Positions 1 to 64,000 of a stretch of 64,000 bases of DNA are shown here, piece by piece. The DNA lies in IMG/VR virus record IMGVR_UViG_3300020171_000001, positions 1 to 64,000 of that record. One strand, given 5' to 3'. Made by a program: the position numbers and the translations under genes. The notes under the pieces were generated by a model. It had not been told where the DNA came from. It saw only the letters and a program-made list of their open reading frames with translations, and did no database searches. Source of the DNA: a virus. Numbering within the stretch: position 1 is the first letter of the stretch; each line of letters opens with the position of its first letter.

Positions 1-500
1 TCGGGCTGATTGCGCACATCGAACACCGTGCCGATGTCCAACGTGGAAACCAGCTCCCTGAGCAAGTCCCTGGCCCGCTTCTCGTTCTCTGCCTTGACCC
101 GGCAGACGGCGAGGAGCGTGATGTCAAAGGCGTACTCGTGTACCTGCTCCAGACCAGCCTCCTCCACGATCTCGATCACGGCACTCGGCTCCACGTCGCC
201 ATCGCGCTTGTACGTCGTGCCGTAGATCCAGCACGAGCGCATGTTCCTGGGCAGGGAGCCGTACTGGACAATCTCCGCGTCCCAGATGGGGTCAAGGCAC
301 TCGTCGTCCATCCACCGCAGGATGCTGTCCTCCCCCGTCTCGCAGACTCGGACGATGGCTGGTTCATCCGGACAGTCGTGGTCCACGGAGTCCTTCAAGA
401 TGTAGCCCATGCAGGAGTTGACCCGTACCAGCTTTCCGAGGTGGCTCAGGTACTCCTCCATTGCCATGCGCTCGCACTCCGTCTTGCTCCGCGGAGGCAC
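1..500 (-). CDS. Hypothetical protein, 3' end outside window
   Basis: The frame is open from a GTG at 500 to the left edge (at least 166 codons). The GTG is preferred because AGGAG, overlapping the stop of the gene at 505, lies 7 nt upstream; the first in-frame ATG (467) has no ribosome site. The visible protein is acidic, with Cys at MGYI-flanking and VCE/DEC positions but no clear zinc knuckle. I do not recognise a family. It is the last visible member of the leftward run. Confidence 0.75.
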   Translation of the reverse strand, partial: MPPRSKTECERMAMEEYLSHLGKLVRVNSCMGYILKDSVDHDCPDEPAIVRVCETGEDSILRWMDDECLDPIWDAEIVQYGSLPRNMRSCWIYGTTYKRDGDVEPSAVIEIVEEAGLEQVHEYAFDITLLAVCRVKAENEKRARDLLRELVSTLDIGTVFDVRNQP

Positions 501-504
501 TGGG

Positions 505-921
505 CTACTCCTGGTTGTCCGCGACCAGTACGTCGTACCAGTCTTTCAGGATGTCGATGACCCCACGTACATCCTCGATCAACTCTTTCGGTGGTACATC
601 GGACTCCTCGGCATCTCGCCAACTGGCGAACAGCACCTTGGCAGCATCGGCTGCTGCGTACTCCCGTAGGTCACACTCGGAAAGGAACTCCGCCAGAGCC
701 TCCGCCCGCTCCGCGAAGCCCGTGAGGAATACCGCTTCTGCGCCGCACGTGTCGCAGGCCCACGTGTTTCCCGTGTCAGGGCCGTGGACTGTCTCGCCAT
801 GGCTGCGATTTTCCAGGAAATCGCCTTTGGAATCCACGAGCCACTCCTCCACCACATGTGCCGAGGTGATGAACTTCTTGTGCGTCGGATCCTTCGGGCA
901 CCAAGCCAGCAGTTTCTTCAT
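505..921 (-). CDS. Small zinc-ribbon-like hypothetical protein
   Basis: 138 aa. The ATG at 921 shares its A with the TGA of the upstream gene (TGATG junction), which fixes the start. An N-terminal CPKDPTH and a CDTCGAE pair near residues 56-59 suggest a zinc-binding ribbon; the C-terminal half is an acidic helical segment. Function unknown. Co-translated with its neighbours. Confidence 0.8.
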   Translation of the reverse strand: MKKLLAWCPKDPTHKKFITSAHVVEEWLVDSKGDFLENRSHGETVHGPDTGNTWACDTCGAEAVFLTGFAERAEALAEFLSECDLREYAAADAAKVLFASWRDAEESDVPPKELIEDVRGVIDILKDWYDVLVADNQE

Positions 922-1388
922 CAGAGGATCTCCTCCCAGAGGACCGTGTAGGACGCCACGACGTGGTCCACGTGTTTGGGGCGCATGCTCCAGTACGCGC
1001 CCCTCCGGGTCACGTGCAGGATGCTGTAGTCGAGCCCCGGTGCAGCATTGGCTGTCTCCACACCGTCCAGTATTTCCTGGGCGTCCTCGGGGCTGATGCC
1101 CTTGCACCCGTCTGCGGTGTCGATCACCTCCATGAGCCGCGAGTGCAACACATCTTCTAGCGGAGTAGCCTCGGGGCCTTGCCCGTCCGTGATGAAGTAG
1201 CTCGGGGTGTAGTCCCAGAAGGTGGCGCCGAGGAAGTCTTCTTCCTCCCGCCCGATCGATTCCGCCAGATCCCGGAGTCGGTGGAGCCGGGCGAGGAACG
1301 CGTCGTCCACTGCGACGATGCAAGCGTCGGGTATGCTCCACCCGGAGTCATCGTCACGGGAAATATGTAGCAGGAAGTGCCTGGTCAT
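921..1388 (-). CDS. Hypothetical protein
   Basis: 155 aa, acidic, no recognised domain. It starts 3 nt after the upstream stop (1392) and its TGA overlaps the next ATG, so it is translationally coupled on both sides. The long alternative frame over the same DNA is explained by the downstream gene plus GC-rich read-through. Confidence 0.8.
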   Translation of the reverse strand: MTRHFLLHISRDDDSGWSIPDACIVAVDDAFLARLHRLRDLAESIGREEEDFLGATFWDYTPSYFITDGQGPEATPLEDVLHSRLMEVIDTADGCKGISPEDAQEILDGVETANAAPGLDYSILHVTRRGAYWSMRPKHVDHVVASYTVLWEEIL

Positions 1389-1391
1389 CTG

Positions 1392-1967
1392 CTACTCCTT
1401 CAGCCCGAGGTGCCTGCGCTTCTCCTCCAGCGGCAGGCCCTCGGCGTACTGCTCGGCCACCTGCCTCATGTAGCCGTGGTCGTTGCGCATGTCCTCGACC
1501 AGGACGCGCACGAGATCCTCTTCCTGCTCGTCGGTCAGGCCGAGGCACTCCGTTGCTTCCTCCAGTTCAGGGAAGCAGCAGCCCACATCGGAGCCGTCCA
1601 TGTCCGTGATCGTCGCAGAGTCCTCTCCCTCGAACTTTACATCAGCGACCGTCAAGATCCGGCTGCACACGCCGTCGTCGGGGTCGTTCCAGCGCACTCT
1701 GTCGTCCTTCGTCAATGACCAGATGAACACCTGATCCTCGGGCACCACGAAGTCCGGGTTGGCATCCGGGCCTGACTCCTCCGAGGAGATAGCCTCTGGC
1801 AGGACCAGGCTCTCGTCCACATCCCAGCCTCCGGGGGCATCTCCGTGCTCCAGGTAGCGGCGGGCCGCACGTGCTGCCCGCTCCGGGTCGTCGGTCGGCA
1901 CGTTCACGACCTTCAGGTGGGACTTGGCGCAGCACTCGCCGCGCACGGAACAGACCACGGTAATCAT
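1392..1967 (-). CDS. Hypothetical protein, Cys-containing
   Basis: 191 aa. The ATG at 1967 overlaps the upstream stop as ATGA. The N terminus has CSVRGECCAKSH, a possible metal site; the C-terminal third is charged and helical (LEEKRRHLG). Family not recognised. Confidence 0.8.
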   Translation of the reverse strand: MITVVCSVRGECCAKSHLKVVNVPTDDPERAARAARRYLEHGDAPGGWDVDESLVLPEAISSEESGPDANPDFVVPEDQVFIWSLTKDDRVRWNDPDDGVCSRILTVADVKFEGEDSATITDMDGSDVGCCFPELEEATECLGLTDEQEEDLVRVLVEDMRNDHGYMRQVAEQYAEGLPLEEKRRHLGLKE

Positions 1968-2221
1968 CGGTCTGCCCCGGTCTCCGGGACCAAGTCGAGC
2001 TGGTACCCGCCGGGGCCATTGCCCTCGAAGTCTCTCAGGATAGCCAGGCTCACTGTCGAGCCGTCCGGCAGCCGGATCACTAGCCCCGGCATGGGGCCTC
2101 CGCCGTAGCCGTCTTCCCCGAGGATGCCGCCGGCCAGAACAGTCCCGCCCTTCAAGCGCCCGAGATCCCGGCGAATCGTTGCGCGTGTCCCCTCGTAGAT
2201 ATCTTTGAGTCTCTTGTCCAT
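1964..2221 (-). CDS. Hypothetical protein
   Basis: 85 aa. Basic N-terminal 30 residues (MDKRLKDIYEG, RATIRRDLGR) followed by a Gly-rich beta-type segment. The N terminus could bind nucleic acid but there is no named motif. ATGA overlap with the next gene. Confidence 0.75.
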   Translation of the reverse strand: MDKRLKDIYEGTRATIRRDLGRLKGGTVLAGGILGEDGYGGGPMPGLVIRLPDGSTVSLAILRDFEGNGPGGYQLDLVPETGADR

Positions 2222-2236
2222 TGGGTTTCCCTTTTG

Positions 2237-2506
2237 CTAGAAGTGCTTCGCAGGAATCGTCACGTCGCGGTGCTCTCGGACTACCCCGTCGAGGACAGAC
2301 CAGGCCGTGACGAACCGCTGTGCGCCGTTGGGCTCCACCCGGAACACCCGGTAGAGCTCGTCGTAGCCGTTCGTAGCAGCGCACTGAGCCATCTCCGCGA
2401 TCTCCGAGAGAGCAGAGAAGGGCATCGAGATGTTGGAGCCCTTGTGCTGGCCGTAGACCATGTAGGCGTCCGCCAGGCGGCTCTCCGTGTCGTTGAAGAG
2501 GGTCAT
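2237..2506 (-). CDS. Hypothetical protein
   Basis: 89 aa. Start chosen at the TGATG junction with the preceding FGE-like gene (ATG at 2506). No family recognised; mixed alpha/beta composition. Confidence 0.75.
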   Translation of the reverse strand: MTLFNDTESRLADAYMVYGQHKGSNISMPFSALSEIAEMAQCAATNGYDELYRVFRVEPNGAQRFVTAWSVLDGVVREHRDVTIPAKHF

Positions 2507-3120
2507 CAAGGGGTGCCTCCCAGGTTCCGGCAACACCGAAACCCGATGCTGTTGGACCGGTCCGCGGGGTCGTAGCCGTCGCGGTCCGCCGCCCGAAGGA
2601 AGCACGGGAGGTCGTCCCACGACCCGCCCCGCAACACCCGGTGCCCCCCACGATCACTTGCCGTCCACTCCCAGATGTTGCCCAGCGTGTCCCAGAGGCC
2701 CCAGATGTTGGGCCGGTGCTCTCCGACGGGGACCGGCGACTCAGCGTTGCAGTGGGCATAGAGCAGGAGTTCCTGAGGGTCTTCCGGGTACTGGAAGGAT
2801 CCTCCGCAGGTGCAGGCCCACGCCCACTCGGTCTCGGTAGGGAGCCGGTACACGGCAGCCCCGGTCAGCCCCAGCATCTCGGAGAGCCGAGAGCAGAACG
2901 CCTCTGCGTCCAGGGCAGAGACATTCTCCGCCGGGAACTGAAGGTTGCTTGGGTACCCCTCCCCCTGGAAGCAGGCCGGGTTCTCGCCCATCACGTGCAG
3001 GTACAGGTCTTGTGTGACCGGCGTGGCCATCATGACCAGCGGCTTGTCTCTCCCGGTGAGAAGGACTTCTCGGATCGGGGGAAGCAGCAGATTCTTCTGG
3101 GAAGGCTCCATGGTGTTCAC
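2506..3120 (-). CDS. FGE/sulfatase-modifying-factor (SUMF1-like) fold protein
   Basis: 204 aa. Hallmarks of the formylglycine-generating-enzyme superfamily, a C-type-lectin-like fold: TPVTQDLY near the N terminus, LPTETEWAWAC (YRLPTEAEWE-like), GNIWEWT, VLRGGSWDD and a C-terminal NSIGFRCC. One Cys (PCFLRAADR) sits near the FGE catalytic pair but the second is not obvious, so oxidase activity is doubtful. The fold is also used as a ligand-binding display scaffold, including in targets of diversity-generating retroelements; no reverse transcriptase is visible in this window. GTG start (3120) overlaps the upstream TGA as GTGA, with GGAAGG 9 nt ahead. Confidence 0.85.
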   Translation of the reverse strand: MNTMEPSQKNLLLPPIREVLLTGRDKPLVMMATPVTQDLYLHVMGENPACFQGEGYPSNLQFPAENVSALDAEAFCSRLSEMLGLTGAAVYRLPTETEWAWACTCGGSFQYPEDPQELLLYAHCNAESPVPVGEHRPNIWGLWDTLGNIWEWTASDRGGHRVLRGGSWDDLPCFLRAADRDGYDPADRSNSIGFRCCRNLGGTP

Positions 3121-3494
3121 GGGAGCATTCCTTCCGGCTGCTCTACCTTGGCATCCTCGTAGCGTACCCAGAGCCACCCCTGGACGTAGGCCCCCATGTC
3201 GCCGCAGGACAGAGACGCGTCGGCGTCCACTTCGATGTCGTCGTCAGAGCCCTCCGCGTACTGCTCTCGAGCGGCATCCCGCAGCTTGTCACAGTCCAGT
3301 AAGGGCAGTGGCGCTCGCAGGCGAGCGATGTACGTCTCTACGATGCGCCGGCTCTCGGGGCCGGGGCACAGAGCGTATCCGTGCTTCTCCAGGCACGTCT
3401 CCAGCCAGCGCGCCACGGACTCCTCTGCTCGTACGTCCCCCTCGCTCAGCGGCTCAAACTCCTTGGGCCGGGTCAGCACACGATGCTGGCTCAT
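3117..3494 (-). CDS. Hypothetical protein
   Basis: 125 aa. ATG at 3494 overlaps the upstream stop (ATGA). N-terminal helical half with LETCLEKHGY, then an acidic patch and an aromatic C terminus (GWLWVRYED). Family not recognised. Confidence 0.78.
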   Translation of the reverse strand: MSQHRVLTRPKEFEPLSEGDVRAEESVARWLETCLEKHGYALCPGPESRRIVETYIARLRAPLPLLDCDKLRDAAREQYAEGSDDDIEVDADASLSCGDMGAYVQGWLWVRYEDAKVEQPEGMLP

Positions 3495-3832
3495 TCCCGC
3501 GTCCCCTTCGGCAGCAGTCGGCGCTCTGCCAGGAGCAACTGGGCGATGGCCCACGCCTGTGCCTTGCAGCGGTAGCTCAGGATGTCATGCGGCGTGACCG
3601 TGTACTCCGGTTCCTCTTCCAGGAAGCAGAGCACGAAGTCGAGCACGCCGACTTCGGCTGACTCTAGCGCTCGGACCCGCCGTGCATGGGTCTTTCGCTC
3701 CCGAGGAGGACAGCCCATCAGGTCTTCGGCCTCCTGGTCGATGATCCGGTCCAGCGCGGACTCGGCCGAGTCCATCCGGCGAAGTCGCAGTTCTTTCTGG
3801 AGCTTCTTGCCCCGTTCGGTTTTCATGTCCAT
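3491..3832 (-). CDS. Hypothetical charged helical protein
   Basis: 113 aa, strongly charged and mostly helical (MKTERGKKLQKEL, RIIDQEAEDLM). Start at 3832, with GAGGAGG inside the end of the upstream gene; an ATG six bases further in is also possible. Function unknown. Confidence 0.75.
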   Translation of the reverse strand: MDMKTERGKKLQKELRLRRMDSAESALDRIIDQEAEDLMGCPPRERKTHARRVRALESAEVGVLDFVLCFLEEEPEYTVTPHDILSYRCKAQAWAIAQLLLAERRLLPKGTRE

Positions 3833-3834
3833 CT

Positions 3835-4176
3835 CTACACGTCCTCCTCGTCGGGCACGATGTCCAAGAGCCTGACGATGCAGTAGGTCAGGCCGGCAGA
3901 CCTGACCGCGTTCTCGATTTTGGCCCATAGCCACCCGGGCATGGCTGCGCTGCCTGCTGGATGCATCTCGGGGTTGTCCGGGCCATCGCCGTGGTCATAC
4001 AGCGTGAATATGTCTCCGGGGTAAAGCACAGACTCGTCGAACGTGGACGTGTCCCACGTCGACCAGGAAGCGACTCCCCCGCCTGCATTCTCCAGCCAGT
4101 GCCGAACCTCGGGCTTGTGAATCCAGTCCCCCGCTTCGATCTGCAAACAGGGGATGACCGTGGCGCGGCGGCTCAC
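3835..4176 (-). CDS. Hypothetical protein
   Basis: 113 aa. GTG start at 4176 overlapping the upstream TGA as GTGA; the longer ATG-started frame would run through the neighbour and is rejected. Contains PGWLWAKIE, similar in pattern to VQGWLWVRYED of the product at 3117-3494, so the two may share a small domain. No named family. Confidence 0.72.
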   Translation of the reverse strand: MSRRATVIPCLQIEAGDWIHKPEVRHWLENAGGGVASWSTWDTSTFDESVLYPGDIFTLYDHGDGPDNPEMHPAGSAAMPGWLWAKIENAVRSAGLTYCIVRLLDIVPDEEDV

Positions 4177-4409
4177 TGATCTGGCCCGGTCTGGTCTGAT
4201 ACGACTAGCACTACCCACTTACCGTTGGGCAGCCGAACAGCACCGTTCTGACGAACAATGCGCCAATCATCTGGGGGCTCACCGGCTCCCCAAGCCGAGA
4301 CGAGCACAGCCTCGCTGGGCTCCTTCCAACGCGGATCCGCGGTGCCCATGGTGGCCACTGCACGCCACTGCTCGAAGGTCAGGCCTTCCCTGTTCTTCAT
4401 CTTGAGCAT
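4173..4409 (-). CDS. Hypothetical protein
   Basis: 78 aa, starting 6 nt past the preceding stop. Tryptophan-rich beta-type sequence (DPRWKEP, DDWRIVRQNG, PNGKWVVLVV). No recognised family; the second Met (codon 4) is an alternative start. Confidence 0.7.
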   Translation of the reverse strand: MLKMKNREGLTFEQWRAVATMGTADPRWKEPSEAVLVSAWGAGEPPDDWRIVRQNGAVRLPNGKWVVLVVSDQTGPDQ

Positions 4410-4415
4410 CGACCG

Positions 4416-4769
4416 TTACATCCAGCCGGCGAGGCCGAACAACGGGGCTTCAGCGCCCCTGCGCTCCTGCTCCACGAGCGCTTGAGCTATGGCCAGGTTG
4501 GCCATGTAGCCGCCGTGGAAGCGTCGTCCCCGGAAGGCCCGTCCAAGCACGTCACGCCCCGTCAGCAACAGTGCCTCTTCCCGGCTCGCGGCTTCCGGGT
4601 AGCGCTGTTTCGTGGCCATGGTCATGTACCACTCGTTGTAGCTTCCACGTCGGGAAGCATGGTTTGCCACAGCCGCTGCCGCGCAGCGCGCCGAGAGGTA
4701 GCCAAGCGATTCAGCCATCAGGTGCGCCACGAGGCGTGGGTAGCGCCGTAGCGCTTCCTCCCGTGTCAT
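4416..4769 (-). CDS. Hypothetical protein
   Basis: 117 aa. ATG at 4769 overlaps the stop of the ComM-like gene as ATGA. Helical, Ala/Arg-rich; ends in a Gly-rich FGLAGWM. No family recognised. The much longer frame through this region is a shadow of the ComM-like gene. Confidence 0.75.
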   Translation of the reverse strand: MTREEALRRYPRLVAHLMAESLGYLSARCAAAAVANHASRRGSYNEWYMTMATKQRYPEAASREEALLLTGRDVLGRAFRGRRFHGGYMANLAIAQALVEQERRGAEAPLFGLAGWM

Positions 4770-5920
4770 CGGGTGGCCCCCAGAAGAACAGGCATGTCTA
4801 CCCTCACCGAGAAGAACGGCAAGAGCGGCTTGATCCGGTCCATGTACCGGGCCACGGTCGCCGTGCCACACGCGCACTTTCGAGACGGGTGACCCAGGTA
4901 GCCGCAGGGGCATGGCATCGCCGAGGCCACCAGTACGAAGCGGGCCGGGAAGGTGATCGGAAAGGCGCTCTGGCCAGGCCGGCTTCCACTCGTGGTCTGC
5001 ACCAAACCCTGTGGGATGATCCGCGCCAGTGCGTCCAGAGTCGCACGCTGGAACTCCGGTAACTCGTCGAGGTACAGGACGCCACCGTGAGCTAAAGTCA
5101 CTTCGCCCGGCCGGCCGCCAGTCCCTGACCCGCCGCCGAGCAGAGCCATCATCGAGCAGGTGTGGTGCGGCGCCCGGAAGGGCCGAGTCATTTTGCCGTC
5201 TTGCAGAATACCGGCTGCCGAGTAGGCCTGAGCTGAGGACAACTGCTCCTCGTTGTCCAGCTCCGGCAAGTCGAGCAGGAGTCGGCGCGCAACCATAGTC
5301 TTGCCGCAGCCGGGAGCAGCAACCAGGAGCACGTGCTCGCCACGGGCCACAGCGATTCGCGCCGGTGCCAGCAGGTCCATGAGCCGCGGATCGACGTCGG
5401 ACCAGGACACCTGCCCCGGCATCGGCATCGGCTTCGCAAGCCGCTTCGGCGTCACCTCCAGTTCGGCCTGCGTGCATCCACGGAGCCACGCAGCGACTTC
5501 GGCCAGCGTGGAGAACGCAGCGATCCGGCACCCCGGCACGAGTTCTGCGTTTGCCCGGTCGCAGTGCGGGACGAGCAGAACAGCGCCGAGCGCTCGCGCT
5601 TCCAGAGCCGCCGATACGACGCCAGGGCACGGTCGCAGTCTACCGTCGAGACTGAGTTCGGCCCACGGCAGCAGCGCGGGGAGCGGCGCCTTCAGGCCCC
5701 CGACGGGGGCCAGAGGGCCCAGGGCCAGAGCCCGGGCGAGGTCCGTGGACGACGCGGCCCGGGGCGCATCCGTCGATGGGCCCAGAGCGCCCACTGGCAA
5801 TCCGGAGGTCTGGAGTGCCGACCGGACCCGCACGTACTGTTCCTTGTCCATTGCACCAGCCAGGGGCTCCCTGCGGAGTTCCAGGCCCAGCAACGCGTAG
5901 CACAGCAGATTTTCCATCAT
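4766..5920 (-). CDS. ComM/YifB-like Mg-chelatase-family AAA protein, C-terminally short
   Basis: 384 aa against about 500 for ComM. The N-terminal ChlI-like part (AELSLDGRLRP, residues 87-97) is followed by an AAA core with Walker A GCGKT (204-208), FRAPHHT (248-254), GEVTLAHGGVLYLDELPEF (272-290, Walker B) and the CPCGYLG...CACG zinc-like loop of the family. Family members promote branch migration of recombining DNA. The first ~70 family residues are shortened, the usual LLDRIDL box reads LLPFFSVRV, and the protein stops just after it, lacking the C-terminal Mg-chelatase domain. Start: tandem ATG at 5920/5917 behind GGAG; an upstream TTG is less likely. Catalytic competence is uncertain. Confidence 0.9.
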   Translation of the reverse strand: MMENLLCYALLGLELRREPLAGAMDKEQYVRVRSALQTSGLPVGALGPSTDAPRAASSTDLARALALGPLAPVGGLKAPLPALLPWAELSLDGRLRPCPGVVSAALEARALGAVLLVPHCDRANAELVPGCRIAAFSTLAEVAAWLRGCTQAELEVTPKRLAKPMPMPGQVSWSDVDPRLMDLLAPARIAVARGEHVLLVAAPGCGKTMVARRLLLDLPELDNEEQLSSAQAYSAAGILQDGKMTRPFRAPHHTCSMMALLGGGSGTGGRPGEVTLAHGGVLYLDELPEFQRATLDALARIIPQGLVQTTSGSRPGQSAFPITFPARFVLVASAMPCPCGYLGHPSRKCACGTATVARYMDRIKPLLPFFSVRVDMPVLLGATR

Positions 5921-5938
5921 CGTCTCCAATCGCGAAGC

Positions 5939-7405
5939 CTACTTGTGAAGCGTCAGCTTCACGGTGTTGATCCGTGTCCCGGCCGAAGCGAAGGACTCCG
6001 GGGGCAGGTCGCTGAACACCCCGCGCCACTGGTCCCCCTTGTGCTTGTCCGCCCAGGCACGGAACGCCTCATGCTTCGGGCTGTCGCCCAGCTCGGCGGT
6101 CACCGGCAGCACGGCTACCAGCGTCCCGCCGTTGGCCAGGAAGTCAAAGGCATGCATGACGTGCTGCATCCAGTGCGTACCGTAGAACGGCGGGTTCATC
6201 ACCACATGGGTGTACTGTGTGCGCACTGGCATGGACAGGAAGTTGCCCTCGGTCACGGTCACTCGAGAGTCCCGGATCTGCCGAAGCACTCTCACGCGCC
6301 CGGGGTCCACCTCGATGGCGTCCACCCAGCCGGCTCCAGCGGCCAGCAGCGCCATGACGATGCCGCCCTCGCCAGCGGAGGGCTCCAGTACGCGGCTATT
6401 CTCCGAGATCCATACGTCCTTCAGCAGAGCCCCGGCCACTGCCGGCGGCGTTGGGTAGAAGGCCAGGTCCCTGGACAGCGCCGTGCAGCGTGTCACCGTC
6501 GGCTCGTCGCGGTCCACTGCGTCCGGCAGCACCTCGCCGTAGTACGCGGCTAGTACCTTATTGGCCTTCGTCACCAGGTCGTCGCGCTGAAACCACAGGT
6601 GCGCGTTGCCGTTCTTGAAGCCGCGGACTTTGAAGTACGACGTCGTTGTCTCCGACTGGCGCGGCGAGAGACCTCCGCCCTGCCGGCTATCCCGGATAGC
6701 TGCGGCCAACGAGCCGAAGTCACGGCCGGCATCACCGTCGAGCACGGCGAAGACTCGCTCGACGTCGGTCAGTGTCTCACTGATCCGGCTCCCGTAGTTC
6801 AACGAGCCCCATGCGTCGAAGGCATAGGTCAGGATGATGCGAGACCCCAGCTTGAATCCGTCGTGGGACTTGAACCGGCGATCCAGGTCGGAGAACACAC
6901 GAGCGAGACCGCGCTGGAAGATCAGCTCGGCGTCTCCGAGCAAGGCTTGCAAGGTCGCTCGCACGTTGCCCTCGTTCACCTCCGGCACCGAACCGGCCAA
7001 GTCCGCATCGAACTGCTCTCGGGCCGTTCGGTCCATGACGCTGGACATCCCAGTGGCATTCAGCAAGTGGACCCAGATGTCGGCATCAGTGGACTGCCGG
7101 AAGAGCGCAGTGGTGGCCGCCGCGTCCAGACCAGCGAACAGCCGCCCGTATGTCTCCGACTTCGAGCGATCAACCAGGTAGAACCGATGGCCACCGGCTG
7201 CTTCCGCAGCGAGTCCACGGGCCTTCTCCGCTGCTGCGAAGCCCCGCACCAGCGTGGCAATGGCTTCGTCCATGGCAGTCAACGCTGCGTCCCGCAAGGA
7301 GCAGACCCGCGTGATCGTGGTGCTCGGCACCAGGCCTGCCTCGTCCAGGCACCCACTGCCTGCGCCGCGTGCGCTGCTGCTGCTGCTGTTGCTTTGCCCT
7401 GTCAT
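5939..7405 (-). CDS. DUF4942-type N6-adenine DNA methyltransferase
   Basis: 488 aa. After a Ser-rich start, a long helical DUF4942-like region precedes a C-terminal SAM-dependent domain with motif I VLEPSAGEGG (about 344-353) and catalytic NPPF (404-407). The order motif I then NPPF is that of gamma-class N6-adenine methyltransferases. Likely role: marking the element's own DNA, hence protection from restriction. ATG 7405 is chosen because GAGG lies 8 nt upstream; a GTG at 7423 is possible. No cognate restriction gene is next to it. Confidence 0.9.
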   Translation of the reverse strand: MTGQSNSSSSSARGAGSGCLDEAGLVPSTTITRVCSLRDAALTAMDEAIATLVRGFAAAEKARGLAAEAAGGHRFYLVDRSKSETYGRLFAGLDAAATTALFRQSTDADIWVHLLNATGMSSVMDRTAREQFDADLAGSVPEVNEGNVRATLQALLGDAELIFQRGLARVFSDLDRRFKSHDGFKLGSRIILTYAFDAWGSLNYGSRISETLTDVERVFAVLDGDAGRDFGSLAAAIRDSRQGGGLSPRQSETTTSYFKVRGFKNGNAHLWFQRDDLVTKANKVLAAYYGEVLPDAVDRDEPTVTRCTALSRDLAFYPTPPAVAGALLKDVWISENSRVLEPSAGEGGIVMALLAAGAGWVDAIEVDPGRVRVLRQIRDSRVTVTEGNFLSMPVRTQYTHVVMNPPFYGTHWMQHVMHAFDFLANGGTLVAVLPVTAELGDSPKHEAFRAWADKHKGDQWRGVFSDLPPESFASAGTRINTVKLTLHK

Positions 7406-7428
7406 CGTTGCTGCCTCGTCCACTGAAG

Positions 7429-7668
7429 CTATATGTAGTCCAACGCCAGGCACGCTGGGCGCTCGGCATCCATGTGGTGCACGGTGAGCAGCTTTCTCTG
7501 CTCTTCACTCCACACCTCGAGCTGGATCCAGGGCCCCTCGCCCAAGAACTCCTCGTGCATGTCCGGCTCGAAAAGCTTCGGCGGGAACATGATGTAGCAC
7601 ACCTCGCCGGTCGCCTTCAGAACAACCCCGTCGTGGTTGCACAGCCGCCGGGCGTCTCGAAGTCTCAT
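7429..7668 (-). CDS. Hypothetical protein
   Basis: 79 aa, directly upstream of the methyltransferase and separated from its own upstream gene by one base. Basic start (MRLRDARRLCNHDG) then a beta-type, aromatic C-terminal part. No family recognised. Confidence 0.72.
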   Translation of the reverse strand: MRLRDARRLCNHDGVVLKATGEVCYIMFPPKLFEPDMHEEFLGEGPWIQLEVWSEEQRKLLTVHHMDAERPACLALDYI

Positions 7669-7669
7669 G

Positions 7670-8113
7670 TCAGTCCTCGGCCGCGGCCGTGGCCGCTCTT
7701 GCTCTGGTCTGGCATCCAACAGTGTCCACGCAGACGATGGAGTGGGCCGAGGGGCCGGTATGGTCCTTCCGCTTGAGTGCCCAGCAGGGTGCCCAGCAGG
7801 GCTCGCAGAGCTGGGCTCCGCAGTCCTCACAGGTCACGAACGCTTCCATCGGATCGGCGTGCTGCGATCCACAGGCATCACAGGTGAAGACCCGCAGGAT
7901 CTGCTTCTCCCCATCGTTCAGCGCGTCGAGATAGCCCGTCCAGTAGGCCACGCCGATCTGGCTGTCGTGGGATGCGATCCACTGACGTGGCTTCTCCTCC
8001 AGGGCTTTGCTCCGCAGCCGCTTCAGGGCTTTGCTCCGCAGCCGCTTCAGCAGGTCGAGGACTCCCTGCAGTCGCAGAAGCATCTCCTGTCTCTGCCCTC
8101 GTGTCGTGGACAT
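7670..8113 (-). CDS. Zinc-ribbon protein with a 24-bp internal duplication
   Basis: 147 aa. Residues 20-45 carry a duplicated basic segment (LRSKALKR, then LRSKALEE) from two 24-bp direct repeats at 7997-8044. The C-terminal half has CDACGS, CEDCGAQLCEPC and further Cys/His, consistent with a treble-clef or double zinc ribbon. Likely nucleic-acid or protein binding; function unknown. Confidence 0.8.
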   Translation of the reverse strand: MSTTRGQRQEMLLRLQGVLDLLKRLRSKALKRLRSKALEEKPRQWIASHDSQIGVAYWTGYLDALNDGEKQILRVFTCDACGSQHADPMEAFVTCEDCGAQLCEPCWAPCWALKRKDHTGPSAHSIVCVDTVGCQTRARAATAAAED

Positions 8114-8116
8114 CGG

Positions 8117-8629
8117 CTACCACTCCCAGACCCGGAACAGCTCTGGGTGCTCCGATCCATCCCTGTCGAAGTTGATTACGATGCAGTCGTGGTCTTGTGC
8201 GTAGTGCATGATCGGTCGGAACCACCTGGGCGTGCGCTCGTCGCTGCGATCTTCGTCATCACCGTGCACGAACACGGTCCAGCCCATCTCGTGGTCCATC
8301 CACCGGCACTCGCCGAAGTCCGGCGCCTCACTCGGCGCATGGCTTGTGCTCAGGTCGAGCATTGTGGCTACAGCGGGCCCTTCGGGCATGCTGTTCGCTG
8401 ATGCAGATGGAGCAACGTATACCCTGCCTCGCACCAGGTCCTTCTCGGAGTCGAGCTCCTCCTCGCACCCGGAACACAGCAGGGCGTCGATGTCCTCCTC
8501 GCCGCCGGGCTCCAGCATGCCGACGTACTGCCCTGACTCGTTGAGCAGGGCCTCCGAGTTGCAGTTGCCCACGTGGTAGGAAGGAACGATGACCGGAGCC
8601 TCGCAACAGGCGGACCGCGCTCGGTGCAT
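8117..8629 (-). CDS. Hypothetical protein with Cys pair
   Basis: 170 aa. Either ATG 8629 (TGATG overlap) or the adjacent GTG 8632 (GTGA) is the start; the sequence does not decide. Early SACCEAP and central LCSGCEEEL could bind one zinc. The C-terminal half is acidic with FRPIMHYAQ. No family recognised. Confidence 0.78.
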   Translation of the reverse strand: MHRARSACCEAPVIVPSYHVGNCNSEALLNESGQYVGMLEPGGEEDIDALLCSGCEEELDSEKDLVRGRVYVAPSASANSMPEGPAVATMLDLSTSHAPSEAPDFGECRWMDHEMGWTVFVHGDDEDRSDERTPRWFRPIMHYAQDHDCIVINFDRDGSEHPELFRVWEW

Positions 8630-9009
8630 CACGCGGGCACCCAGCCCCGCTTCGTGAGCTTTTCCCAGCGGCCATGCATCCAGCGGGTCTCGAGCGTGGT
8701 CTTTGGTCCCCGTACGGGGGTTTCCTCGGTCTTGGCTGGCAGGGTCTGGCCCTCGCCAATCAGCCAGACCGTCATACCGCTGACGGGCTCACGGAAGCAT
8801 CCGCTGCCGGGCCCCACGCCCACCGTATCCAGTTCTCGCCCGTCGAGGCTCATCAAGTCCTCCACCATGGGCTTGTACGCATCGACCCGATGCCGGCCGA
8901 CGGGCCACCAGTGCGTGACCCGGATCGGCAGGGCGTCCAGAGTGCTACTGCCCAGCACGTAGAGCGCTGTGCCCAACGTCTTGGGACAGACCTTGAGGGT
9001 ATAGCGCAT
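8629..9009 (-). CDS. Hypothetical protein
   Basis: 126 aa, beta-rich, Gly/Trp-containing C terminus (WMHGRWEKLTKRGW). No motif recognised. Starts at the only ATG, 11 nt from the upstream stop. Confidence 0.75.
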   Translation of the reverse strand: MRYTLKVCPKTLGTALYVLGSSTLDALPIRVTHWWPVGRHRVDAYKPMVEDLMSLDGRELDTVGVGPGSGCFREPVSGMTVWLIGEGQTLPAKTEETPVRGPKTTLETRWMHGRWEKLTKRGWVPA

Positions 9010-9020
9010 GGTGTGGGGCG

Positions 9021-9413
9021 CTAAGGCGCCCCTTTTGTCGGTTCCCGCAGGGCCGTGACGAACTGCGCGAGCATCTGCTTGGCCAAAACTATGCCCTCCT
9101 CGAAGGTCAGCAGGTCTCCCGTGGCTGTGCAGTGCACAGCGTAGCGCATCCGGATCGGCATGCCGCAGTTGCAGTCGCTTGCACAGTTGCCCTCGCAGTT
9201 ACAGTCCTCCGTCGAACACTGAGCGATCGGGACGACGGCGAAGCCACAGGGCAAGGACCGGTTCAGGGCAACCGCGGCATCGGCGTCACTGTGCAGGCCC
9301 TCCAGCGACCCACAGGTGTCGCACCGCTCGACCCCGGCGATGCCCTCATCAGCATGCCAAGGGAAGGCAACGCCGCGCACCGGTGAGTCCCCGCAGATAT
9401 CACAGGCTGTCAC
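9021..9413 (-). CDS. Cysteine-rich multi-zinc-ribbon protein
   Basis: 130 aa with twelve Cys in the first 85 residues: CDICGD, CDTCGS, then CSTEDCNCEGNC and CNCG. The first two CxxC pairs read as one ribbon; the denser cluster may hold another metal. Overlaps the next upstream gene by ATGA (9410-9413). Confidence 0.82.
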   Translation of the reverse strand: MTACDICGDSPVRGVAFPWHADEGIAGVERCDTCGSLEGLHSDADAAVALNRSLPCGFAVVPIAQCSTEDCNCEGNCASDCNCGMPIRMRYAVHCTATGDLLTFEEGIVLAKQMLAQFVTALREPTKGAP

Positions 9414-10864
9414 TCGGGCGCTCCCGTGGACAGGGCATCGAAGCGGTTCAGGCTGGCAGGGCGGTCCGCAGCGGCGGCAGAGGATGGCACCCGCAGGGGC
9501 GGCGGCGGCACATCGTCGAGGCCGAGATCGAGGCCGGCGAACCGCGCCGTGCTCGCACCGCTGGCGACCTGGGCAGCCTCCATGTCCTCCGGGATGGCAT
9601 ACTTCCCGAACTCGAATCGCGCGGTGTCCACGGCTCGGAGCGAGACAGCCTTCAGGACCTTCTCCACGTCGCCCGTCTTCTCCTTGGTCTCGGCGACCAC
9701 GAGGTTGGCCGCTGCCCGAGCTTCCTCCACGGCTGCCAAGAGCATCTTCTGTTGCGACGTGGACAGCGCGATGGCGAGATCCTTGCTCATGCGTTTGACC
9801 CGCACGGCGGCGTTGCGCGCCCGCCGCACCAGCTCGTCGGGCTTCGTCTCCTGCAGCGCACTGCGCATCTCACCCAGAGCCTGCTGGATGTCGAAGGCCA
9901 CGACCCGCGCGGCCTGCTCCTCCTCCCCAGCCATGGTGGCCAGCAAGTAGGTCACCCGGACGTGATGATAGCAGGCACTCCGGTTCCACTCGGTGGCGCG
10001 TTCCCGGGCCTTCATGACGATGTCCTCGATGGCCGTCCGTTTGTCCAGCGGGCAGATGGGCCCGAGGAGCGAGTGCACGCCGTACCGGCGCACCGACAGG
10101 CGCAGTTCCTGCGCCAGCACACGGGCCTTCTCCTCTTCGTCGGGCTCCACGCACGTCCGCTTGGATGTCCGAACCCGCTCTTCAACCCGCTGGGTCGCAG
10201 GGACTTCGTCCCCGCCGCTCGGCGCCCCCGCGACCTCGTTCAGCGCGGCCACCACGGTGTCCGCGAGTTCCACGTCCGTGCTCTCGACGGACTCGGCGAT
10301 CCTCGTGTACTTCACGGAGCCTTGCAGGTGGATGACCTCCACGGCGCCGCAGACCACGAGTGACGGCGGGAAGGTCAGGATCCGCACCGGAGCACGCCGC
10401 TCGGGCGTGTCAGGCTGCAGGTCCGCCTGCGGCATGGGAGGCCGAGGCGGTGGCTCCGGCGCCGGCTCCAGCGCCGGCGTGAGCGCGGCCACCCGGGGCA
10501 GCAGCGGTGGCGGCGGCAGCGGCGCTGGCTCAGACACCGTGGGCGCCGGCTGCTCGGTTTTTGCGACGGGCTCGGGCGCCTGCGCCATCGGGGCCGGGAT
10601 ACGCTCCAGCGGGGGCGCGACCACCGGGGATACGGTAGCCGGCGCAGCCACCGGACGGGCCGCCGGACGGGCCACCGGCTGCGTCGACTGCGTCGGCGCG
10701 CCACCGGGGATCCGCGGCAGGAACTGACCGCGGGTCGCCTCATCCGGGAAGACCCAGACGGCTGCCTTCGGGTCAAACTTGCATCCTGCGGCGATCATCT
10801 CCTTCCGCAGGCCATCGTTGCGAGACCCGAACAGCCGTCGGGCCTCGATGGTGAGCTTGTCCAT
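9410..10864 (-). CDS. Large protein with proline-rich linker (possible DUF3150-like)
   Basis: 484 aa in three parts. An N-terminal ~50 residues with FDPKAAVWVFPDE resembles short 'W(K)FP' modules of HARP/DUF5710 type. A Pro/Ala-rich linker covers about 50-160. A helical C-terminal half (about 220-420) contains PLDKRTAIEDIV and repeated heptad-like stretches. The helical part, next to an AAA ATPase gene, recalls DUF3150 phage proteins, but I am not sure. The neighbouring ATPase at 10952-12493 is the likely partner. Confidence 0.8.
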   Translation of the reverse strand: MDKLTIEARRLFGSRNDGLRKEMIAAGCKFDPKAAVWVFPDEATRGQFLPRIPGGAPTQSTQPVARPAARPVAAPATVSPVVAPPLERIPAPMAQAPEPVAKTEQPAPTVSEPAPLPPPPLLPRVAALTPALEPAPEPPPRPPMPQADLQPDTPERRAPVRILTFPPSLVVCGAVEVIHLQGSVKYTRIAESVESTDVELADTVVAALNEVAGAPSGGDEVPATQRVEERVRTSKRTCVEPDEEEKARVLAQELRLSVRRYGVHSLLGPICPLDKRTAIEDIVMKARERATEWNRSACYHHVRVTYLLATMAGEEEQAARVVAFDIQQALGEMRSALQETKPDELVRRARNAAVRVKRMSKDLAIALSTSQQKMLLAAVEEARAAANLVVAETKEKTGDVEKVLKAVSLRAVDTARFEFGKYAIPEDMEAAQVASGASTARFAGLDLGLDDVPPPPLRVPSSAAAADRPASLNRFDALSTGAPE

Positions 10865-10951
10865 GACCTATCTCCTGGTTGCTAGTCTGTGTAACTGGCT
10901 AGGGCACGCAGGAGTCAAAGTCCCGTGCCCATCGGCCGGTCTTGCCGTGTG

Positions 10952-12493
10952 TCAAGCGAGGTTGGAGAACCGACTGCCGTCTACCTTCGTCTCCGGCAGC
11001 GACGCCGGTCGGGCTCGGCCCTTGGCCCATTTGCGAACAGCTTCGATGCGCTCCCCGGAGACCTTGGACAGAGGCACAGTGGCTCCGGCGGCCTCGATGA
11101 GATGCGCCGTGGTCACCTCTGTGCCTCCGGCGAACGCCTGGAACATACCGTCCACGACAACAGCCTCAACCTCTGCACCGGAGAAGCCTTCTGTTACCCT
11201 GGACAGGGCGTCGAGATCGAACGCAGCAGGGTCTCGCCGGCGTCGGCCCAGGTGAACCGAGAAGATGGCCCGGCGTTCCAGCAGCGTGGGCAGGTCCACG
11301 AAGAAGATCTGGTCGAAGCGCCCACGCCGTAAGAGCTCCGGCGGCAGACCCTCCACGCCATTGGAGGACGCGACGACAAACACGGGCGCCGTCTTGTCAC
11401 TCATCCATGACAGGATCATGCCGAATGTCTTCTTGCCTACCCCAGAGTCAGCAGCACCGTCGCCCCCGGCGCCGGCCAACAGCTTCTCGATTTCATCGAG
11501 CAGCACCAGGCACGGAGCCACGGCTTCTGCCGTGTTCAACATCTTTCGGACCTTTGCCTCGGATTCGCCGACCAGGCCCCCGCTCATGCGCTCGGCCGCG
11601 GCTACCAGCACCGGCAAACCCCATGACGCGCCGATGGCCAGAGCACCCACCGTTTTGCCTGTTCCAGGTGGGCCAACCAGGAGCACGCCTTTGGGCACGT
11701 CGAGGCCATACTCGCGAGCCGCCGGCGAGAAACCGAGTTGGCGTTCCACGGCCCACGCCTTGAGCAAGTCGAGGCCGCCGATTCCGTCCATCCCGTCTGC
11801 CGGTGGATCGCGCCACTCCAGGGCGCCGCTCCGCTCGACGATGCGCTTCTTCTCCCCGGAGATGATCGCCGGGTCCAGGGTGCCCACCGACACCACAGAC
11901 CGAGCGAAGCAGTCCTCTGCCTCGGCCAGGGTCAGGCCACGAGCCGCCTGCACGATCGGGCTCCGGTCCTCCGAGATACGGTTCTGCACCGCGGGCTCAA
12001 GCGCCGACACGATGTCCGCGACGGCCCGCGTGAGCACTTCCTCGTCTGGCAAGGGCCAGTCGAGAACGACCACCTCGGACTGCAACTCTATTGGCAGCGT
12101 GATCTCCGGCGACACGCAGATCACGCTCCGGCAAGAAGCCGCCGACGACGCCTTCAGGTCGTGTGCCAGCTCCCGCATCCCACGAATGACCGGCGCGTTG
12201 ACCGGGTTGTCGCCGGCCACGTAGGGGTGGAAGTCCCACAGGATGAAGATGTCCGAGGTCGTCTTCTCCCGGATAGTCATCAGCGCCTGCTGTGGATCCA
12301 TCACGGGCTCCGACCCACTCCCCGTGGGCGTTGTGAACCCCGAGGTGATGCTCCAGAGCCACAGGCCCCTGTTCATGGCATTGGCGATAGCCTGGACCGT
12401 GGTCTGGACCCGGCGCTCTTCCGCCGATCGAATCCAGATAATTGAGTACCTGGCTTTCAGGTACAAAGCCAGGGTTTCTTGCATTTTACACAT
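10952..12493 (-). CDS. Ycf46-like AAA+ ATPase
   Basis: 513 aa. Residues 1-230 form the N-terminal domain seen in Ycf46-type AAA proteins. The AAA module has Walker A GPPGTGKT (274-281), the pore-like GGLVGESE (305-312), Walker B LVLLDEIEK (329-337), sensor VVASSN and the RRGRFD arginine-finger box. The family resembles the FtsH/katanin AAA core without a protease; the cellular role is not settled. ATG 12493 has GGGAG 8 nt upstream. Followed 87 nt later by the proline-rich protein gene. Confidence 0.92.
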   Translation of the reverse strand: MCKMQETLALYLKARYSIIWIRSAEERRVQTTVQAIANAMNRGLWLWSITSGFTTPTGSGSEPVMDPQQALMTIREKTTSDIFILWDFHPYVAGDNPVNAPVIRGMRELAHDLKASSAASCRSVICVSPEITLPIELQSEVVVLDWPLPDEEVLTRAVADIVSALEPAVQNRISEDRSPIVQAARGLTLAEAEDCFARSVVSVGTLDPAIISGEKKRIVERSGALEWRDPPADGMDGIGGLDLLKAWAVERQLGFSPAAREYGLDVPKGVLLVGPPGTGKTVGALAIGASWGLPVLVAAAERMSGGLVGESEAKVRKMLNTAEAVAPCLVLLDEIEKLLAGAGGDGAADSGVGKKTFGMILSWMSDKTAPVFVVASSNGVEGLPPELLRRGRFDQIFFVDLPTLLERRAIFSVHLGRRRRDPAAFDLDALSRVTEGFSGAEVEAVVVDGMFQAFAGGTEVTTAHLIEAAGATVPLSKVSGERIEAVRKWAKGRARPASLPETKVDGSRFSNLA

Positions 12494-12509
12494 CTGCTGT
12501 TCTCCCTCT

Positions 12510-12794
12510 CTAGTGGCTGTGCGTCTTGGCCACGGCCCCTGCCGTGACTCCCTGCTGCTGCATCTTCGTTCGGGTCAGCCAACTCCCCTCCCGAAACAAT
12601 CGCGCCACCGCGCACGACTCATGCCAGCCGGCTCCGGCGGCCAGCGTCCCGGACCAGCCCACGATGTGGACCCGCCCGTCGCGTCCGACCACCAGCGACT
12701 TCCGCCCCGCCGCGATCTCGGCGTCCAGAGCGGCCAGCGCCTGTTCCCGCAGCAGCTTCTCCTGCTGTTGCAGAGTCTTCACATCGCAAGGCAT
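12510..12794 (-). CDS. Hypothetical protein
   Basis: 94 aa. N-terminal amphipathic helix (LQQQEKLLREQALAALDAEI) followed by a small beta segment. Lies directly upstream of the AAA ATPase gene. No family recognised. Confidence 0.75.
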   Translation of the reverse strand: MPCDVKTLQQQEKLLREQALAALDAEIAAGRKSLVVGRDGRVHIVGWSGTLAAGAGWHESCAVARLFREGSWLTRTKMQQQGVTAGAVAKTHSH

Positions 12795-12803
12795 CGGTGG
12801 CGG

Positions 12804-13028
12804 CTAGTACTCCTCGTGCCCGGGATACCGCTGGGCAAAGTGCCTGAGCCGTTGCTCCACGGCGTCGGCGTGACGCCCCACGACGCAGAGCATGTGGTGG
12901 CCCGTCTCCGGCGCACGTCGAGAGCAGTACTCGGTGCGCCGCAGGCCCAGGAACGAGACCACGTCCAGGATCATGTCCGTGGGCACCAAGCTGTCAGCGG
13001 TCATCAGGCCGAACCAGACGCAGGTCAA
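12804..13028 (-). CDS. Small hypothetical protein, TTG start
   Basis: 74 aa. A TTG at 13028 overlaps the preceding TGA as TTGA with AGG 6 nt upstream; the alternative ATG at 13004 has no clear ribosome site. Central TEYCSRRAPE and a His-rich tail. No family. Confidence 0.6.
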   Translation of the reverse strand: MTCVWFGLMTADSLVPTDMILDVVSFLGLRRTEYCSRRAPETGHHMLCVVGRHADAVEQRLRHFAQRYPGHEEY

Positions 13029-13378
13029 TGGTTGCCTAAGCCTCCGGTTTTCGTGCGCTGGCCCCGGAGAAGCTTCTCCAGGAACGCGACGACGATGTAG
13101 CCAGGAGCACGCTTCGACGCGAAGAGCACTAGGCTTTCCCACGACAGTTCCAGACCACATGGATGCCCCGTGCTCAGGATATCTTCCACATGCTCGATTG
13201 CATTCCCCAGCTCCTGCACAGACCGGCCTACGCAGTAGAACGCCTTGCGCTTCTGGGCCAGGTGCTCTGCGATGTCCCACACGGCGGCTTTCAGGGCCTC
13301 ACGCAGTACTCCGTTTGGGACCTCGTGCTTCTGACACAGGGCTTCGAACTGGGCTTCTATTGCTTCTTTGTCCAGCAT
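13025..13378 (-). CDS. Hypothetical helical protein
   Basis: 117 aa, mainly helical (EAIEAQFEALCQKH, LREALKAAVWDIAEHL). No recognised family. Spaced 14 nt after its upstream neighbour. Confidence 0.75.
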   Translation of the reverse strand: MLDKEAIEAQFEALCQKHEVPNGVLREALKAAVWDIAEHLAQKRKAFYCVGRSVQELGNAIEHVEDILSTGHPCGLELSWESLVLFASKRAPGYIVVAFLEKLLRGQRTKTGGLGNH

Positions 13379-13392
13379 CCCCTACTCCTCCG

Positions 13393-13590
13393 TCAGTCGA
13401 GATAGATAGCGTTGTCGTGGTGGCATTGGCGTACCCAGAGTCTGTGGGTGCTCCACTGGTAGACCCCATGAGCATCGAACACCGTGACCGTGCTTCGTCC
13501 GGTGACCACCAGGCGGTAGAAGCCCCCGCCTACTGAGTCTACTTCTCCGCCGTAGATAGCCTGCAAGGCGCGGGCCTGGGCCTCGCTCAT
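13393..13590 (-). CDS. Small hypothetical protein
   Basis: 65 aa. ATG overlaps the stop of the 26-aa gene upstream (ATGA). Beta-type composition with two Trp; no family. Confidence 0.7.
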   Translation of the reverse strand: MSEAQARALQAIYGGEVDSVGGGFYRLVVTGRSTVTVFDAHGVYQWSTHRLWVRQCHHDNAIYLD

Positions 13591-13667
13591 CCGGGGTCTT
13601 CCCAGCTCACGTTGGCGTGTGCGTCGATGTCGCCTCCGCTGCGGTCCACGGAGAGGGTGTTAGACAT
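13587..13667 (-). CDS. Micro-protein of 26 aa
   Basis: Open frame of 27 codons with GAGGAGG 8 nt before the ATG (the best ribosome site in this stretch) and an ATGA overlap with the next gene. It fills an otherwise empty gap of exactly that length, strong positional support. The peptide is polar and acidic (SVDRSGGDIDAHAN). Function unknown; it may serve mainly to load ribosomes for the following gene. Confidence 0.65.
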   Translation of the reverse strand: MSNTLSVDRSGGDIDAHANVSWEDPG

Positions 13668-13669
13668 TG

Positions 13670-14029
13670 CTATACCTCCTCGTCGTCGATCTTCGGCTCC
13701 TCGCCGAGCAGGTCGCAGACTGAGACATACAGTTCGCCGAGGTCGATCCAGTCCTCGTCGCAGACCGGGGCGTGCAGCCCAGACTCGAGCCGGCGCACGC
13801 CCCCGGTGACGTTCACGAGGTCGACGAGGGCCCGCGCAGCGTTGCGCAGCTTGCCCATCTCGGACAGTTCATCGTCGAGATAGACCATGGCTCCGCACGG
13901 GCACACCCCGGCAGGCACTTCGCAGCCCGGCTCGCAGGCTCCCCACTGTCCGATGCCAAGCGGTTCAATACTGGCGTCTCCTTCCTGGAAGATGGTGTCG
14001 CAGTTGTCACAGACGTACTGCCGCAGCAT
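13670..14029 (-). CDS. Zinc-ribbon-like hypothetical protein
   Basis: 119 aa. CDNCDTIF at residues 7-14 and two further Cys pairs (CEPGCEV, CPCGAM) suggest a rubredoxin-like or double zinc ribbon in the first 50 residues; the rest is acidic and helical. Confidence 0.8.
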   Translation of the reverse strand: MLRQYVCDNCDTIFQEGDASIEPLGIGQWGACEPGCEVPAGVCPCGAMVYLDDELSEMGKLRNAARALVDLVNVTGGVRRLESGLHAPVCDEDWIDLGELYVSVCDLLGEEPKIDDEEV

Positions 14030-14032
14030 TGG

Positions 14033-14308
14033 CTACTCCTCCTCAGACTGCGCCGGTACCTCCGGCAGTGCAGCGCGAAGCGATATCATGTACTTCAGCG
14101 TCTCCACGAAGCCGTGCTCGTTGAAGTACGCAGCGGCCTTCTCCTGGTTCGGCCAGGAGACACTCACTGAGCATCTCTCCTCTGCTTCCTGGAGGACCCA
14201 GGCCAGCTCACGAACGAGCTTCATCTCGACGCTGGGCCCTGAGCCATAGGCCAGGTTGTCCCGGGTGATCCGCGTGATACCGCTGCGGATAACGTGCGGG
14301 CGCTTCAC
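14033..14308 (-). CDS. Hypothetical protein
   Basis: 91 aa. Basic start (MKRPHVIRSG), helical middle (VRELAWVLQEAEE) and an acidic SEEE tail. ATGA overlap with the upstream gene. No family. Confidence 0.75.
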   Translation of the reverse strand: MKRPHVIRSGITRITRDNLAYGSGPSVEMKLVRELAWVLQEAEERCSVSVSWPNQEKAAAYFNEHGFVETLKYMISLRAALPEVPAQSEEE

Positions 14309-14583
14309 GAGGAAGGCTCCGAGGCCAGGTCTTCCATGGCTTCTTGCACAGCGTCGAGTTCTCTGGCAGCTCTCTCCATCATGCCAATGGCCTGCATCGC
14401 AGCCTCCTGCGCGGACTCGGCTTCGACGCAGGCGTCCATCAACTCATGGTAGATGAACTTGGCCAGTCCATCTCCCTCCGCGTCCGGCTGGATGAAGTCC
14501 TCGCCGTCGGGGTACGCCGCCTGGGCCGTTGAGATCAACTTTGAGGCGATGCCACTCAGCGACTCTCTGTCCTTGGTTCTCAT
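14305..14583 (-). CDS. Helical acidic hypothetical protein
   Basis: 92 aa. Start at 14583 gives an ATGA overlap with the preceding gene. C-terminal half is a long amphipathic helix (AESAQEAAMQAIGMMERAA), possibly a coiled coil. No family. Confidence 0.75.
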   Translation of the reverse strand: MRTKDRESLSGIASKLISTAQAAYPDGEDFIQPDAEGDGLAKFIYHELMDACVEAESAQEAAMQAIGMMERAARELDAVQEAMEDLASEPSS

Positions 14584-14828
14584 GCTCTGCTCCCTTTGCT
14601 CCTTCCGGTGGTCTGCTCCAGTCGATGCAAACCGATAAGCGCCGAGCCCCAGTCGCCCTCGTGGGCTTGCCACGTCATGGCGGGCAAGCCCCTGTCGGGG
14701 CGCAGACGCATGCGCTGCTGGGCCCAGCGCTCGGCTGCCTCCGAGGGGGATACACAGCCCCCTCCGAGAGCGATGACCTCGCTGGGCAGCCGCGTATCAT
14801 GCGGCACGATCAGTACGAAGCACTTCAT
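14580..14828 (-). CDS. Hypothetical protein
   Basis: 82 aa. Hydrophobic first strand (MKCFVLIVPHD), then a basic helix. ATGA overlaps on both ends. No family recognised. Confidence 0.75.
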   Translation of the reverse strand: MKCFVLIVPHDTRLPSEVIALGGGCVSPSEAAERWAQQRMRLRPDRGLPAMTWQAHEGDWGSALIGLHRLEQTTGRSKGSRA

Positions 14829-15718
14829 TTACTTGCTCCAGCCCCCCGTCCATGTCCCCGCGGGCCGTCCCAGTAGTTGGGCTCGGAGGGACCGTAGATG
14901 ACCTTGAGGTTGGCAGCGCCGCTCACCAGATAGAGTTCCTCGCGATAGAACTCGCGCCAGAGCAGCTCGATCTGCTCGGTGAGCAAGGCTGCCAGGCCCT
15001 TGGGCTCTGGCACGTTGGCCCATATCTCGACGCGGTCGAGGTCGACGCCGTGGTACCGCGCCGGCCCCCGGCGGCCCTTGTCAAGGCGAACAGGCCGCTG
15101 CTCGGCCGTGAAACCCCAGGCGGCCAGAGCCCCGACTACGATGCGCGCCCGGGCTTTGATGTATCCGTCGGAGTCACTCTGGTTTGCAGCGCCCGCGGAC
15201 CATATGTCCGAGGTGAACACATGGGTCAGCCCACGCTCTCGGGGCATCAGCCAGCTCGGACGCCGAATAGCACCGGTCAGGACGACCGGCGACGGCGGCG
15301 ACGACGACGACGGCGCGTTCAGTCCCAATGCCCCCCACAGGGCGCTCCAGATGCGCCAGGATGCCCAGGACCGGCGGGCCCGGCCCTGCTCGTTCAGCGC
15401 CTCCATTCGCAGCAGGAGCCCGCGCTCAGCGATGATCGCGCTGGCCCGGTCGCAGCGCTCTCGCCGGCGCCGATCCGGCAAGTCTCCCTCGAGAGACGCT
15501 CGGCTCTGCCCGGGGCCATAGCCTGTAGCCGGGGGCACGTACGGTAGGGGCTTGCGCCTGGGGTATGCCTGGCGTTCCCACCGGTCCACGAGACGCCACA
15601 CGGCCTCTTGCCAGAGCAGAGTCATGGCCCCCATACGCCGGGCTCCACGCTCGTGCGATTGCCACAGCTCCAACACCTCGTCCCAGGAACTCAGCGGCCA
15701 CGGTTCGGGCTTGCCCAT
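14825..15718 (-). CDS. Hypothetical protein, Arg/Trp-rich
   Basis: 297 aa. Residues 1-75 are rich in Trp and Arg (WQEAVWRLVDRWERQ). A Ser/Pro run (SSSSPPSP) separates a second, mixed alpha/beta half with YHGVDLDRVEIW. No catalytic motif seen. Start at ATG 15718, 9 nt after the upstream stop. Confidence 0.78.
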   Translation of the reverse strand: MGKPEPWPLSSWDEVLELWQSHERGARRMGAMTLLWQEAVWRLVDRWERQAYPRRKPLPYVPPATGYGPGQSRASLEGDLPDRRRRERCDRASAIIAERGLLLRMEALNEQGRARRSWASWRIWSALWGALGLNAPSSSSPPSPVVLTGAIRRPSWLMPRERGLTHVFTSDIWSAGAANQSDSDGYIKARARIVVGALAAWGFTAEQRPVRLDKGRRGPARYHGVDLDRVEIWANVPEPKGLAALLTEQIELLWREFYREELYLVSGAANLKVIYGPSEPNYWDGPRGHGRGAGASK

Positions 15719-15726
15719 CGCGGTGG

Positions 15727-16188
15727 TTACAGGACCTCTGCTTTGCAGCATGTGCAGACCGAGATCCACTGGCCCACAGGCCCCAATCCGCACCACACCG
15801 GCTTGACCTGCGGGTGCAAGCACGGAACGACGATCGGCACGGGCCCACCGGGTAGCGGGACCACCTGCGCCGCGAGCACCACGCCGTCGGTCTGCCGAAA
15901 GAGCTCAGGGGCATACCCGCCATCGAACTGCCGACCGACCCGAGAGTCCGATTGGTCCCAGCCGATGTAGACGAAGGGCTGCTTCGAGGGAACAGCCAAG
16001 TCCCGAGCGTACCGATCCTCGTCCGGATGCTCGAGGACCCAGCCCCGGGCTCCCGCGCGGGCGCTCACGGTGACGGTGCTCATGCCTTCCCGGAGTTCCA
16101 CAGCGAAGACCCCCGGGTACTTGAGCGTGGTCAGGTCGCCTGCCAGGTTGCGCACCTGGCACCTTGCCAACGCCGCAATGCTATCCAT
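15727..16188 (-). CDS. Hypothetical protein
   Basis: 153 aa, beta-rich, ending CTCCKAEVL. Overlaps the preceding gene by 8 nt. No family recognised. Confidence 0.78.
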   Translation of the reverse strand: MDSIAALARCQVRNLAGDLTTLKYPGVFAVELREGMSTVTVSARAGARGWVLEHPDEDRYARDLAVPSKQPFVYIGWDQSDSRVGRQFDGGYAPELFRQTDGVVLAAQVVPLPGGPVPIVVPCLHPQVKPVWCGLGPVGQWISVCTCCKAEVL

Positions 16189-16420
16189 CTGCCACCAGGA
16201 GCTTGTGAAACGTGGTCGCCCACACGTCCCGGCTGCAGATCCAGCCGTTCATCTCACCACGGCGATCACAGCCTCGGTCCCAGTACGGTCTCTCCGGGTA
16301 CTGCTGGTAGACGTATCCGTCCCTGCCGTCGTAGTACCGGAAGCCATGAGCATCGAGTCCCAGGTACTCCATGCCCTCCGGAGTCAGCGGGCCCCCGAAG
16401 CGATTGGCTGGGGGCGCCAT
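16181..16420 (-). CDS. Hypothetical aromatic-rich protein
   Basis: 79 aa. Start at the TGATG junction (16420). Tyr-rich (FRYYDGRDGYVYQQYPERPYW). No family; could be a secreted or DNA-mimic-like small protein but nothing decides this. Confidence 0.72.
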   Translation of the reverse strand: MAPPANRFGGPLTPEGMEYLGLDAHGFRYYDGRDGYVYQQYPERPYWDRGCDRRGEMNGWICSRDVWATTFHKLLVADG

Positions 16421-17112
16421 CAGACCGTGGCGCTCGGGGCGCACAAGAACGACTCGCCCGAAGGCACGCCGTGAGGCACCCGGTAGCAGTCTGGGCTCGT
16501 CCCGAGAACCCAGAGGGCCGGCGTGCAGGCCCAGCACTCCTCCTGGCGCGGCTGCCGACGCACGAAGGTCTCTCCGCACTCCGGGCATCGGGTCCAGTGG
16601 ACCGCGGGCATCGCCGGGTCACGGAAGCCATCGGCTTCGATGTGCGCCGGACGCCCGTCCGTCGTCATGAAGGCTCCGGCCACCGAGTCGAAGTACACTG
16701 GCACGAGCCGAACCGGGATCGGTTCAGCCGGGTACCCGTGCACCACGGCATGCGCCAGGTGCTCCATGTACCCCTCGCGAGCCATTGCCCACAGCTGCTC
16801 AACGGCCTCCACCGGCGGCGCGCCAAGGCCGGGCGCCGAGTCGAAGTACACCGTACCGACCCCAGCAACCTGGTAGGGCCACACGCCGCGATTGAAGGAC
16901 GACGGGCACCACGGGGCCGCGTGCCGAGCACGGAGACGCGCGTCACTGTCTTCGCCCCCGCCCCCGCCCCCGCGGTCACTCGCCCGCAGCGCGGCTCCGT
17001 GCCAACGGTACGTGACCTCGCCGTCATACGACAGGTGGAATGAGAACCTGTTGCCCATCTGCGACATCTGAGCAATCACGGGGCGCTCAGACCAGCTTCC
17101 CATGCTGTTCAT
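16420..17112 (-). CDS. Hypothetical protein with C-terminal zinc ribbon
   Basis: 230 aa. Gly run (six G) at about residue 50. CPECGETF...CWAC around 175-195 forms a clear four-Cys zinc ribbon. The middle part has repeated VYFDS (twice). ATGA overlap with the upstream gene. Function unknown. Confidence 0.8.
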   Translation of the reverse strand: MNSMGSWSERPVIAQMSQMGNRFSFHLSYDGEVTYRWHGAALRASDRGGGGGGEDSDARLRARHAAPWCPSSFNRGVWPYQVAGVGTVYFDSAPGLGAPPVEAVEQLWAMAREGYMEHLAHAVVHGYPAEPIPVRLVPVYFDSVAGAFMTTDGRPAHIEADGFRDPAMPAVHWTRCPECGETFVRRQPRQEECWACTPALWVLGTSPDCYRVPHGVPSGESFLCAPSATV

Positions 17113-17699
17113 CTGGCCGCAGACGAGCTGTCGGCTTCCGCCGCCACACGGGCGAGGAGGAAGTGCCGGCCGCTCTGCGCCCCGACCCGACTGGGCAAGT
17201 GGCTCCCGGGCAGGTTGCCGAGTACCTCGAACAGCGAGAGGTACCCGCCGTAGAACAGACCGACGAGCATCTTGTGCTCGGTCTTCGGCATGCTACGCCA
17301 TGTGTCGCCCCAGAACACAGGGCAGTGCACGAACGGGAGTCGAGTACTGCTCTGCATCCGGAGCACACGCTCTCGGGCTGGCGTCAGCCCGCGAGATGGC
17401 TGGACCTTCTCGAAGCCCGGCGGCTTGACCCGGGCCGTCCGGTGGCTCGTACGCGCGTACTCGGATACGTCGCGGAGCAGAACCCAGATGCCCGACGGGC
17501 GCTCGGTAATCGCCCCGTCGCAGATCTTGCCGTCTCGAACAGCAAGCTGCCCGGCGTACTCACCGGGCAAGCCATACGGGGCCCAATCGGCGAGAGCAAC
17601 AGGCCCATCAGCCGTGAGCACATGGGTGTAGCCCATGCCCCCGGCCTCTGCGACCACCTCGGCGTGGTTCCGCATCAGCGCCATCTCGCCGCGCGTCAC
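17109..17699 (-). CDS. Hypothetical protein
   Basis: 196 aa from a GTG at 17699 that overlaps the upstream TGA (GTGA); ATG 17684 is the alternative and neither has a strong ribosome site. Central PFVHCPVFWGDTWRSMPKTE and GGYLSLFEVLGNL are hydrophobic. No family. Confidence 0.7.
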   Translation of the reverse strand: MTRGEMALMRNHAEVVAEAGGMGYTHVLTADGPVALADWAPYGLPGEYAGQLAVRDGKICDGAITERPSGIWVLLRDVSEYARTSHRTARVKPPGFEKVQPSRGLTPARERVLRMQSSTRLPFVHCPVFWGDTWRSMPKTEHKMLVGLFYGGYLSLFEVLGNLPGSHLPSRVGAQSGRHFLLARVAAEADSSSAAR

Positions 17700-18469
17700 A
17701 GCGACACACTCTGCGTGGCTACCACGACAGACACTGCCGGTCGGCTCGGCATGAGCAGACCAACCACGCACCGGGTATCGTCTACCAGGAGCATGGGGCC
17801 TGCGTTGAAGGCCAGCCGGTGCTCGGTCTCCGCGACGCCCGGCTCCAGCCGAGAGTAGAGCTGCATGCCAAGCTTCTCGAGCGCCAGTACGCCCATGAGA
17901 TTGGCCCACGGGAGTACCAGCAACGCCGCAGCCACCGGCTCCGTACCCTGCGTCAGGCCCACCAACTGCGTCGGGTGCTTGGGCGACCAGCGCCCCTGAG
18001 CCGGAATCGTCGTCGTCGTCGTGGCCCAGCGGTAGCGCCCCGAAAGCCCCGGGAGCAGCTCCGCCGTCCAGTTGAACTCGCCCGGGGTGAACCGAGCTGC
18101 GGTATCCCCGGCTGGCAACGAGACGGCTGCGAAGACCCCGCTCGGGGGGAATACCCCTACCAGGCTCTTCGGCACCGCGGTCTCGTAGACGACGGTGGTG
18201 TCCCCGGCGATGAATCGCCAGGGCCGGCCCATGTCCAGCATGTCCAGCATGTCCAGTTTGCCTGCTGCCGTCGCCACCGACCTGACGGCGGCCCGGAAGA
18301 ACTTGCCCACCATCCCTCGATGGGACGCAAGGCCCGGGTGGAACAGGGCCCAGGCGCCCGAGGTGAGCATGGGCATGCTCAGGCCGCCGGGCATTGCCAC
18401 GTTCGGGTGCCACATGATGTGGCCCCCGAGTTCCACAGCGTTCTTCAGGCCGTCCGCTGGAACGCTCAC
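17696..18469 (-). CDS. Hypothetical protein with LDM triplet repeat
   Basis: 257 aa, GTG start at 18469 in a GTGA overlap. A 9-bp repeat (18235-18262) gives LDMLDMLDM; a run of five Thr follows in ATTTTTIP. Mostly beta-type with hydrophobic stretches; no membrane helix clear enough to call. No family. Confidence 0.75.
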   Translation of the reverse strand: MSVPADGLKNAVELGGHIMWHPNVAMPGGLSMPMLTSGAWALFHPGLASHRGMVGKFFRAAVRSVATAAGKLDMLDMLDMGRPWRFIAGDTTVVYETAVPKSLVGVFPPSGVFAAVSLPAGDTAARFTPGEFNWTAELLPGLSGRYRWATTTTTIPAQGRWSPKHPTQLVGLTQGTEPVAAALLVLPWANLMGVLALEKLGMQLYSRLEPGVAETEHRLAFNAGPMLLVDDTRCVVGLLMPSRPAVSVVVATQSVSL

Positions 18470-18840
18470 AGCGCGGCCCCCGAGTCGCCCGGCTCCGGTA
18501 GCGCCACGAACAGGAACTGCCCGCACGCCACGCAGCAGACCACGGCGAGGGCGAGGGCGAGCCCGTCGACTCGCTGGTCGGTCACCAGCACCGGCTGGCC
18601 CCTCCCGGAGCACTCCGGGCTGAGGCAGGCCCATGGCCAGGTCGCGACTTCCACGACCCGTGCCTTGCCGCCCCCGAGCCCCCCGGGCAGCATGACGAAG
18701 TCGGGGGCCTCGGCGAGGCATACGGCTACGCACCCGTCGCCGCCCCCCTCCAGCCCCATCTCCTCGGTCACGTCGTACGCACGGGGCAGAACCCCGCCGA
18801 CGGCCGTTGCCGTTGCCATTGTCGTCGTTGCCATTGCCAT
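18466..18840 (-). CDS. Hypothetical protein, low-complexity N terminus
   Basis: 124 aa. ATG 18840 has AAGGAG 5 nt upstream. The first 14 residues come from repeated ATGGCAA units (MAMATTTMATATA). Later Cys pairs (CLSPECSG, CCVACGQF) could bind zinc. Hydrophobic C-terminal half. Confidence 0.72.
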   Translation of the reverse strand: MAMATTTMATATAVGGVLPRAYDVTEEMGLEGGGDGCVAVCLAEAPDFVMLPGGLGGGKARVVEVATWPWACLSPECSGRGQPVLVTDQRVDGLALALAVVCCVACGQFLFVALPEPGDSGAAL

Positions 18841-18842
18841 TG

Positions 18843-19550
18843 CTACTCCTTTGCAACGCCCAGGAGGGCGTCGCAAGTGCTATCGAGTCGGGCCGAGGCC
18901 ATGCGGAACTCGGCTTCGAGTTCGTGGAGCACGCGCTCGTACTCTTGCTCCTGCGCGGCTAGTTCCACGAGCAACTGGTCGCGGAAGGCCCGGGCGGTCG
19001 TCTTACACACCTCGACCATGGCCTCCGGGGCCAGGCCCTGCATAGCCTTGGAGTGGATCCGGCGCTTCTTCAAGAGCCGGATGTACTCCCCCTGGGCCGC
19101 GGTCTGCACTGTCTCCCGGCGCGCGGCTTTGGCCTTGTCAGAGAGCTTGGCCTGTGCGCTGTAGACCTGGTGCTCCAGGTCTCTGGCTTGCAGGGCGAGC
19201 TTGTGCACCGGGTGCAGCGACATGGACTTGTCGAACCCGGAGTCGCCGGCGAGGGCCAGCAGGGCCTTCGCAGCCGTGGGCTCCGAGTAATACGCACACC
19301 ACAGCCCGGTGTGCGAGTCCACACCGTTGCAGTACTCGGAGTCCTCGTCGTGCAGGTATTGGCACTCCATGCGCCACTTGCCGTCGGGCAACGTCCCAAC
19401 GAGCCGGTAGTCGCACCACCAGTCCCCAGGCGCTCCGTTGGCGTGAGGCCGGCGCGGTCGCCGAGCGACCAGGAGCTGCACCAGCGAGGCTCCAGCCTCG
19501 ACCTCGGCCAATGCCTTAGCCGAGACAGTGGACTGCGCCGGCGTCCTCAC
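18843..19550 (-). CDS. Coiled-coil hypothetical protein
   Basis: 235 aa from GTG 19550 (GTGA overlap with the pentapeptide gene). Residues 140-235 are strongly helical with heptads (LEHQVYSAQAKLSDKAKAA, EYERVLHELEAEF). The N-terminal 100 residues are compact with WWCDY and Cys. Scaffold-like; no named family. Confidence 0.78.
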   Translation of the reverse strand: MRTPAQSTVSAKALAEVEAGASLVQLLVARRPRRPHANGAPGDWWCDYRLVGTLPDGKWRMECQYLHDEDSEYCNGVDSHTGLWCAYYSEPTAAKALLALAGDSGFDKSMSLHPVHKLALQARDLEHQVYSAQAKLSDKAKAARRETVQTAAQGEYIRLLKKRRIHSKAMQGLAPEAMVEVCKTTARAFRDQLLVELAAQEQEYERVLHELEAEFRMASARLDSTCDALLGVAKE

Positions 19551-20302
19551 GCCAGCACCTCGAACCGCCGGCAGCGCCACTTGTCGCCGGCGCGCAGCAG
19601 GTCGTACGCCTCGACGGCGACGGCGATCACGCCCCCGCCGTTGAACTCGCCGTCCCACCGTTCGGCCTCGGCGCGCCGCGGGAACAGATACAACCCGGGG
19701 TGGCAATCGGTCGTCTCGTCGACCGAGAACCACGGCGCCCCGTAGACGCCCGGCTCGTAGTCGGTAGCGTCAGCGTGCGTGCTCCGACGCGTGCGCCATC
19801 CGCGCAGCCGGCCGTCCGGCAGCCGCCCCCATGCGGACAGGTCCTGCGGCGGCCATCCCGCCGCGGGGTCGAGACACGTCCCTGCCAGGTCGGCGCAGGT
19901 CAGGTCCGCGCCGACCAGGATTGCGCCGGCCAGGACCACGCGGTCCATCTCGGCGTCCACCAGGTCGGCGTCTGACAGGTCCGCGTCTGACAGGTCCGCG
20001 TCGTGCAGGACGGCGCGGCTCATGACCGCGTCGGTCAGGTCGGCGCCGACCAGGTCGGCGTCGGTCATGTCCGCTCCGACCAGGACGACACCGCGCATGT
20101 CAGCGCCCCGTAGTACGACGCCCCGCATGTCGGCGCCGTACATGTTGGCGCCGGCCAGGTCGGCGTCGGTCATGTCCGCGCCCCACAGGTCGGCGCGGCG
20201 CAGGTCGGCCCCGCGCAGGTCGGCGCCGATCAGATGCGGCCGCCACAGGCTGGCGCCGCTGCGGACCTGCCCCCTCAGATAGCACACGAACATCGCGGGC
20301 AT
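19547..20302 (-). CDS. Pentapeptide-repeat protein (paralogue of 52036-52590)
   Basis: 251 aa. Residues 25-145 are about 24 A(D/N)LxG-type pentapeptides forming a right-handed beta-helix. Some members of this fold mimic DNA and inhibit gyrase; no evidence here that this one does. The C-terminal 100 residues (PDGRLRGWRTRRS, APWFSVDETTDCHPGLY, RAGDKWRCRRFEVL) are nearly repeated in the right-arm gene at 52036-52590, so the tail is a domain of its own. ATG 20302 lies 3 nt past the upstream stop. Confidence 0.9.
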   Translation of the reverse strand: MPAMFVCYLRGQVRSGASLWRPHLIGADLRGADLRRADLWGADMTDADLAGANMYGADMRGVVLRGADMRGVVLVGADMTDADLVGADLTDAVMSRAVLHDADLSDADLSDADLVDAEMDRVVLAGAILVGADLTCADLAGTCLDPAAGWPPQDLSAWGRLPDGRLRGWRTRRSTHADATDYEPGVYGAPWFSVDETTDCHPGLYLFPRRAEAERWDGEFNGGGVIAVAVEAYDLLRAGDKWRCRRFEVLA

Positions 20303-20304
20303 GG

Positions 20305-20586
20305 CTAGTAGCCCACCCCGGGGGTCTGGCCCACGCGGTCCGCGAGCCAGTCGTCGTATCGGGCCGCGTGCGTTCGCGACCCGTGCCCGGCCGCAGCCTG
20401 TCCGGTCTCGTCGCGGAACTCGCAACGACCCACCGCAACCTCGCGGGCTTCGTCAAGCACGAGACCGCAGACGTGGTACCGCGGCCCGAAGGGGGCCACC
20501 TGCGCCGTGCAGGCTCCCTTCAGGATCCAATCCTGGAGCGGGCCACGATACACGGTGCGGTTGCCCCCCACGACGATCTCGTACAT
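20305..20586 (-). CDS. Hypothetical protein
   Basis: 93 aa. Start at ATG 20586, 9 nt after the upstream stop. Beta-type start (MYEIVVGGNRTVYRG). No family. Confidence 0.72.
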   Translation of the reverse strand: MYEIVVGGNRTVYRGPLQDWILKGACTAQVAPFGPRYHVCGLVLDEAREVAVGRCEFRDETGQAAAGHGSRTHAARYDDWLADRVGQTPGVGY

Positions 20587-20594
20587 CGTCGCGG

Positions 20595-21065
20595 CTAGAA
20601 TCGCCACTGGCTCTGCTCCCGGGCCCGCTGGAGGAGCACGGAGATCGGTTCCCCGCCGACCCCCAGTAGCCGCGCACCGGCGCTGGCATGGTCACGGCAG
20701 GTCCGCCCCCGGGGTGCGATCATCAGCATCGGACCGCTCTCCAGGAGCCGTGCCATGGCCTCCTCCCAGTCGGCCGGCTCGGGCGGAGCCAGGGCATCGC
20801 GGAGTACTGCCACGGAGGGCATACTTCGCAACGCATCGACCAGGGCCGGTCGGGCCCAGAGCTGGTCGAGTACCAGGTCCTCGACCTGGTCGAGTACCAG
20901 GTCCTCGACCTGGCCCACCGGCTCGACGTCCGGAAGCCCCTCAAGGGTGCTCCGGTCATCGGCCAGGGCGGCCAGGGCGTCGGCCAGGGCTCGGCGGTTC
21001 TGCTCCCCCCGAGACAGCCCCCGGCGATACCGGGCCCACCCGGTACGGCAGGTAGACCTGGCCAT
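20595..21065 (-). CDS. Hypothetical protein with duplicated VEDLVLDQ
   Basis: 156 aa. ATG 21065 is in a TGATG junction. Two perfect 24-bp direct repeats (20862-20909) encode VEDLVLDQ twice; the repeat unit is itself partly palindromic. Remaining sequence is helical. No family. Confidence 0.75.
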   Translation of the reverse strand: MARSTCRTGWARYRRGLSRGEQNRRALADALAALADDRSTLEGLPDVEPVGQVEDLVLDQVEDLVLDQLWARPALVDALRSMPSVAVLRDALAPPEPADWEEAMARLLESGPMLMIAPRGRTCRDHASAGARLLGVGGEPISVLLQRAREQSQWRF

Positions 21066-21508
21066 CAGGCGCCCAGCCCCTGCCCGCCGGGAGCCGGCGA
21101 TTTCCCAGGAACCACCGGGGCCACCGGATTGGCGACGAACGCGCGCACCCGCTGCAGAAAGCTCTGCAGCCGGGCGTCGCTTGCGTCCCCACGGCCATTC
21201 GTGGCGTGGGGCGCCACGTAGCTCAGTCCCGGCAGGACGACCTGCAGGGACAGGCACCGGCGGATGGGCTCAGTGACCCAGTGCAGGGCCCCGTCCCGCA
21301 GGGCCCGGGAGAGCCCGTTGCAGGCTGACCCGGCCGGGGTCTCCCAGACCACGAGGTCGAAGGAGTCCGGTCGGGCCTCGCTCAGGCTGCAGGGCTCCAG
21401 GAGCAAGCCCGGTCGGGCCCTCCCCCAGGCCATGGAGACCCGGCTGCCGATTACTCGGCCCCCCGCCGAGCGGACGGCCGCCTCCACCGCGGCGCGCTGC
21501 GCGGTCAT
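21065..21508 (-). CDS. Hypothetical protein
   Basis: 147 aa, ATGA overlap at 21505-21508. Middle part with FDLVVWETPAG and a helical C-terminal QSFLQRVRAF. No family recognised. Confidence 0.75.
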   Translation of the reverse strand: MTAQRAAVEAAVRSAGGRVIGSRVSMAWGRARPGLLLEPCSLSEARPDSFDLVVWETPAGSACNGLSRALRDGALHWVTEPIRRCLSLQVVLPGLSYVAPHATNGRGDASDARLQSFLQRVRAFVANPVAPVVPGKSPAPGGQGLGA

Positions 21509-22377
21509 CGGGCTGCTCCCGGGGCAGGGGTGCGCGACGAACCCGAGCCCACGGCGTAGCACGCCGTGAGGTAGGCGTTCAGCGCGAGGCGCTGATCCAG
21601 CCCCTCCCGGCTTCCCGGCTCCGCGTCCGGGTTCCAGTTGAGGCCGTCCGCGGGCCTCACGACGAACACCCAGGTCTGGTGCATCGCCGCGTCAGCCGGG
21701 TCGCCCCAGTCGTTGACCACGAGCGGGACAGTGTCCGTCGCGGCCCACGCGGCTGGGTCGAACCCCTGGGTCCGCCCAGGCTCTACGACGCACGCCGCCT
21801 GGATGACGGCGAGGCCGCGATCAGCGAGCCGGGCCGCGAACGCCCGCTGGCGCTCCGGCAGCCCGAGCATCTCAAGCTCGAGCCGCGAGAGCTCCGGCAG
21901 GGCACGCTGGTGCCACTCGCCGTCGGCGCCCACGCCGCCGCATGCATCGCGCTGCCCGGCAAACAGGCCGAACACGCTCTCGACCGTGGCCCGCGCCAGG
22001 CTCAGCTGCGCTCCCAAGCAGAGCGCCGTCAGCGGCTTGTCGGCAAGGGCGCCCCACGTGACCGCCCGGGTGTCCGCGACGGCCCGCGCCAGGTCGGCCT
22101 GAGCCTCCCCCCGACGCGCGACCGTGCGGGAGCCGGCAGCCTGCAGGGCCCGCAGGGCGACCGTCTTGGCCGCGTCGGACACCTCAGCGGCTCGCCGGGC
22201 CGCGTCGTCGAGCAGGATCTGCGCCGTGGTGGCGAGATCCGCTGCGACCCGGAGCGCGTCCAGGGCGGCCACGCAGGCCGCCTGGGCCTCCTGCTCGGCT
22301 CCCCGGTACCGCGACGTGGCGGCCCCCAGCTCGGCGCTGGCCACGCCGAGACGGCACATGTTGTCGGCGGGGTTCAT
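21505..22377 (-). CDS. Ala-rich coiled-coil hypothetical protein
   Basis: 290 aa. Residues 12-110 are Ala/Arg-rich helix; the C-terminal 120 residues are globular (FVVRPADGLNWNPD). Possible scaffold; no family. Start at ATG 22377 overlapping the upstream gene by 4 nt. Confidence 0.78.
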   Translation of the reverse strand: MNPADNMCRLGVASAELGAATSRYRGAEQEAQAACVAALDALRVAADLATTAQILLDDAARRAAEVSDAAKTVALRALQAAGSRTVARRGEAQADLARAVADTRAVTWGALADKPLTALCLGAQLSLARATVESVFGLFAGQRDACGGVGADGEWHQRALPELSRLELEMLGLPERQRAFAARLADRGLAVIQAACVVEPGRTQGFDPAAWAATDTVPLVVNDWGDPADAAMHQTWVFVVRPADGLNWNPDAEPGSREGLDQRLALNAYLTACYAVGSGSSRTPAPGAAR

Positions 22378-22679
22378 TGCGTCACCTCCCAGGGCAGGAG
22401 ACGACGGCGCGTCGCCGGCTCTGACAGGCCGAGACCGAGACCCCGAGCGTGGCCCACCAGGAAGGCAAGCTCGGCCAGCGACACGGACCGCACGACCACT
22501 TCCCGGCGCCGGTTCGGCCCGGGACGGTTGACCGTGACCGTGCAGTCCGGCACGGCGCCTCCGGGCCCAACCGTCATTTCGGCCACGGCCCAGATCAAGC
22601 TCCGACCCTCGCCCTCGGAGGCCAGGGTGAACCCGCGGCGCGGGCCCCAGACGTAGTCGGGGCCACCGATGCGGCTCAC
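22374..22679 (-). CDS. Hypothetical protein
   Basis: 101 aa from GTG 22679 (GTGA overlap). Beta-type N-terminal half (DYVWGPRRGFTL), basic middle (RPGPNRRREVVVR). The ATG-initiated shorter frame would discard conserved-looking sequence. Confidence 0.68.
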   Translation of the reverse strand: MSRIGGPDYVWGPRRGFTLASEGEGRSLIWAVAEMTVGPGGAVPDCTVTVNRPGPNRRREVVVRSVSLAELAFLVGHARGLGLGLSEPATRRRLLPWEVTQ

Positions 22680-23212
22680 GCCTGCACCGTGCCCGTGCCC
22701 GCCTCGCGGGTCTGGCGGGTCTGGCGGGCGGCGATTCGGCGCAGCCGCCGGCGGCTCTCCTCGTCCTGGGCGAACAGCGCCAGGACCCAGCGGAGTCGGG
22801 CCCACGCGTCCGGCTGCGCGGGGCTCGCGGGGTCCAGGCCCCAGCCCCACGCGAGGGTGGGGACGCGGTCCACGGAGCGCAGCATCCGGCCGAGCTCCGC
22901 GTGGCTCAGCGCTGACCAGCGCTCCGGCTCCGGAAGCCGTCGCAGCATCTCGCTGCGCAGCGCTCGCGCGGCGTGGAACTCCCGCTCCACGTCGCGGAAC
23001 GCCTCGGACGCCCGGGCGAAGTCGCGGCGAGCCGCCGACTCCCCCCGCGTGGCCTCGGCGAGCTCGAGCGCACCGGCCGCTGACAGGGCGCCGTTCTCCC
23101 GGATTACCCGCTGGCGGGCTTCCCGGCAGGTCCGCTCGGCGTCCCGCATGTTGCGGCGGGCTGCCGCTCGGGCATTGGCGAGGCGCCCCATGCGGCGCTG
23201 CAGGGCGCGCAT
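22676..23212 (-). CDS. Arg/Ala-rich coiled-coil hypothetical protein
   Basis: 178 aa, start at ATG 23212 (TGATG) or the adjacent GTG 23215. Almost entirely basic helix (RRMGRLANARAAARRNMRDAE written in part), tail RRRLRRIAARQTRQTR. Likely nucleic-acid-associated; no family. Confidence 0.72.
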   Translation of the reverse strand: MRALQRRMGRLANARAAARRNMRDAERTCREARQRVIRENGALSAAGALELAEATRGESAARRDFARASEAFRDVEREFHAARALRSEMLRRLPEPERWSALSHAELGRMLRSVDRVPTLAWGWGLDPASPAQPDAWARLRWVLALFAQDEESRRRLRRIAARQTRQTREAGTGTVQA

Positions 23213-23439
23213 CACTGCGCGGCCTCGCAGTCGGGGCAGTCGGGGCTCAGATCTTCCGAGGAGATCTCGGCCCCGAGACCAAGCTGGCGCCGGGCCTCGG
23301 TGCGCAGCACGTCGGGCCAGCGACCCGCGAGCTGCAGCGCGGCTGCCATCCCCAGGGACTTGCCCGTGGCCGGGTCTGTCAGTCGCACAGCCCCGAGGGC
23401 CGTGCGGCTCCAGACCAACGCGACGATGGTGGCAGCCAC
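23212..23439 (-). CDS. Small hypothetical protein
   Basis: 75 aa, GTG start sharing its G with the upstream TAG. Ends DLSPDCPDCEAAQ, a CPxC-like pair. No family. Confidence 0.68.
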   Translation of the reverse strand: MAATIVALVWSRTALGAVRLTDPATGKSLGMAAALQLAGRWPDVLRTEARRQLGLGAEISSEDLSPDCPDCEAAQ

Positions 23440-23978
23440 TAGCGGTCACCCCGGGCCTCGGCGCGCAGTACGTCAGCGAGCCACTGCGCCCGCTCCGCTG
23501 GCCGGACGTCGCAGGACCAGTAGCCCGACTCCGTCGGTGCGAGGCTCCAGTCGGACGTGGTGTCCCACGGGACACCGCCGGCCGCCACGACGCGGGTCGC
23601 CACGGACTCCAGGGCGGACCCCGGGCCCTCCACGGTCAGACGGACCGTGTGGCCCTGCGTCGTGCCGGTCAGCACGGCCTGGCTGGCTCCGGAACCGTAC
23701 CGGAGTTCCCAGGCGTGCCCCAGCACCCGCACCAGGAACGGTGCGGGCTCCGGGTTGCCGCGGTCCCCCCCGACACCAGCCTCGCCGCAGGCCACGTCCC
23801 AGGCGGCCATTGCGGCTACCCAGACGTCGGCCGGCCGCGTGGCCACCGGGCAGAGATCCACGGCCGCCGCCGGCGTCATGCCGTCGAAGGCTCCGGCCGC
23901 GGCGCAGAACCGCGGCCAGACCGCGCTCAGGGGCCCCTCCACCTGCCAGCGCAGGGGCACCTCCCGATAACTACTCAC
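23439..23978 (-). CDS. Hypothetical protein
   Basis: 179 aa from GTG 23978 in a GTGA overlap. Globular, mixed alpha/beta, with PFLVRVLGHAWELRYG and a C-terminal AERAQWLADVLRAE helix. No family. Confidence 0.72.
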   Translation of the reverse strand: MSSYREVPLRWQVEGPLSAVWPRFCAAAGAFDGMTPAAAVDLCPVATRPADVWVAAMAAWDVACGEAGVGGDRGNPEPAPFLVRVLGHAWELRYGSGASQAVLTGTTQGHTVRLTVEGPGSALESVATRVVAAGGVPWDTTSDWSLAPTESGYWSCDVRPAERAQWLADVLRAEARGDR

Positions 23979-24247
23979 GGGAGAACCCGGGCCCCGGGCC
24001 CCGGGCCCCAGACTTCCGGGACTTCCGGGATGTCCAGGAGCCCCTCGCCTTGGTCCACGGGCTCCTCGCGGAGCATCGTGGCGGCGGAGTCGAGCTGGCC
24101 CAGGAACAGGGCGAACTCGAGCTCCAGGAAACCGAGGGCGATGTCCTCGGCCTCCAGCTCGGCCGTCAAGGGCAGGAGCCGGACGGCGCCGCAACGCGGC
24201 TCCGTCAGTGCCCAGGCGACCATCAGGTCGCCGTAGGAGTGCGCCAC
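23975..24247 (-). CDS. Hypothetical acidic protein
   Basis: 90 aa, GTG start sharing one base with the preceding TAG. Strongly acidic (ELEAEDIALGFLELEFALF). The C terminus is Gly/Pro-rich, from a run of GGGCCC repeats at 23987-24005. Confidence 0.65.
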   Translation of the reverse strand: MAHSYGDLMVAWALTEPRCGAVRLLPLTAELEAEDIALGFLELEFALFLGQLDSAATMLREEPVDQGEGLLDIPEVPEVWGPGPGARVLP

Positions 24248-25299
24248 TACGGGCGGCCCCCCTTCGGGGCGACTGGGGTCACCTTCACCCCGGAGCGCTT
24301 GGCCCCGAAGGACCAGCGCTTCAGGACCACCACGTCCCCCAACCGGGGCAGCGGGGTGACCTCCTTGTCCATGTAGGCCGGGGCCGGGGCCAGGGCCGGG
24401 ATGGCCTCGGCGATCTCGGCCCACCGGGCCACGGCCTTGGGATCGGAGGTGAACTCCATCCCCTGGGCCCCCTGGGCTTGGTGGCGCTGGCCACCCTTGC
24501 GGCCCCGCCGGGCCGCCTTCATGCCGCGAACGCGGCCCTGGGCCGCCTCGGCGGCCCGCCGCTCGGCCTGCGCGGTGCGGAGCACCGCTTGGAGCTGCGA
24601 CAGCAGCTCCAGGGTGGGGGCCGCCTCGGCCGCGGCCTCGCCGGCCGCCTCGGCGGCCTGGCTGGCGGTGCGGGCCCGGGCCGAAGCCCGGGCGATGGCG
24701 TCGAGCTGGGCCGCGCCCAGCTCGCCCAGGTCCTCCGGCTCGCACCGGAGGCTCCGGGCGACCGCACTGACGAGGCCCAGGATCTGGGCCTCGGCCCGGG
24801 CGAGGGCCTGGGCGGCCTCGGCGGCCTCGGCCGGGGCCAGGGCCCCGGCGGCCGCGCCGGCCCACTCGGCCGGCCGCAGCTGGCGGAGCTGCGCCAGGGC
24901 GGCCCGCAGGTCGCCCTCCTCCAGCGCCAGGGCCGCGCGGGCCCCGGCGTCCTCGAGGACCGCGCCGACCCGCAGGTCGGCCGCGGTTCGGGCGGTAGCC
25001 CGGGTCGCCGCCACGTGGGCGGTCCAGGAGGCCTCGACGAGGCCGCCCAACGCCAGGGCCTTGGCCTCGGCGATGCGCCGGGCCTCTGCCTCGGCGCGCC
25101 GGGCCGCGCGGCTGGCCGCCGCGGCGGCCGGGTCGGTCCGGTCAGCGACCGGGCCCCCGTTCGCGGGGGGCAGCGGGTTCCGGGCAGAATTGCGGAGCAG
25201 GCGGGCCTGCTCCTCCTGGACCTTTCTCAGGGCCCAGGCCGCGGCCTTGTCGCCGCGGGCTGCTGCGTCCCGCAGGACGCGTTCGAGTAGTTGGTTCAT
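24247..25299 (-). CDS. Ala-rich coiled-coil protein
   Basis: 350 aa with very high Ala; residues 60-250 are near-continuous helix. A basic patch (RGMKAARRGRKGGQRHQ) at about 265 precedes a beta-type tail. No family. First gene downstream of the 1-kb control region, so its leader would contain the tRNA-like element at 25485-25552. Confidence 0.8.
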   Translation of the reverse strand: MNQLLERVLRDAAARGDKAAAWALRKVQEEQARLLRNSARNPLPPANGGPVADRTDPAAAAASRAARRAEAEARRIAEAKALALGGLVEASWTAHVAATRATARTAADLRVGAVLEDAGARAALALEEGDLRAALAQLRQLRPAEWAGAAAGALAPAEAAEAAQALARAEAQILGLVSAVARSLRCEPEDLGELGAAQLDAIARASARARTASQAAEAAGEAAAEAAPTLELLSQLQAVLRTAQAERRAAEAAQGRVRGMKAARRGRKGGQRHQAQGAQGMEFTSDPKAVARWAEIAEAIPALAPAPAYMDKEVTPLPRLGDVVVLKRWSFGAKRSGVKVTPVAPKGGRP

Positions 25300-25484
25300 G
25301 GTGATGTCTCCTTCGCCCGGGTACTGGCCGGGCTCATCACGGTTGGGGAGCAGCAGCCGATATCAGCGCTCGCTCCGTCTGGTGAAAGTCAGGTAGGGAG
25401 ATGTGGGTCGAGAGACCCCTCCCGTGTGCCTGGCTTTCGGCTGTCGGGCTCGGAGCCGGAATTGGCTCAGAGTCCGCAGCGCGG

Positions 25485-25552
25485 TCCCGGCCGGGGGTGT
25501 CGAACCCCCGGGGCTGGCGGCTTGGGAGCCACCTGCCCGGTCCTCCGCCGGG
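25485..25552 (-). ncRNA. tRNA-like element 1 (68 nt)
   Basis: Minus strand: CCCGGCG at the 5' end pairs with GGCCGGG (6 of 7 pairs), discriminator A, then CC. A perfect 5-bp T stem closes loop TTCGACA, and T54 to the discriminator is exactly 19 nt as in tRNA. The 36-nt body (41 in normal tRNA) holds one hairpin, GGTGGC-TCCCAA-GCCGCC, and no D arm. Degenerate tRNA or tRNA mimic. Confidence 0.45.
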
Positions 25553-25565
25553 AGGGATAGGGGGC

Positions 25566-25608
25566 GGGCCAGGTCGGGTGGGAACCCGTGGGTCCTGGCT
25601 CGCCCCCC
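25566..25608. repeat. Extended stem-loop
   Basis: GGGGGCG pairs with CGCCCCC at the outside, CCAGG with CCTGG inside, and a CGGG-CCCG hairpin at the tip. Too long and ordered for chance in this setting; could be an RNA processing or termination structure. No T-run follows on either strand. Confidence 0.5.
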
Positions 25609-25655
25609 AGTAGTCGGTTGGGGACCGTGGCCCACAGTTTGGGCCCCGGAAACTG

Positions 25656-25742
25656 ACTGGCTGGTCAGCCAGTTAGCCGGGGCTACGAGATGACCGACTG
25701 GTCAGTTTGGTAGTTGGGGCTACGAGATGACCGACTGGTCAG
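25656..25742. repeat. Paired 27-bp direct repeats plus palindrome
   Basis: Two perfect 27-bp copies (25679-25705 and 25716-25742; begin GGGGCTACGAGATGACC), spaced 37 bp apart, each containing GACCGACTGGTC. Just left, ACTGGCT-GGTC-AGCCAGT (25656-25673) is a perfect 7-bp inverted repeat sharing the ACTGG core. Pattern of a multi-site operator. Confidence 0.65.
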
Positions 25743-25790
25743 GATACCTACATCGCCCTACCTGTGGGGTATGGTAAGGTAAGGTTCTGT

Positions 25791-25972
25791 GGGGCAAAAT
25801 GCCCCGGTGGGGTGTGGCAGAACGCCCCAACTGGGGAGAAATTCCCCAGTGAGGTGCCATGGCGAGGGGGGTGCAGTCACCCCAGTCTCTCCTGGCATAC
25901 CCAATCCACTGGGGCAAAATGCCCCAACTGGGGCAAAATGCCCCAACTGCCCCAACTGGGGCAAAATGCCAC
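25791..25972. repeat. Array of GGGGCA-AAA-TGCCCC hairpins
   Basis: Identical 15-bp hairpins at 25791-25805, 25911-25925 and 25930-25944, a truncated copy from 25958, and a variant ACTGGGGA-GAAAT-TCCCCAGT at 25831-25849. The last three are spaced by AACT linkers with an extra half unit. Not a CRISPR: units are palindromic and linkers are 4-13 nt. Confidence 0.7.
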
Positions 25973-25978
25973 ACTCGG

Positions 25979-26046
25979 TGGCAGCAAGGGGAGTCGAACC
26001 CCCAGCAGCCCCAAGGCATAGCCCGGGGGCGCGTTCCGACGCTGCC
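25979..26046 (-). ncRNA. tRNA-like element 2 (68 nt)
   Basis: GGCAGCG pairs with TGCTGCC (7 bp, one G-U), discriminator A then CC. The T arm is GGGGG-TTCGACT-CCCCT, with T54 19 nt from the discriminator. The body is again 36 nt, with a single arm GCCCC...GGGGC and no D arm. Length and layout match element 1 exactly although the sequence differs. Confidence 0.45.
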
Positions 26047-26324
26047 AGATGTGCTTGGCCGATTGCGGCCAAGCGTCTGACTGTACCCTTGCTTGCACCC
26101 GGAACCTAGCGACCGCGGGGGACATGAAGCTGGTATCTCCGCGGCAGGACTCCCCATCGGGGTACTGCGGGAACCTTGTAGGTCCGGGTGGCCCATGTCT
26201 GCAAGCCTTGCGGCGAGACATGCGGCGTATTCGGTTGTCAAGGTGCCACACTACCCATTCCGGGCAGTGCGCTCCGGCAGCAACACCTTCACTGCCAGAT
26301 AGTGTGCCTCAGCGGCACACCTTC

Positions 26325-26876
26325 CTACCGCTCCGACACCCCCCGTGTCGCAGCGGCCACGGCCCGCTGCCGCGTCCGCCCCTTGCCCCGCTTACGCTTG
26401 CCCCGCTTACGGGGGCCGCGGTCCTCCGGGATGGACGCCATGACCGCCGGGATGTCACCTGACATCCGGGCCAGCGCGTCGGGCCGCGGGAAACGGGTGG
26501 ACTGCGCTGCGGTCCACAAAGCCAGGGTGTTGTCCTGGACTTCCCGGTTGCCCGCCGGAACCCCCGAGTGCTTCGGGGACTCCACAACCCGCTTCTGCCG
26601 GGGGCCAGCACCCGAGAGGGCCTTACGGCGCTCCCGTGCCCCGTCCAGCACCGAACGGGCCCGTTCCCGCTCCTGGACGGTTGTGCCCCTCTGTTGCAAG
26701 GTACGCTCGGCCCCCAGCATGGCCGACTCGTACCGGGCCGTGACACGGGACAAGTCCCGCGCCATGTCCTCTGGCACGCCACGCCGACGCAGCGTCCAGT
26801 AGTCGAGGCGAACCCGGAGGGTCGCCTCAACCTGTCGCTGCGGGACGGTCCCGTTGCTACCGTTGCCGCGTGCCAT
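26325..26876 (-). CDS. Basic hypothetical protein
   Basis: 183 aa; ATG 26876 has AGGAG 6 nt upstream. Helical (TLQQRGTTVQERERARSVL) with a very basic tail (RGPRKRGKRKRGKGRTRQR), typical of DNA/RNA-associated phage proteins. Translation starts just after tRNA-like element 3. Confidence 0.78.
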   Translation of the reverse strand: MARGNGSNGTVPQRQVEATLRVRLDYWTLRRRGVPEDMARDLSRVTARYESAMLGAERTLQQRGTTVQERERARSVLDGARERRKALSGAGPRQKRVVESPKHSGVPAGNREVQDNTLALWTAAQSTRFPRPDALARMSGDIPAVMASIPEDRGPRKRGKRKRGKGRTRQRAVAAATRGVSER

Positions 26877-26893
26877 TGCTCTCCTCTCCTCGG

Positions 26894-26938
26894 TGCCGGG
26901 CCGGGGATTCGAACCCCGCGACTGCGCCTTTGCCCGGC
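26894..26938 (-). ncRNA. tRNA-like element 3 (acceptor/T-arm minihelix)
   Basis: GCCGGGC and GCCCGGC form a perfect 7-bp acceptor stem around only 13 nt plus a perfect T arm (CGGGG-TTCGAAT-CCCCG); discriminator A, CC, and T54 again at 19 nt. No D or anticodon arm fits. The 3' end lies 3 nt before GAGGAGAGGAG, the ribosome site of the gene starting at 26876. Confidence 0.45.
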
Positions 26939-26968
26939 AAAGCCCCGGCCCCGAAGGGCCGGAGCTTT
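26939..26968 (-). terminator. Long UUCG-capped hairpin, possible terminator
   Basis: Minus-strand AAAGC-t-CCGGCCC-TTCG-GGGCCGG-g-GCTTT: 12 pairs with one mismatch and a UUCG tetraloop, 5 nt past the stop of the gene ending at 26974. Only three Ts follow, so it may stabilise or process the mRNA instead of terminating it. Confidence 0.5.
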
Positions 26969-26973
26969 TGCTG

Positions 26974-27504
26974 CTACACCTTGCCCACCGGGGCCCTTTT
27001 GTCCGGCGCCACGTTGCCCAACGTGGCCAGGGTGGCCAGGATGGCGTTGACCGCATCGAGGTCCTTGGCGCTGTCCAGCGTGGTCATGCGGTCCCGGATG
27101 GCCCCGGGATCCGTCGTTGCCGCCAGGATCTCGGTCATGGCGTTGGCCTTGGCCTTGTCGAGCCCCTTGGGGGCCGGGGCCTCGATCCCGTGCCGCTCCC
27201 GGATCTCCCCGGCCAGCGCCGTGGCCAGGTCCTTGGCCACGGTGCCGAAGCCCGCGCTGACCGCCTTGGCCCGGGCGTAGGACATCTCCTGCTCCGGGGT
27301 GAGCCCGGAGAGGAAGCCCGCGTGGGCCACCGTCTCCTCCAGGTCCGCCGTGTACCTCAGCGTCCTGGTCTGGGCCTGGACGCGGAGCCTGCGCTCCGCG
27401 CCTGCCACCGCCTGCTTGACCAGGGCCGACTGGAGCGCCTCGCACCCAAGGTCTGCCAGGATGGCCTGTGCTTTCTCCGCCGGGGTCTGCTTCGTGCTAG
27501 CCAT
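26974..27504 (-). CDS. Hypothetical helical protein
   Basis: 176 aa; ATG 27504 with AGGAGA 8 nt upstream. Helical throughout (GFGTVAKDLATALAGEIRERHG written in part); ends APDKRAPVGKV. No family. Confidence 0.78.
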   Translation of the reverse strand: MASTKQTPAEKAQAILADLGCEALQSALVKQAVAGAERRLRVQAQTRTLRYTADLEETVAHAGFLSGLTPEQEMSYARAKAVSAGFGTVAKDLATALAGEIRERHGIEAPAPKGLDKAKANAMTEILAATTDPGAIRDRMTTLDSAKDLDAVNAILATLATLGNVAPDKRAPVGKV

Positions 27505-27529
27505 TGTCTTGTCTCCTGTTGCTAGTTGA

Positions 27530-27554
27530 GCCCCCCAGCACCACGCTGGGGGGC
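27530..27554 (-). terminator. 10-bp stem-loop between genes
   Basis: GCCCCCCAGC-GTGGT-GCTGGGGGGC on the minus strand, right after the membrane-protein gene. No T-run, so a partial terminator or mRNA-stability element. Confidence 0.45.
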
Positions 27555-27566
27555 AAGTCGCTTGTC

Positions 27567-28928
27567 CTAGTTGCGGTGGTCCGCCTTGGGCATGGCGTAG
27601 TCGCCCCGGAGGCGCGGGGGCAGGGTCAGGTACCACTGCTTGTATTCTGTTGAGGCGCTCGGGGAGAGCACCCTCCCGGCCAGCAACATGCGGGAGATGT
27701 CCCCAAAGGACATCCCAGTAGTATCCGAGAACTCCCTGTTGTCGGGGCTGTTGTCGGGGCCGGGGTCCGCCGGGTCCGCCGGGTACGCCTGGACCGTCGC
27801 CAGTCCCGCACCCGTCGGGTTCATGTCGGGGGCCGGGGCCGGGGCCTCGGGTCCGTCGTCCTGGAGCCCTGTCACCAGCTCCAGCAGGTCCTGCGCCTCC
27901 TGGAAGTCCCGCGCCTGGCGGGAGTACAGCATCCGCGCCGCGCTCAGCCCTGATGGGGACGCCAGCCAGCTCTCCGTGGTGGCGGCCAGCACCGCCCACT
28001 CCTCCGGACCCACGGCCGTCCCGTGGGCTCGAATCTGCGACAGGGTGTTAAACCTGTCGACCAGCTCCCTAGCCCTGGTGCTAATCCCGTCGGCTAGCAG
28101 GGTGATAAGCCCTACAGCCTCCAGCGCCCGCTGGTATGCCCGGCCCGCCTGCTCCCGCCGGTACTCCTGGACTCGCTCCTTCTCCGACTGGATTTCCTGC
28201 GCCAGTCGGAGGGCCTCGGCCTGTTCCTCCGGGGTCAGCCCCGAGAGAATGCGCTGCCGCTGGTAGCCCCACTCGCAGCCCTCCAGCTGCTGGGCTGCCC
28301 CCCACACCATCTTCCGGGACCCCGAAAGGGGTAGTACCACCGTGGCCAGCGCCAGTGCCTCCGGGGCCAGGTACCCCAGGAGCACCGTGGCCAGTATTGC
28401 GCCGGTGATCTTCGCCACCGCAGCCGCCAAGCTGCCGTGTGTGTCCAGCAGTGAGGGCCGCCCCAGAGCTGGATTCTCGGTTGCCCACATGGCCCCGTCC
28501 ACCTCGTCCTGGACCGCCGACAGGAGCACCTGCTCCGGGGCCGGGGCCGCCTCCAGTGCTAGGACCCACAGGGCCCCCGTCCCATTGGCCAGAGGGACCC
28601 AGGTCCCCCCCGGCTCCGGGGCCGCCTCCGGGGTCGGCTCCGGGGTCGGCTCCGGGGCCGCCTCCGGGGCCGCCTCCAGGTCCGCGGCGTCCGCGGCGAT
28701 AGTGATGGCGGCTCCCGCCGCCACTACTGCGATGGCCAGCAGCCCGAAGGCCGCCGGCTCCAGTGCCCCCGCCACAACGGTGGCTACCAGGGCCCCCGCG
28801 GCCAGTACTGCCACGGTGTACTGTAGGCCCAACAGGGCCCTGGTCAGTGCCCTGTCCAGTACCAGGGCCAGCCCGTCCAGGGCAGCCCCGCCGTCGTGTC
28901 CGTAGTGCCTCGCCATTGTCGTGTTCAT
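27567..28928 (-). CDS. Membrane protein with Ala/Pro/Glu linker and coiled-coil
   Basis: 453 aa. Two hydrophobic segments at about 34-60 and 62-82, then a low-complexity linker of AAPEPTPE-type units, a third hydrophobic stretch around 170-200 (ITGAILATVLLGYLA), a charged helical region (EEQAEALRLAQEIQSEKER) and an acidic, disordered C-terminal part. Probably an inner-membrane protein; function unknown. ATG 28928 has GGAG 6 nt upstream. Confidence 0.82.
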   Translation of the reverse strand: MNTTMARHYGHDGGAALDGLALVLDRALTRALLGLQYTVAVLAAGALVATVVAGALEPAAFGLLAIAVVAAGAAITIAADAADLEAAPEAAPEPTPEPTPEAAPEPGGTWVPLANGTGALWVLALEAAPAPEQVLLSAVQDEVDGAMWATENPALGRPSLLDTHGSLAAAVAKITGAILATVLLGYLAPEALALATVVLPLSGSRKMVWGAAQQLEGCEWGYQRQRILSGLTPEEQAEALRLAQEIQSEKERVQEYRREQAGRAYQRALEAVGLITLLADGISTRARELVDRFNTLSQIRAHGTAVGPEEWAVLAATTESWLASPSGLSAARMLYSRQARDFQEAQDLLELVTGLQDDGPEAPAPAPDMNPTGAGLATVQAYPADPADPGPDNSPDNREFSDTTGMSFGDISRMLLAGRVLSPSASTEYKQWYLTLPPRLRGDYAMPKADHRN

Positions 28929-28943
28929 GCCCGTCTCCTTGCG

Positions 28944-29345
28944 TTAGCTGTTGAGCGCGGCGCTGTAGCCGCTGCGCCGGTTGATGATGGCCTTGGCAGC
29001 CTGCACGTCTACCGTGCGGCGCACCGTGTTGCGGATGCGGCGGATGATGTCCTCTGCGGCCACGCCGTGGTTCAGGTATGCCGCCACGTCCCGGGCGAAC
29101 GCGGCTACTGACCGAGTGCCCCTGGCGCTGTTGCACCGGAGGCAGCTGGTCACCAAGTTGCTGTTGGCGTGGCTCCCCCCCTTGGAGTAGGGGCGGAGGT
29201 GGTCCAGGGTCAGGACCGCCCCGTCCTCCACCCCGTGCCCGCAGTAGCAGCACGCCAGTCCGTCTCGCGAGTACAGGGCCAGCCGTCGCTCCCTACGGAG
29301 CCACTTGCTGCCCTGGTATCCTGCCCCCTTGCCGCGTGCTGCCAT
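28944..29345 (-). CDS. HNH endonuclease
   Basis: 133 aa. Classical zinc-bound HNH: CCYCG (about 32-36), LTLDHLRPYSKGG with the catalytic DH, NLVTSCLRCN with N and the second CxxC. Basic N terminus. Stand-alone HNH nucleases act as homing enzymes or, near packaging genes, as terminase helpers; no terminase is seen here. First gene of the leftward run, with AAGGAG before its ATG. Confidence 0.93.
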   Translation of the reverse strand: MAARGKGAGYQGSKWLRRERRLALYSRDGLACCYCGHGVEDGAVLTLDHLRPYSKGGSHANSNLVTSCLRCNSARGTRSVAAFARDVAAYLNHGVAAEDIIRRIRNTVRRTVDVQAAKAIINRRSGYSAALNS

Positions 29346-29523
29346 GGTGTGCTCCTTGTGCGAATGAACTTGAAATCGAACTATGAAAATTTTGGGCCAA
29401 AGGTCGAATGCCCGGAATCATTCGGGTTTTTTCGGATCGATTGGGGTTTCACTATGCAAATTTTTCGCAGTAAAACCCGAAAAAAAAATGAAAAATGGCA
29501 GAAAACGGAAGGAAACCGAGAGT

Positions 29524-29575
29524 TTGCAAACTACGAAAATCTGTTCGTGGTGCGAAAACTTTTCATAGTTTGCAA
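29524..29575. repeat. 16-bp inverted repeat in AT-rich block
   Basis: TTGCAAACTACGAAAA (29524-29539) and TTTTCATAGTTTGCAA (29560-29575) match as an inverted repeat with one G-T pair around a 20-nt loop. Related ACTATGAAAA and ACTATGCAAA words recur at 29377 and 29452. Confidence 0.6.
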
Positions 29576-29829
29576 TTTTTCTTGCTTTGTCATGAGATCT
29601 GCGAAAAAATCTATTTCGCAAACCCACGGAATCAATCAAGAAAAAAATCCGCCGTGGTCCATTCCCGCGCGATCAAGCCAGTAATGCAGATCCGCTGTGC
29701 ACCGGAGAATCGACTTGACGAAACCCGCGGAAATTTCACAGGGATCTGGCAAACTGGCAGAAAAGCAATCCAGGGAAACCCCGCAATCCAGCGCGAGCCA
29801 TGGACCGCCAGGAAACCACGAATCGCCGC

Positions 29830-29913
29830 CGAGTACCGAGCACCGAGCACCGAGCACCGAGCACCGAGCACCGAGCACCGAGCACCGAGCACCGAGCACC
29901 GAGCACCGAGTCC
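29830..29913. repeat. 7-bp tandem repeat, ten perfect copies
   Basis: CGAGCAC repeated ten times without change (29837-29906), flanked by CGAGTAC and CGAGTCC variants. Since 7 is not a multiple of 3 it cannot conserve a peptide, which favours a DNA role or recent slippage. Confidence 0.8.
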
Positions 29914-29989
29914 CTAGGGGTATTCCCCCCTACCCCTACGCAGTACCGAGCCAGTAGTACGGCGCGGGGGTACATCCTCCCGTGCACCT

Positions 29990-30043
29990 ACAGGCCCCCA
30001 TGCGTCCACAGGCCCCCATGCGTCCACAGGCCCCCGTGCACCC
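29990..30043. repeat. Three 18-bp tandem repeats
   Basis: ACAGGCCCCCATGCGTCC twice in a row, then a third copy with three changes. Situated 56 bp before the -35 of the first rightward promoter; iteron or operator candidate. Confidence 0.7.
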
Positions 30044-30098
30044 ACGGGTCTTTCCGGAACCCGTTTGCCCATGTGTCTCGGCTGTTACCCCGATTTAC

Positions 30099-30128
30099 TT
30101 GACACGCCTGCCATGCCTGCCATACTCT
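30099..30128 (+). promoter_or_regulatory. Sigma70-like promoter with 9-bp repeats
   Basis: TTGACA (30099-30104), 18-nt spacer, TACTCT (30123-30128). The spacer holds CCTGCCATG and CCTGCCATA in tandem. The predicted start lies at about the ATG (30135), so the transcript would be leaderless. Confidence 0.65.
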
Positions 30129-30134
30129 CTCCCC

Positions 30135-30464
30135 ATGGACCTCCACCAGCGTATCCGCCAGTACCTCGGGGACGTGCACTCCCGGGCCCTCCACAAGACG
30201 CCCGGACCCCTCCGCATCCCCCTGAACACCACCGTGGACCCAGGCCAACTCGAGGCCCTGGACACACTCGTCGAGGAGACCGGTGTACCCCGGTCGCGCC
30301 TCGTGGACCGTATCCTCGCCGAGGGTATTCCCCGCGTTCGCAAGCGTCTCGGCCTGAAGGCGGAGGCCCCACCGGCAAGTCGCCCCACGGGCCCACGGAA
30401 GGCTCCCAAGGCTCCCAAGGCTCCCAAGGCTCCCAAGGCTCCCAAGGCTCCCGCGAGCGAATGA
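30135..30464 (+). CDS. Ribbon-helix-helix DNA-binding protein with KAP tail
   Basis: 109 aa. RHH core at about 33-75: strand PLRIPLNTTV, helices QLEALDTLVEETG and SRLVDRILAEG. Basic C-terminal tail of six APK units from a 9-bp repeat (30403-30447). No ribosome site precedes the ATG and the -10 ends six bases before it, so leaderless translation is likely. Autoregulation through the 9-bp repeats in its promoter is a reasonable inference. Confidence 0.82.
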   Translation: MDLHQRIRQYLGDVHSRALHKTPGPLRIPLNTTVDPGQLEALDTLVEETGVPRSRLVDRILAEGIPRVRKRLGLKAEAPPASRPTGPRKAPKAPKAPKAPKAPKAPASE

Positions 30465-30474
30465 GCCGCCGCCG

Positions 30475-32082
30475 ATGATCGTTCTGCTCCAAGGAGACCT
30501 CTTCGACCTCTTCGACCTCTTTGGCCCAGCCGCAGCCGCAAGCCCCCCGAGCTTTACCGCGGACGCCGTGGTGGTCGACGCGCCATACTCCGAAGCCACG
30601 ACCAAGGGGCACAACGCAGGCGCCTCCGATGCCAACGATGGGCACACACGAGGGCTCATCGGGTACCCGCCGTGGGCCGCGTCCCACGTCGAGAGCTTCT
30701 GCCGGGTCATCCCCCCGCTCGTGCCCAACGGCTGGATCGTCTCCGTCACCGACGACATCCTGGGCCCGCACTGGCGCTACGAGCTTCAGCAAGCGGGGCG
30801 CTACGCCTTCCACGGGGTACCTGCCATCATCCCCGGCGGCCGCTTCCGGATGCAGGGCGACGGACCGCCCTGCGTCTCCTACCTGGTGTACGCGGCGAGA
30901 CCGCGCACCCGGGCCTTTATCGGTGGGTGGACCCCGGCCGGCTACTACATCGCGGAGGGTCCGCCCAAGGCCGGGCCCCTCGGCTCGCGACTCCGCGGCG
31001 AGAAGTCCGTGGACCTCATGACCCAGATCCTGCGGGACTATGTCCCGCCCGCGGGGGGCCATACGCCGAAGCGCCGCCTGGTCCTCGACCCGTGCTGCGG
31101 CCGTGGTTCGACCCTCGTCGCCGCGCACCAGCTCCACCACGACGCCCTCGGGGTCGAGGTGGACCCAGGCACGTTCGAGCTACTCACGCAGCGCCTGGGC
31201 GCCGAGGGGGCGCCCTTCCGCGTCGTAAGCGACCTGGCCGGAGTGCCCGACGCGCTGGAGCAGATGAGGCCCTGGCCCGCAACCCGCAACCCGGGGGCGC
31301 AAGGAGCAACGGTTACCCATGAGACACCGTACGGAAGAAGTCACGCGGCGCCGCCAGGCCATCCTGGACTACCTCCGACAGCACCCCGAGAGCCCGACGC
31401 GGGACATCCGCGCGGTCCTGGCCCTCGACCACCGGGTTGCCAACCTCACCCTGTTCCAACTCCGGGCAGACGGCCTGGTCCGGTCCACGCGGGCCACAGC
31501 AGCCCCAATGGCCTTCGGCCGTCGGCACAAGCAGATAATCAACCTCTGGGCGCTGCCCACCGGCCCAGAACTCCCGTAAGGGGCGGAGGAGCTACGATGG
31601 ACCACGCAGAACTTGGGGCCCTGGAGCAAGCCTTGGGCGAGGCGCCGCACGTCGGCCTCCGCGAGGACCTCACGAGAGATATCTGGACCAGGCTCTTGCT
31701 CCGCGACGCCAATCAGCCCCTGAACGACCTGCGGCTGGTCCTGGCGGCAGAAGACCACGCCCCTGAGGACGGGTACCGGTGGCACGCGGTGTTGGACGCG
31801 GCTAAGCGCATGCCTCGCCTGTACGTCAACTTCGAGGCCTTGCGTGAGGCCGCCACGCCACAAACGTGCTGGGCGCTGCTCGCAACGTGGCTGATCGACG
31901 CCCTGCAGTTCCCGCTGCTCACCACCGCCGCTTGTCACCTCGGGCCGGCGAGCGCCTGGGGCAAGAGCAGTACCCTCGTGCTCCCGCGGGCCCTCCTCCT
32001 CGAGCGCGTCGACGCACATCCGCAGCGCACCGCGTTCTCCCTGCAAGTGCCCCTCAAGGTCATAGCGTTCAGGACCGCTTAG
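30475..32082 (+). CDS. Beta-class DNA methyltransferase ORF, open into the next gene
   Basis: Residues 1-280 form a DNA methyltransferase: DAPY (35-38, DPPY-type motif IV), then DPCCGRGSTL (about 205, motif I), the beta-class order of N4-C/N6-A enzymes. After about residue 281 the frame turns Pro/Arg-rich, where it shadows the winged-helix gene at 31319, yet no stop occurs until 32082, so it runs in frame into the ORF starting at 31597. Either the protein is a 535-aa fusion, or a stop was lost by frameshift: shifting one base would end it at a TGA overlapping the ATG at 31319. Confidence 0.85.
   Translation: MIVLLQGDLFDLFDLFGPAAAASPPSFTADAVVVDAPYSEATTKGHNAGASDANDGHTRGLIGYPPWAASHVESFCRVIPPLVPNGWIVSVTDDILGPHWRYELQQAGRYAFHGVPAIIPGGRFRMQGDGPPCVSYLVYAARPRTRAFIGGWTPAGYYIAEGPPKAGPLGSRLRGEKSVDLMTQILRDYVPPAGGHTPKRRLVLDPCCGRGSTLVAAHQLHHDALGVEVDPGTFELLTQRLGAEGAPFRVVSDLAGVPDALEQMRPWPATRNPGAQGATVTHETPYGRSHAAPPGHPGLPPTAPREPDAGHPRGPGPRPPGCQPHPVPTPGRRPGPVHAGHSSPNGLRPSAQADNQPLGAAHRPRTPVRGGGATMDHAELGALEQALGEAPHVGLREDLTRDIWTRLLLRDANQPLNDLRLVLAAEDHAPEDGYRWHAVLDAAKRMPRLYVNFEALREAATPQTCWALLATWLIDALQFPLLTTAACHLGPASAWGKSSTLVLPRALLLERVDAHPQRTAFSLQVPLKVIAFRTA
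31319..31579 (+). CDS. Winged-helix protein nested in another frame
   Basis: 86 aa: basic N terminus, RRRQAILDYLRQHPESP and TRDIRAVLALDHRVANLTLFQL make a winged-helix DNA-binding domain. AAGGAG lies 12 nt upstream. Composition at third codon positions fits this frame better than the overlapping Pro-rich one. Its ATG forms ATGA with a TGA that a one-base shift would give the methyltransferase. Confidence 0.62.
   Translation: MRHRTEEVTRRRQAILDYLRQHPESPTRDIRAVLALDHRVANLTLFQLRADGLVRSTRATAAPMAFGRRHKQIINLWALPTGPELP
31597..32082 (+). CDS. Hypothetical protein (in frame with upstream methyltransferase)
   Basis: 161 aa from an ATG with a near-perfect GGAGGAG 5 nt upstream, so it is probably made as a separate protein even though the frame is open from the methyltransferase. 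Helical, with WALLATWLIDALQFPLLTTA. No family recognised. Confidence 0.6.
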   Translation: MDHAELGALEQALGEAPHVGLREDLTRDIWTRLLLRDANQPLNDLRLVLAAEDHAPEDGYRWHAVLDAAKRMPRLYVNFEALREAATPQTCWALLATWLIDALQFPLLTTAACHLGPASAWGKSSTLVLPRALLLERVDAHPQRTAFSLQVPLKVIAFRTA

Positions 32083-32225
32083 CTGAGAACGCAGCTAGCG
32101 GGTTGCGCATTCGGAGAGTTCCGAAGCGCTGGGTCTGCAGAGTAGCCATCGGCCATACCACAGCCGAGATACTCCCGACTCCAAGAGTCGCATGCAGGCC
32201 TCGGCCCTGTCCAGGTTTTTCGGGG

Positions 32226-32276
32226 TTGACAGGCCCCGGGCTCCTTCTCTATATTAACATGCCATGTCTGACATGG
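32226..32276 (+). promoter_or_regulatory. Promoter with palindromic operator
   Basis: TTGACA (32226-32231), 18-nt spacer, TATATT (32250-32255). CCATGTC-T-GACATGG (32262-32276), a perfect inverted repeat, covers the predicted start site. Drives the HAD gene at 32329. Confidence 0.8.
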
Positions 32277-32328
32277 TATGAGAAGACGCTGCGCCGGGCG
32301 CACATCTGCCTACACGGAGGCAGGGCTT

Positions 32329-32970
32329 ATGCTCGAACGAGTATACTGTGACATCGATGGGGTCATCGCTGACATCGTGGGCGCCGCGTGCCTGAAGCTC
32401 TACCGCGTCTTCCACTTCGTGCTGCCCCCGGAAGCCATCCGGGTGTGGGACATCGCTGACGCGGCCTCGAGCTATCTGGGGGGGCTCCCGGAGGACCTGC
32501 GACCCGAGCTGTGCTCTCGGGACGCCATCGATGCGGTCCTGCAGGAGTTCTGGGCCAACAATGACTTCCTGCGGTCCGAAGTTCGCCCGTACCCTGACAC
32601 ACACGCAGTCCTCCTGGCCTACTGGAAGCTGGGCGGGGACCTGCGATTCGTCACGCGGCGGGCCGACCGGCGCCTCACGATGCTCGCGACTCGGGCCTGG
32701 CTCGCGGCCCATGGCTTCACTGATAGAGTCCCCTGCGACCATGTGAGCAGCAAGGCTGACTTCCTCGCCAGGGACTCCGGCCCATGGCTGCATGTGGAAG
32801 ACCACGCGGCGGAGGCCGAGGAGATCCGCGCCGTGATGCCGCCGGCGTGCCGCGTCGTCGTCCTCCGGAGGCCGTGGAACGCCCAGAGCCCCGTCGCCGA
32901 CCGACTGACGCCGTACGAACTGGCCCGTGTTCTGGGCCTGCCCGAGAGCATCCTGCCAGGAGTTGTTTGA
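32329..32970 (+). CDS. HAD-family 5'-nucleotidase-like phosphatase
   Basis: 213 aa. Motif I CDIDGVIAD at the N terminus (nucleophile and acid Asp), motif II FVTRRAD, motif III Lys in SSKADFL, motif IV LHVEDHAAE. The layout resembles the deoxyribonucleotidase branch of HAD proteins common in phages. Likely role: dephosphorylating nucleotides or trimming the dNTP pool. GGAGG 9 nt before the ATG. Confidence 0.85.
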   Translation: MLERVYCDIDGVIADIVGAACLKLYRVFHFVLPPEAIRVWDIADAASSYLGGLPEDLRPELCSRDAIDAVLQEFWANNDFLRSEVRPYPDTHAVLLAYWKLGGDLRFVTRRADRRLTMLATRAWLAAHGFTDRVPCDHVSSKADFLARDSGPWLHVEDHAAEAEEIRAVMPPACRVVVLRRPWNAQSPVADRLTPYELARVLGLPESILPGVV

Positions 32971-33140
32971 GGGGCCGCAGGGGGGCCATCGAGCTACAAC
33001 AGGGCGCAGCTATCGGGTTTGGCTTCGGAGACAGGATGCCGTCGAAGCCACTGGGTGCTGGGGCAGCAGACCATTACTCGGGTCGTTTGCCACTGCCGAA
33101 CAGCGTAGCAAAGAGCTTTGACCGGTGCAAGAGTTCTCTG

Positions 33141-33192
33141 TTGACAAGGCCCGTCCAAGGCCCTATTCTCTAACATGACATGCCTGACATGC
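33141..33192 (+). promoter_or_regulatory. Promoter with 9-bp direct-repeat operator
   Basis: TTGACA (33141-33146), 17-nt spacer, TATTCT (33164-33169). TGACATGCCTGACATGC (33176-33192) follows at the start site; its exact reverse complement is found at 42722-42738. Confidence 0.8.
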
Positions 33193-33204
33193 AGAGGAGC
33201 CGCG

Positions 33205-33546
33205 ATGACGAGAATAGCAGGGACGGCAGGGCTGGTGCTGGCTGGGTGCCTGGGGCTCCTGGGGTGCGGCGATGCCGTGGACCGGGGCGCGCAGATTGAC
33301 CGCATCTGTGCTCGGATGGACACCTGCAAGGCGGACGCACGCGACCAGACCACGTACCGCGAGGTGTACGCTGCTGGGTGCGGCGAGCACCCCATCCCGA
33401 AGTTCTGGGATCCTGTCGACGTCGAGTGCGTCGCCACTATCTACGACCGCGCCCCTTGCGCGGTACTAGCAGATCACATCGCCGACCGGTGGAACATGGG
33501 CCCCGGCGACCCTGCTACCGCAGCGGCCGAACAGGCGTGCGACTGA
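33205..33546 (+). CDS. Small lipoprotein
   Basis: 113 aa. N-terminal signal with lipobox LGLLGC (Cys about residue 21); mature part has six Cys, suggesting disulfides and export. No family. GAGGAG upstream of ATG 33205. Phage-encoded lipoproteins often change the infected cell surface (superinfection exclusion); that role is inference. Confidence 0.8.
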   Translation: MTRIAGTAGLVLAGCLGLLGCGDAVDRGAQIDRICARMDTCKADARDQTTYREVYAAGCGEHPIPKFWDPVDVECVATIYDRAPCAVLADHIADRWNMGPGDPATAAAEQACD

Positions 33547-33613
33547 CACGGAAGCCCGGGGGCACGGTACAGGCTCGTACTCAGCCCCAACGGGGCAGAC
33601 AGGAGACATGCCG

Positions 33614-34426
33614 ATGGCAGACAACAAAGCAGAGAAAGCAGAGACAACCGGGGGTTCCAAGCTGCCTGCCCGGCTGGGCGCCATCGCTGTCCTGAAGGAC
33701 GGTATGATCATCTCATGGACACGCGGAGTGATGACCACGAGGCGCAGCAGCGAAACCCTCGGCAACCGGTACTTCGGGCCTTTCAAGCCCGAAGAGTGCG
33801 AGGTTCTCTACGTGGAGTTCAAAGCGCCCAACATGTGGTCCGACGCAGACGCCTGGTACGCGCAGTTCCCTGTGCATCCGTGGCATCTGGGTGATGCAGC
33901 GCCCCGGGGTCGGACAAACGCAAGTTCTCTCGCCGATGGCCTCGCCGGTCGCGAGGCGGAGCCCGAGTACACCACCCGGGCCCCGGAGAGGCAAATGAGG
34001 CTGGTCAAGCAACAAGCCTACGGCGAGTGCGGATTGGCCGCCGCGGCCACAGTACTGGGCGTGGACCTCGAGACCGTCCGTGAGGGCTTCCCCGACGCGT
34101 GCCGAGACGGGGTATCTGAGGAAGCCCTGGCGGCATACCTCACAGTGCACGGGGTCCCCGCGCTCCCATCGCTCGTGTGGCCGTCCCTGCGCATTCCGGC
34201 CATCCTCACGGTGCCTAGCCTCAACCATCCCGGCGTCTTGCACTTCGTGGTCTGGGACGGCGAACGGATCCTGGATCCGACCCACGAGGCACTGCGCTAC
34301 CCAGACGACAGGCCCGATCACGGTCGGGCCCCGGGTTCCGTTGCACCGTGGGCTTCAGCTATTCTGCTGTGGCTCCCGCGCGCTGAGACTTCCAAAGCTA
34401 CATCCGAAGCTTCAAAGGAGAGATAG
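33614..34426 (+). CDS. C39-like papain-fold cysteine peptidase
   Basis: 270 aa. The second half carries KQQAYGECGLAAAATVLG (catalytic Cys with preceding Gln), GVLHFVVWD (His) and ILDPTH (Asp), the layout of C39-like peptidases. These cleave double-Gly leader peptides or act as isolated proteases. The N-terminal 120 residues (ARLGAIAVLKDGMII) are of unknown function. ATG 33614 is chosen over 33608 by AGGAG spacing. Confidence 0.8.
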   Translation: MADNKAEKAETTGGSKLPARLGAIAVLKDGMIISWTRGVMTTRRSSETLGNRYFGPFKPEECEVLYVEFKAPNMWSDADAWYAQFPVHPWHLGDAAPRGRTNASSLADGLAGREAEPEYTTRAPERQMRLVKQQAYGECGLAAAATVLGVDLETVREGFPDACRDGVSEEALAAYLTVHGVPALPSLVWPSLRIPAILTVPSLNHPGVLHFVVWDGERILDPTHEALRYPDDRPDHGRAPGSVAPWASAILLWLPRAETSKATSEASKER

Positions 34427-34427
34427 G

Positions 34428-34949
34428 ATGCCAGATGATCTGCCCACGCACGTTACCAAGCGCTACGCGGTCTTCCTGTCCCCGGGGACTTTCTTCGACG
34501 AGGAGACCGCGCGGGAAATCCCGGACCTCCCACTGCCCCAATCCGTGGAACTCGCTGTTGCAATGGCCAAGGACGTCACAGAGCGGCACGGGGCCAAGCC
34601 CTATGGCTTCGTCTTCCACGTGAAGGAGTGGGACGAGTTCACGCAAAATGGCCAAGCCTTCAAAACCGACGTCCGGGTAACCCAGCGACCGGGGATCTTC
34701 TTCCTGGGGGGTACCGTCAAGACCCTCGATGACATCCCGGATACACCGGAGAACCACATCCTCCGCAGCAACATGCGCAACAACGGATACCAGAAGGTCA
34801 TCGAGAACAACAACTCTTGGCGCGTGACCAAGCCCTTCGGTGACGACGACGTGTTGCTGGAAACCCCCCGGGGGGCCGATGCCGATGCCGATGCCGATGC
34901 CGATGATGACGATGACGATGCCTGCTGCGCCGGGGATGGCGCGTTGTAA
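34428..34949 (+). CDS. Hypothetical protein with poly-acidic tail
   Basis: 173 aa. Globular N-terminal 140 residues (KRYAVFLSPGTFFDEE), then a DADADADADDDDDDDA tail from 6-bp and 3-bp repeats and a terminal CCAGDGAL. AGGAGAGATAGG precedes the ATG. The next gene carries an equally long basic tail. Confidence 0.8.
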   Translation: MPDDLPTHVTKRYAVFLSPGTFFDEETAREIPDLPLPQSVELAVAMAKDVTERHGAKPYGFVFHVKEWDEFTQNGQAFKTDVRVTQRPGIFFLGGTVKTLDDIPDTPENHILRSNMRNNGYQKVIENNNSWRVTKPFGDDDVLLETPRGADADADADADDDDDDACCAGDGAL

Positions 34950-34963
34950 CGAAGGAGCCGTCG

Positions 34964-35287
34964 ATGACCAAACTGCGTACGATAGTTGACCTGGAGGACT
35001 TGCTCCCGCCCGACGGCATGGCGCATACCACGCGCTTTCGCCCCCTGGAGACGAGCTGGGTCAATTTAGATTATGCCCTGGACGCGCTCCGGCGTCGGGG
35101 CTTGCCATGGATCGCGAATGGACTTCTGCGTAACGGAACCTACTACGTCGCCGTCGATGTCGATGGATACACAGGCATCGCCCGGGCGTTCGGGGTCGCA
35201 CTGAAGAAGGCAGAACAAGCATGGAACGAAGCGAACAAGCCCAAGCCCAAGCCCAAGCCCAAGCCCAAGCCCAAGCCCGCCCGATGA
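34964..35287 (+). CDS. Hypothetical protein with KP-repeat tail
   Basis: 107 aa. N-terminal beta/helix domain (YYVAVDVDGYTGIARAFG) and a KPKPKPKPKPKPK tail from seven 6-bp repeats. In the other frame the same repeat would read AQAQAQ, which misleads start calling for the next gene. ATGA overlap with that gene. Confidence 0.8.
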   Translation: MTKLRTIVDLEDLLPPDGMAHTTRFRPLETSWVNLDYALDALRRRGLPWIANGLLRNGTYYVAVDVDGYTGIARAFGVALKKAEQAWNEANKPKPKPKPKPKPKPAR

Positions 35288-35874
35288 CCAAGCCCATCGC
35301 GCTGGTGAAGCAAACCAACCCCGACGAGGTCGTGGCCTATGCCTGCGGCTCGTGCGGCACCGTGGTCGGAACCGCCAAGTCCCACGGGAGCAACGCACAG
35401 GGCATGGCCGAGCGATGCTGCGCACCGCCTGCCTGCCAGCAATGCGGAGCGGTGCACGACCGGAAGCACCGGCTGTTCTGTGGCCCCTGCGAGGTGGCTC
35501 GCGAGGCGGCTCGCGAGGCCAGGCGGTTTGCGGCTGCCGAGCACATCCCGGCGTCGGACTACGACGGTCCCGTGTACTGGGACGGGACGGGGAACGATGG
35601 CTACTCCCCGTCTGTCGCGGACCTGCTCGATTGGTTTGCCGACGAGGAGACCGAGCCGCCGGCCTACGTCTGGGCATGCTCGGTGCGCCACCCGAGCCTG
35701 GACGCAGATGATCTCCTGGAACACGCGCTGGACGACCACCACGAGGACTGCGACCTGGACGCTGTTGACGAGTTGCGGGCGTTCGTCGCGCGCTGGAACG
35801 CGCAGCAAACCGACGAGACATGGGACGTCGACGTTACGTGTGCTGTGCTACTGACCAACGAGGTGGAATCATGA
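35284..35874 (+). CDS. Zinc-ribbon hypothetical protein
   Basis: 196 aa from ATG 35284 (ATGA overlap). CGSCGTVV, CCAPPACQQCG and CGPCEVAREAA make two probable zinc sites; the C-terminal half is acidic with His (ALDDHHEDCDLD). No family named. Confidence 0.78.
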   Translation: MTKPIALVKQTNPDEVVAYACGSCGTVVGTAKSHGSNAQGMAERCCAPPACQQCGAVHDRKHRLFCGPCEVAREAAREARRFAAAEHIPASDYDGPVYWDGTGNDGYSPSVADLLDWFADEETEPPAYVWACSVRHPSLDADDLLEHALDDHHEDCDLDAVDELRAFVARWNAQQTDETWDVDVTCAVLLTNEVES

Positions 35875-35981
35875 CTCGAGCTACTTGCCCCGGCCCCAGC
35901 CTGGGGCAGCTGGAACGGTTCCCAGAGATGCTCCACGTCGCGGCCCTGGAGGTTAAAGCCGCTTCCAAGAAAGTTGGATAA
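35871..35981 (+). pseudogene. 5' fragment of a MazG-like gene cut by IS607
   Basis: ATGA-coupled ORF of 36 codons (QLERFPEMLHVAALEV) that ends inside the left terminus of the IS607 element. Position and a plausible MazG-like N-terminal helix suggest it is the 5' part of the reading frame that resumes at 38181. The N-terminal similarity is weak; the case rests mainly on context. Confidence 0.5.
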
Positions 35982-36024
35982 ACTTGGACAAAGGGGGCTT
36001 GACAGGGCTAACAGGAGGACTAAA

Positions 36025-36249
36025 ATGAGGGTGGTTTCAGTGAGCAGGACAGAGTTCAAAACGGAAGATGGCCAAGTTTACCCAATCGATCCGCCACTTA
36101 CGGAGGACATGACGCCGGATGAGTTCCAAGAGCACTATGACCTCGCTGCTGCCCTTGTCGGAAGCCTCCAGGCTTCTGGGGACAACGCCCCGAACACTGA
36201 GGCGCTGGGACGCAGCCGGAAAGATCAAGACGGTAAGGAGCCCCGGTAA
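36025..36249 (+). CDS. Small IS607-associated protein
   Basis: 74 aa; CAGGAGG and a short spacer before ATG. Acidic (PPLTEDMTPDEFQEHYD). Overlaps the start of tnpA in another frame, an arrangement consistent with a regulatory leader gene of the element. Confidence 0.65.
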   Translation: MRVVSVSRTEFKTEDGQVYPIDPPLTEDMTPDEFQEHYDLAAALVGSLQASGDNAPNTEALGRSRKDQDGKEPR

Positions 36250-36763
36250 TCACCGGCTCATCCCCATGTCCGAGATTGAACGACTCCGAGGCGAAGACGC
36301 CATTCGTCGGACAGTTACGCTGACATACTGTCGCTGTTCCACACATAAACAAAAAGAGAACCTGGACAGACAGGTAGGCAGGCTCCTGGAGCACTGCCTC
36401 CAAGAAGGCTGGAAGCCAGAATTGTTCAAGGACATCGGCAGCGGCCTAAATGACAACCGCAAGCAGTTCAAGAAGCTCCTCAAGCGGATACCTGGCGGGG
36501 ACGTGAAACGGGTGTTGGTGGAGTACAAGGACAGATTATGTCACTATGGATTCACGGTGTTCCAGGGTTACTGCGAGGGCTTGGGTGTTGACGTGGTGGT
36601 GCTAGAGGAGCAAGAGCATAAGGAATTTGAGCAAGAGTTTGCCCAGGACGTAGTGGCTCTAATCGCGTCCTTCTCAGCCAGACTGTATGGGAGAAGGGGC
36701 GGTAGGAAAAAAGTGTTAGTTGCTGCCACGGAGAAGCCAACGGGAGATGGAAACGATGGCTGA
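36137..36763 (+). CDS. tnpA: IS607 TnpA serine recombinase
   Basis: 208 aa. A MerR-like HTH (SEASRLLGTTPRTLRRWDAAG) and SPGNHRLIP precede a serine-recombinase domain with YCRCSTHKQKENLDRQV (catalytic Ser in YxRxS), KRVLVEYKDRL and a C-terminal LYGRRGGRKK. Catalyses excision and insertion of the element. ATG 36119 would add six residues. Confidence 0.92.
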   Translation: MTSLLPLSEASRLLGTTPRTLRRWDAAGKIKTVRSPGNHRLIPMSEIERLRGEDAIRRTVTLTYCRCSTHKQKENLDRQVGRLLEHCLQEGWKPELFKDIGSGLNDNRKQFKKLLKRIPGGDVKRVLVEYKDRLCHYGFTVFQGYCEGLGVDVVVLEEQEHKEFEQEFAQDVVALIASFSARLYGRRGGRKKVLVAATEKPTGDGNDG

Positions 36764-36980
36764 ATCCTGGGAGCGCGGACATCGCACCTTTTGGGATGGC
36801 AAAGTGTGGCGCTATAAGGACACGGGAGAGGCGGCGACGGGAAAACGCTCGTGTGCTCGTTGCGGGAAACCCCCTACAGGGGATGGGCACGATGCCTGCC
36901 TTGGCTGTGTTCCTGGGGCCACATCAGCCTGTTGTGGGCATGGCGTCCACAATCCTATTTGCTGCGTAATGAGTAGTTGA
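36756..36980 (+). CDS. Small Cys/His protein carried by the IS
   Basis: 74 aa lying between tnpA and tnpB. CARCGKPPTGDGHDACLGC and ACCGHG form a probable zinc-binding protein. The same pattern is known to me from small phage/ICE hypothetical proteins. It overlaps the tnpA stop by 8 nt; passenger or regulatory gene. Confidence 0.72.
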   Translation: MAESWERGHRTFWDGKVWRYKDTGEAATGKRSCARCGKPPTGDGHDACLGCVPGATSACCGHGVHNPICCVMSS

Positions 36981-38180
36981 GTGATCCTCTCCCACAAAAT
37001 ACGGCTGATCCCATCTCCGGCCCAGGAAGACTACTTCCGACGGGCCTGTGGTACAGCCAGGTTCACGTACAACTGGGCACTGGCTGCTTGGAAGAAAGCC
37101 TACGAGGCGGGAGAGAAACCCAATGGGCGAAGCCTAAAGATCAATTTCAACGCTCTTCGGAAAGTTGAACTGCCCTGGACTTACGACGTTCACCGAGACT
37201 GTACTGCGGGTGCCTTTGACAATCTCCAAGGTGCCTTCCAACACTTCTTCAGGCGAGTGAAAGCGGGCGAGAAACCGGGCTATCCAAAGTTCAAGAAAAA
37301 GGGATTGGCGAAGGATAGCTTCAGCATCGCCAATGACAAGTTCAGCCTCGATGGCAAGAATATCCGGGTGCCCAAGTTGGGCTGGGTCAAGATGCGGGAG
37401 ACTCTTCGCTTCACTGGGAAGATCATGTCCGCCGTGGTGAGCCGAACGGCGGGCCAGTGGTTTGCGGCTATCGCTGTAGATACTGAAGTCATCTCCCAGC
37501 CCCCGAAAGCCAAAGGGGCTATTGGAGTTGATCTTGGGATCTCAGCATTGGCCACGATGTCCGATGGAAGGAAGGTTCAACATTCTAGCAAGTGGGGGAA
37601 TCTGGAGAAACAAGTCAGGCGACTTCAGAAATCCGTGAGCCGGAAACAAAAAGGATCTGCAAGTAGACGCAAAGCCGTAGGCAAGCTGGCTCGGAAGCAC
37701 CTGGAGTTAGCCAACCTCCGAAATGATCTGCTGCACAAAACCACAACAGACTTGGTGCAGGGGCACCAAGGGATTGTAATTGAAGATCTCAATGTCCGAG
37801 GAATGGTCAAGAACCATTGTCTGGCACGTTCCATCTCCCGACAGGGGTGGGCTGAGTTTCGTCGCCAGCTTGAGTACAAGTCCTCGATGCACGGCAGGGA
37901 TTTGGTAATTGCGGACAGGTATTACCCTTCGACGAAGACATGCTCGGGTTGCGGGGCGATCAAGCCTGTTGCTCTATCCGAACGTGTTTACAAGTGCCCT
38001 GTCTGTGGGTTGGCCATAGACAGGGATTTCAACGCAGCAATAAATCTTTCAAGACTACGGGCGGGTAGCTCGGATGTTAAGCCGGTGGAGATGGAAGCTC
38101 TGGCCAGTGGTAGTATCGCTGGTGAAACTGCTGTCTATGAAGCCGGAACAGGGAGTGGACCGCTTTGTCCAACTTCTTGA
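36981..38180 (+). CDS. tnpB: TnpB RNA-guided nuclease
   Basis: 399 aa, full length. RuvC residues D184 (GVDLGIS), E268 (IVIEDLNV) and D349 (DRDFNAA) are present, with the zinc finger CSGCG...CPVCG between the last two. GTG start one base after the preceding TGA. TnpB proteins are ancestors of Cas12 and cut DNA guided by RNA from the element's 3' end. Nothing suggests inactivation. Confidence 0.95.
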   Translation: MILSHKIRLIPSPAQEDYFRRACGTARFTYNWALAAWKKAYEAGEKPNGRSLKINFNALRKVELPWTYDVHRDCTAGAFDNLQGAFQHFFRRVKAGEKPGYPKFKKKGLAKDSFSIANDKFSLDGKNIRVPKLGWVKMRETLRFTGKIMSAVVSRTAGQWFAAIAVDTEVISQPPKAKGAIGVDLGISALATMSDGRKVQHSSKWGNLEKQVRRLQKSVSRKQKGSASRRKAVGKLARKHLELANLRNDLLHKTTTDLVQGHQGIVIEDLNVRGMVKNHCLARSISRQGWAEFRRQLEYKSSMHGRDLVIADRYYPSTKTCSGCGAIKPVALSERVYKCPVCGLAIDRDFNAAINLSRLRAGSSDVKPVEMEALASGSIAGETAVYEAGTGSGPLCPTS

Positions 38181-38393
38181 AACCAGCTGTCAGAGATGCT
38201 GGAAGCTCTTCGACATGGGGATCCGCAGAGCAAAAGCATTCCGGGTTTCACACACGTCGCTGAGGAAGCGGCTGACCTCATGATCCGGCTGCTGGACTTC
38301 TGCGGCGCTCGGGGTATTCCGTTGGGTGCAGCTGTTCTGGCCAAGCATGCCTTCAACCAGACCCGCCCGCGCAAGCACGGCAAAGCATTTTAA
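38181..38393 (+). pseudogene. 3' fragment of a MazG-like NTP pyrophosphohydrolase
   Basis: Open frame of 70 codons whose start is missing; the first in-frame ATG is at 38196. SEMLEALRHGDPQSKSIPGF, EEAADLMIRLLDF and AKHAFNQTRPRKHGKAF match the C-terminal half of phage MazG-like all-alpha NTP pyrophosphohydrolases. The family's N-terminal ExxE helix is absent, having been separated by the IS607 element. Confidence 0.65.
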
Positions 38394-38394
38394 T

Positions 38395-38414
38395 CGCGGG
38401 CCTGCGGGCCCGCG
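38395..38414 (+). terminator. 8-bp stem-loop after MazG-like fragment
   Basis: CGCGGGCC-TGCG-GGCCCGCG begins 2 nt past the stop. An A-run but no T-run follows, so it may act as a terminator only in reverse or as an mRNA end. Confidence 0.4.
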
Positions 38415-38444
38415 GGTCCAGCGCAGCCCTTTGAAAAAAAATAG

Positions 38445-38906
38445 TTGACGTGCCCTGCCCCGTCGGGCACACTTCTGGGGTTCATCAGTGGCGGGTGCGG
38501 GTTGGGGCGGCCGGTAGCCCGGGCGCCTTCCGATGTGGGCAAGCGCGGAGCAGCTTCGGCTGCCCTGAGGCTCCCAGTGAGGTCCGCACCGGTCCCAGTA
38601 AACCCTTCGGGGGCTACTGAGACGCCATGCAGCGATGCTTCAGGACAAAGCTCACCTGATATGGCATCGAGGCTAAGGCGCCAGGGACGCCAAGCGCTTG
38701 CGCTTGACACCGAGCTTTTTGCTGGTGGAACGCGAACGGGGGCGCAGCGGTTTGGAGGGCACGGGTGCCAGGCGAGTTCTGCAAGCCCGGCTCTCCGCCA
38801 AAAGCCCTGGTTAGCCTTCGGGCGCCGGGGACAAAGCCCGCTGTAGCCCAGTAGACTCAAGGGAAGCCATGTTGGTCCGCGAGGCCCTTCAGGGCTTTTT
38901 CTTTTT
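38445..38906 (+). ncRNA. Candidate structured non-coding RNA with own promoter and terminator
   Basis: A TTGACG (38445-38450)/CACACT pair spaced 17 nt precedes about 400 nt with no ribosome-bound ORF but many hairpins: GCAGC-TTCG-GCTGC, CAGTA..CCC-TTCG-GGG..TACTG, AAGCGC-TT-GCGCTT, CACC-AGC-TTTTT-GCT-GGTG and GGCAC-GG-GTGCC. It ends in a terminator. I could not match RNase P, tmRNA or a group I intron core by eye. The transcript would start near 38480. Confidence 0.5.
38882..38906 (+). terminator. Rho-independent terminator
   Basis: GGCCC-TTCA-GGGCT stem followed by TTTTCTTTTT; the clearest intrinsic terminator in the window. Confidence 0.85.
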
Positions 38907-38930
38907 CTGTGCTTGTCCAGCGTCTGTCGC

Positions 38931-38970
38931 TGTTTGCCGCTGTTTGCCGCTGTTTGTCGCTGTTTGTCGC
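38931..38970. repeat. Four 10-bp tandem repeats
   Basis: TGTTTGYCGC in four uninterrupted copies (C,C,T,T at the Y), with partial units on both sides, ending 7 bp before the -35 at 38978. One repeat per helical turn suggests a protein bound along one DNA face. Confidence 0.75.
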
Positions 38971-38977
38971 TTTGCGG

Positions 38978-39006
38978 TTGACAAACCATGCCATCGTCGC
39001 TACTCT
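38978..39006 (+). promoter_or_regulatory. Sigma70-like promoter
   Basis: TTGACA (38978-38983), 17-nt spacer, TACTCT (39001-39006), same -10 as the promoter at 30099. Drives the RHH gene at 39048. Confidence 0.75.
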
Positions 39007-39047
39007 CTCCGAAAGCGCCAAACACCGCTGAAGATGGAGCGCATCGA

Positions 39048-39248
39048 ATGGCAACGCAACAAGTCGCATTTCGCATCCCGGAAGATATGCTCACCGAGGT
39101 AGACCAGGTCGCTGCTTGGATGGCCGCGAGCAACCCTGGGGTGCGGGTCACCCGGGCCGACGTGATTCGGTACCTCCTGGCTCGCGGGCTCAAGGCTCTG
39201 GATCGGCAGAAGCGCGGCCGCGTCCAGATACAGGAGGACCGGTCATGA
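39048..39248 (+). CDS. Ribbon-helix-helix regulator
   Basis: 66 aa. QQVAFRIPEDMLTEVDQVAAW and TRADVIRYLLARGLKAL give strand-helix-helix; MetJ/Arc fold. GGAG 8 nt before ATG. It probably binds the 10-bp repeats upstream of its own promoter. Confidence 0.85.
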   Translation: MATQQVAFRIPEDMLTEVDQVAAWMAASNPGVRVTRADVIRYLLARGLKALDRQKRGRVQIQEDRS

Positions 39249-39652
39249 CCCGTTTGCCGCAAGCGCTGCTCTGCGTCGTCGCCGCCTTTGCCGGCGGGGT
39301 AGCGGCGCAGTGCGGTAGTGATCCCCGCAGCTTCGGATCCGATGGTCTGCCTGACGCGGGAACCGACAGTAGTTCAAAGCCCGGGGTGGGCCAGCGATAC
39401 GACTACACGTTCGCGCTTCAGCCAAACATACCCAAAGAAGTCTGCCCCCCAGCAGGCGCGCCACCGGATAAGTTCCCCGTAATACAGCAGTGGGTTTGGC
39501 TGCGCTCCGGAATCGGCCCTGCCTACCTCAATCGTTGGCTCTTGCTGGATTGGGCGTCCGTTCGACAATCCACGAACGCCGGGTGTCTCACCGTGTCGGT
39601 TTCCAACAACTCAACAGATGCTCATGATGTTCACCTGGTCTTGATCTACTGA
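39245..39652 (+). CDS. Secreted hypothetical protein
   Basis: 135 aa; ATGA overlap with the RHH gene. Signal peptide (LPQALLCVVAAFAGGVAAQC), possibly a lipoprotein with Cys after VAAQ although the lipobox is atypical. Mature part is beta-rich (CLTVSVSNNSTDAHDVHLVLIY written in part). Confidence 0.75.
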   Translation: MTRLPQALLCVVAAFAGGVAAQCGSDPRSFGSDGLPDAGTDSSSKPGVGQRYDYTFALQPNIPKEVCPPAGAPPDKFPVIQQWVWLRSGIGPAYLNRWLLLDWASVRQSTNAGCLTVSVSNNSTDAHDVHLVLIY

Positions 39653-39662
39653 CGGCAGAGCC

Positions 39663-39728
39663 ATGACGACCGATCAATGCCAGTACGCAGTGTGCATCCA
39701 TGAGACGCAGAAGTCCGGAGGCCGCTAA
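39663..39728 (+). CDS. Micro-ORF of 21 aa
   Basis: MTTDQCQYAVCIHETQKS; its TAA overlaps the next ATG (TAATG). Ribosome site weak (GGCAGAG). Positional evidence only. Confidence 0.4.
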   Translation: MTTDQCQYAVCIHETQKSGGR

Positions 39729-40252
39729 TGCGCGAAAGACGCTACCAGGTTTTGTACCACTCCGGGATCGACCAGTACGTCGGGGACAAGGGCTTCGGCG
39801 TGCACGTGGCAGACGTGGACCGTGCGCAGCCATGGCCCCTGGGGCACTTCCAGGGAGACCGCTACGAGGTCCACCGGATGCCTTCCTGGGCTCTGCAAGT
39901 CTGGCCGACGCTGGGTGGAGGCTTGCCAGGGACGCAGCCCTCATGCATTCGGACGGTCTATGACGTCCGGGAGCACACCTTTGCCTCCTGGACGGACCCG
40001 GCGCTGTGGCGGGTTGCTCGCCATGCCGCTTGGGCCTTCTGTGAACGCTGCCAAAGGCTCCGAGACGGTGGCGCAGATGTGGACTATCCCACGCAGGTCC
40101 TGGACTTGCCAGATGCGGAGCGACCGCAGCTCGCCCGGGCCCTCGTGAGCCTGGAGAGCGCGCTTCGGGGCCCCGGGGAGGTCCACGACGATGTACGGAG
40201 GGCCACCGCGGATATCCTCGGCGAGCTACTGATGCTAATCGAGAGGAGCTGA
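39728..40252 (+). CDS. Hypothetical protein
   Basis: 174 aa; GGAGG 7 nt before the ATG. N-terminal beta part (YQVLYHSGIDQYVG), C-terminal helices with LDLPDAERPQLARALVSLE. No family. Confidence 0.78.
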   Translation: MRERRYQVLYHSGIDQYVGDKGFGVHVADVDRAQPWPLGHFQGDRYEVHRMPSWALQVWPTLGGGLPGTQPSCIRTVYDVREHTFASWTDPALWRVARHAAWAFCERCQRLRDGGADVDYPTQVLDLPDAERPQLARALVSLESALRGPGEVHDDVRRATADILGELLMLIERS

Positions 40253-40255
40253 ACG

Positions 40256-40579
40256 ATGTCAAAGGCACGCGCGCAGGCTGTTGCACGAGACGCCCAACGT
40301 CTTGCAGTCCAACTCGGGATCCGAGATCCGTCGGAGCAGATCCGGTGGGCCAAGAAGCTTCTTGACTGGTGCAAGCTCCAGCCCGGCGCCGACGTGGCTG
40401 GGTTGAAAGCCGCGGAGCACGTCCTCGGGTTACATCTCGAGGGCGGGGAGGGCCGGGCGATGAAGAAGCACATCACAAAGGACGACGGAGATTGCGTGTC
40501 CTGGTGCCCCGCTTGCGGTCCTGCCTGCAAGCACGGAGAGAACTCCAAGGAGTGCACCAAGTGCGAGACGGAACGCTGA
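40256..40579 (+). CDS. Hypothetical protein with C-terminal Cys cluster
   Basis: 107 aa. Helical first 65 residues, then CVSWCPACGPACKHG...CTKC: seven Cys and a His, likely one or two zinc ions. Coupled to the previous gene (3-nt gap). Confidence 0.78.
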   Translation: MSKARAQAVARDAQRLAVQLGIRDPSEQIRWAKKLLDWCKLQPGADVAGLKAAEHVLGLHLEGGEGRAMKKHITKDDGDCVSWCPACGPACKHGENSKECTKCETER

Positions 40580-40796
40580 TGCCCGGGAACAGCAACAGAT
40601 AAGCCGATCACAGCGGCTCAGGCTCCGCGTTGCCATGAATTCCGCAGACTGCGCAAGGCCCTGGCAGGCGCAGGAGGGGGCATCGGGTCTCGCCCCAAGT
40701 CACAGCAAAAGGACGACCGTGGCTCCCGCTGAATAAGGAGAGCATCGGGCAACCTCGGCAATGCCAGATTCGGGGCCTTGTGATACCTTGGGGTGC

Positions 40797-42614
40797 ATGA
40801 GAACGAGCGTAAAGCCCATCATCGGAATCGACCTGGGGACCACGCACACGGTCATGGCCTGCGTGGACGAGCTGGAAGGGCCCGCGCGGGTCGTGGCGAT
40901 TCCGCAGGTGACGGGGCCCGGAGTCGTGGAGTCCCGGGACGTACTGCCCTCCTTCATCTACCTGGCGGCTGGACCCGAGCTGCCGCCCGGGGCCCTGCGC
41001 CTGCCGTGGTCGGAAAGCGGTCGTGACTACGTCGTGGGTGAACTGGCCCGGTCGCAGGGCTCTGCGGTGCCAACCCGTCTGGTAGCGTCAGCCAAGTCGT
41101 GGCTGTGCCACCCAGGTGTGGACCGCACGGCGCCTGTGCTGCCGTGGCGGGCCCCGGCAGACGTGGCAGGCATCTCTCCCTTGGACGCCACCACGCGCAT
41201 CCTGGAGCACCTCCGAAGCGCCTGGGGCCATGCCCACGGGCACGGGCACGTCGCTGCGGGGGCCGCGCTGGGTGCGTCGGGTTCGCTCTTGAGCGATCTG
41301 GACGTGTTCTTGACTGTGCCGGCGTCCTTCGACGCGGTGGCTCGAGAGATGACCATGACCGCGGCCCACCGGGCAGGTCTGGAACGGGTCACCCTGCTGG
41401 AAGAGCCCCAGGCCGCTTTCTATGCTTGGCTCGCCGCAACCGGGGAGACATGGCGGGACCTACTGAAGGTCGGGGACGTGGCGCTGGTGTGCGACGTGGG
41501 TGGGGGAACCACTGACTTCTCCCTCATCGAAGTGGCGAGCCGGGGCGGGGACCTCGCTCTGGAACGCGTGGCGGTAGGCGACCACCTGATGCTGGGCGGC
41601 GACAACATGGACCTAGCCCTGGCGCACGTCCTGGCGGCTCGCCTCGGGGGCGGCTTGGACGCTTGGCAAGCCCGTTCCCTGTGGATCGTGGCTCGGGATG
41701 CCAAGGAGCAGCTCCTGGCAGATCCAGAGCGTCTGTCGGCGCCGGTGACCGTGCTGGGACGCGGATCCCGTGTCGTGGGCAAAGCAGTGACCACTGAGCT
41801 CACGCAGGCCGATGTGCAGCAGGTGATCCTGGACGGTTTCTTCCCACGGTGCACTGCAGATGCCCGGCCGGTCGTGGGCCGGCGCTCCGGTATTCAGGAG
41901 GCGGGGCTGCCCTACGCCTCGGACCCGGCGGTTACGCGGCACCTCGCCCGGTTCGTGGGGGACCATGGCAAGATGCCTACAGCCATCCTGTTCAACGGGG
42001 GCGTGATGAAGGCCGCAGCGCTTCGCCAACGGATCGCTGAGGTGCTGGAAAGCTGGATGCCCGACTCAGGGACTCTCCGAGTCCTCGAGAGCGTGAGCCT
42101 GGACTTGGCCGTGGCGCAGGGCGCTGCAGTCTACGGCCGGGTGCGCCAGAGCGGCAAGGGCGTTCGGATTCGGGGCGGGACGGCTCGGTCGTACTACCTC
42201 GGCATCGAGGGCGCCATGCCAGCGATCCCAGGCCTCCCGCCGCCGCTCAAGGCCCTGTGCGTGGTGCCCTTCGGCATGGAGGAAGGCACCGAGGCCGATG
42301 TGCCGGGGCCCGAGCTGGCCCTGGTGGTGGGCGAACCGGCCGAGTTCCGATTTCTGTCCTCCACGGTGCGCAAAGACGATGGACTGGGCGCTCTGTTGGA
42401 AACCTGGTCTTCGCAGGAAATCAAGGAGCTGGCACCCGTCAGGGCCGCGATGGAGGGCCCGGGCAGCGCCACGGTCCTGGTCACACTGCATGCCCGGGTC
42501 ACCGAGGTAGGCACCCTGGAGCTCGAGCTGCGCTCGCTGCAGGATGACCATGTCTGGAAGCTGGAATACTCAGTGCGGGAGCAGCAGGACACGGCTCCGC
42601 CCATTGGCTCGTAG
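40797..42614 (+). CDS. Hsp70/DnaK-like ATPase
   Basis: 605 aa. Actin-like ATPase motifs: IGIDLGTTHT at residues 8-17 (phosphate 1), EEPQAAFYAW, CDVGGGTTDFSLIE (phosphate 2), GGDNMDLALAHVLA, ILFNGGVMKA and a late VAQGAAVYG (adenosine). A divergent beta-rich region follows instead of a canonical substrate domain and EEVD-type tail, so this belongs to the large uncharacterised Hsp70-family group. No DnaJ or GrpE lies near. ATG 40797 starts close to the family N terminus; the ribosome site is weak and leaderless initiation possible. Confidence 0.9.
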   Translation: MRTSVKPIIGIDLGTTHTVMACVDELEGPARVVAIPQVTGPGVVESRDVLPSFIYLAAGPELPPGALRLPWSESGRDYVVGELARSQGSAVPTRLVASAKSWLCHPGVDRTAPVLPWRAPADVAGISPLDATTRILEHLRSAWGHAHGHGHVAAGAALGASGSLLSDLDVFLTVPASFDAVAREMTMTAAHRAGLERVTLLEEPQAAFYAWLAATGETWRDLLKVGDVALVCDVGGGTTDFSLIEVASRGGDLALERVAVGDHLMLGGDNMDLALAHVLAARLGGGLDAWQARSLWIVARDAKEQLLADPERLSAPVTVLGRGSRVVGKAVTTELTQADVQQVILDGFFPRCTADARPVVGRRSGIQEAGLPYASDPAVTRHLARFVGDHGKMPTAILFNGGVMKAAALRQRIAEVLESWMPDSGTLRVLESVSLDLAVAQGAAVYGRVRQSGKGVRIRGGTARSYYLGIEGAMPAIPGLPPPLKALCVVPFGMEEGTEADVPGPELALVVGEPAEFRFLSSTVRKDDGLGALLETWSSQEIKELAPVRAAMEGPGSATVLVTLHARVTEVGTLELELRSLQDDHVWKLEYSVREQQDTAPPIGS

Positions 42615-42684
42615 CGTAGAAAGCGCTGGGAGCCACTGCCAGCTAGTATCCGGCGATCAGAGCCGGGTGTCCAGAGTAATCTGC

Positions 42685-42738
42685 TTGACGCCGAAGACCG
42701 CCGCCGGGTAGGGTTTCCCTGGCATGTCAGGCATGTCA
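42685..42738 (+). promoter_or_regulatory. Promoter-like site with 9-bp direct repeats
   Basis: TTGACG (42685-42690), 18-nt spacer, weak -10 TAGGGT. GCATGTCAGGCATGTCA (42722-42738) follows and is the exact reverse complement of the operator at 33176. Confidence 0.6.
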
Positions 42739-42791
42739 GGCCACGGGCCACGGGCCAAATGCCTGGCGTTCAATCCAGCGAGAAAAGGGGC

Positions 42792-42845
42792 TTGACAAGG
42801 GCCTGCGGAGGATGTACAAACTCCTGTATGTCATGCATGTCATGG
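42792..42845 (+). promoter_or_regulatory. Promoter with ATGTCATG repeats
   Basis: TTGACA (42792-42797), 17-nt spacer, TACAAA (42815-42820), then ATGTCATGC and ATGTCATGG in tandem (42828-42845), again with 9-bp spacing. Confidence 0.65.
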
Positions 42846-42874
42846 AACAGCAAAAAGCAAAGCGGAGGTCGACG

Positions 42875-43384
42875 ATGAGCCGGGGTCAGAAGCGCGCATT
42901 TCAACGCCGCGTTGCAGAGCATGCCAAGCGCTTGCTCAAGAGCACCGTCTCTGGGGAGTTTCGGGGGGCCCTGGACGGCGCCGACCAGAGGTATCTCAGC
43001 CAGTGCATGTTCGCGGATGCCGAGGGCGGCCTGGGCATTCTGCTCACTCGGGACTGCGTGGGGGGCCAGCGGTTCTTGCATCTGTGCATCTCTCCTGTTC
43101 CTGGGGAGACCACGGTGATCGACAGGGACGCCGAGCGCGCGTGGCTGATGGCCGTGTTCGGAGACAACCTGGATCGCGTCTGGGGCGAACATGCTCGAAG
43201 CACCCCGGGGCAGCACCGAGGCATGAGGCACTGGCGTCTCCCCTGCGATGAAACCGCGGACTGGAATGCGACGGAGTTGGACGCTGCAGTGGCTACTGAG
43301 TTCCGGAGGCGCAGGGCTCGCCCGGCCCTGGAAATTCTCGCAGTGGTCGACCAGGCCCGTGATGGCAGAGCAAGTCCATCATAG
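42875..43384 (+). CDS. Hypothetical protein
   Basis: 169 aa; GGAGG 6 nt before ATG. Basic N terminus (RGQKRAFQRRVAEHAKRLLK), middle with GGLGILLTRDC. No family recognised. Confidence 0.8.
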   Translation: MSRGQKRAFQRRVAEHAKRLLKSTVSGEFRGALDGADQRYLSQCMFADAEGGLGILLTRDCVGGQRFLHLCISPVPGETTVIDRDAERAWLMAVFGDNLDRVWGEHARSTPGQHRGMRHWRLPCDETADWNATELDAAVATEFRRRRARPALEILAVVDQARDGRASPS

Positions 43385-43420
43385 TTCTTGTTTCTCGTGG
43401 GCCCGGAGTCCGCGAGGTCC

Positions 43421-43456
43421 CACGGAGTTCCACGGAGTTCCACGGAGTTCCACGGA
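43421..43456 (+). repeat. 10-bp repeats carrying multiple ribosome-site-like GGAG
   Basis: CACGGAGTTC three times plus CACGGAGG, ending 9 nt before the ATG at 43465. Each unit has a GGAG; only the last is at ribosome-site distance. Possible translational control or phase variation by repeat number. Confidence 0.6.
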
Positions 43457-43464
43457 GGCGGGCA

Positions 43465-44139
43465 ATGCGAGTACCTGACGATAGCGTGCGCCGATCCACG
43501 TTTGCGTTCCTCCGGGAGCATGCATTCGCTGGTCTACTGCAGGCAGTACAGCGCATACGAGACGATGTCCCTGGGGCTCTCCAGAACCCCGGGGTGGACC
43601 TGGACCTGATCGATTTCCATCGGTGCTACGTGGAGCGACGGCAGGCCGTGATTGACGCGCTGAACCGAGACCTAGCGGCTGAAGACGCTGTGTTTGCGCT
43701 GCTGCTCCACGAGTGGCTCGTCCCGCAGTCTCGGGGGGACACCGTGGACGCAGTGGGTCTTGACGCGCGTCTAGCTCTGCTAGCCTGCGAAGGCCTACGT
43801 GGGTCGAAGCAGACGAGCTCCGTAGTTGCGCCCGAGGCGGCACCGATGACAGCGAGATCTGCGGCAAAGCCCGCGGGCTCGCCTGGGGCCCGGTCCCAGG
43901 CCACGGCGGACTCGGGTGCATACTCGGAGGGCGACTGGGAAGAGGCTCTGGGCGCCATTGAGGAGGCCCTCGGCCTTCTGGACGATCTGCCTGAGCGCGC
44001 TGCCGGGTTCCGCGTGGGTGTGGAGGAGAAGTTGACTAGCATCGCAGAGTGGATCGTGGACAACGAGCATGTGACCGGGGCCCAATGCGATGCCATCAGC
44101 AACATGCTGAGGGGGGTCAACAAGTGGCTGCACCGATAG
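43465..44139 (+). CDS. Hypothetical protein with disordered linker
   Basis: 224 aa. Helical N-terminal domain (LLQAVQRIRDDVPGAL), an Ala/Ser/Pro-rich linker (KPAGSPGARSQA) and a helical C-terminal domain (EEALGAIEEALGLLDDL). No family. Confidence 0.78.
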   Translation: MRVPDDSVRRSTFAFLREHAFAGLLQAVQRIRDDVPGALQNPGVDLDLIDFHRCYVERRQAVIDALNRDLAAEDAVFALLLHEWLVPQSRGDTVDAVGLDARLALLACEGLRGSKQTSSVVAPEAAPMTARSAAKPAGSPGARSQATADSGAYSEGDWEEALGAIEEALGLLDDLPERAAGFRVGVEEKLTSIAEWIVDNEHVTGAQCDAISNMLRGVNKWLHR

Positions 44140-44747
44140 CAACAGAAGCGCAAAGACTGCTGCAAGACCTGAAAGAGCGCGCACTTGCAGCCTTCTGCGA
44201 GCACCGAGTCACGCAGGTTGGTCCGGGGCACTGGGTCTTCCGGCGGCTTGGCACAGGCGCATTCTACGTGGAAGTTGTGGCCCTGACAGGATGCGGGCAC
44301 CTGCTTGTCGCCGGCGACATCGACACGTGCGCATTCAGTACCTTCTCGCGGCCCCGGGAGGCAACTGACGAGGATCTGGCGTTGGCCATGCTCCGGTGGA
44401 TCGGCGGGCAGACTTCTCCGTCAGGATACGTGGAGGAGAAGGCCCGGATCGGCCTGACAGACCGTGGCCAGCTCGCCCAGGTCTACGAGTCGGAAGTGGC
44501 CCGCGAGGAGATCCAGGGGCTTCTACGCGAGGAAGACGACGAGGACCGCCGCGGGGTCTTCGCCGAGGCTCTGCACTACACCGATGAGCGCCAGCCGCTC
44601 CTGACGTTTCTGTACGAAGCGACGGGGGACGCTGAGCTGGTTTCTGACCTTGGCATGGTCACCAGCCCGCGCGTGATTTGGGCATGGGCGGCGGTGCGCC
44701 AGCTCATGCTGGCACTGGTAGAGGTTGAGGCTGAGGCTGGGACGTAG
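44124..44747 (+). CDS. Hypothetical protein
   Basis: 207 aa from GTG 44124 (GGGGGG 7 nt upstream; overlaps the previous gene by 16 nt). AFCEHRVTQVGPGHWVFRR and FYEVVALTGCGHLLVAGD-type N-terminal beta domain, then an acidic helical half. No family. Confidence 0.7.
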   Translation: MAAPIATEAQRLLQDLKERALAAFCEHRVTQVGPGHWVFRRLGTGAFYVEVVALTGCGHLLVAGDIDTCAFSTFSRPREATDEDLALAMLRWIGGQTSPSGYVEEKARIGLTDRGQLAQVYESEVAREEIQGLLREEDDEDRRGVFAEALHYTDERQPLLTFLYEATGDAELVSDLGMVTSPRVIWAWAAVRQLMLALVEVEAEAGT

Positions 44748-44801
44748 AATCTAGCAGAGGGCTTATTCAGCCCTTGACAAGGCCCTTTTGCAGGAGATAT
44801 C

Positions 44802-45029
44802 ATGGCATCCAGGAGCAAGAAGAAAGGCGGGGAAGAGAAGACCGGTGGGACTGCACCCAAGGCTCGAAGTCATCGGGTGCCCAACGTAGTACGGAACACG
44901 AAGGTGAACCTGCTCGACCGGCACATCCAATGGCTGGAGGGCCAAGCGCAGGAACGCGGCTGCTCGCGGTCGCAGGTCCTGCGGGACCTGATCGACAGGC
45001 TAATGAACTGCGCGTGGGACACGCCATGA
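44802..45029 (+). CDS. RHH-like DNA-binding protein
   Basis: 75 aa. Basic Lys-rich N terminus, then VNLLDRHIQWLEGQAQERG and SRSQVLRDLIDRLMN, the strand-helix-helix of CopG-type regulators. GGAG 6 nt before ATG. Confidence 0.78.
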   Translation: MASRSKKKGGEEKTGGTAPKARSHRVPNVVRNTKVNLLDRHIQWLEGQAQERGCSRSQVLRDLIDRLMNCAWDTP

Positions 45030-45283
45030 CGCTCATCGGCAATTGCATCCTGCGGTACCTGGCTGGCGGCAAGCCGCGGGACCTCAAGGCCATTGCGAAT
45101 ACCTGCCGCTGCCGCGCGGAGGACGCTGCGGTAGAACTGACCGGCTTTCAAGCGCGTGAACTGGTGTCGCGTGTCGGACGCGGGTACGTCTTGACCCCTA
45201 TGGGGCTGGCCGTCGCCAATCGCTTGAAGCCCTGCGTGGCAACTGAAACGCGGGGAGACAATGGGGAGCTCGTGCCATGTTGA
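45026..45283 (+). CDS. Small HTH-like protein
   Basis: 85 aa, ATGA-coupled to the RHH gene. LKAIANTCRCRAEDAAVEL and LVSRVGRGYVLTPMGLAV resemble a winged-helix fold (helix-helix-wing). Possibly a co-regulator. Confidence 0.68.
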   Translation: MTLIGNCILRYLAGGKPRDLKAIANTCRCRAEDAAVELTGFQARELVSRVGRGYVLTPMGLAVANRLKPCVATETRGDNGELVPC

Positions 45284-45930
45284 CCAAATCTAAATCGGTC
45301 GAATCAGCCAAATCAGTGGGCTCAGTGGGCCCGACGATCCGGGATTGCCACGACCTGATTCACCAACGAGACGTGTTGCGCCAGGGCAAACTGTCCATTG
45401 CTGCGTTCGCTACGGGGTACTCGGATGCTACGGCGCCCACGGATTCAGACACGACGGTCTTCGGGTGCTGGGTCCGGGTAGGCAGCACACGGGCTATCTT
45501 GGCTGCGCCGTGCAAGTCAAATAGCCGTTGGACGGCTGTAACGGACGCAGAGCTCTGCGGGGTCTACGGCGCTGTCTACATGGCCATGTCCTTGCTCGAG
45601 GAGTACCCGGGCTTGCCCAGGGCGCAGAACTTGGTGGTCGAAACCGGCTCGCTGGCGGTCCGCAACTGGTTCCAGGGTCGCGGTCTGAAGGGTACTGACT
45701 CCTACGTGCTCGAGCGCGTGTACTGGAGTTTGCGCTGGCCCCTTGAAGCCCATGGGATCAAGGTCGTGGTCAAGTGGGCCAAAGGTCATCAGTCTCCCGG
45801 TACAGGCACCGAGGCCTATCTCAGCAACCGGGTAGACGTACTGGCCAAGGAAGTCTGGCGCACGGGCCAAGAGCGCCGGTGGGTTGGCCACGGCGCGAGG
45901 CCAGGACCCGCTCGATCCGCGAGTGCATGA
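45277..45930 (+). CDS. RNase H-like nuclease
   Basis: 217 aa. RNase HI layout: YSDAT (first Asp), TDAELCGVYGAVYMAM (Glu in the first helix), VVETGS in place of the usual TDS, and WAKGHQSPG...SNRVDVLAKE (HQ then last Asp). The third acidic residue is Glu instead of Asp. The N-terminal 35 residues are unrelated. May remove RNA primers or act on RNA-DNA hybrids. Confidence 0.82.
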   Translation: MLTKSKSVESAKSVGSVGPTIRDCHDLIHQRDVLRQGKLSIAAFATGYSDATAPTDSDTTVFGCWVRVGSTRAILAAPCKSNSRWTAVTDAELCGVYGAVYMAMSLLEEYPGLPRAQNLVVETGSLAVRNWFQGRGLKGTDSYVLERVYWSLRWPLEAHGIKVVVKWAKGHQSPGTGTEAYLSNRVDVLAKEVWRTGQERRWVGHGARPGPARSASA

Positions 45931-46478
45931 TGGCGCAACGGAGCTTCCAGATCCCCGAGCTTGTTACCCGCGTGAGACGAGCAGGCTTGAGCCCGAACCA
46001 GGTCCTGGCCTTTGGGTCGAACCACGCGGGGTTTCACGGAGCTGGAATAGCCGGACTGGCGTTTCGCGGTACGCCAGAGAACACGTGGCGTTGCGACTCT
46101 GCGTTTCTGCGCGCCATGCGGGCTCAGCCTGGGTCTCCGGACCGCGTTGGTTTGCGAGCCGTATACGGTGTGGGCAGAGGACCGCAGCAGGGCCGCGAAG
46201 GGCTGGGCTATGCCATCGAGACCGTGCGCCGCCCTGGGGCTCGTTGCTCCGTGCCCCTGAGTGAGATTCGCGAGCAAGTCATGGGCCTCGTGCGGTGGGC
46301 TGCTGAGCATGCAGATCTCGAGGTCTTTTGCTGTGTCTCCGGTGCCGGGTACAACGGGTGGAGCACATGCGAAGTACGCAACGGAGTCTACTCCGGTGTT
46401 GATTTTCCGGAGAACATTTGCATCCCGGCAGACATGGCGATGACGCCAACAGGTCTCACAGAGAGCGAATGCTGCTAG
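45927..46478 (+). CDS. Macrodomain-like phage protein (FGSN...HGAG family)
   Basis: 183 aa. LAFGSNHAGFHGAGIAG, AVYGVGRGPQQGREGLGYAIET, PLSEIREQV and DLEVFCCVSGAGYNG follow a conserved family often found in phages, related in pattern to macrodomains (ADP-ribose binding). An ADP-ribose/NAD+-linked role, including counter-defence, is conceivable but unproven. ATG overlaps the RNase H stop. Confidence 0.72.
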   Translation: MMAQRSFQIPELVTRVRRAGLSPNQVLAFGSNHAGFHGAGIAGLAFRGTPENTWRCDSAFLRAMRAQPGSPDRVGLRAVYGVGRGPQQGREGLGYAIETVRRPGARCSVPLSEIREQVMGLVRWAAEHADLEVFCCVSGAGYNGWSTCEVRNGVYSGVDFPENICIPADMAMTPTGLTESECC

Positions 46479-46552
46479 CGGCTTTGCTGGCTGCCAAGGG
46501 TGATAGGGCCGACGTTCAACTGCCCGGCGTCCACGGGCAAAGGGTGTGAAAA

Positions 46553-47242
46553 ATGTCTCGTGCTCTGACTGGTATGCTCTTGCTGTGCAGTTCCCTGCTG
46601 TGCTCCTGCGACCGCGGGGCATCTGCAGCGGTGCCCGATGTGGTCCGCGCGCACCGTTTTGAACTGGTTGATAACGCAGGGAAGGTGCACGCAAAACTAG
46701 AAATGGGGCCAGGCGGAGAGGGTGCGGTGCTCGCGCTGTTTGATGCAGCGGGGGGGAGGCGCGCGGGGGTGGAAGTGCACGCCAACGGTGCTTCTCAGCT
46801 CACGCTGTACGATGCTGCTGGGAAGGCGCGGGGCGGACTGGGCGTTGACGCTAACGGTACGCCAGGGCTCACACTGCAAGACGCGGCAGGAAAGGCCCAC
46901 GTGGCTATAGGCGTCACTGAACGCGGCACCCCGGGGCTCTCGCTGTACGACACAACGGGGTCAATGCGCGCGTTCGTCCTCCCGACAGGGCTTGTCCTAA
47001 ACGATGCAGCGGGGAAGGCCCTCGCGGGGGTAGTCCTGCGCGAAAACGGCACTCCAGGGTTCATGCTCTACGACGAAGCAGGAACAGCCCGCGCGGGTCT
47101 GGCCGGGGCCGCAGATGGCAGCGGAGGGCTCGTGCTGTTGGACGCGAGGGGAACGACTCGCGCGTTTTTAAGTGTGACGGATGGCGCTTCGGGGCTCACG
47201 TTGTGGGATGCAACGGGCAAGGTAACACGCTCGTTACCTTGA
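46553..47242 (+). CDS. Repeat lipoprotein
   Basis: 229 aa. Signal with lipobox LLCSC; then seven to eight ~23-residue repeats of the form L-x-LYDAAGKARxGLxVxxNGTPG, probably a beta-helix or beta-solenoid on the cell surface. Likely alters or shields the envelope; exact role unknown. Confidence 0.85.
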   Translation: MSRALTGMLLLCSSLLCSCDRGASAAVPDVVRAHRFELVDNAGKVHAKLEMGPGGEGAVLALFDAAGGRRAGVEVHANGASQLTLYDAAGKARGGLGVDANGTPGLTLQDAAGKAHVAIGVTERGTPGLSLYDTTGSMRAFVLPTGLVLNDAAGKALAGVVLRENGTPGFMLYDEAGTARAGLAGAADGSGGLVLLDARGTTRAFLSVTDGASGLTLWDATGKVTRSLP

Positions 47243-47279
47243 CGCAGGAATGCACGATGGGCAACTCGGACACAGGCAA

Positions 47280-47804
47280 ATGAGCAGGCCTGCGGGGCAC
47301 TGCCGGTTCATTGCTGCGGTCTGCACTGTCTGCGGCCGCGAGCACTTGGCGAAGTCGAAGTCCAAACTCCGTTGCGATGCGTGCACAGCAGTACGTGAGC
47401 AGGGCCGCATTCGGCCGGGGGCCAGGCGACGGGCAAGTTCCCGACGCGCGGACATTATCAAGGGTATCGAAGCAGGCACCACGCGCGCTGGTGCCCTCGC
47501 GGCACAATTGCGCAGGACGCCGCAGTCAATTGGACTAATGCTGCGCTTCATGGCCCTCGACGGGCTGGTAACGCAGACTGAGTCTGGCGCGTGGGCGCTG
47601 GTGACAACGAAGCCGGTTCCGCGAGCAGGGCCTGTTCTACCCGCTGATAGCGCTCCGATGCGGGGCCGAGCAGGGGCTGTGCAGCGGCGCAACGAGGTCT
47701 GCCCAGCGTTCTCTGCATGCGGTGCATATGCTTGCCGTGTCAGGTGGCCTGCGTGGCACTGCGCTGATTGCCCACGTGCGGGCGAGGGGGCAGGGCAGCG
47801 ATGA
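47280..47804 (+). CDS. Zinc-ribbon/HTH hypothetical protein
   Basis: 174 aa (start uncertain; ATG 47250 also possible). CTVCGREH...CDACTAV zinc ribbon at 17-40, then basic residues and an HTH-like RAGALAAQLRRTPQSIGLML. The last 45 residues contain five Cys (CPAFSACGAYAC) and may be real or read-through. First gene of the second rightward run. Confidence 0.65.
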   Translation: MSRPAGHCRFIAAVCTVCGREHLAKSKSKLRCDACTAVREQGRIRPGARRRASSRRADIIKGIEAGTTRAGALAAQLRRTPQSIGLMLRFMALDGLVTQTESGAWALVTTKPVPRAGPVLPADSAPMRGRAGAVQRRNEVCPAFSACGAYACRVRWPAWHCADCPRAGEGAGQR

Positions 47805-47835
47805 CCGCCATTTACGCGACGCTGAGGAGGTCGTG

Positions 47836-48057
47836 ATGAGCGCATGTGAGAGATGCTGGGCCGAAGCCGGGGGCAACGCAGGCGAGTACCGGCGGCTGTT
47901 GTCGCTTCGCTCCTGCACACCTGAGCAGCAGGCGGGGCCAGACGCGGGGCTGTGCCTGCATTGTGGCCGGAGAACTCGGCACCAACACACCGGCGAGTGC
48001 ATGGTCCATGGCTGCGACGAGCGCCGGATGATGCTCAACGAGGAGCCAAGACGATGA
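47836..48057 (+). CDS. Small CxxC phage protein
   Basis: 73 aa; GAGGAGG ahead of the ATG. CERCWAEAGG, CTPEQQAGPDAGLC and CGRRTRHQHTGEC make a Cys/His-rich metal-binding protein of a type I associate with phage genomes. Confidence 0.78.
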   Translation: MSACERCWAEAGGNAGEYRRLLSLRSCTPEQQAGPDAGLCLHCGRRTRHQHTGECMVHGCDERRMMLNEEPRR

Positions 48058-48413
48058 CCACCAAGCGCAAGCCGACCAAAGATTTCCCGCCCATCGGGTG
48101 GCGTGGCCTGAAACGTCACGGCAAGGGCGCGTGGCGAGAGACAAGACGGCATGATGACACCTCCTGGAGCGTGGGGCATGGGTGGCCGTGCGGTGGAATG
48201 CCATCTGAGGTCGCACCTCTCCCGGGCGAGACATGGCCAGGCGAGGATGCGCCCGAGCAAGAGATCGAGCGGCTGCGCAATGCCATGACGGCTGCGCTTG
48301 CCATCTTCGAGGACCGGGAGCGGTTCATGGTGATGGGGCCGCTCGGGACACTGCAAGCGACGCGGATTTTACGGGCGGCGCTGGAGACGGCCCGACACGG
48401 GAGCGACCGATGA
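48054..48413 (+). CDS. Hypothetical protein
   Basis: 119 aa, ATGA overlap. Lys-rich start, Trp/Gly-rich middle, C-terminal helix (EIERLRNAMTAALAIF). No family. Confidence 0.75.
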   Translation: MTTKRKPTKDFPPIGWRGLKRHGKGAWRETRRHDDTSWSVGHGWPCGGMPSEVAPLPGETWPGEDAPEQEIERLRNAMTAALAIFEDRERFMVMGPLGTLQATRILRAALETARHGSDR

Positions 48414-48592
48414 CGACGAAAAACCTTGAGACGATCTTGGCCCGAACGCTACTGGCGTTGCAAGGATACCGGCGCGGCGATCATGGCGACTGGCATGACC
48501 CGGCGCATGCGGCGGCCGTGCGCGCGAGCCTGGACGCCACGAGGGCGCTAGCCGCGTGGCGGCAGACCCCGAAAGTGGACAAAAGGCGATGA
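48410..48592 (+). CDS. Small helical protein, paralogue of 50078-50284
   Basis: 60 aa, ATGA overlap. HAAAVRASLDATRALAAWRQTP matches HAAAMRASMDLYHALAQWRQTS of the gene at 50078. Function unknown. Confidence 0.75.
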   Translation: MTTKNLETILARTLLALQGYRRGDHGDWHDPAHAAAVRASLDATRALAAWRQTPKVDKRR

Positions 48593-48834
48593 CCGCCGTG
48601 TATGCGATAGACCCCGGCCCGGTGCAGAGCGCCTATGTGCTGATGGTCGAGCGCGAGATCGACGACCACGGCATTGTGGAGAACGTCGAATTGCTGGAGC
48701 GCATCTGGCGCCGCGATGCGCCGCAGACGTTGGCCATCGAGATGATCGCCAGCTACGGGATGCCCGTCGGTCGTGAGGTGTTCGAGACGTGCACGTTTTT
48801 CATTTCAACAGTTGGCTTTGCGGCGCCCATGTGA
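48589..48834 (+). pseudogene. RuvC-like resolvase, N-terminal half only
   Basis: 81 codons. AIDPGPVQSAYVLM (first catalytic Asp) and LAIEMIASYGMPVGREVFET match the first half of the complete RuvC-like gene at 49465, but the frame stops right after, where the HNH cassette begins. Probably non-functional. Confidence 0.75.
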
Positions 48835-48947
48835 ATATGATGTTTTTGCGTGTGGCTATACCTGTAACCCGTTATGTCTCCTCTCCGGCGGTGACCCTCC
48901 TGGGCCACACGCAACCGCCGGTTGAGGGGGCATCATCGGCGGATGTC

Positions 48948-49484
48948 ATGGAAACAAAAGTATGTTCAAGATGTAGGACGCCAAAAGCAATATCATTTTT
49001 TAGTAAGCACTCCCGTGGAACATTTGGCGTACAAGCATACTGCAAAGAATGTGTACACAGCCACTATCTTGAACACAAAGAGGATGTTTTTGCGCGTGCG
49101 CGCAGGCGCAGATCAGCCGAGTCCGGGAGAGAGCAAGAACGCAAGTGGCAGCGTGATAGAAGAACAAACTTCCCTATTAAGCGAATGATCCAAGAGGCAT
49201 CTGTACGTGCGCGAAAACGTGGATTTGATTTTAATTTAACTGAAGATGATTTAACAATGCCTGAATTTTGTCCAGTTCTTGGAATAAGGCTTGAGCGCAA
49301 GGGTTTTCCAAGAGCTGATTCCAGTCCATCTATTGATCGGATTGATTCACACAGGGGGTACATAAAGGGGAATGTTATTATTATAAGTTGGCGGGCGAAT
49401 AGAATTAAAAGCGATGCAACGCTTGAAGAATTGGAACTTATCGCGGCGTTCTATAGGAAAATTCATGAGAATTCTTGCAGTTGA
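48948..49484 (+). CDS. HNH-like homing endonuclease
   Basis: 178 aa; lower GC and different codon use from its neighbours. CSRCRTPKAISFFSKHSRG and CKEC form a zinc knuckle; CPVLGIRLE, SPSIDRIDSHRGYIKGNV and SWRANRIKSDAT are the His-Me-finger-like core of this phage endonuclease family. It lies between the broken and complete RuvC-like copies, as expected of a homing nuclease that targets that gene. The start has only a weak ribosome site. Confidence 0.82.
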   Translation: METKVCSRCRTPKAISFFSKHSRGTFGVQAYCKECVHSHYLEHKEDVFARARRRRSAESGREQERKWQRDRRTNFPIKRMIQEASVRARKRGFDFNLTEDDLTMPEFCPVLGIRLERKGFPRADSSPSIDRIDSHRGYIKGNVIIISWRANRIKSDATLEELELIAAFYRKIHENSCS

Positions 49485-49971
49485 TCCAGGCCCGCAGCGT
49501 TCTGCGTGGGTCGTAATTAACGAAGATGGATCCAGTCATCCTCTGGTTGTAAGTTTTGCACTGGAGCCAAACGATGATTTGCTAGCCCGTATTCGAGAGC
49601 AGCGTTTTTGCTCACCACCGCTTCCTATGCACTGCGCTATGGAGATGGTGGCCAGTTACGGGATGCCCGTTGGGCGCGAGGTGTTTGATACGGTGTGGTG
49701 GGCTGGTCGATTTGCGCAGTGCTTCGGAGCGGACTCAGTTGATCGGATTTACCGATTACAAGTCAAGTTGGCGATATGCAAAGACAGCAGGGCGAAAGAT
49801 AGCAACGTCCGCCAGGCGATCATTGACCGCTACCCGGCGACGGGCGGCGGCCGGGTGCCGCAGATCGGGACCAAGGCGAAGCCCGGACCGCTGTACGGGG
49901 TGCGGGCGGACGAGTGGGCCGCGATAGGCGTGGCCCTCACTTGGCTTGGACGGGCATCCAAGGAGAACTAA
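49465..49971 (+). CDS. RuvC-like Holliday-junction resolvase
   Basis: 168 aa. RILAVDPGPQRSAW (Asp), AMEMVASYGMPVGREVFDT (Glu), and late DEWAAIGVAL (acidic pair) fit RuvC-type junction resolvases. The first ~75 codons are AT-richer than the rest, consistent with a 5' half imported with the HNH cassette. AGGA 6 nt before ATG; overlaps the endonuclease stop by 20 nt. Confidence 0.85.
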   Translation: MRILAVDPGPQRSAWVVINEDGSSHPLVVSFALEPNDDLLARIREQRFCSPPLPMHCAMEMVASYGMPVGREVFDTVWWAGRFAQCFGADSVDRIYRLQVKLAICKDSRAKDSNVRQAIIDRYPATGGGRVPQIGTKAKPGPLYGVRADEWAAIGVALTWLGRASKEN

Positions 49972-49975
49972 AACG

Positions 49976-50050
49976 ATGACCGCACCGTTTGCGCTCACGC
50001 CCCCGCTCTACGGCGGGGCACGGGACAACGATACTCCGCGTCCGAGATGA
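49976..50050 (+). CDS. Micro-ORF of 24 aa
   Basis: MTAPFALTPPLYGGARDNDTP; AAGGAG lies 10 nt upstream, at the limit of useful spacing. Fills an otherwise empty 100-nt gap. Weak candidate. Confidence 0.4.
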   Translation: MTAPFALTPPLYGGARDNDTPRPR

Positions 50051-50077
50051 GCACGGGGCACAGAGCGAGGTGAAGCC

Positions 50078-50284
50078 ATGAGAAAGACGAAGACATCGAA
50101 CAAGGCCCTGTTCAACGAGGCGCGGCGGTTCCTGTCTGCTCTCGCGGACTACGATAACGCGGCAGATGTGAACCACTTCCATTGCCCCGAGCACGCGGCG
50201 GCGATGCGCGCATCGATGGACTTGTACCACGCACTGGCCCAGTGGCGACAGACGTCGCCCTACGACAAGCTGGAGAAAAAGTGA
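50078..50284 (+). CDS. Small helical protein, paralogue of 48410-48592
   Basis: 68 aa; GAGGTGAAG before ATG. Shares HAAAxRASxD...ALAxWRQT with the earlier gene. Confidence 0.78.
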   Translation: MRKTKTSNKALFNEARRFLSALADYDNAADVNHFHCPEHAAAMRASMDLYHALAQWRQTSPYDKLEKK

Positions 50285-50562
50285 TGATGAAGCTACTCGA
50301 CTCGGTATTGCGTATTTCCGACCAAAGACCGCCGTTGTGGCTCGTGCAGGATGCCGAGCAGTTGGCACGACGGCATAACCGCCAAATTGACGAGCCGTGG
50401 CGGCACAGCTTCCGCCCGCTCCCCCGAACGCCGGGCGTGTGCGCCATCTGCTACCAGGTGGAACGGCGGCACCGGCTGCCGTTGTGGCGCCGGCTCGTTG
50501 CGTGGCTGGTGGGGGACGGAGCCATGCGCGAGACCCTGAGCAAGCGCGACAAGGATCTGTGA
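50284..50562 (+). CDS. Small CxxC protein, paralogue of 51812-52039
   Basis: 92 aa; TGATG junction. RPPLWLVQDAEQLARRH, GVCAICYQVERRHRLPLWRRLVAWLVG. The Cys/His centre suggests zinc binding; the C terminus is amphipathic. The second copy lies 1.3 kb downstream. Confidence 0.78.
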   Translation: MMKLLDSVLRISDQRPPLWLVQDAEQLARRHNRQIDEPWRHSFRPLPRTPGVCAICYQVERRHRLPLWRRLVAWLVGDGAMRETLSKRDKDL

Positions 50563-50567
50563 AGACC

Positions 50568-50759
50568 ATGGCGAAGACCGAAGCGAAAAGACTGGCCGCA
50601 AAAGGGGTCGTTTCGAGACTGCAAGGAATCCTCGACGCAGGGTGGCCCCAGAACATGCGCGACGACAAGGACCCGCCCGAGAAGGGCGCAGATCTCCAGA
50701 GGACGCGGGATGGGATGGAGCAGCTGATCGCGGGCACCGAACGGACGTACCGAATTTAA
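50568..50759 (+). CDS. Small hypothetical protein
   Basis: 63 aa, basic N-terminal helix (KTEAKRLAAKGVVSRLQGIL). 5 nt after the previous stop. No family. Confidence 0.7.
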   Translation: MAKTEAKRLAAKGVVSRLQGILDAGWPQNMRDDKDPPEKGADLQRTRDGMEQLIAGTERTYRI

Positions 50760-50777
50760 CGTGCAGAGGAGCAGCCA

Positions 50778-50975
50778 ATGAACAAGCGCAGCGCCACGAA
50801 ATTGTGCCGGATCCTGGTAGACAGAGTAGTCGCGCAAGAGCAGGAGATCAACGTGCATCTCGGGCATCCGAGCGACTACCAGATCGGGTCGCTGACCGTG
50901 AGCGTGCGCTGGGATGTGCTCGCCACTGCCATCGGGTATTGCCCAAAGCCGCGGCCGGAAGGAGACGCGCTATGA
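50778..50975 (+). CDS. Small hypothetical protein
   Basis: 65 aa; AGAGGAG upstream. LCRILVDRVVAQEQEINVHL helix. No family. Confidence 0.72.
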   Translation: MNKRSATKLCRILVDRVVAQEQEINVHLGHPSDYQIGSLTVSVRWDVLATAIGYCPKPRPEGDAL

Positions 50976-51634
50976 GGCTAACCCTCGCCCGCATTTTTCT
51001 ACGGGACGCATCGCCCGCGCGCAGCCGCCAGGCTGCGCAGTTCGTCGCGCTATACCCACGCGGCGCTCCACCGTCGATAGAGGTGCTTGCACGACTCGCG
51101 GCCCACGAGTTCGACGTGATATCGCTGTTGCATCTTTTGCCAGTGCCACTGCTCCGCGGGTGGCTGCACGCAGTAGCCGGCGCTGACGCGCCCCGATATA
51201 TCGCAGAGTCTGCAACGCTGCTAGAGGCAGCGGAGACCGCGGCGACAGACGCAGAGGAAAACGCGTGGACGGCAGCGGCAGAGGCCGCGTCCGATGGCCG
51301 CCCGGACGTGCCCGATGGCGTCTGGCAGGCGGCCGGCGACAGCGCGGCAACCGCCGAGGAGGGGCGGCAGCTCGCGCTGCTCACCGGCGCGCTGGAAGAC
51401 GCGCGAGAGCACACCGCGGCGGGCGCCCGAACCAGGGTGCGGTCCGGTAGCAAGAGCAGCTATGGACTGCACCGAGGGCGAGGCACTGGCCGTGGCTCTG
51501 CGGGGGCAGTGCGTGGCGGCGCAGTGCCCGCGCGAGGACGTGCGGACGTGCGGCACTGCGAGCACGACGGCCCGCCGTGCGTGTGCGCCGGCGGCGGATG
51601 CCCTGATGACGAAATCAACGACCCGAGGAGGTAG
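50972..51634 (+). CDS. Ala-rich hypothetical protein
   Basis: 220 aa; ATGA overlap. Helical and Ala-rich to about residue 150 (AESATLLEAAETAATDAEEN), then a Gly/Arg-rich stretch and CEHDGPPCVCAGGGC. Ends inside the ribosome site of the next gene. An alternative ATG at 51462 in another frame makes the C-terminal part less certain. Confidence 0.65.
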   Translation: MRLTLARIFLRDASPARSRQAAQFVALYPRGAPPSIEVLARLAAHEFDVISLLHLLPVPLLRGWLHAVAGADAPRYIAESATLLEAAETAATDAEENAWTAAAEAASDGRPDVPDGVWQAAGDSAATAEEGRQLALLTGALEDAREHTAAGARTRVRSGSKSSYGLHRGRGTGRGSAGAVRGGAVPARGRADVRHCEHDGPPCVCAGGGCPDDEINDPRR

Positions 51635-51636
51635 CG

Positions 51637-51825
51637 ATGCGCGAGATGACGCTGATCTTGATGTTGCCAGTCCGCGTGGACGTGCAGGTCGACGACGACG
51701 GGCGTGTCGCCCACGTCTTGTCGGCTGAAACGGACACCCCAAGTGAACGGGAAGTCGAGGAGGCCCTCGACGCGGAGGACCGGCTCCACGAGCTGGATGA
51801 GGGTGCGACCGATGAGACGGAATAA
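51637..51825 (+). CDS. Small acidic hypothetical protein
   Basis: 62 aa; GGAGG 5 nt before ATG. Beta start (TLILMLPVRVDVQVDDDG) and acidic tail. No family. Confidence 0.72.
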   Translation: MREMTLILMLPVRVDVQVDDDGRVAHVLSAETDTPSEREVEEALDAEDRLHELDEGATDETE

Positions 51826-52039
51826 CACCGTGACCCGCATCACCGGCTGGCGCCCGCCGCTGCGCCTGGTGCGCGACGCGGAGCGGCTGGCCATGGACGC
51901 CTCGACGCCGTGGCGGCACGTCTTCCGGCACCACCAGCAGCTCCCCGGGATCTGCGACCTGTGCCTGCAGCCGCTGCACCGCCACCGGGCGCCGCTGTGG
52001 CGGCGGATCGTCGCGTGGCTGGTGGGGGTGGAGCCATGA
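51812..52039 (+). CDS. Small CxxC protein, paralogue of 50284-50562
   Basis: 75 aa. RPPLRLVRDAERLAM and CDLCLQPLHRHRAPLWRRIVAWLVG repeat the layout of the earlier copy with a shorter N terminus. Confidence 0.75.
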   Translation: MRRNNTVTRITGWRPPLRLVRDAERLAMDASTPWRHVFRHHQQLPGICDLCLQPLHRHRAPLWRRIVAWLVGVEP

Positions 52040-52590
52040 GGCGGCTAATCCGATACCGCCCATACGGCCCTGGCCACGTGCGCTCTAGCGCATGGCTGGA
52101 GTGGCGCGACCCGTCCGAGGCCGACCTGACGGGGGCCGACCTGGTCGGCGCCGACCTGCGCGGCGCCGACCTGCGCTGGACAGACCTGACCGGGGCAGAC
52201 CTGGCCGGGACGTGTCTCGACCCCGGCGCGGCCATCCCGCCACAGGACTTGAGCGGGTGGGAGGTGCTGCCCGACGGCCGACTGCTCGGGTGGCGCACGC
52301 GGCGGAGCATGCACGCAGGCAACACCATCTACGAGCACGGCGTCCACTACGAGGCGCCGTGGTTCTCGGTCGATGAGACGACCGAGTGTCACCCGGGCCT
52401 GTACGCGTTCCCGCGCCGCGGTGACGCCGAGGGTTGGGCGCGGATCTATCCCTATGGGCTACCCCGTGGGCCGCACCCGTCGGTCGTACAGGTGGCCATC
52501 GAGCCGGCAGACATCCTGCGCGCCGGCGACAAGTGGCGCTGCCGGCGGTTCGAGGTGCTGCTGGACCACGCGCGGGAGTTGACGCGATGA
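52036..52590 (+). CDS. Pentapeptide-repeat protein (paralogue of 19547-20302)
   Basis: 184 aa; ATGA overlap. Only about eight pentapeptides (EADLTGADLVGADLRGADL written in part) at 28-62, then the tail domain PDGRLLGWRTRRS, APWFSVDETTECHPGLY, RAGDKWRCRRFEVLL shared with the left-arm gene. The difference is mainly in repeat number, so the beta-helix grows or shrinks while the tail is kept. Confidence 0.88.
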   Translation: MRRLIRYRPYGPGHVRSSAWLEWRDPSEADLTGADLVGADLRGADLRWTDLTGADLAGTCLDPGAAIPPQDLSGWEVLPDGRLLGWRTRRSMHAGNTIYEHGVHYEAPWFSVDETTECHPGLYAFPRRGDAEGWARIYPYGLPRGPHPSVVQVAIEPADILRAGDKWRCRRFEVLLDHARELTR

Positions 52591-52949
52591 CCCGAGACCT
52601 TACCATCGGCGCCCTCGTGACGGTTCGACGCGACGGCCGCGTTTACGTGGGTGAGGTGTTGCGCCGCACCGCAACGCTGGCCATCGTGTTGGTCGACGGC
52701 GAGCCGGCGCGCTATCGTCTTGCGACGGGCCAGAGGGTTGGCAGCAGTATGTCTGCGTGGAGCGAGGACAGCCTTGGCGCGCCGGACCCGATGGCGAGCG
52801 TCAACCGCGTCGCGCTGCGCAAGGCCCCCGTGCCCGGGTGGGCGCCCACCCGCTGGACGGCCTGCGGAGACGGTGGGTTTCTGGTTTTTGGCGGCGCGGG
52901 CGCGTGGGTTCGCGTCACCCGCGCAGAGATAGAGGAGGAGGAACGATGA
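52587..52949 (+). CDS. Hypothetical protein
   Basis: 120 aa; ATGA overlap. Beta-rich N-terminal (VTVRRDGRVYVGEVLRR), C-terminal EIEEEER. No family. Confidence 0.75.
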   Translation: MTRDLTIGALVTVRRDGRVYVGEVLRRTATLAIVLVDGEPARYRLATGQRVGSSMSAWSEDSLGAPDPMASVNRVALRKAPVPGWAPTRWTACGDGGFLVFGGAGAWVRVTRAEIEEEER

Positions 52950-53179
52950 GCGCCGGCGACTGGTGGACCGCGGTCTCGTGCCCGTGGACGGGGTGCGAGC
53001 GGCTAGCACTGGCGCCGGCCGACCGGCCGATTGGGTGCCGGCAGGGTGGCCGGCGTGATAGCACACCGCGGCGGGCACCCGCACCAGGAGGTGGCCCGGC
53101 ACGGAATCAAATGTCTGGCCCGCCGCGGGGCCTCGCCGGTGTCTCCCGAGCCGGCGGGGCTTTTTGCACACAGCAATAA
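52946..53179 (+). CDS. Small hypothetical protein running into a terminator
   Basis: 77 aa; ATGA overlap. CPWTGCERLALAP start; the last third reads through the terminator hairpin at 53130, so the true end may differ (a nearby frame is also open). Confidence 0.5.
   Translation: MSAGDWWTAVSCPWTGCERLALAPADRPIGCRQGGRRDSTPRRAPAPGGGPARNQMSGPPRGLAGVSRAGGAFCTQQ
53130..53165 (+). terminator. Rho-independent terminator before dnaN
   Basis: GCCTCGCCGG pairs with CCGGCGGGGC (10 bp, one G-U), 11-nt loop, then TTTTT. It lies 24 nt upstream of dnaN, so dnaN may be expressed by read-through or from a promoter inside the upstream gene. Confidence 0.75.
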
Positions 53180-53188
53180 GGAGATCCA

Positions 53189-54277
53189 ATGCTCGACCTC
53201 ACGACGAAGAAGGACCAGTTTCTGAAGGGCCTGCACCTGGCGCAGAGTATCGCGGACCGCAAGAGCACAATGCCCGTCCTTGGTCACACGCTCATCCGGA
53301 GCGTGGGCAAGGATGCGATCTGCTGCGCGGCCACGGACCTGCAGGTCAGCGTGACGGCGGAGGCGCGGGCGGATGTGCTGTCGGACGGCAGCGTTGCCGT
53401 CCCGGCCGACCTGCTCTATAGCGTTGTGCGCAGTCTGCCCGGCTGCGACGTAACGCTGACCGAGGCGCCGGCCGGGCGCGTGACGGTCGCGTCGGACGGC
53501 GCGTCTGTCGAACTGGCGTGTTTGCCGGGCGCCGACTTCCCCGCGCTGCCGGAGCACCGGGAAACCGAGTTCCGCGAGGTGGACGGCAATGCCATCTCGG
53601 ACATGATCGCGAAGACGATCTTCTCGGTCTCGACGGACGAGACGCGGCGGCACCTCAGCGGCATCCTGATGGAGTGGGAAGGCACCACGGCGCGCATGGT
53701 GTCCACCGACGGGCACCGGCTAAGCAAGGCGGAGATGGAGCTCGAGGGGGGCCTGGACCTGCCCAAGGGCGTCATCATCCCGCGCAAGGGCGCGCTGGAG
53801 ACGCGGCAACTGTTGGACGGCCAGGATTGGACGTGCGGTTTGGCGGTCAAGGAGGAGAACCTGGTGGTGTGGGCGGGCGACGTCATCCTCACCGTCAAGC
53901 TGGTGGAAGCCAAGTTCCCGCCGTACCGGCAGGTGGTGCCGCCGGCCGCGGCCGAGCAAGCGGCCGTAGACCGTGCGGCGGTCATGTCGGCGGTCAAGCG
54001 CGCTGCGATACTCGCTGAGGCCGTCACGCTGGCGGCGGCGCCCGGCCGGCTGGTGGTGTCGGGCGAGAACCTCGACACGGGGGCGGCGCGTGCGGAGATC
54101 GAGGCAGACTACAGCGGGCCGGCCGCACAGGCACAGGTCGCTGCGCGCTATCTGCTTGACGCGCTGGGGGCGTGTGAGGGCGACGTCGTGCGGCTGGATA
54201 TCACGGGCCAGCTTTCGCCGGTGGTCGTCCGCGATGCCAGCGGATATGTGGGCGTGATCATGCCCATGAAGGTGTGA
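53189..54277 (+). CDS. dnaN: DNA polymerase III beta sliding clamp
   Basis: 362 aa, full length for DnaN (about 366). Three clamp folds; recognisable ADLLYSVVRSLPG, SVSTDETRRHLSGI, VSTDGHRLSKAEM and the C-terminal VVVRDASGYVGVIMPMKV ending in the usual MP(M)-x hydrophobic groove. AAGGAG 5 nt before ATG. A self-encoded clamp implies the element recruits its own or the host polymerase to its DNA; no polymerase gene is visible here. Confidence 0.96.
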   Translation: MLDLTTKKDQFLKGLHLAQSIADRKSTMPVLGHTLIRSVGKDAICCAATDLQVSVTAEARADVLSDGSVAVPADLLYSVVRSLPGCDVTLTEAPAGRVTVASDGASVELACLPGADFPALPEHRETEFREVDGNAISDMIAKTIFSVSTDETRRHLSGILMEWEGTTARMVSTDGHRLSKAEMELEGGLDLPKGVIIPRKGALETRQLLDGQDWTCGLAVKEENLVVWAGDVILTVKLVEAKFPPYRQVVPPAAAEQAAVDRAAVMSAVKRAAILAEAVTLAAAPGRLVVSGENLDTGAARAEIEADYSGPAAQAQVAARYLLDALGACEGDVVRLDITGQLSPVVVRDASGYVGVIMPMKV

Positions 54278-54279
54278 CC

Positions 54280-54678
54280 ATGCGGCCCCTCACGAAAATC
54301 CAGACGGACGCGCTATTGTCGTTGGCCGGCCACGATGTGTTCAGCGCGGCGATCCCACTGGCCGCGCATCGGGCGCTGGCAAAGCGTGGCCTGGTCGAGT
54401 TGCGCGAGCGCAAGTGGTCACCACTCGTCCCGCCCTCGCGGCGGCGACCGACACACGACGCGCGCATCACAGCCGTCGGCCGGGCGCTAGCGCAGTCCAT
54501 CATTGCCGCGCGGCCCGTCGAGTGGCGGCTGTCGGCCTACTGGCACTGCCCGCTATGCGGCCGGCTGCGAGATGCCCGGCTTGTGCCTCTCGCCGGCCCG
54601 GAACGGGAGATAACCTGCCAGTGGTGCGATACCACCTACATGCTGGCCGACGAGCCGGCCGTGACGCCATGGAAATGA
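54280..54678 (+). CDS. Hypothetical protein with zinc ribbon
   Basis: 132 aa; ATG 54280 has AAGG 8 nt upstream (GTG 54274 overlapping the dnaN stop is the alternative). N-terminal wHTH-like part (PLAAHRALAKRGLVELRE) and C-terminal CPLCGRL...CQWCDTTY ribbon. Confidence 0.75.
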   Translation: MRPLTKIQTDALLSLAGHDVFSAAIPLAAHRALAKRGLVELRERKWSPLVPPSRRRPTHDARITAVGRALAQSIIAARPVEWRLSAYWHCPLCGRLRDARLVPLAGPEREITCQWCDTTYMLADEPAVTPWK

Positions 54679-54911
54679 CGCCGCACGACGTGTTCCCGGA
54701 ACTCACGGCCCACGCCCGGGCCACGATCTCCGGGCTGCCCGCCGACTGGCGGGTGTTCCGCGCCGAGGTGCTGGACGACGGGTCCACGCTCGCAGAGGGC
54801 GCGGTGGCCTACGTCGTCACACGCGGCCCGCGCAAGGGCCAGACGACCTGGCGCACGCCGCTGCAGCACCACCGCCGGCTGATGGCGCCTGCGCCCGGGG
54901 GCGGACGATGA
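54675..54911 (+). CDS. Small hypothetical protein
   Basis: 78 aa from the ATG in an ATGA overlap (ATG 54669 possible). DWRVFRAEVLDDGSTLAEG beta segment, basic tail. No family. Confidence 0.7.
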   Translation: MTPHDVFPELTAHARATISGLPADWRVFRAEVLDDGSTLAEGAVAYVVTRGPRKGQTTWRTPLQHHRRLMAPAPGGGR

Positions 54912-55351
54912 CCGACACCCTCACCCTGCCCGCCCGAGTGCCGCTCCCGGACCACCGGCCCGGGGTCACCCACCACCTCACGATCCAGCACGCCGACGGC
55001 GAGCTGGACCTCTACCTGATTTGCAACACGTACCCGGACGGCCGGCTGGGCGAGGTCTTCGTCAAGGCGGCCAAAGCGGGCTCAAGGGTGCACGCGTACC
55101 TCGACCTGCTAATGCTTACGTTGTCGGTGGCGATCCAAAGCGGCGTGCCGCTCGCGACCCTCACGAGCAAGTACCGCGGCACGCGGTTCCCGCCCGAGGG
55201 CCGCGTGAACAACTACCCGGAGGAGATGGTGCGTGCCGAGCAAGCAACGCTCAACACGGCGCGGCCATACATCCTGGTGTCAAGCCCGGTGGACGCGATA
55301 GCGCGCTATCTGGATTGGATGTTTCCGGACGGCAAGGAGAGAGGACGATGA
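54908..55351 (+). CDS. Stand-alone TSCPD-domain protein
   Basis: 147 aa. DLYLICNTYPDGRLGEVFVK, AGSRVHAYLDLLMLTLSVAI and SGVPLATLTSKYRGTRFPPEG match the TSCPD domain that closes class II ribonucleotide reductases. Free TSCPD proteins exist in phages and may modulate or complete a reductase. No reductase gene is visible here. Confidence 0.82.
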   Translation: MTDTLTLPARVPLPDHRPGVTHHLTIQHADGELDLYLICNTYPDGRLGEVFVKAAKAGSRVHAYLDLLMLTLSVAIQSGVPLATLTSKYRGTRFPPEGRVNNYPEEMVRAEQATLNTARPYILVSSPVDAIARYLDWMFPDGKERGR

Positions 55352-55779
55352 GCGATACCATATATTATTCCACGCGCCCCGACGAGGAGCGCCTCCTGCA
55401 CGAGACCGCAGAAGATGCCGTTGAGGCACTACTGGACGACATGAGCGAGGATGCACTCGCAGCCCTCCCGGACACGGTCCCTGTCTACGGGTGGGTACGG
55501 ACGAGCATCAAGGGACACCTGACACCGGAGGAGACGGTAGACGACATGCTGGAGTATCTCGACGAGGAATATGGAGACCCAGACGGCAACATGACCAATG
55601 AGCGAACACCTGCAATGGTCGAGGCTGCTAAGGCGTTTATCGCGGCCATCGAGGCCGACTATATCCCGTGGACGTGCGAGAGAGGGCCAGTGGAGACATT
55701 CGACATCCGGGAGATGCGGGCGCGGATGCTGAGATCGAACCCACCGGGAAAACCGGATGGTTCGGACGGCAAGGAGTAG
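55348..55779 (+). CDS. Hypothetical acidic protein
   Basis: 143 aa; ATGA overlap with the TSCPD gene. Acidic and helical (EDAVEALLDDMSEDALAAL). No family. Confidence 0.76.
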   Translation: MSDTIYYSTRPDEERLLHETAEDAVEALLDDMSEDALAALPDTVPVYGWVRTSIKGHLTPEETVDDMLEYLDEEYGDPDGNMTNERTPAMVEAAKAFIAAIEADYIPWTCERGPVETFDIREMRARMLRSNPPGKPDGSDGKE

Positions 55780-55782
55780 ACC

Positions 55783-56043
55783 ATGATCAACGAATCCCCC
55801 AAGCAATTCTGGCAACGTTACGGCACCGTAGACTATCTGCGGATCGAGACCCGGCCCCCGCGCAAGCGCCCGAAGAACGACGGACGGTGCCAGGTGATCA
55901 TTGAGTCCACCCCGGACGGCACCCTCGGAGGGCATGACGCACTCGAGGCCATCATCCGGTGCAAGCTGCGGCTGGCGACCGGGGAGCAGGCCCGGCGGTT
56001 CTATGCGGCGCTGAAGGTGTTTGCAGAGGAGTGGGTGCCATGA
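55783..56043 (+). CDS. Hypothetical protein
   Basis: 86 aa; AAGGAG upstream. QFWQRYGTVDYLRIETRPPRK; basic centre. No family. Confidence 0.75.
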   Translation: MINESPKQFWQRYGTVDYLRIETRPPRKRPKNDGRCQVIIESTPDGTLGGHDALEAIIRCKLRLATGEQARRFYAALKVFAEEWVP

Positions 56044-56549
56044 ACATCAACCAGGCGCTGGACGTGTTGAGCGGGTTGTGCCTCGGAGACGCGGGGGCGA
56101 GCAACGCGCTGGCCGTGGTGCGGGCGCGCCTTGATGTGCTTCTTGCCGCGCTCGATGAGCAGCGTGAGATGTCGGCAGATCTGGCCCGTGGGCTGACACT
56201 GGAGATGGAGCGGTCAACGGCACTGAACGGAATCATCCGCAACAACGCATGGAGTTCAAAGACGACAATTGGTCGACTGGAGCATGAGTGCGATAGCCTG
56301 GGTGCTAAGGTCGCCCAGTGGCAACTCGCGTCCGGCCTGGAGCGCGGCGGCGACCCGGACGGCGTGACGCCCGACGCCATGCGAGCATACTGGGAGGAGC
56401 AGGAGCGCGAGCTGGCGCTGTGCAAGGAGGCGCTGCGCGGGCTGTTGCGCATCCTGGACTCGTGCGTGTACTGGCCCGGGGATGGACGCGATATGACCGT
56501 CGAGGACGGGGCCGCGGTGGGGCTGGCGCGGGGGCTGGTGGAGAAATGA
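56040..56549 (+). CDS. Hypothetical protein with ALRGLL...LVEK tail
   Basis: 169 aa; ATGA overlap. Long helical region, then EALRGLLRILDSC...LARGLVEK at the C terminus, a tail also found in the product at 56890-57162. Confidence 0.76.
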   Translation: MNINQALDVLSGLCLGDAGASNALAVVRARLDVLLAALDEQREMSADLARGLTLEMERSTALNGIIRNNAWSSKTTIGRLEHECDSLGAKVAQWQLASGLERGGDPDGVTPDAMRAYWEEQERELALCKEALRGLLRILDSCVYWPGDGRDMTVEDGAAVGLARGLVEK

Positions 56550-56893
56550 CGAGCGACGACAAGTGCAGGCACGGCAAGCCTCTAAACGCCGACTGTGGAC
56601 TCTGCGATCTTGGCCCGGACCCACGCGAGATGCGCCAGCTAAACACCCTCAGCAAGAGCGACTTCAAGAACCTCGGGTGCGAGGACGTGTCCGGCGCCCA
56701 GCTCCGCGCACGGGTGTTCGACCTGGAGGGGCTGGCATCCGAGCTGGCGCTGACCCTGGAGGAGTGCAAGCGGCTGGCGCGCTGGGTCGGTGAGCCTGGG
56801 GTTGGGTCTACGATTCACAGGAGAGAGTTCGCCAAGATGTCGATGACACGCATAGACGAGGTGCTGGAGAGCGCAAGGGAGAAGCTGAAATGA
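56546..56893 (+). CDS. Hypothetical protein with Cys/His N terminus
   Basis: 115 aa; ATGA overlap. CRHGKPLNADCGLCDLGP suggests a zinc site at 8-24; remainder helical. No family. Confidence 0.76.
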   Translation: MTSDDKCRHGKPLNADCGLCDLGPDPREMRQLNTLSKSDFKNLGCEDVSGAQLRARVFDLEGLASELALTLEECKRLARWVGEPGVGSTIHRREFAKMSMTRIDEVLESAREKLK

Positions 56894-57162
56894 CCGACGA
56901 CAACTGGACCGGATCCTGGTGCCCGCAGTGCGGCCCCGACGTAAAGGTTGATGAGGACGGGTGCTGCGTCCACTGCGGCTGCGATTGCACGGGGGAGGGC
57001 GCAGAGCTGGCGCTGAGACATGCCCGGCACATCCATCTACTTCACGAGGCGATCCGCGGGCTGCTCGGGATGGTACCCGAGGCCGTTGACACAACTGATT
57101 GCGAGGACCGCGTCAACAAGGCGTGCATCATCGAGCTGGCGCGGGAACTGGTGGAGAAATGA
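56890..57162 (+). CDS. Zinc-ribbon protein with shared tail
   Basis: 90 aa; ATGA overlap. CPQCGPDVKVDEDGCCVHCGC ribbon followed by EAIRGLLGM...IIELARELVEK, the same C-terminal module as 56040-56549. Confidence 0.78.
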   Translation: MTDDNWTGSWCPQCGPDVKVDEDGCCVHCGCDCTGEGAELALRHARHIHLLHEAIRGLLGMVPEAVDTTDCEDRVNKACIIELARELVEK

Positions 57163-57512
57163 TGAAACATGGATGCCGCTGTCAAAGGTGCGGAAATCTA
57201 TACACCGTGGATGTACTGATAGCAGATGCACTGTGGGAGAGAATCAGATTGCGAGGACCTTCTGCGGGGTCTGGGCTTTTATGCGGCCCTTGCATCATGT
57301 CCAGGATTGAGGATCTGGCTGAGTTCGCGGCGTATAGACTGGACCCAATTGTAGATAAGCATGCAATCGACATCGACCTCGGCTCGGTCGCCATTGGACC
57401 TGGCCCTCGGCCTTCAACTATCTGGCTCATGAAGCCGGATGGCGAGGGCGGGGAATATCCCATGGATGATTTCGCCGCGCATGTCCTGGCGTTTGTCAAG
57501 GAGAGGTTCTGA
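57159..57512 (+). CDS. Hypothetical protein with zinc ribbon
   Basis: 117 aa; ATGA overlap (second Met equally possible). CRCQRCGNLY and CGPCIMSR form a split four-Cys site. AT-richer than neighbours. Confidence 0.74.
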   Translation: MMKHGCRCQRCGNLYTVDVLIADALWERIRLRGPSAGSGLLCGPCIMSRIEDLAEFAAYRLDPIVDKHAIDIDLGSVAIGPGPRPSTIWLMKPDGEGGEYPMDDFAAHVLAFVKERF

Positions 57513-57778
57513 TGGGCAAACAGGACGAAGCTATTTTCCTGCTCGCGTTCTCGCTGGCCGAGTGCGTGTCCCTGCTGAAAAGGCAAGGGCGCCACAGGTA
57601 TCAAGGTGGCTGGCAACGGACGCCGCAGGACGACCCCAACGCCTGCCCTGCCGCATGGGATAGCCGGTACGATGCAGAGAAGGATGACTATGTCCCCGGC
57701 CACTGCGACTGCGGACTTAATGCCGCCATTGACAAGGCCGAGGCGTTGCTGGCCACGGCAGACCGAGAGCAGTCATGA
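57512..57778 (+). CDS. Hypothetical protein
   Basis: 88 aa; TGATG junction. Helical start (AIFLLAFSLAECVSLLKRQG), then a central stretch with Cys and a CDCG near the C terminus. No family. Confidence 0.74.
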   Translation: MGKQDEAIFLLAFSLAECVSLLKRQGRHRYQGGWQRTPQDDPNACPAAWDSRYDAEKDDYVPGHCDCGLNAAIDKAEALLATADREQS

Positions 57779-58044
57779 CCTGCCCCGTCTGCCGTGGCAC
57801 CGGCGACGACCCCGCCGGCTGGCCTGACACCGTACAGCGACCCACGCCGGAGGCGGTGTGGCGGTGCTGGTGCTGCGCCGGATCTGGCGAGCTGCCCGAG
57901 GGTGCGCAGTGGGACCCCGATTGCGGTAAGTTGTCGAGGCTCCGTCGCATTGCAGCCCGCATTACGCTTCGAGCCCAGGCGCGGAACCTGGGTATCACGA
58001 TGGCCCGGCTCTCCGAGCAGGAGCGCGGGCTTTGGAGGAGATGA
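57775..58044 (+). CDS. DnaJ-type zinc-finger-like protein
   Basis: 89 aa; ATGA overlap. CPVCRGTGDD and CWCCAGSGEL are CxxCxGxG repeats as in DnaJ zinc fingers. C-terminal basic helix. Not a J protein (no HPD). Confidence 0.78.
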   Translation: MTCPVCRGTGDDPAGWPDTVQRPTPEAVWRCWCCAGSGELPEGAQWDPDCGKLSRLRRIAARITLRAQARNLGITMARLSEQERGLWRR

Positions 58045-58574
58045 TGAGAACTGCGGGTCTTCCTGGAATGCTCCCGGAGCCGCGTAAGTATTGGTGGTCA
58101 CGCGCTTCGCTGAGCGATTGCGGGAACTATCGCTACGGGCTTGTTCGCATCTGGCGCAATGGCGATCCGCTCGTAACGTGGTGCATGCTCAATCCGAGCA
58201 AGGCAGATGCAGAGATGGACGACGCTACGATTCGCAAGTGTGTTGGGTTCTCACGGCGTTGGAACTTCGGCGGCATTCAGGCGATCAACCTGTTTGGCTT
58301 GCGAGCCACGGACCCCACGGAGTTGCTGGTCCCGGGGCGTGACATCCAGGGGTTGAACCTAGCCGCGCTCGCGGGGTTTTCGGGGCGCCGGCTCGTCGTT
58401 GCATGGGGATCGCATGCAACGAAAGTGCCCGGATACGACAAGGCTCTAGCAGCGCTGCTCGATGGAGTGGACCTCGGCAACGTGTGGTGTCTCGGCACCA
58501 CTAAGTCAGGCCAGCCTCGGCACCCGTGCCGTCTTGGATACGACACCGAGCTTGCTCGATGGAGGAGAGGATGA
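58041..58574 (+). CDS. DUF1643 family protein
   Basis: 177 aa. YRYGLVRIW, WCMLNPSKADAEMDDATIRKC, GGIQAINLFGLRATDP and VAWGSHA are diagnostic of DUF1643, a family common in phages and mobile elements with no known activity. GGAGGAG upstream and ATGA overlap. Confidence 0.88.
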   Translation: MMRTAGLPGMLPEPRKYWWSRASLSDCGNYRYGLVRIWRNGDPLVTWCMLNPSKADAEMDDATIRKCVGFSRRWNFGGIQAINLFGLRATDPTELLVPGRDIQGLNLAALAGFSGRRLVVAWGSHATKVPGYDKALAALLDGVDLGNVWCLGTTKSGQPRHPCRLGYDTELARWRRG

Positions 58575-59098
58575 ACTACCCCGACGACGACCACGAGACC
58601 TACGAGGAGTACCTGGATCGCCAGGAGGAGCACGAGCAGGCGCAAGAACTGCGCTGGACTTGCCAGTTCCCGGGAAGGTGCGTCGTGCCCGACGAGCACA
58701 TGGCGTGCGAGTGCGCGACGGCTGAGATGATGGATGAGCACAGCCGGGATGCAGCCCACAACACCTGCCTCTGGCTGGACAACACCGAGTTGCTTTCGGC
58801 GGCTGACTGCCTCGACGACCTGGCGGTTGCCTGCGACGACGAGGGCGTGCCTGACGCGGCAGATGCCGCCAGGGGCACCGCGGATGCCATGAGGCGCATC
58901 GCAGACGCCGCCGAGAGGGGCGCGCCGCAGAACATCGGCGTGCTGACGCTGCCGTGCATCACGGTGACGGTGCGGGCCACGACGTCGCTGGAGGGGTCGC
59001 GGGCGCGGCTCTGCTTCGCCCGCATCGAGGACTGGAACTGCAACCTGCCCGCTGGGCACGACGGGCCGCACCAGCAGCCGGGAGGATGTGCGCCATGA
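58571..59098 (+). CDS. Hypothetical protein
   Basis: 175 aa; ATGA overlap. Acidic N terminus (DDDHETYEEYLDRQEEHEQ), helical DAADAARGTADAMRRIADAA middle, C-terminal Cys/His (CNLPAGHDGPH). No family. Confidence 0.76.
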   Translation: MNYPDDDHETYEEYLDRQEEHEQAQELRWTCQFPGRCVVPDEHMACECATAEMMDEHSRDAAHNTCLWLDNTELLSAADCLDDLAVACDDEGVPDAADAARGTADAMRRIADAAERGAPQNIGVLTLPCITVTVRATTSLEGSRARLCFARIEDWNCNLPAGHDGPHQQPGGCAP

Positions 59099-59418
59099 GC
59101 ACCGATGTAGGGATCAAAACCATCTCCGAGATCGTCGGCGCTTGCCAAGAGCTTGAGCCGGTGAGCGAACATGACCTGCGCCTAGCCGTACTGGCAATCT
59201 ACTACCGGCTTCAGAACGTCTGCTACGCCGAGCCGAAGAGCTTGGCCACGGGGCTGTGTGAGATGCCGCAGGAACGATACGACGCCTGGCGGAAGTTCAT
59301 GAATGCCACTCCGGCCAAGTGGCTCGGAGACGGATGGACTCCGGGGACCGAGGAGAACATGACGCGCCGCCGCGTTGCGAAGGCCATCTTCGAGAAGGCC
59401 ACAGTGGAGAAGCCATGA
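59095..59418 (+). CDS. Hypothetical protein
   Basis: 107 aa; ATGA overlap. Helical (HDLRLAVLAIYYRLQN). No family. Confidence 0.75.
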   Translation: MSTDVGIKTISEIVGACQELEPVSEHDLRLAVLAIYYRLQNVCYAEPKSLATGLCEMPQERYDAWRKFMNATPAKWLGDGWTPGTEENMTRRRVAKAIFEKATVEKP

Positions 59419-59609
59419 GCAAGTCACGAGAGATAGCCACCTGCGAGAGGGACGCCATCGTGGCGTTCCTGCGGCAGAAGGCGAAGGGGATAGAGCAGCA
59501 GATCGAAGATGACCCCGGCGGCCCTGTCAAGAATTCGTCTCGGCGGATTACCGCCGAAGCGCTGAAGGCGGCGGCGGCTGCCATCGAGAAAGAGGTGCAC
59601 TGGCGATGA
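59415..59609 (+). CDS. Small helical protein
   Basis: 64 aa; ATGA overlap. ERDAIVAFLRQKAKGIEQQIEDD and EALKAAAAAIEKEV, likely two-helix coiled coil. Confidence 0.74.
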   Translation: MSKSREIATCERDAIVAFLRQKAKGIEQQIEDDPGGPVKNSSRRITAEALKAAAAAIEKEVHWR

Positions 59610-59875
59610 GCACCCCACCCGGGCGGCCAACCGCCTACCAGGTCAGGCTCATGCGGCACGCTTGCGGCATGGACTCCCGCGACCCCTACTATCAAGACTA
59701 CTTCGCAGCCGAGCCGGGCTTCGAGGACGATGAGCACTGGGGCGACCTAGTACGTAAGGGCCTGGCCGATGTGCGCCGGGAGCCGTGCGACTACAGCCCA
59801 TATCGTATCTACGGTGTGACGCCGGCGGGCAAGGAACTGATCGGCCACCACAACCAGGAGGAGTGCTTCAAATGA
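59606..59875 (+). CDS. Hypothetical protein
   Basis: 89 aa; ATGA overlap. YQVRLMRHACGMDSRDPYY then acidic, C-terminal YGVTPAGKELI, which resembles a short winged-helix end. No family. Confidence 0.74.
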   Translation: MSTPPGRPTAYQVRLMRHACGMDSRDPYYQDYFAAEPGFEDDEHWGDLVRKGLADVRREPCDYSPYRIYGVTPAGKELIGHHNQEECFK

Positions 59876-60078
59876 AACAAGGCGACGCCAACGCTCTAAG
59901 GATGTGCTTGTGCTGCGGAGCATGGGGGGCGGGGCTGTATCGGCTGTCCGGCGGTCGCGCAGTTCGTATCTGCCAAGAGTGCGCGAGAAACTGCCATGGG
60001 TGCAGGAACTGGCTGAATATGTCGACGGAGCGCAAGCCCATCGGGCGCGAGGTTGAGTGGGGTATCTGCGATGAGTAA
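59872..60078 (+). CDS. Small zinc-ribbon protein
   Basis: 68 aa; ATGA overlap. CLCCGAWG and CQECARNCHGC give six Cys, one zinc ribbon plus a further knuckle. Confidence 0.75.
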   Translation: MKQGDANALRMCLCCGAWGAGLYRLSGGRAVRICQECARNCHGCRNWLNMSTERKPIGREVEWGICDE

Positions 60079-60322
60079 GTGCATCTGCCCAACCCCCGAT
60101 TCAATCGAGTGCTTCAATCTGAGATATGGCCGGAGTGACTTCTGCGAGGAGTGCCACTGCGCCTGTCACGATGGTTGCCCCGTGTGCGGCGGGACGGGCG
60201 AATACGACCCAGGGCGTTCGTCTGTGGACGATACAGGGTGGATGATGGACTGCGAGGAGTGCATAGGAACGGGGGTCCTTTGGGGGATTGAGCACAAGCA
60301 AAACACGGAGGAGAAATCATGA
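60071..60322 (+). CDS. DnaJ-type zinc-finger-like protein
   Basis: 83 aa; overlaps the previous gene by 8 nt. CEECHCACHDGCPVCGGTGEY and CEECIGTGVL (written in parts) contain two CxxCxGTG units as in DnaJ fingers. Like the gene at 57775, without J domain. Confidence 0.77.
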   Translation: MSKCICPTPDSIECFNLRYGRSDFCEECHCACHDGCPVCGGTGEYDPGRSSVDDTGWMMDCEECIGTGVLWGIEHKQNTEEKS

Positions 60323-61014
60323 GCACCACACCCACGTACCACACCGGTGGCTCAACCTACAGCGTGCCCACCGCCGCGCAGGGCGATGACCGCGTCTACG
60401 GCACCTTCCGCAACTGCGCCGTCCTCGGCCACTGGTGTACTATCCACGTCGATCGGCTGCCCGACGGCGACCCGCAGGTCGCGGACATGCTCGGCTTCGG
60501 GGGCGTGTTCACGCGGGGCGGCGTGGCCATCCATATCAGCGGAAAAGACGACTACGGAGCCAAGACCGGCCCGGGGTTCATCCGCGCCATCGGGCTCTAC
60601 CGCGTGGAGTGGATCGGGGCTGGAGACCACGCGGCCGGCCTCGGCTGCTACAAGCCGGAGCCGGCGGTCATCGCGTCGTGGGACTCCGGGCCGGCGGGGA
60701 ACGGGCACCGCAGCAATATCTGGCAGCATCACGCGTTCTTCGGCGGGGCCAGCCACTTCGTCGCGCTGAAGGGCGTCTATCGGTGGTGGCAGGTGCACCG
60801 CCGGGGGTTCGGCGCACAGGACGTGTGCGAGGCCATCGACAATGTGCGCGGGCACAAGCGGGGCGACACCGGTTCTGTCCAGGATCGGCAGCACATCTCG
60901 GCGGTCCGCCGGCTCCTGGATGGGTGCGTCAACGTCCAATCTGTGGCCACGCCGCTGGGCGCGATGCTGGTCCGCGTCGGGCGGTGGACGTATGCGTTCG
61001 AGGAGCAGCCCTAG
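60319..61014 (+). CDS. Hypothetical protein
   Basis: 231 aa; ATGA overlap. Beta-rich first 150 residues (GVAIHISGKDDYGAK, FFGGASHFVALKGVYRWW), helical end. Last gene of the rightward run; its stop overlaps the stop of the convergent endolysin gene by 4 nt. Confidence 0.78.
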   Translation: MSTTPTYHTGGSTYSVPTAAQGDDRVYGTFRNCAVLGHWCTIHVDRLPDGDPQVADMLGFGGVFTRGGVAIHISGKDDYGAKTGPGFIRAIGLYRVEWIGAGDHAAGLGCYKPEPAVIASWDSGPAGNGHRSNIWQHHAFFGGASHFVALKGVYRWWQVHRRGFGAQDVCEAIDNVRGHKRGDTGSVQDRQHISAVRRLLDGCVNVQSVATPLGAMLVRVGRWTYAFEEQP

Positions 61015-61706
61015 CCCGCCTCGCAGACACCCCACCCTGCCCCCGCCGCCGCCCACAGAAACCGCCGCCACGCGGGCAGGTGTGCGAGCCCTAGCCCGGA
61101 GTCGTCCACCTGCTCCAGGATGTGCGTCGCCGCCGCCGCGGTGAGCGGGCCGAACACGCCATCAAGCACCAGGCGCTCGCCCCACAGCTCCACAAGCGCG
61201 GCCTGCACGAACAGCACGCGCGACCGGGACCGCACGTCGAACCCGACGTCCGAGCCGAGGTCGCAGTGCCAGTGGTCGCGGTGCGCCCGGTTGTACTCCC
61301 AGCCGAGGACCGTCCCGAACTCCATCCTCAGGCACGCCTCGACACCGAGGTATCGCCGCATGTCGCCGCGACTGTGCAGCGTCACCACAGCCGGGATGGC
61401 CGACCGATCCCACCACAGCGAATCGATATCCACTGCCACGCCTTGCCGGTGCCGGTCGTCAGGCGCCCGGGGCGAGCCGTCCGGCCGGCGGTCTGCCTGA
61501 CACCCGGCAGTCACGAGGTGCGTCGGGCGGCCGGCGGGGCAGACCTCCCCGATGGCCGTCAACGCACGGTCCAGCGCAGTGCACATCTCAGGCGTGGATC
61601 GAACCCGGCGCGACCTGTGGCCCATCGAACCGTAGACTCCCACGGGCTCGCGGGCGTAGCGCAGGTCCGTGGCGCCGACGGCGGTATAGCTGACAAGGTC
61701 TGACAT
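61011..61706 (-). CDS. Endolysin-like extensin/M15 peptidase with peptidoglycan-binding tail
   Basis: 231 aa. Zn-peptidase motifs HRQGVAVDID (His and Asp ligands) and HRDHWHCDL (HxH) at about 86-95 and 141-149 resemble extensin-like/VanY D,D- or L,D-peptidases. C-terminal VQAALVELWG...LDGVFGPLTAAAATH is a peptidoglycan-binding domain of the PG_binding_1 kind. No signal peptide, so export would need a holin or host route. Likely cell-wall hydrolase for lysis. Confidence 0.82.
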   Translation of the reverse strand: MSDLVSYTAVGATDLRYAREPVGVYGSMGHRSRRVRSTPEMCTALDRALTAIGEVCPAGRPTHLVTAGCQADRRPDGSPRAPDDRHRQGVAVDIDSLWWDRSAIPAVVTLHSRGDMRRYLGVEACLRMEFGTVLGWEYNRAHRDHWHCDLGSDVGFDVRSRSRVLFVQAALVELWGERLVLDGVFGPLTAAAATHILEQVDDSGLGLAHLPAWRRFLWAAAGAGWGVCEAG

Positions 61707-61716
61707 GGGTGGCCTC

Positions 61717-61932
61717 CTAGTCGTGGATGCGGCCGAGCAGCTCGCCGGCCCGCAGCCGCGCCTGCGCCGCCAGCTCGAGCCAGAGTGGGGCGTGGTCTTC
61801 GCGGTCGCGCTCGGCTACGATCTCCGCGTCGATGGCGTCGAGCAACTTGGCGGCGAGGGCACGCAGCGCCATGGCGCGGTCTTCAGGCGCGTTGAATTCG
61901 GATAGGATGGCGGCGATATTGTCGTCATGCAC
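61717..61932 (-). CDS. Small helical hypothetical protein
   Basis: 71 aa; overlaps the upstream gene by 8 nt. Two amphipathic helices (ALRALAAKLLDAIDAEIVAER). No membrane segment. Confidence 0.75.
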   Translation of the reverse strand: MHDDNIAAILSEFNAPEDRAMALRALAAKLLDAIDAEIVAERDREDHAPLWLELAAQARLRAGELLGRIHD

Positions 61933-62455
61933 CGGGCACCTCCTGTGGCGCGAGCAGCGCGCGGCGGATGGCCTGGACCCGCCCGCACCATGTGGCCGAG
62001 CCTGAGTTGTACAGCGCCGCGGGACACCGGCGGCAGGCAGCCGGCGGGGCCGGCGCGGCGCATCGCTCCCGGCTGCGCATGAGCAGGTAGGCGCCCGCCC
62101 GGAGGTTCTCGCCGAGCGGCCGGATCAACCGAACCAGGTGGGGTAGGCAGTCAGGGACGTGGATCTGAGCCACGCCAACGTCGCAGCCACGGCGGCCCCG
62201 GCCGCGGCGCCAACCCATGACGGACGGCCGCCAGCCCGACTCTGCCCCCGCCACGGCCACGAGGAGCCCGCCTGGGAGCCCGTGTGCGCGCTCGGCTGCC
62301 AGGGCCAGGCGTACTACCCGGGCGCAGGTCTGGCGGGCGCAGCGGCGCGCTGGGTGCGCCAGGACCGCACTCACGAGCGCGGCCTCCGTCGGCGCTATTA
62401 AGTGCGGCCGCGCGCTGGCCACGGCAGCCAAACTGCAGACCACGGACACTGCCAT
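61925..62455 (-). CDS. Secreted lysozyme-like (SLT) transglycosylase
   Basis: 176 aa. Signal peptide (MAVSVVCSLAAVASA), then LLVAVAGAESGWRPSV with the catalytic Glu, GVAQIHVPDC (GxxQ of SLT enzymes) and LRAGAYLLMRSRERC. Cleaves peptidoglycan glycan strands. Start: ATG 62455; a GTG at 62461 and a TTG at 62497 are possible. Confidence 0.8.
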   Translation of the reverse strand: MAVSVVCSLAAVASARPHLIAPTEAALVSAVLAHPARRCARQTCARVVRLALAAERAHGLPGGLLVAVAGAESGWRPSVMGWRRGRGRRGCDVGVAQIHVPDCLPHLVRLIRPLGENLRAGAYLLMRSRERCAAPAPPAACRRCPAALYNSGSATWCGRVQAIRRALLAPQEVPGA

Positions 62456-62507
62456 AATCACCGCCCACGGCGCCGCATCTGCGCACAGGCAGCGCTGCAA
62501 CCCGCGT

Positions 62508-62861
62508 CTAGTGCTCTTTGTTAGCACCCAGGACTCCGGCCGCCTGGCGGGCTGCCACGCGGTCCGCCAGCGCCCTCCGCGCAGTGCGGATGGCATCAAG
62601 CGCCCGCTCATTCTCCTCACAAGCGAAAGGGCCCGTCTGGAACGCCGCCATGCGGTGTTCCTCGATGGCGAGCAGGGCGTCATCGAACACGCCAGGCGTG
62701 GCGCCGGGGGCGCCGCGCGCCCCGTGCTGGAACTGCACCTTGCAGACATCATCGGGGCCACCGTACTGGATCGCGTACAGGTGGCAGGCATTGCCCGCCT
62801 TGTGGTCTGGCTCGTCGATCGTTGATACGTTACATGGGGCGTAAACGGCGATGGATTCCAT
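62508..62861 (-). CDS. Acb2/Tad1-like cyclic-oligonucleotide sponge (anti-CBASS)
   Basis: 117 aa. The C-terminal 70 residues (VQFQHGARG, GVFDDALLAIEEHRMAAFQ, GPFACEENERALDAI, LADRVAARQAAGVLGANKE) follow the helical-hairpin pattern of phage T4 Vs.4/Acb2-type proteins, which bind cyclic di- and trinucleotides and block CBASS or Thoeris signalling. The N-terminal 45 residues are an extension. AAGGAG 7 nt before ATG 62861. The call is from memory of the family pattern. Confidence 0.7.
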   Translation of the reverse strand: MESIAVYAPCNVSTIDEPDHKAGNACHLYAIQYGGPDDVCKVQFQHGARGAPGATPGVFDDALLAIEEHRMAAFQTGPFACEENERALDAIRTARRALADRVAARQAAGVLGANKEH

Positions 62862-63087
62862 GGGTTTCTCCTTTGCAGACTTTGTCTCTATAACAAACAA
62901 CACTCTCCGCTGGCACGGCATATTGGGAGGCGCCCCGCCGTGCGGCATCACGCACCGGCTGGCAGTGCCCGGAGCCGGCGAGGGCCAGGAGCACGAGCGC
63001 CACCGCGCAGCCGGTGATCATCAGCATCACGCCGGCACGGGTGAGGCGGTACGACCACGGGGCGGGCGGGATATCGAGCGGGGTCAC
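62830..63087 (-). CDS. Small membrane protein
   Basis: 85 aa from GTG 63087 (GTGA overlap with the methyltransferase stop). One membrane helix at about 18-38 (GVMLMITGCAVALVLLALAG) and a basic C-terminal half. Between lysis genes and an anti-defence gene, so spanin- or holin-like roles are possible. Overlaps the Acb2-like gene by 32 nt. Confidence 0.68.
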   Translation of the reverse strand: MTPLDIPPAPWSYRLTRAGVMLMITGCAVALVLLALAGSGHCQPVRDAARRGASQYAVPAESVVCYRDKVCKGETHGIHRRLRPM

Positions 63088-64000
63088 GGCAGCCGCCCTA
63101 TCTGTAGGCAATCCATCACCGCCCGGACGAACGTCGCCGCGAGCTCCGGGACGATCGCGTTGCCGTAGGCGCGCAGTTTGCCCACGCGGCCGGGAACCCC
63201 TGCAGCCAGCGGGAATGTTCTGCGTTGAGCTGGCCTGATTTTCCCGTCCCGGCAGAGCCACCAATCGGCGTCTGCCCATGTTCCGCCAGTAGCGCCTGGA
63301 GGGATAAACTCGTCAGGGACACGCCAAGCCTGGACCCGCGTTCCACTGCCGAGGTCTTGCGCGCAAGAAACTGCTCGGGCGTCCACCCCGCCTCCTGCGC
63401 CGCTGGGGTCGCCCGCCCCGTCAGTGGGGCTTGCTGGCTCAGCGGCACTCCCGTGTCCTGCGGTCTCGCGTCCGCCCCGCCCCGGCTGTGGTCCTGCGCC
63501 ATCGGACTGCACCAGCCCGCCAACTGAACCTGGACTGACAGGTCCTTCGCTGACGACTTGCCGCCCGTGTTCGGATTGCTCTCCTGCCGGGCTCTCCACG
63601 TCTCCGGTGTGTTCGCATTGTGCGAATCGAATACCGTCGGGGTGACCCACCCCGCCAGTCGCGAAACCTCGTTCAGCGGTCGGCTGTTTTTTCCGTGCTT
63701 GTTGCTCGCGGAGGACTTCCAGTCCCGCGCCGTGGCGCACGGCCACCCAGTAAAGCCGTTGCCGGATGTGCGGCGCACCGACGCCCGCAGCGCACAGATC
63801 GGCTCCCCCGACGGCATATCCCAGCGCTTCCAGGTCATCGCGTACAGCCGCGAGCCACGCCCGTCCAGCCGGGCTCGCAACCTGCTCTCCAACGACGACC
63901 AGAGGTCGGCACTCGCGGATGAGCCGGAGCCATTCGGGCCAAAGGTGCCGCTTGTCGGCGGCTCCCTTCCCGCGACCGGCGATGGAGAACGGTTGGCAGG
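63084..64000 (-). CDS. DNA cytosine-C5 methyltransferase, 5' end outside window
   Basis: Frame open from the right edge to TGA 63084 (305 codons visible). CQPFS at the very edge is motif IV (catalytic Cys), then VVVGEQV (ENV-type motif VI), GAPHIRQRLYW (motif VIII), a Gly/Ala-rich target-recognition region and GVPGRVGKLRAYGNAIVPELAATFV (written in part; motifs IX-X). Likely protects the DNA from host restriction. Confidence 0.9.
   Translation of the reverse strand, partial: CQPFSIAGRGKGAADKRHLWPEWLRLIRECRPLVVVGEQVASPAGRAWLAAVRDDLEALGYAVGGADLCAAGVGAPHIRQRLYWVAVRHGAGLEVLREQQARKKQPTAERGFATGGVGHPDGIRFAQCEHTGDVESPAGEQSEHGRQVVSEGPVSPGSVGGLVQSDGAGPQPGRGGRETAGHGSAAEPASPTDGAGDPSGAGGGVDARAVSCAQDLGSGTRVQAWRVPDEFIPPGATGGTWADADWWLCRDGKIRPAQRRTFPLAAGVPGRVGKLRAYGNAIVPELAATFVRAVMDCLQIGRLP
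63116..63892 (-). other. Second, overlapping coding-like frame inside the methyltransferase gene
   Basis: 258 codons in another frame of the same strand: SRLYAMTWKRWDMPSGEP, ICALRASVRRTSGNGF, GWVTPT and AEHSRWLQGFPAAW look like a phage protein family usually annotated near or as cytosine methyltransferase. No ribosome site found. Either overprinting, or the family in databases is a frame artefact of such genes. Confidence 0.3.

What the first reader, a model, noticed from the sequence alone, without database searches (positions are those of the whole stretch)
25485..26938. Three tRNA-like RNAs sharing acceptor and T arms but lacking D arms
Three minus-strand elements within 1.5 kb each have a self-complementary 7-nt acceptor stem, a discriminator A followed by CC, a perfect-geometry T arm (T54 exactly 19 nt from the discriminator) and a reduced body. 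Two are 68 nt with a 36-nt body and a single arm; the third has almost no body. Their sequences differ, so this is not simple duplication. Such mimics could recruit RNase P, CCA-adding enzyme or EF-Tu, or mark processing sites in the leftward mRNA: element 3 ends just before a ribosome site, and element 1 precedes another gene.
Basis: partly seen in the sequence, partly recalled or inferred. Interest (0 to 1): 0.8.

Follow-up and report, generated by a model that had tools for sequence, protein, structure and literature searches.

The report
Mini tRNA-like elements punctuating phage operons
Short RNA elements that imitate only the top half of a transfer RNA sit between genes of this virus, and the same kind of element, with matching compensatory changes, fills most gaps between genes in stretches of several unrelated bacterial viruses, most likely as cutting signals that chop one long messenger RNA into single-gene messages.

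Summary
The three elements are real. The window is part of a 157,287-base phage record without ordinary tRNAs. A scan for an acceptor stem plus T arm finds exactly these three places, all on one strand within 1.5 kb and all followed by ACCG; dinucleotide shuffles give 0.17 hits per genome, none with ACC. All share U(-1), a 12-bp acceptor/T-arm stack, a GG about three bases after the acceptor, and R73-C74.

The unexpected result is a family. Gordonia phages VanLee, Cafasso and Morgana, mycobacteriophages Fowlmouth and Indlulamithi, and 27 IMG/VR contigs carry 40-70-nt elements of the same build. They fill 16/17, 11/14 and 8/12 intergenic gaps (VanLee, Indlulamithi, Fowlmouth), typically about 8 nt after a stop codon and 40-46 nt before the next start. 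T-stem pairs left free in my search pattern covary strongly. The family is unannotated there and has no Rfam entry. A model built without the window elements ranks TLS3 first in the genome (a broader one gives 27.2 bits, E 0.011); TLS1 and TLS2 match only through geometry.

Best reading: minimal pre-tRNA mimics cut by host RNase P, punctuating polycistronic phage mRNA. Cleavage is inferred, not shown.

The parts
26894..26938 (-). TLS3: minimal tRNA-like element, 45 nt, 7-bp acceptor + 5-bp T stem, followed by CCG (26893-26891)
   Evidence: sequence; only-three scan; top hit of models R1 and R2 built without it
25979..26046 (-). TLS2: tRNA-like element, 68 nt, long form with one extra hairpin, followed by CCG
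   Evidence: sequence; fold; scan; model support only through the T arm
25485..25552 (-). TLS1: tRNA-like element, 68 nt, 6-bp acceptor + 6-bp T stem, extra hairpin with loop UCCCAA, followed by CCG
   Evidence: sequence; fold; scan; model support only through the T arm
26945..26962 (-). UUCG hairpin between the upstream stop codon (26976-26974) and TLS3
   Evidence: sequence; the same stem is listed as terminator-like on the + strand
26877..26890 (-). leader with ribosome site GAGGAGAGGAGAGC between TLS3 and ATG of gene 26876-26325
   Evidence: sequence
26238..26322 (-). three consecutive hairpins at the start of the non-coding stretch; relation to the elements unknown
   Evidence: fold z-score -4.9
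25300..26324 (-). 1-kb stretch without called genes that holds TLS2 and TLS1; possible non-coding RNA or control region
   Evidence: gene calls; folding z-scores; repeats

Best explanation
The elements are minimal precursor-tRNA mimics that work as punctuation marks in polycistronic phage RNA. Each keeps what bacterial RNase P reads (a 12-bp acceptor/T-arm stack, a UUCRA T loop that a GG remnant of the D loop can dock on, and a 3' R-C(-C)) and drops the D and anticodon arms needed for decoding. Host RNase P would cut at the 5' edge of the element, shortly after the upstream stop codon, and separate the upstream message from the downstream one; 3' trimming (RNase Z or exonucleases) may free the element and leave a short leader with the next ribosome site. 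Shown here: the anatomy, non-randomness, a wider element family with compensatory stem changes, and its placement between genes. Inferred: transcription, RNase P cleavage, and the effect on expression of each gene. TLS3 is a family member by model score and context; TLS1 and TLS2 are placed with it by geometry and proximity and may bound a non-coding RNA.
For: Only three such places in 157 kb, all followed by ACCG, against 0.17 per shuffled genome. Same architecture in five annotated actinophages and 27 IMG/VR contigs. T-stem pairs not fixed by the search pattern: 24 of 27 hits have all four paired; 99.2% of cells paired, covariation score 0.471 against 0.116 shuffled. One element in 16/17, 11/14 and 8/12 gaps of at least 60 nt, typically about 8 nt after the stop and 40-46 nt before the next start; the same in many IMG/VR contigs. 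GG 2-4 nt after the acceptor in 30 of 32 and C74 in 32 of 32 where not imposed. TLS3 27.2 bits, E 0.011, in a model built without it; ordinary tRNAs reach at most 19.2 bits. RNase P cuts acceptor/T-arm model hairpins, measures the 12-bp stack, pairs with 3' RCC, and cuts phage M3 and C4 RNAs (PMC11143913).
Against: No RNA data of any kind. No close relative of this phage region, so no covariation test of TLS1-3 themselves. TLS1 and TLS2 are not between two genes and score only through the T arm. Window elements have U(-1) and acceptors that differ from the GCCCYG of most family members. Most family members encode R-C-G, not R-C-C.
Confidence: 0.6

Rival explanations
1. The elements are stable 5' or 3' structures that protect messages from exonucleases or set translation of the next gene, recognised as folds only; RNase P cleavage is absent or incidental.
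For: They sit just after stop codons and before ribosome sites. Mycobacteriophage Bongo has other, non-tRNA hairpins in gaps of the same size.
Against: A plain hairpin would not need the T loop UUCRA, the exact 12-bp stack, GG near the acceptor and R73-C74, all of which are kept.
Confidence: 0.17
2. The elements are released as small tRNA-like RNAs that act in trans: decoys for a tRNA-binding host factor (RNase P itself, CCA-adding enzyme, tRNA modification enzymes or a tRNA-directed defence).
For: Many copies per genome in some phages; tRNA mimicry by bacterial Y RNAs is a precedent (Rfam YrlA).
Against: Regular one-per-gap placement fixed to stop codons points to a role in cis; decoys could be clustered anywhere. 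No anticodon, so no bait for anticodon nucleases.
Confidence: 0.1
3. TLS1 and TLS2 in the window are domains or end-processing signals of one larger structured non-coding RNA in 25300-26324, comparable in habit to GOLLD or ROOL; TLS3 is separate.
For: 1 kb without called genes, strong folding (z -5.7 for 25979-26324), repeats between them. GOLLD linkers sometimes hold phage tRNAs (PMC12286853).
Against: No Rfam match to GOLLD or ROOL; no relatives; GC-rich coding sequence nearby also folds strongly, and palindromic repeats may be DNA sites.
Confidence: 0.1
4. The elements are decayed tRNA genes or tRNA-derived phage attachment sites.
For: Phages often carry tRNA genes and tRNA-derived att sites (general knowledge). 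The TLS1 hairpin loop UCCCAA recalls a tRNA-Gly(CCC) anticodon loop (own reading).
Against: All three keep complete stems including the 5' acceptor strand; the family shows compensatory change and regular spacing, which decay or att sites would not give.
Confidence: 0.03

Closest known systems
RNase P minimal substrates (AT1-type acceptor/T-arm hairpin; phage M3 and C4 RNAs)
   Same: Acceptor stem, T stem and T loop with 3' RCC are enough for bacterial RNase P; phage RNAs are among known substrates (PMC11143913)
   Different: AT1 is man-made; M3 and C4 are single RNAs, not repeated elements in gene gaps; cleavage is not shown here
mascRNA / MEN beta tRNA-like RNA (RF01684)
   Same: Reduced body, acceptor and T arm, lies in a long transcript and is cut by RNase P (established knowledge); best Rfam similarity of TLS3 (23.1 bits)
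   Different: Animal nuclear RNAs; score far below the 42.5-bit threshold; no multiple copies between protein genes
tRNA punctuation of mitochondrial RNA
   Same: tRNA-like structures between genes mark where one long transcript is cut
   Different: Uses real, decoding tRNAs; here the elements cannot decode
YrlA bacterial Y RNA (RF02553)
   Same: Phage and bacterial RNA that mimics tRNA with a T arm; found in Gordonia phage Rabbitrun
   Different: Binds Ro protein, other order of arms; no TROVE gene in this record
tmRNA tRNA-like domain
   Same: Acceptor and T arm without a normal D stem
   Different: Long, with a tag reading frame; no tmRNA found by ARAGORN in the window or by Rfam in the record

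Membership tests
Phage intergenic mini tRNA-like element (family defined here) | 12-bp acceptor/T stack, TTCRA T loop, GG 2-4 nt after the acceptor, R73-C74 | tested here: met
   All three window elements pass the strict scan
Phage intergenic mini tRNA-like element (family defined here) | Match to a covariance model built from other members | tested here: inconclusive
   TLS3 met (27.2 bits, E 0.011); TLS2 and TLS1 rank next but at E about 1-7 through the T arm
Phage intergenic mini tRNA-like element (family defined here) | Placed between a stop codon and the next start on the same strand | tested here: inconclusive
   TLS3 met; TLS1 and TLS2 lie in a 1-kb stretch without called genes
tRNA | Cloverleaf with D arm and 5-bp/7-nt anticodon arm; tRNA model score | tested here: not met
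   ARAGORN 0 in the window, RF00005 no match
tmRNA | tRNA-like domain joined to a tag reading frame | tested here: not met
   ARAGORN (window) and Rfam (record) find none
mascRNA-menRNA (RF01684) | Score at or above the curated threshold of 42.5 bits | tested here: not met
   TLS3 23.1, TLS2 17.6 bits
YrlA / Ro-Y RNA system | RF02553 match and a Ro (TROVE) protein gene | tested here: not met
   No RF02553 match in the window; PF05731 absent from the record
GOLLD / ROOL large phage RNAs | Match to their Rfam models | tested here: not met
   No match in the record, nor at relaxed threshold in 25200-27200
RNase P substrate | Recognition features: 12-bp stack, T loop, 3' RCC | tested here: met
   Sequence against the features described in PMC11143913
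RNase P substrate | Cleavage at the 5' edge by bacterial RNase P | not testable with these tools
   Needs RNA ends or an in vitro assay

The most novel reading that the evidence does not exclude
Several unrelated phages use a family of D-armless mini tRNA mimics, about one per gene gap, to have host RNase P cut their polycistronic mRNA into single-gene messages: a viral counterpart of mitochondrial tRNA punctuation made from tRNA halves. The window phage carries divergent members, including long forms that may release a non-coding RNA.
Probability: 0.5. Interest if true: 0.88.

Novelty: new variant of a known kind. Interest (0 to 1): 0.8.

Why it matters
If right, phages have a general way to borrow host RNase P for message processing, by elements that tRNA finders miss: ARAGORN and Rfam's tRNA model do not report them, and the VanLee announcement lists one tRNA (PMC8320454). 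It would explain regular gaps of about 90-100 nt in several actinophage operons, add a natural class of minimal RNase P substrates, and give a marker for phage transcript maps. It is testable now in laboratory phages of Mycobacterium smegmatis and Gordonia.

Tried and rejected
Close relatives of the region: nucleotide and protein searches with neighbouring genes, tail sheath and terminase gave nothing; the phage is close to an orphan, and 63 contigs with a relative of its AAA-ATPase are distant, with only ordinary tRNAs and one tmRNA among the T-arm-plus-ACC matches examined there. Exact patterns for the TLS3 and TLS1 acceptors: none in IMG/VR; six matches in 85,000 genomes, judged chance because none folds with a T arm. 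Ro/Y RNA link: no TROVE gene. Arthrobacter Korravirus element (L094, L139): similar T arm but an A.C mismatch in the acceptor and no model hit, left open. Streptomyces phage SV1 hit: a plain hairpin, not this. Right part of TM4 (cluster K): no element. Bongo (cluster M) gaps hold other hairpins. Bacterial genomes: 1 of 396 and 0 of 299 with a hit, so mostly in phages; the fast filter scored few candidates per genome and the second set had no positive control, so this is weak. att-site and pseudogene readings rejected for the reasons given under rivals. Papers: ten searches found no description, but many subscription papers and all preprints are absent from the library.

Full report
Setting. 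The window is bases 1-64000 of a 157,287-base virus record of IMG/VR. Genes run leftward from about 29.3 kb and rightward from about 30.1 kb. The genes around the finding have no relatives in the libraries and collections searched, except an HNH endonuclease at 28944-29345. No tRNA or tmRNA is found in the record (Rfam; ARAGORN on the window).

Observation. Reading the minus strand: TLS3 is GCCGGGC-AAAGGCGCAGTCG-CGGGGTTCGAATCCCCG-GCCCGGC-A-CCG; TLS2 is GGCAGCG-(36 nt)-GGGGGTTCGACTCCCCT-TGCTGCC-A-CCG; TLS1 is CCCGGC-(36 nt)-CGGGGGTTCGACACCCCCG-GCCGGG-A-CCG. Each has U at -1, a 12-bp acceptor/T stack (7+5, 7+5 with two G.U, 6+6), and a GG about three nucleotides after the acceptor. A scan of all 157 kb finds these three only; shuffles give 0.17 per genome, and none of 100 shuffles gives one with ACC. 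With the GG and R73-C74 criteria, controls give 0 in 1.03 Mb of other phage sequence and 1 in 100 shuffled genomes. The best Rfam similarity of TLS3 is mascRNA, at 23.1 bits against a threshold of 42.5.

From three elements to a family. Exact patterns and protein searches found no close relative. A sensitive nucleotide search with TLS3 against annotated phages gave, among ordinary tRNAs, an unannotated gap in Gordonia phage VanLee. There the same kind of element, mostly 42-52 nt, recurs about 17 times on one strand. Further members were found in Gordonia phages Cafasso and Morgana and mycobacteriophage Fowlmouth and in Indlulamithi. A pattern built from VanLee found 27 IMG/VR contigs, several with many copies, up to 12; one of these contigs has the length and element positions of Fowlmouth and is probably the same phage. 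Typical form: A-GCCCYG, 2-4 nt, GGU, further linker, 6-bp T stem, UUCGAYU, T stem, CRGGGC, A/G, C. Longer forms of 61-67 nt have one extra hairpin, as TLS1 and TLS2 do.

Evidence of selection on structure. The IMG/VR pattern fixed the acceptor (but for one Y/R pair) and the two inner T-stem pairs and left the outer four T-stem pairs free. Of 27 hits, 24 have all four paired and three have three of four, with up to five pair types per position. On 20 distinct cores 99.2% of cells pair, the covariation score is 0.471 against 0.116 +/- 0.022 shuffled and at most 0.130 when partners are slid. In the set of 32 from VanLee, Cafasso, Morgana and Fowlmouth, where these were not imposed, GG lies 2-4 nt after the acceptor in 30 and C74 is present in all. 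The GG(U) can be read as what remains of the D loop (G18 G19 U20) that docks on the T loop; that is inference from tRNA structure. Stem counts from the scanner sets are biased, because the scanner demands pairing; only the free-pair test is used as proof.

Placement. Using the deposited annotation, elements occupy 16 of 17 gaps of at least 60 nt in the VanLee leftward operon, 11 of 14 in Indlulamithi and 8 of 12 in Fowlmouth; three further elements overlap annotated short genes. Typical distances are about 8 nt from the stop codon to the element and 40-46 nt from the element to the next start. IMG/VR contigs often show the same (stop 6-9 nt upstream, ATG 27-63 nt downstream). In the window TLS3 follows this plan: stop codon, UUCG hairpin, element, then GAGGAGAGGAGAGC and ATG. 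TLS2 and TLS1 lie in a 1-kb stretch without called genes and with strong folding.

Do the window elements belong? Model R1 was built from 35 elements without the window ones. In the record TLS3 is its top hit, at 21.8 bits; run through the per-genome search, TLS3, TLS2 and TLS1 are the top three places, while the plain model search also lists an unrelated place at 14.8 bits between TLS2 and TLS1. The broader model R2 gives TLS3 27.2 bits (E 0.011), and the three elements are its only hits up to E 10. Ordinary tRNAs in control phages reach at most 19.2 bits, nearly all through the T arm alone. So TLS3 is a member by score; TLS1 and TLS2 rest on geometry and nearness.

Mechanism. Bacterial RNase P accepts acceptor/T-arm hairpins, measures the 12-bp stack, pairs its GGU with 3' RCC, and is known to cut a few phage RNAs such as M3 and C4 (PMC11143913). 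The elements keep this set of features and lose decoding parts, and they sit where a cut would separate cistrons. I therefore take RNase P-directed punctuation as most likely (0.6). Transcription, cleavage, 3' trimming and any CCA addition are inferred. Structure-only leaders, decoys and a larger non-coding RNA remain open.

Novelty. No Rfam family matches at its threshold. The VanLee announcement reports only one tRNA (PMC8320454). Ten literature searches found no description, but the library lacks most subscription papers and preprints. tRNA-like processing marks are a known kind (mascRNA, mitochondrial punctuation); a D-less version placed systematically in phage operons is, as far as I could check, a new variant.

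Noticed in passing
25790-25973 and 25654-25727: Palindromic repeats: several copies of TGGGGCAAAATGCCCC-type units, and two 37-nt tandem copies around the palindrome TGACCAGTCGGTCA; they could be DNA-binding or origin sites.
   Followed up: no
26238-26322: Three consecutive strong hairpins with complementary outer ends (AAGGTG/CACCTT), just after gene 26876-26325.
   Followed up: partly
L095 1425-1588 (Gordonia phage Rabbitrun): A YrlA-like Y RNA match (31.5 bits, below threshold) next to an RNA-binding protein gene; VanLee also has a Ro-like protein gene.
   Followed up: partly
L094 about 1483-1535 and L139 (Arthrobacter Korravirus phages): An unannotated tRNA-like element after a GC-rich hairpin in one gene gap, with an A.C mismatch in the acceptor; not hit by the family model.
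   Followed up: partly
L141 42316-47605 (Mycobacterium phage Bongo): Gene gaps of similar size hold other hairpins and a repeated CACACGGAGAAGGGA-like ribosome-site motif.
   Followed up: partly
L074 1114-1525: A phage-encoded tmRNA predicted by ARAGORN in an IMG/VR contig.
   Followed up: no
window 40797-42614: A 605-aa protein that looks like DnaK/Hsp70 from its N-terminal sequence; only weak PHROG matches of unknown function.
   Followed up: no
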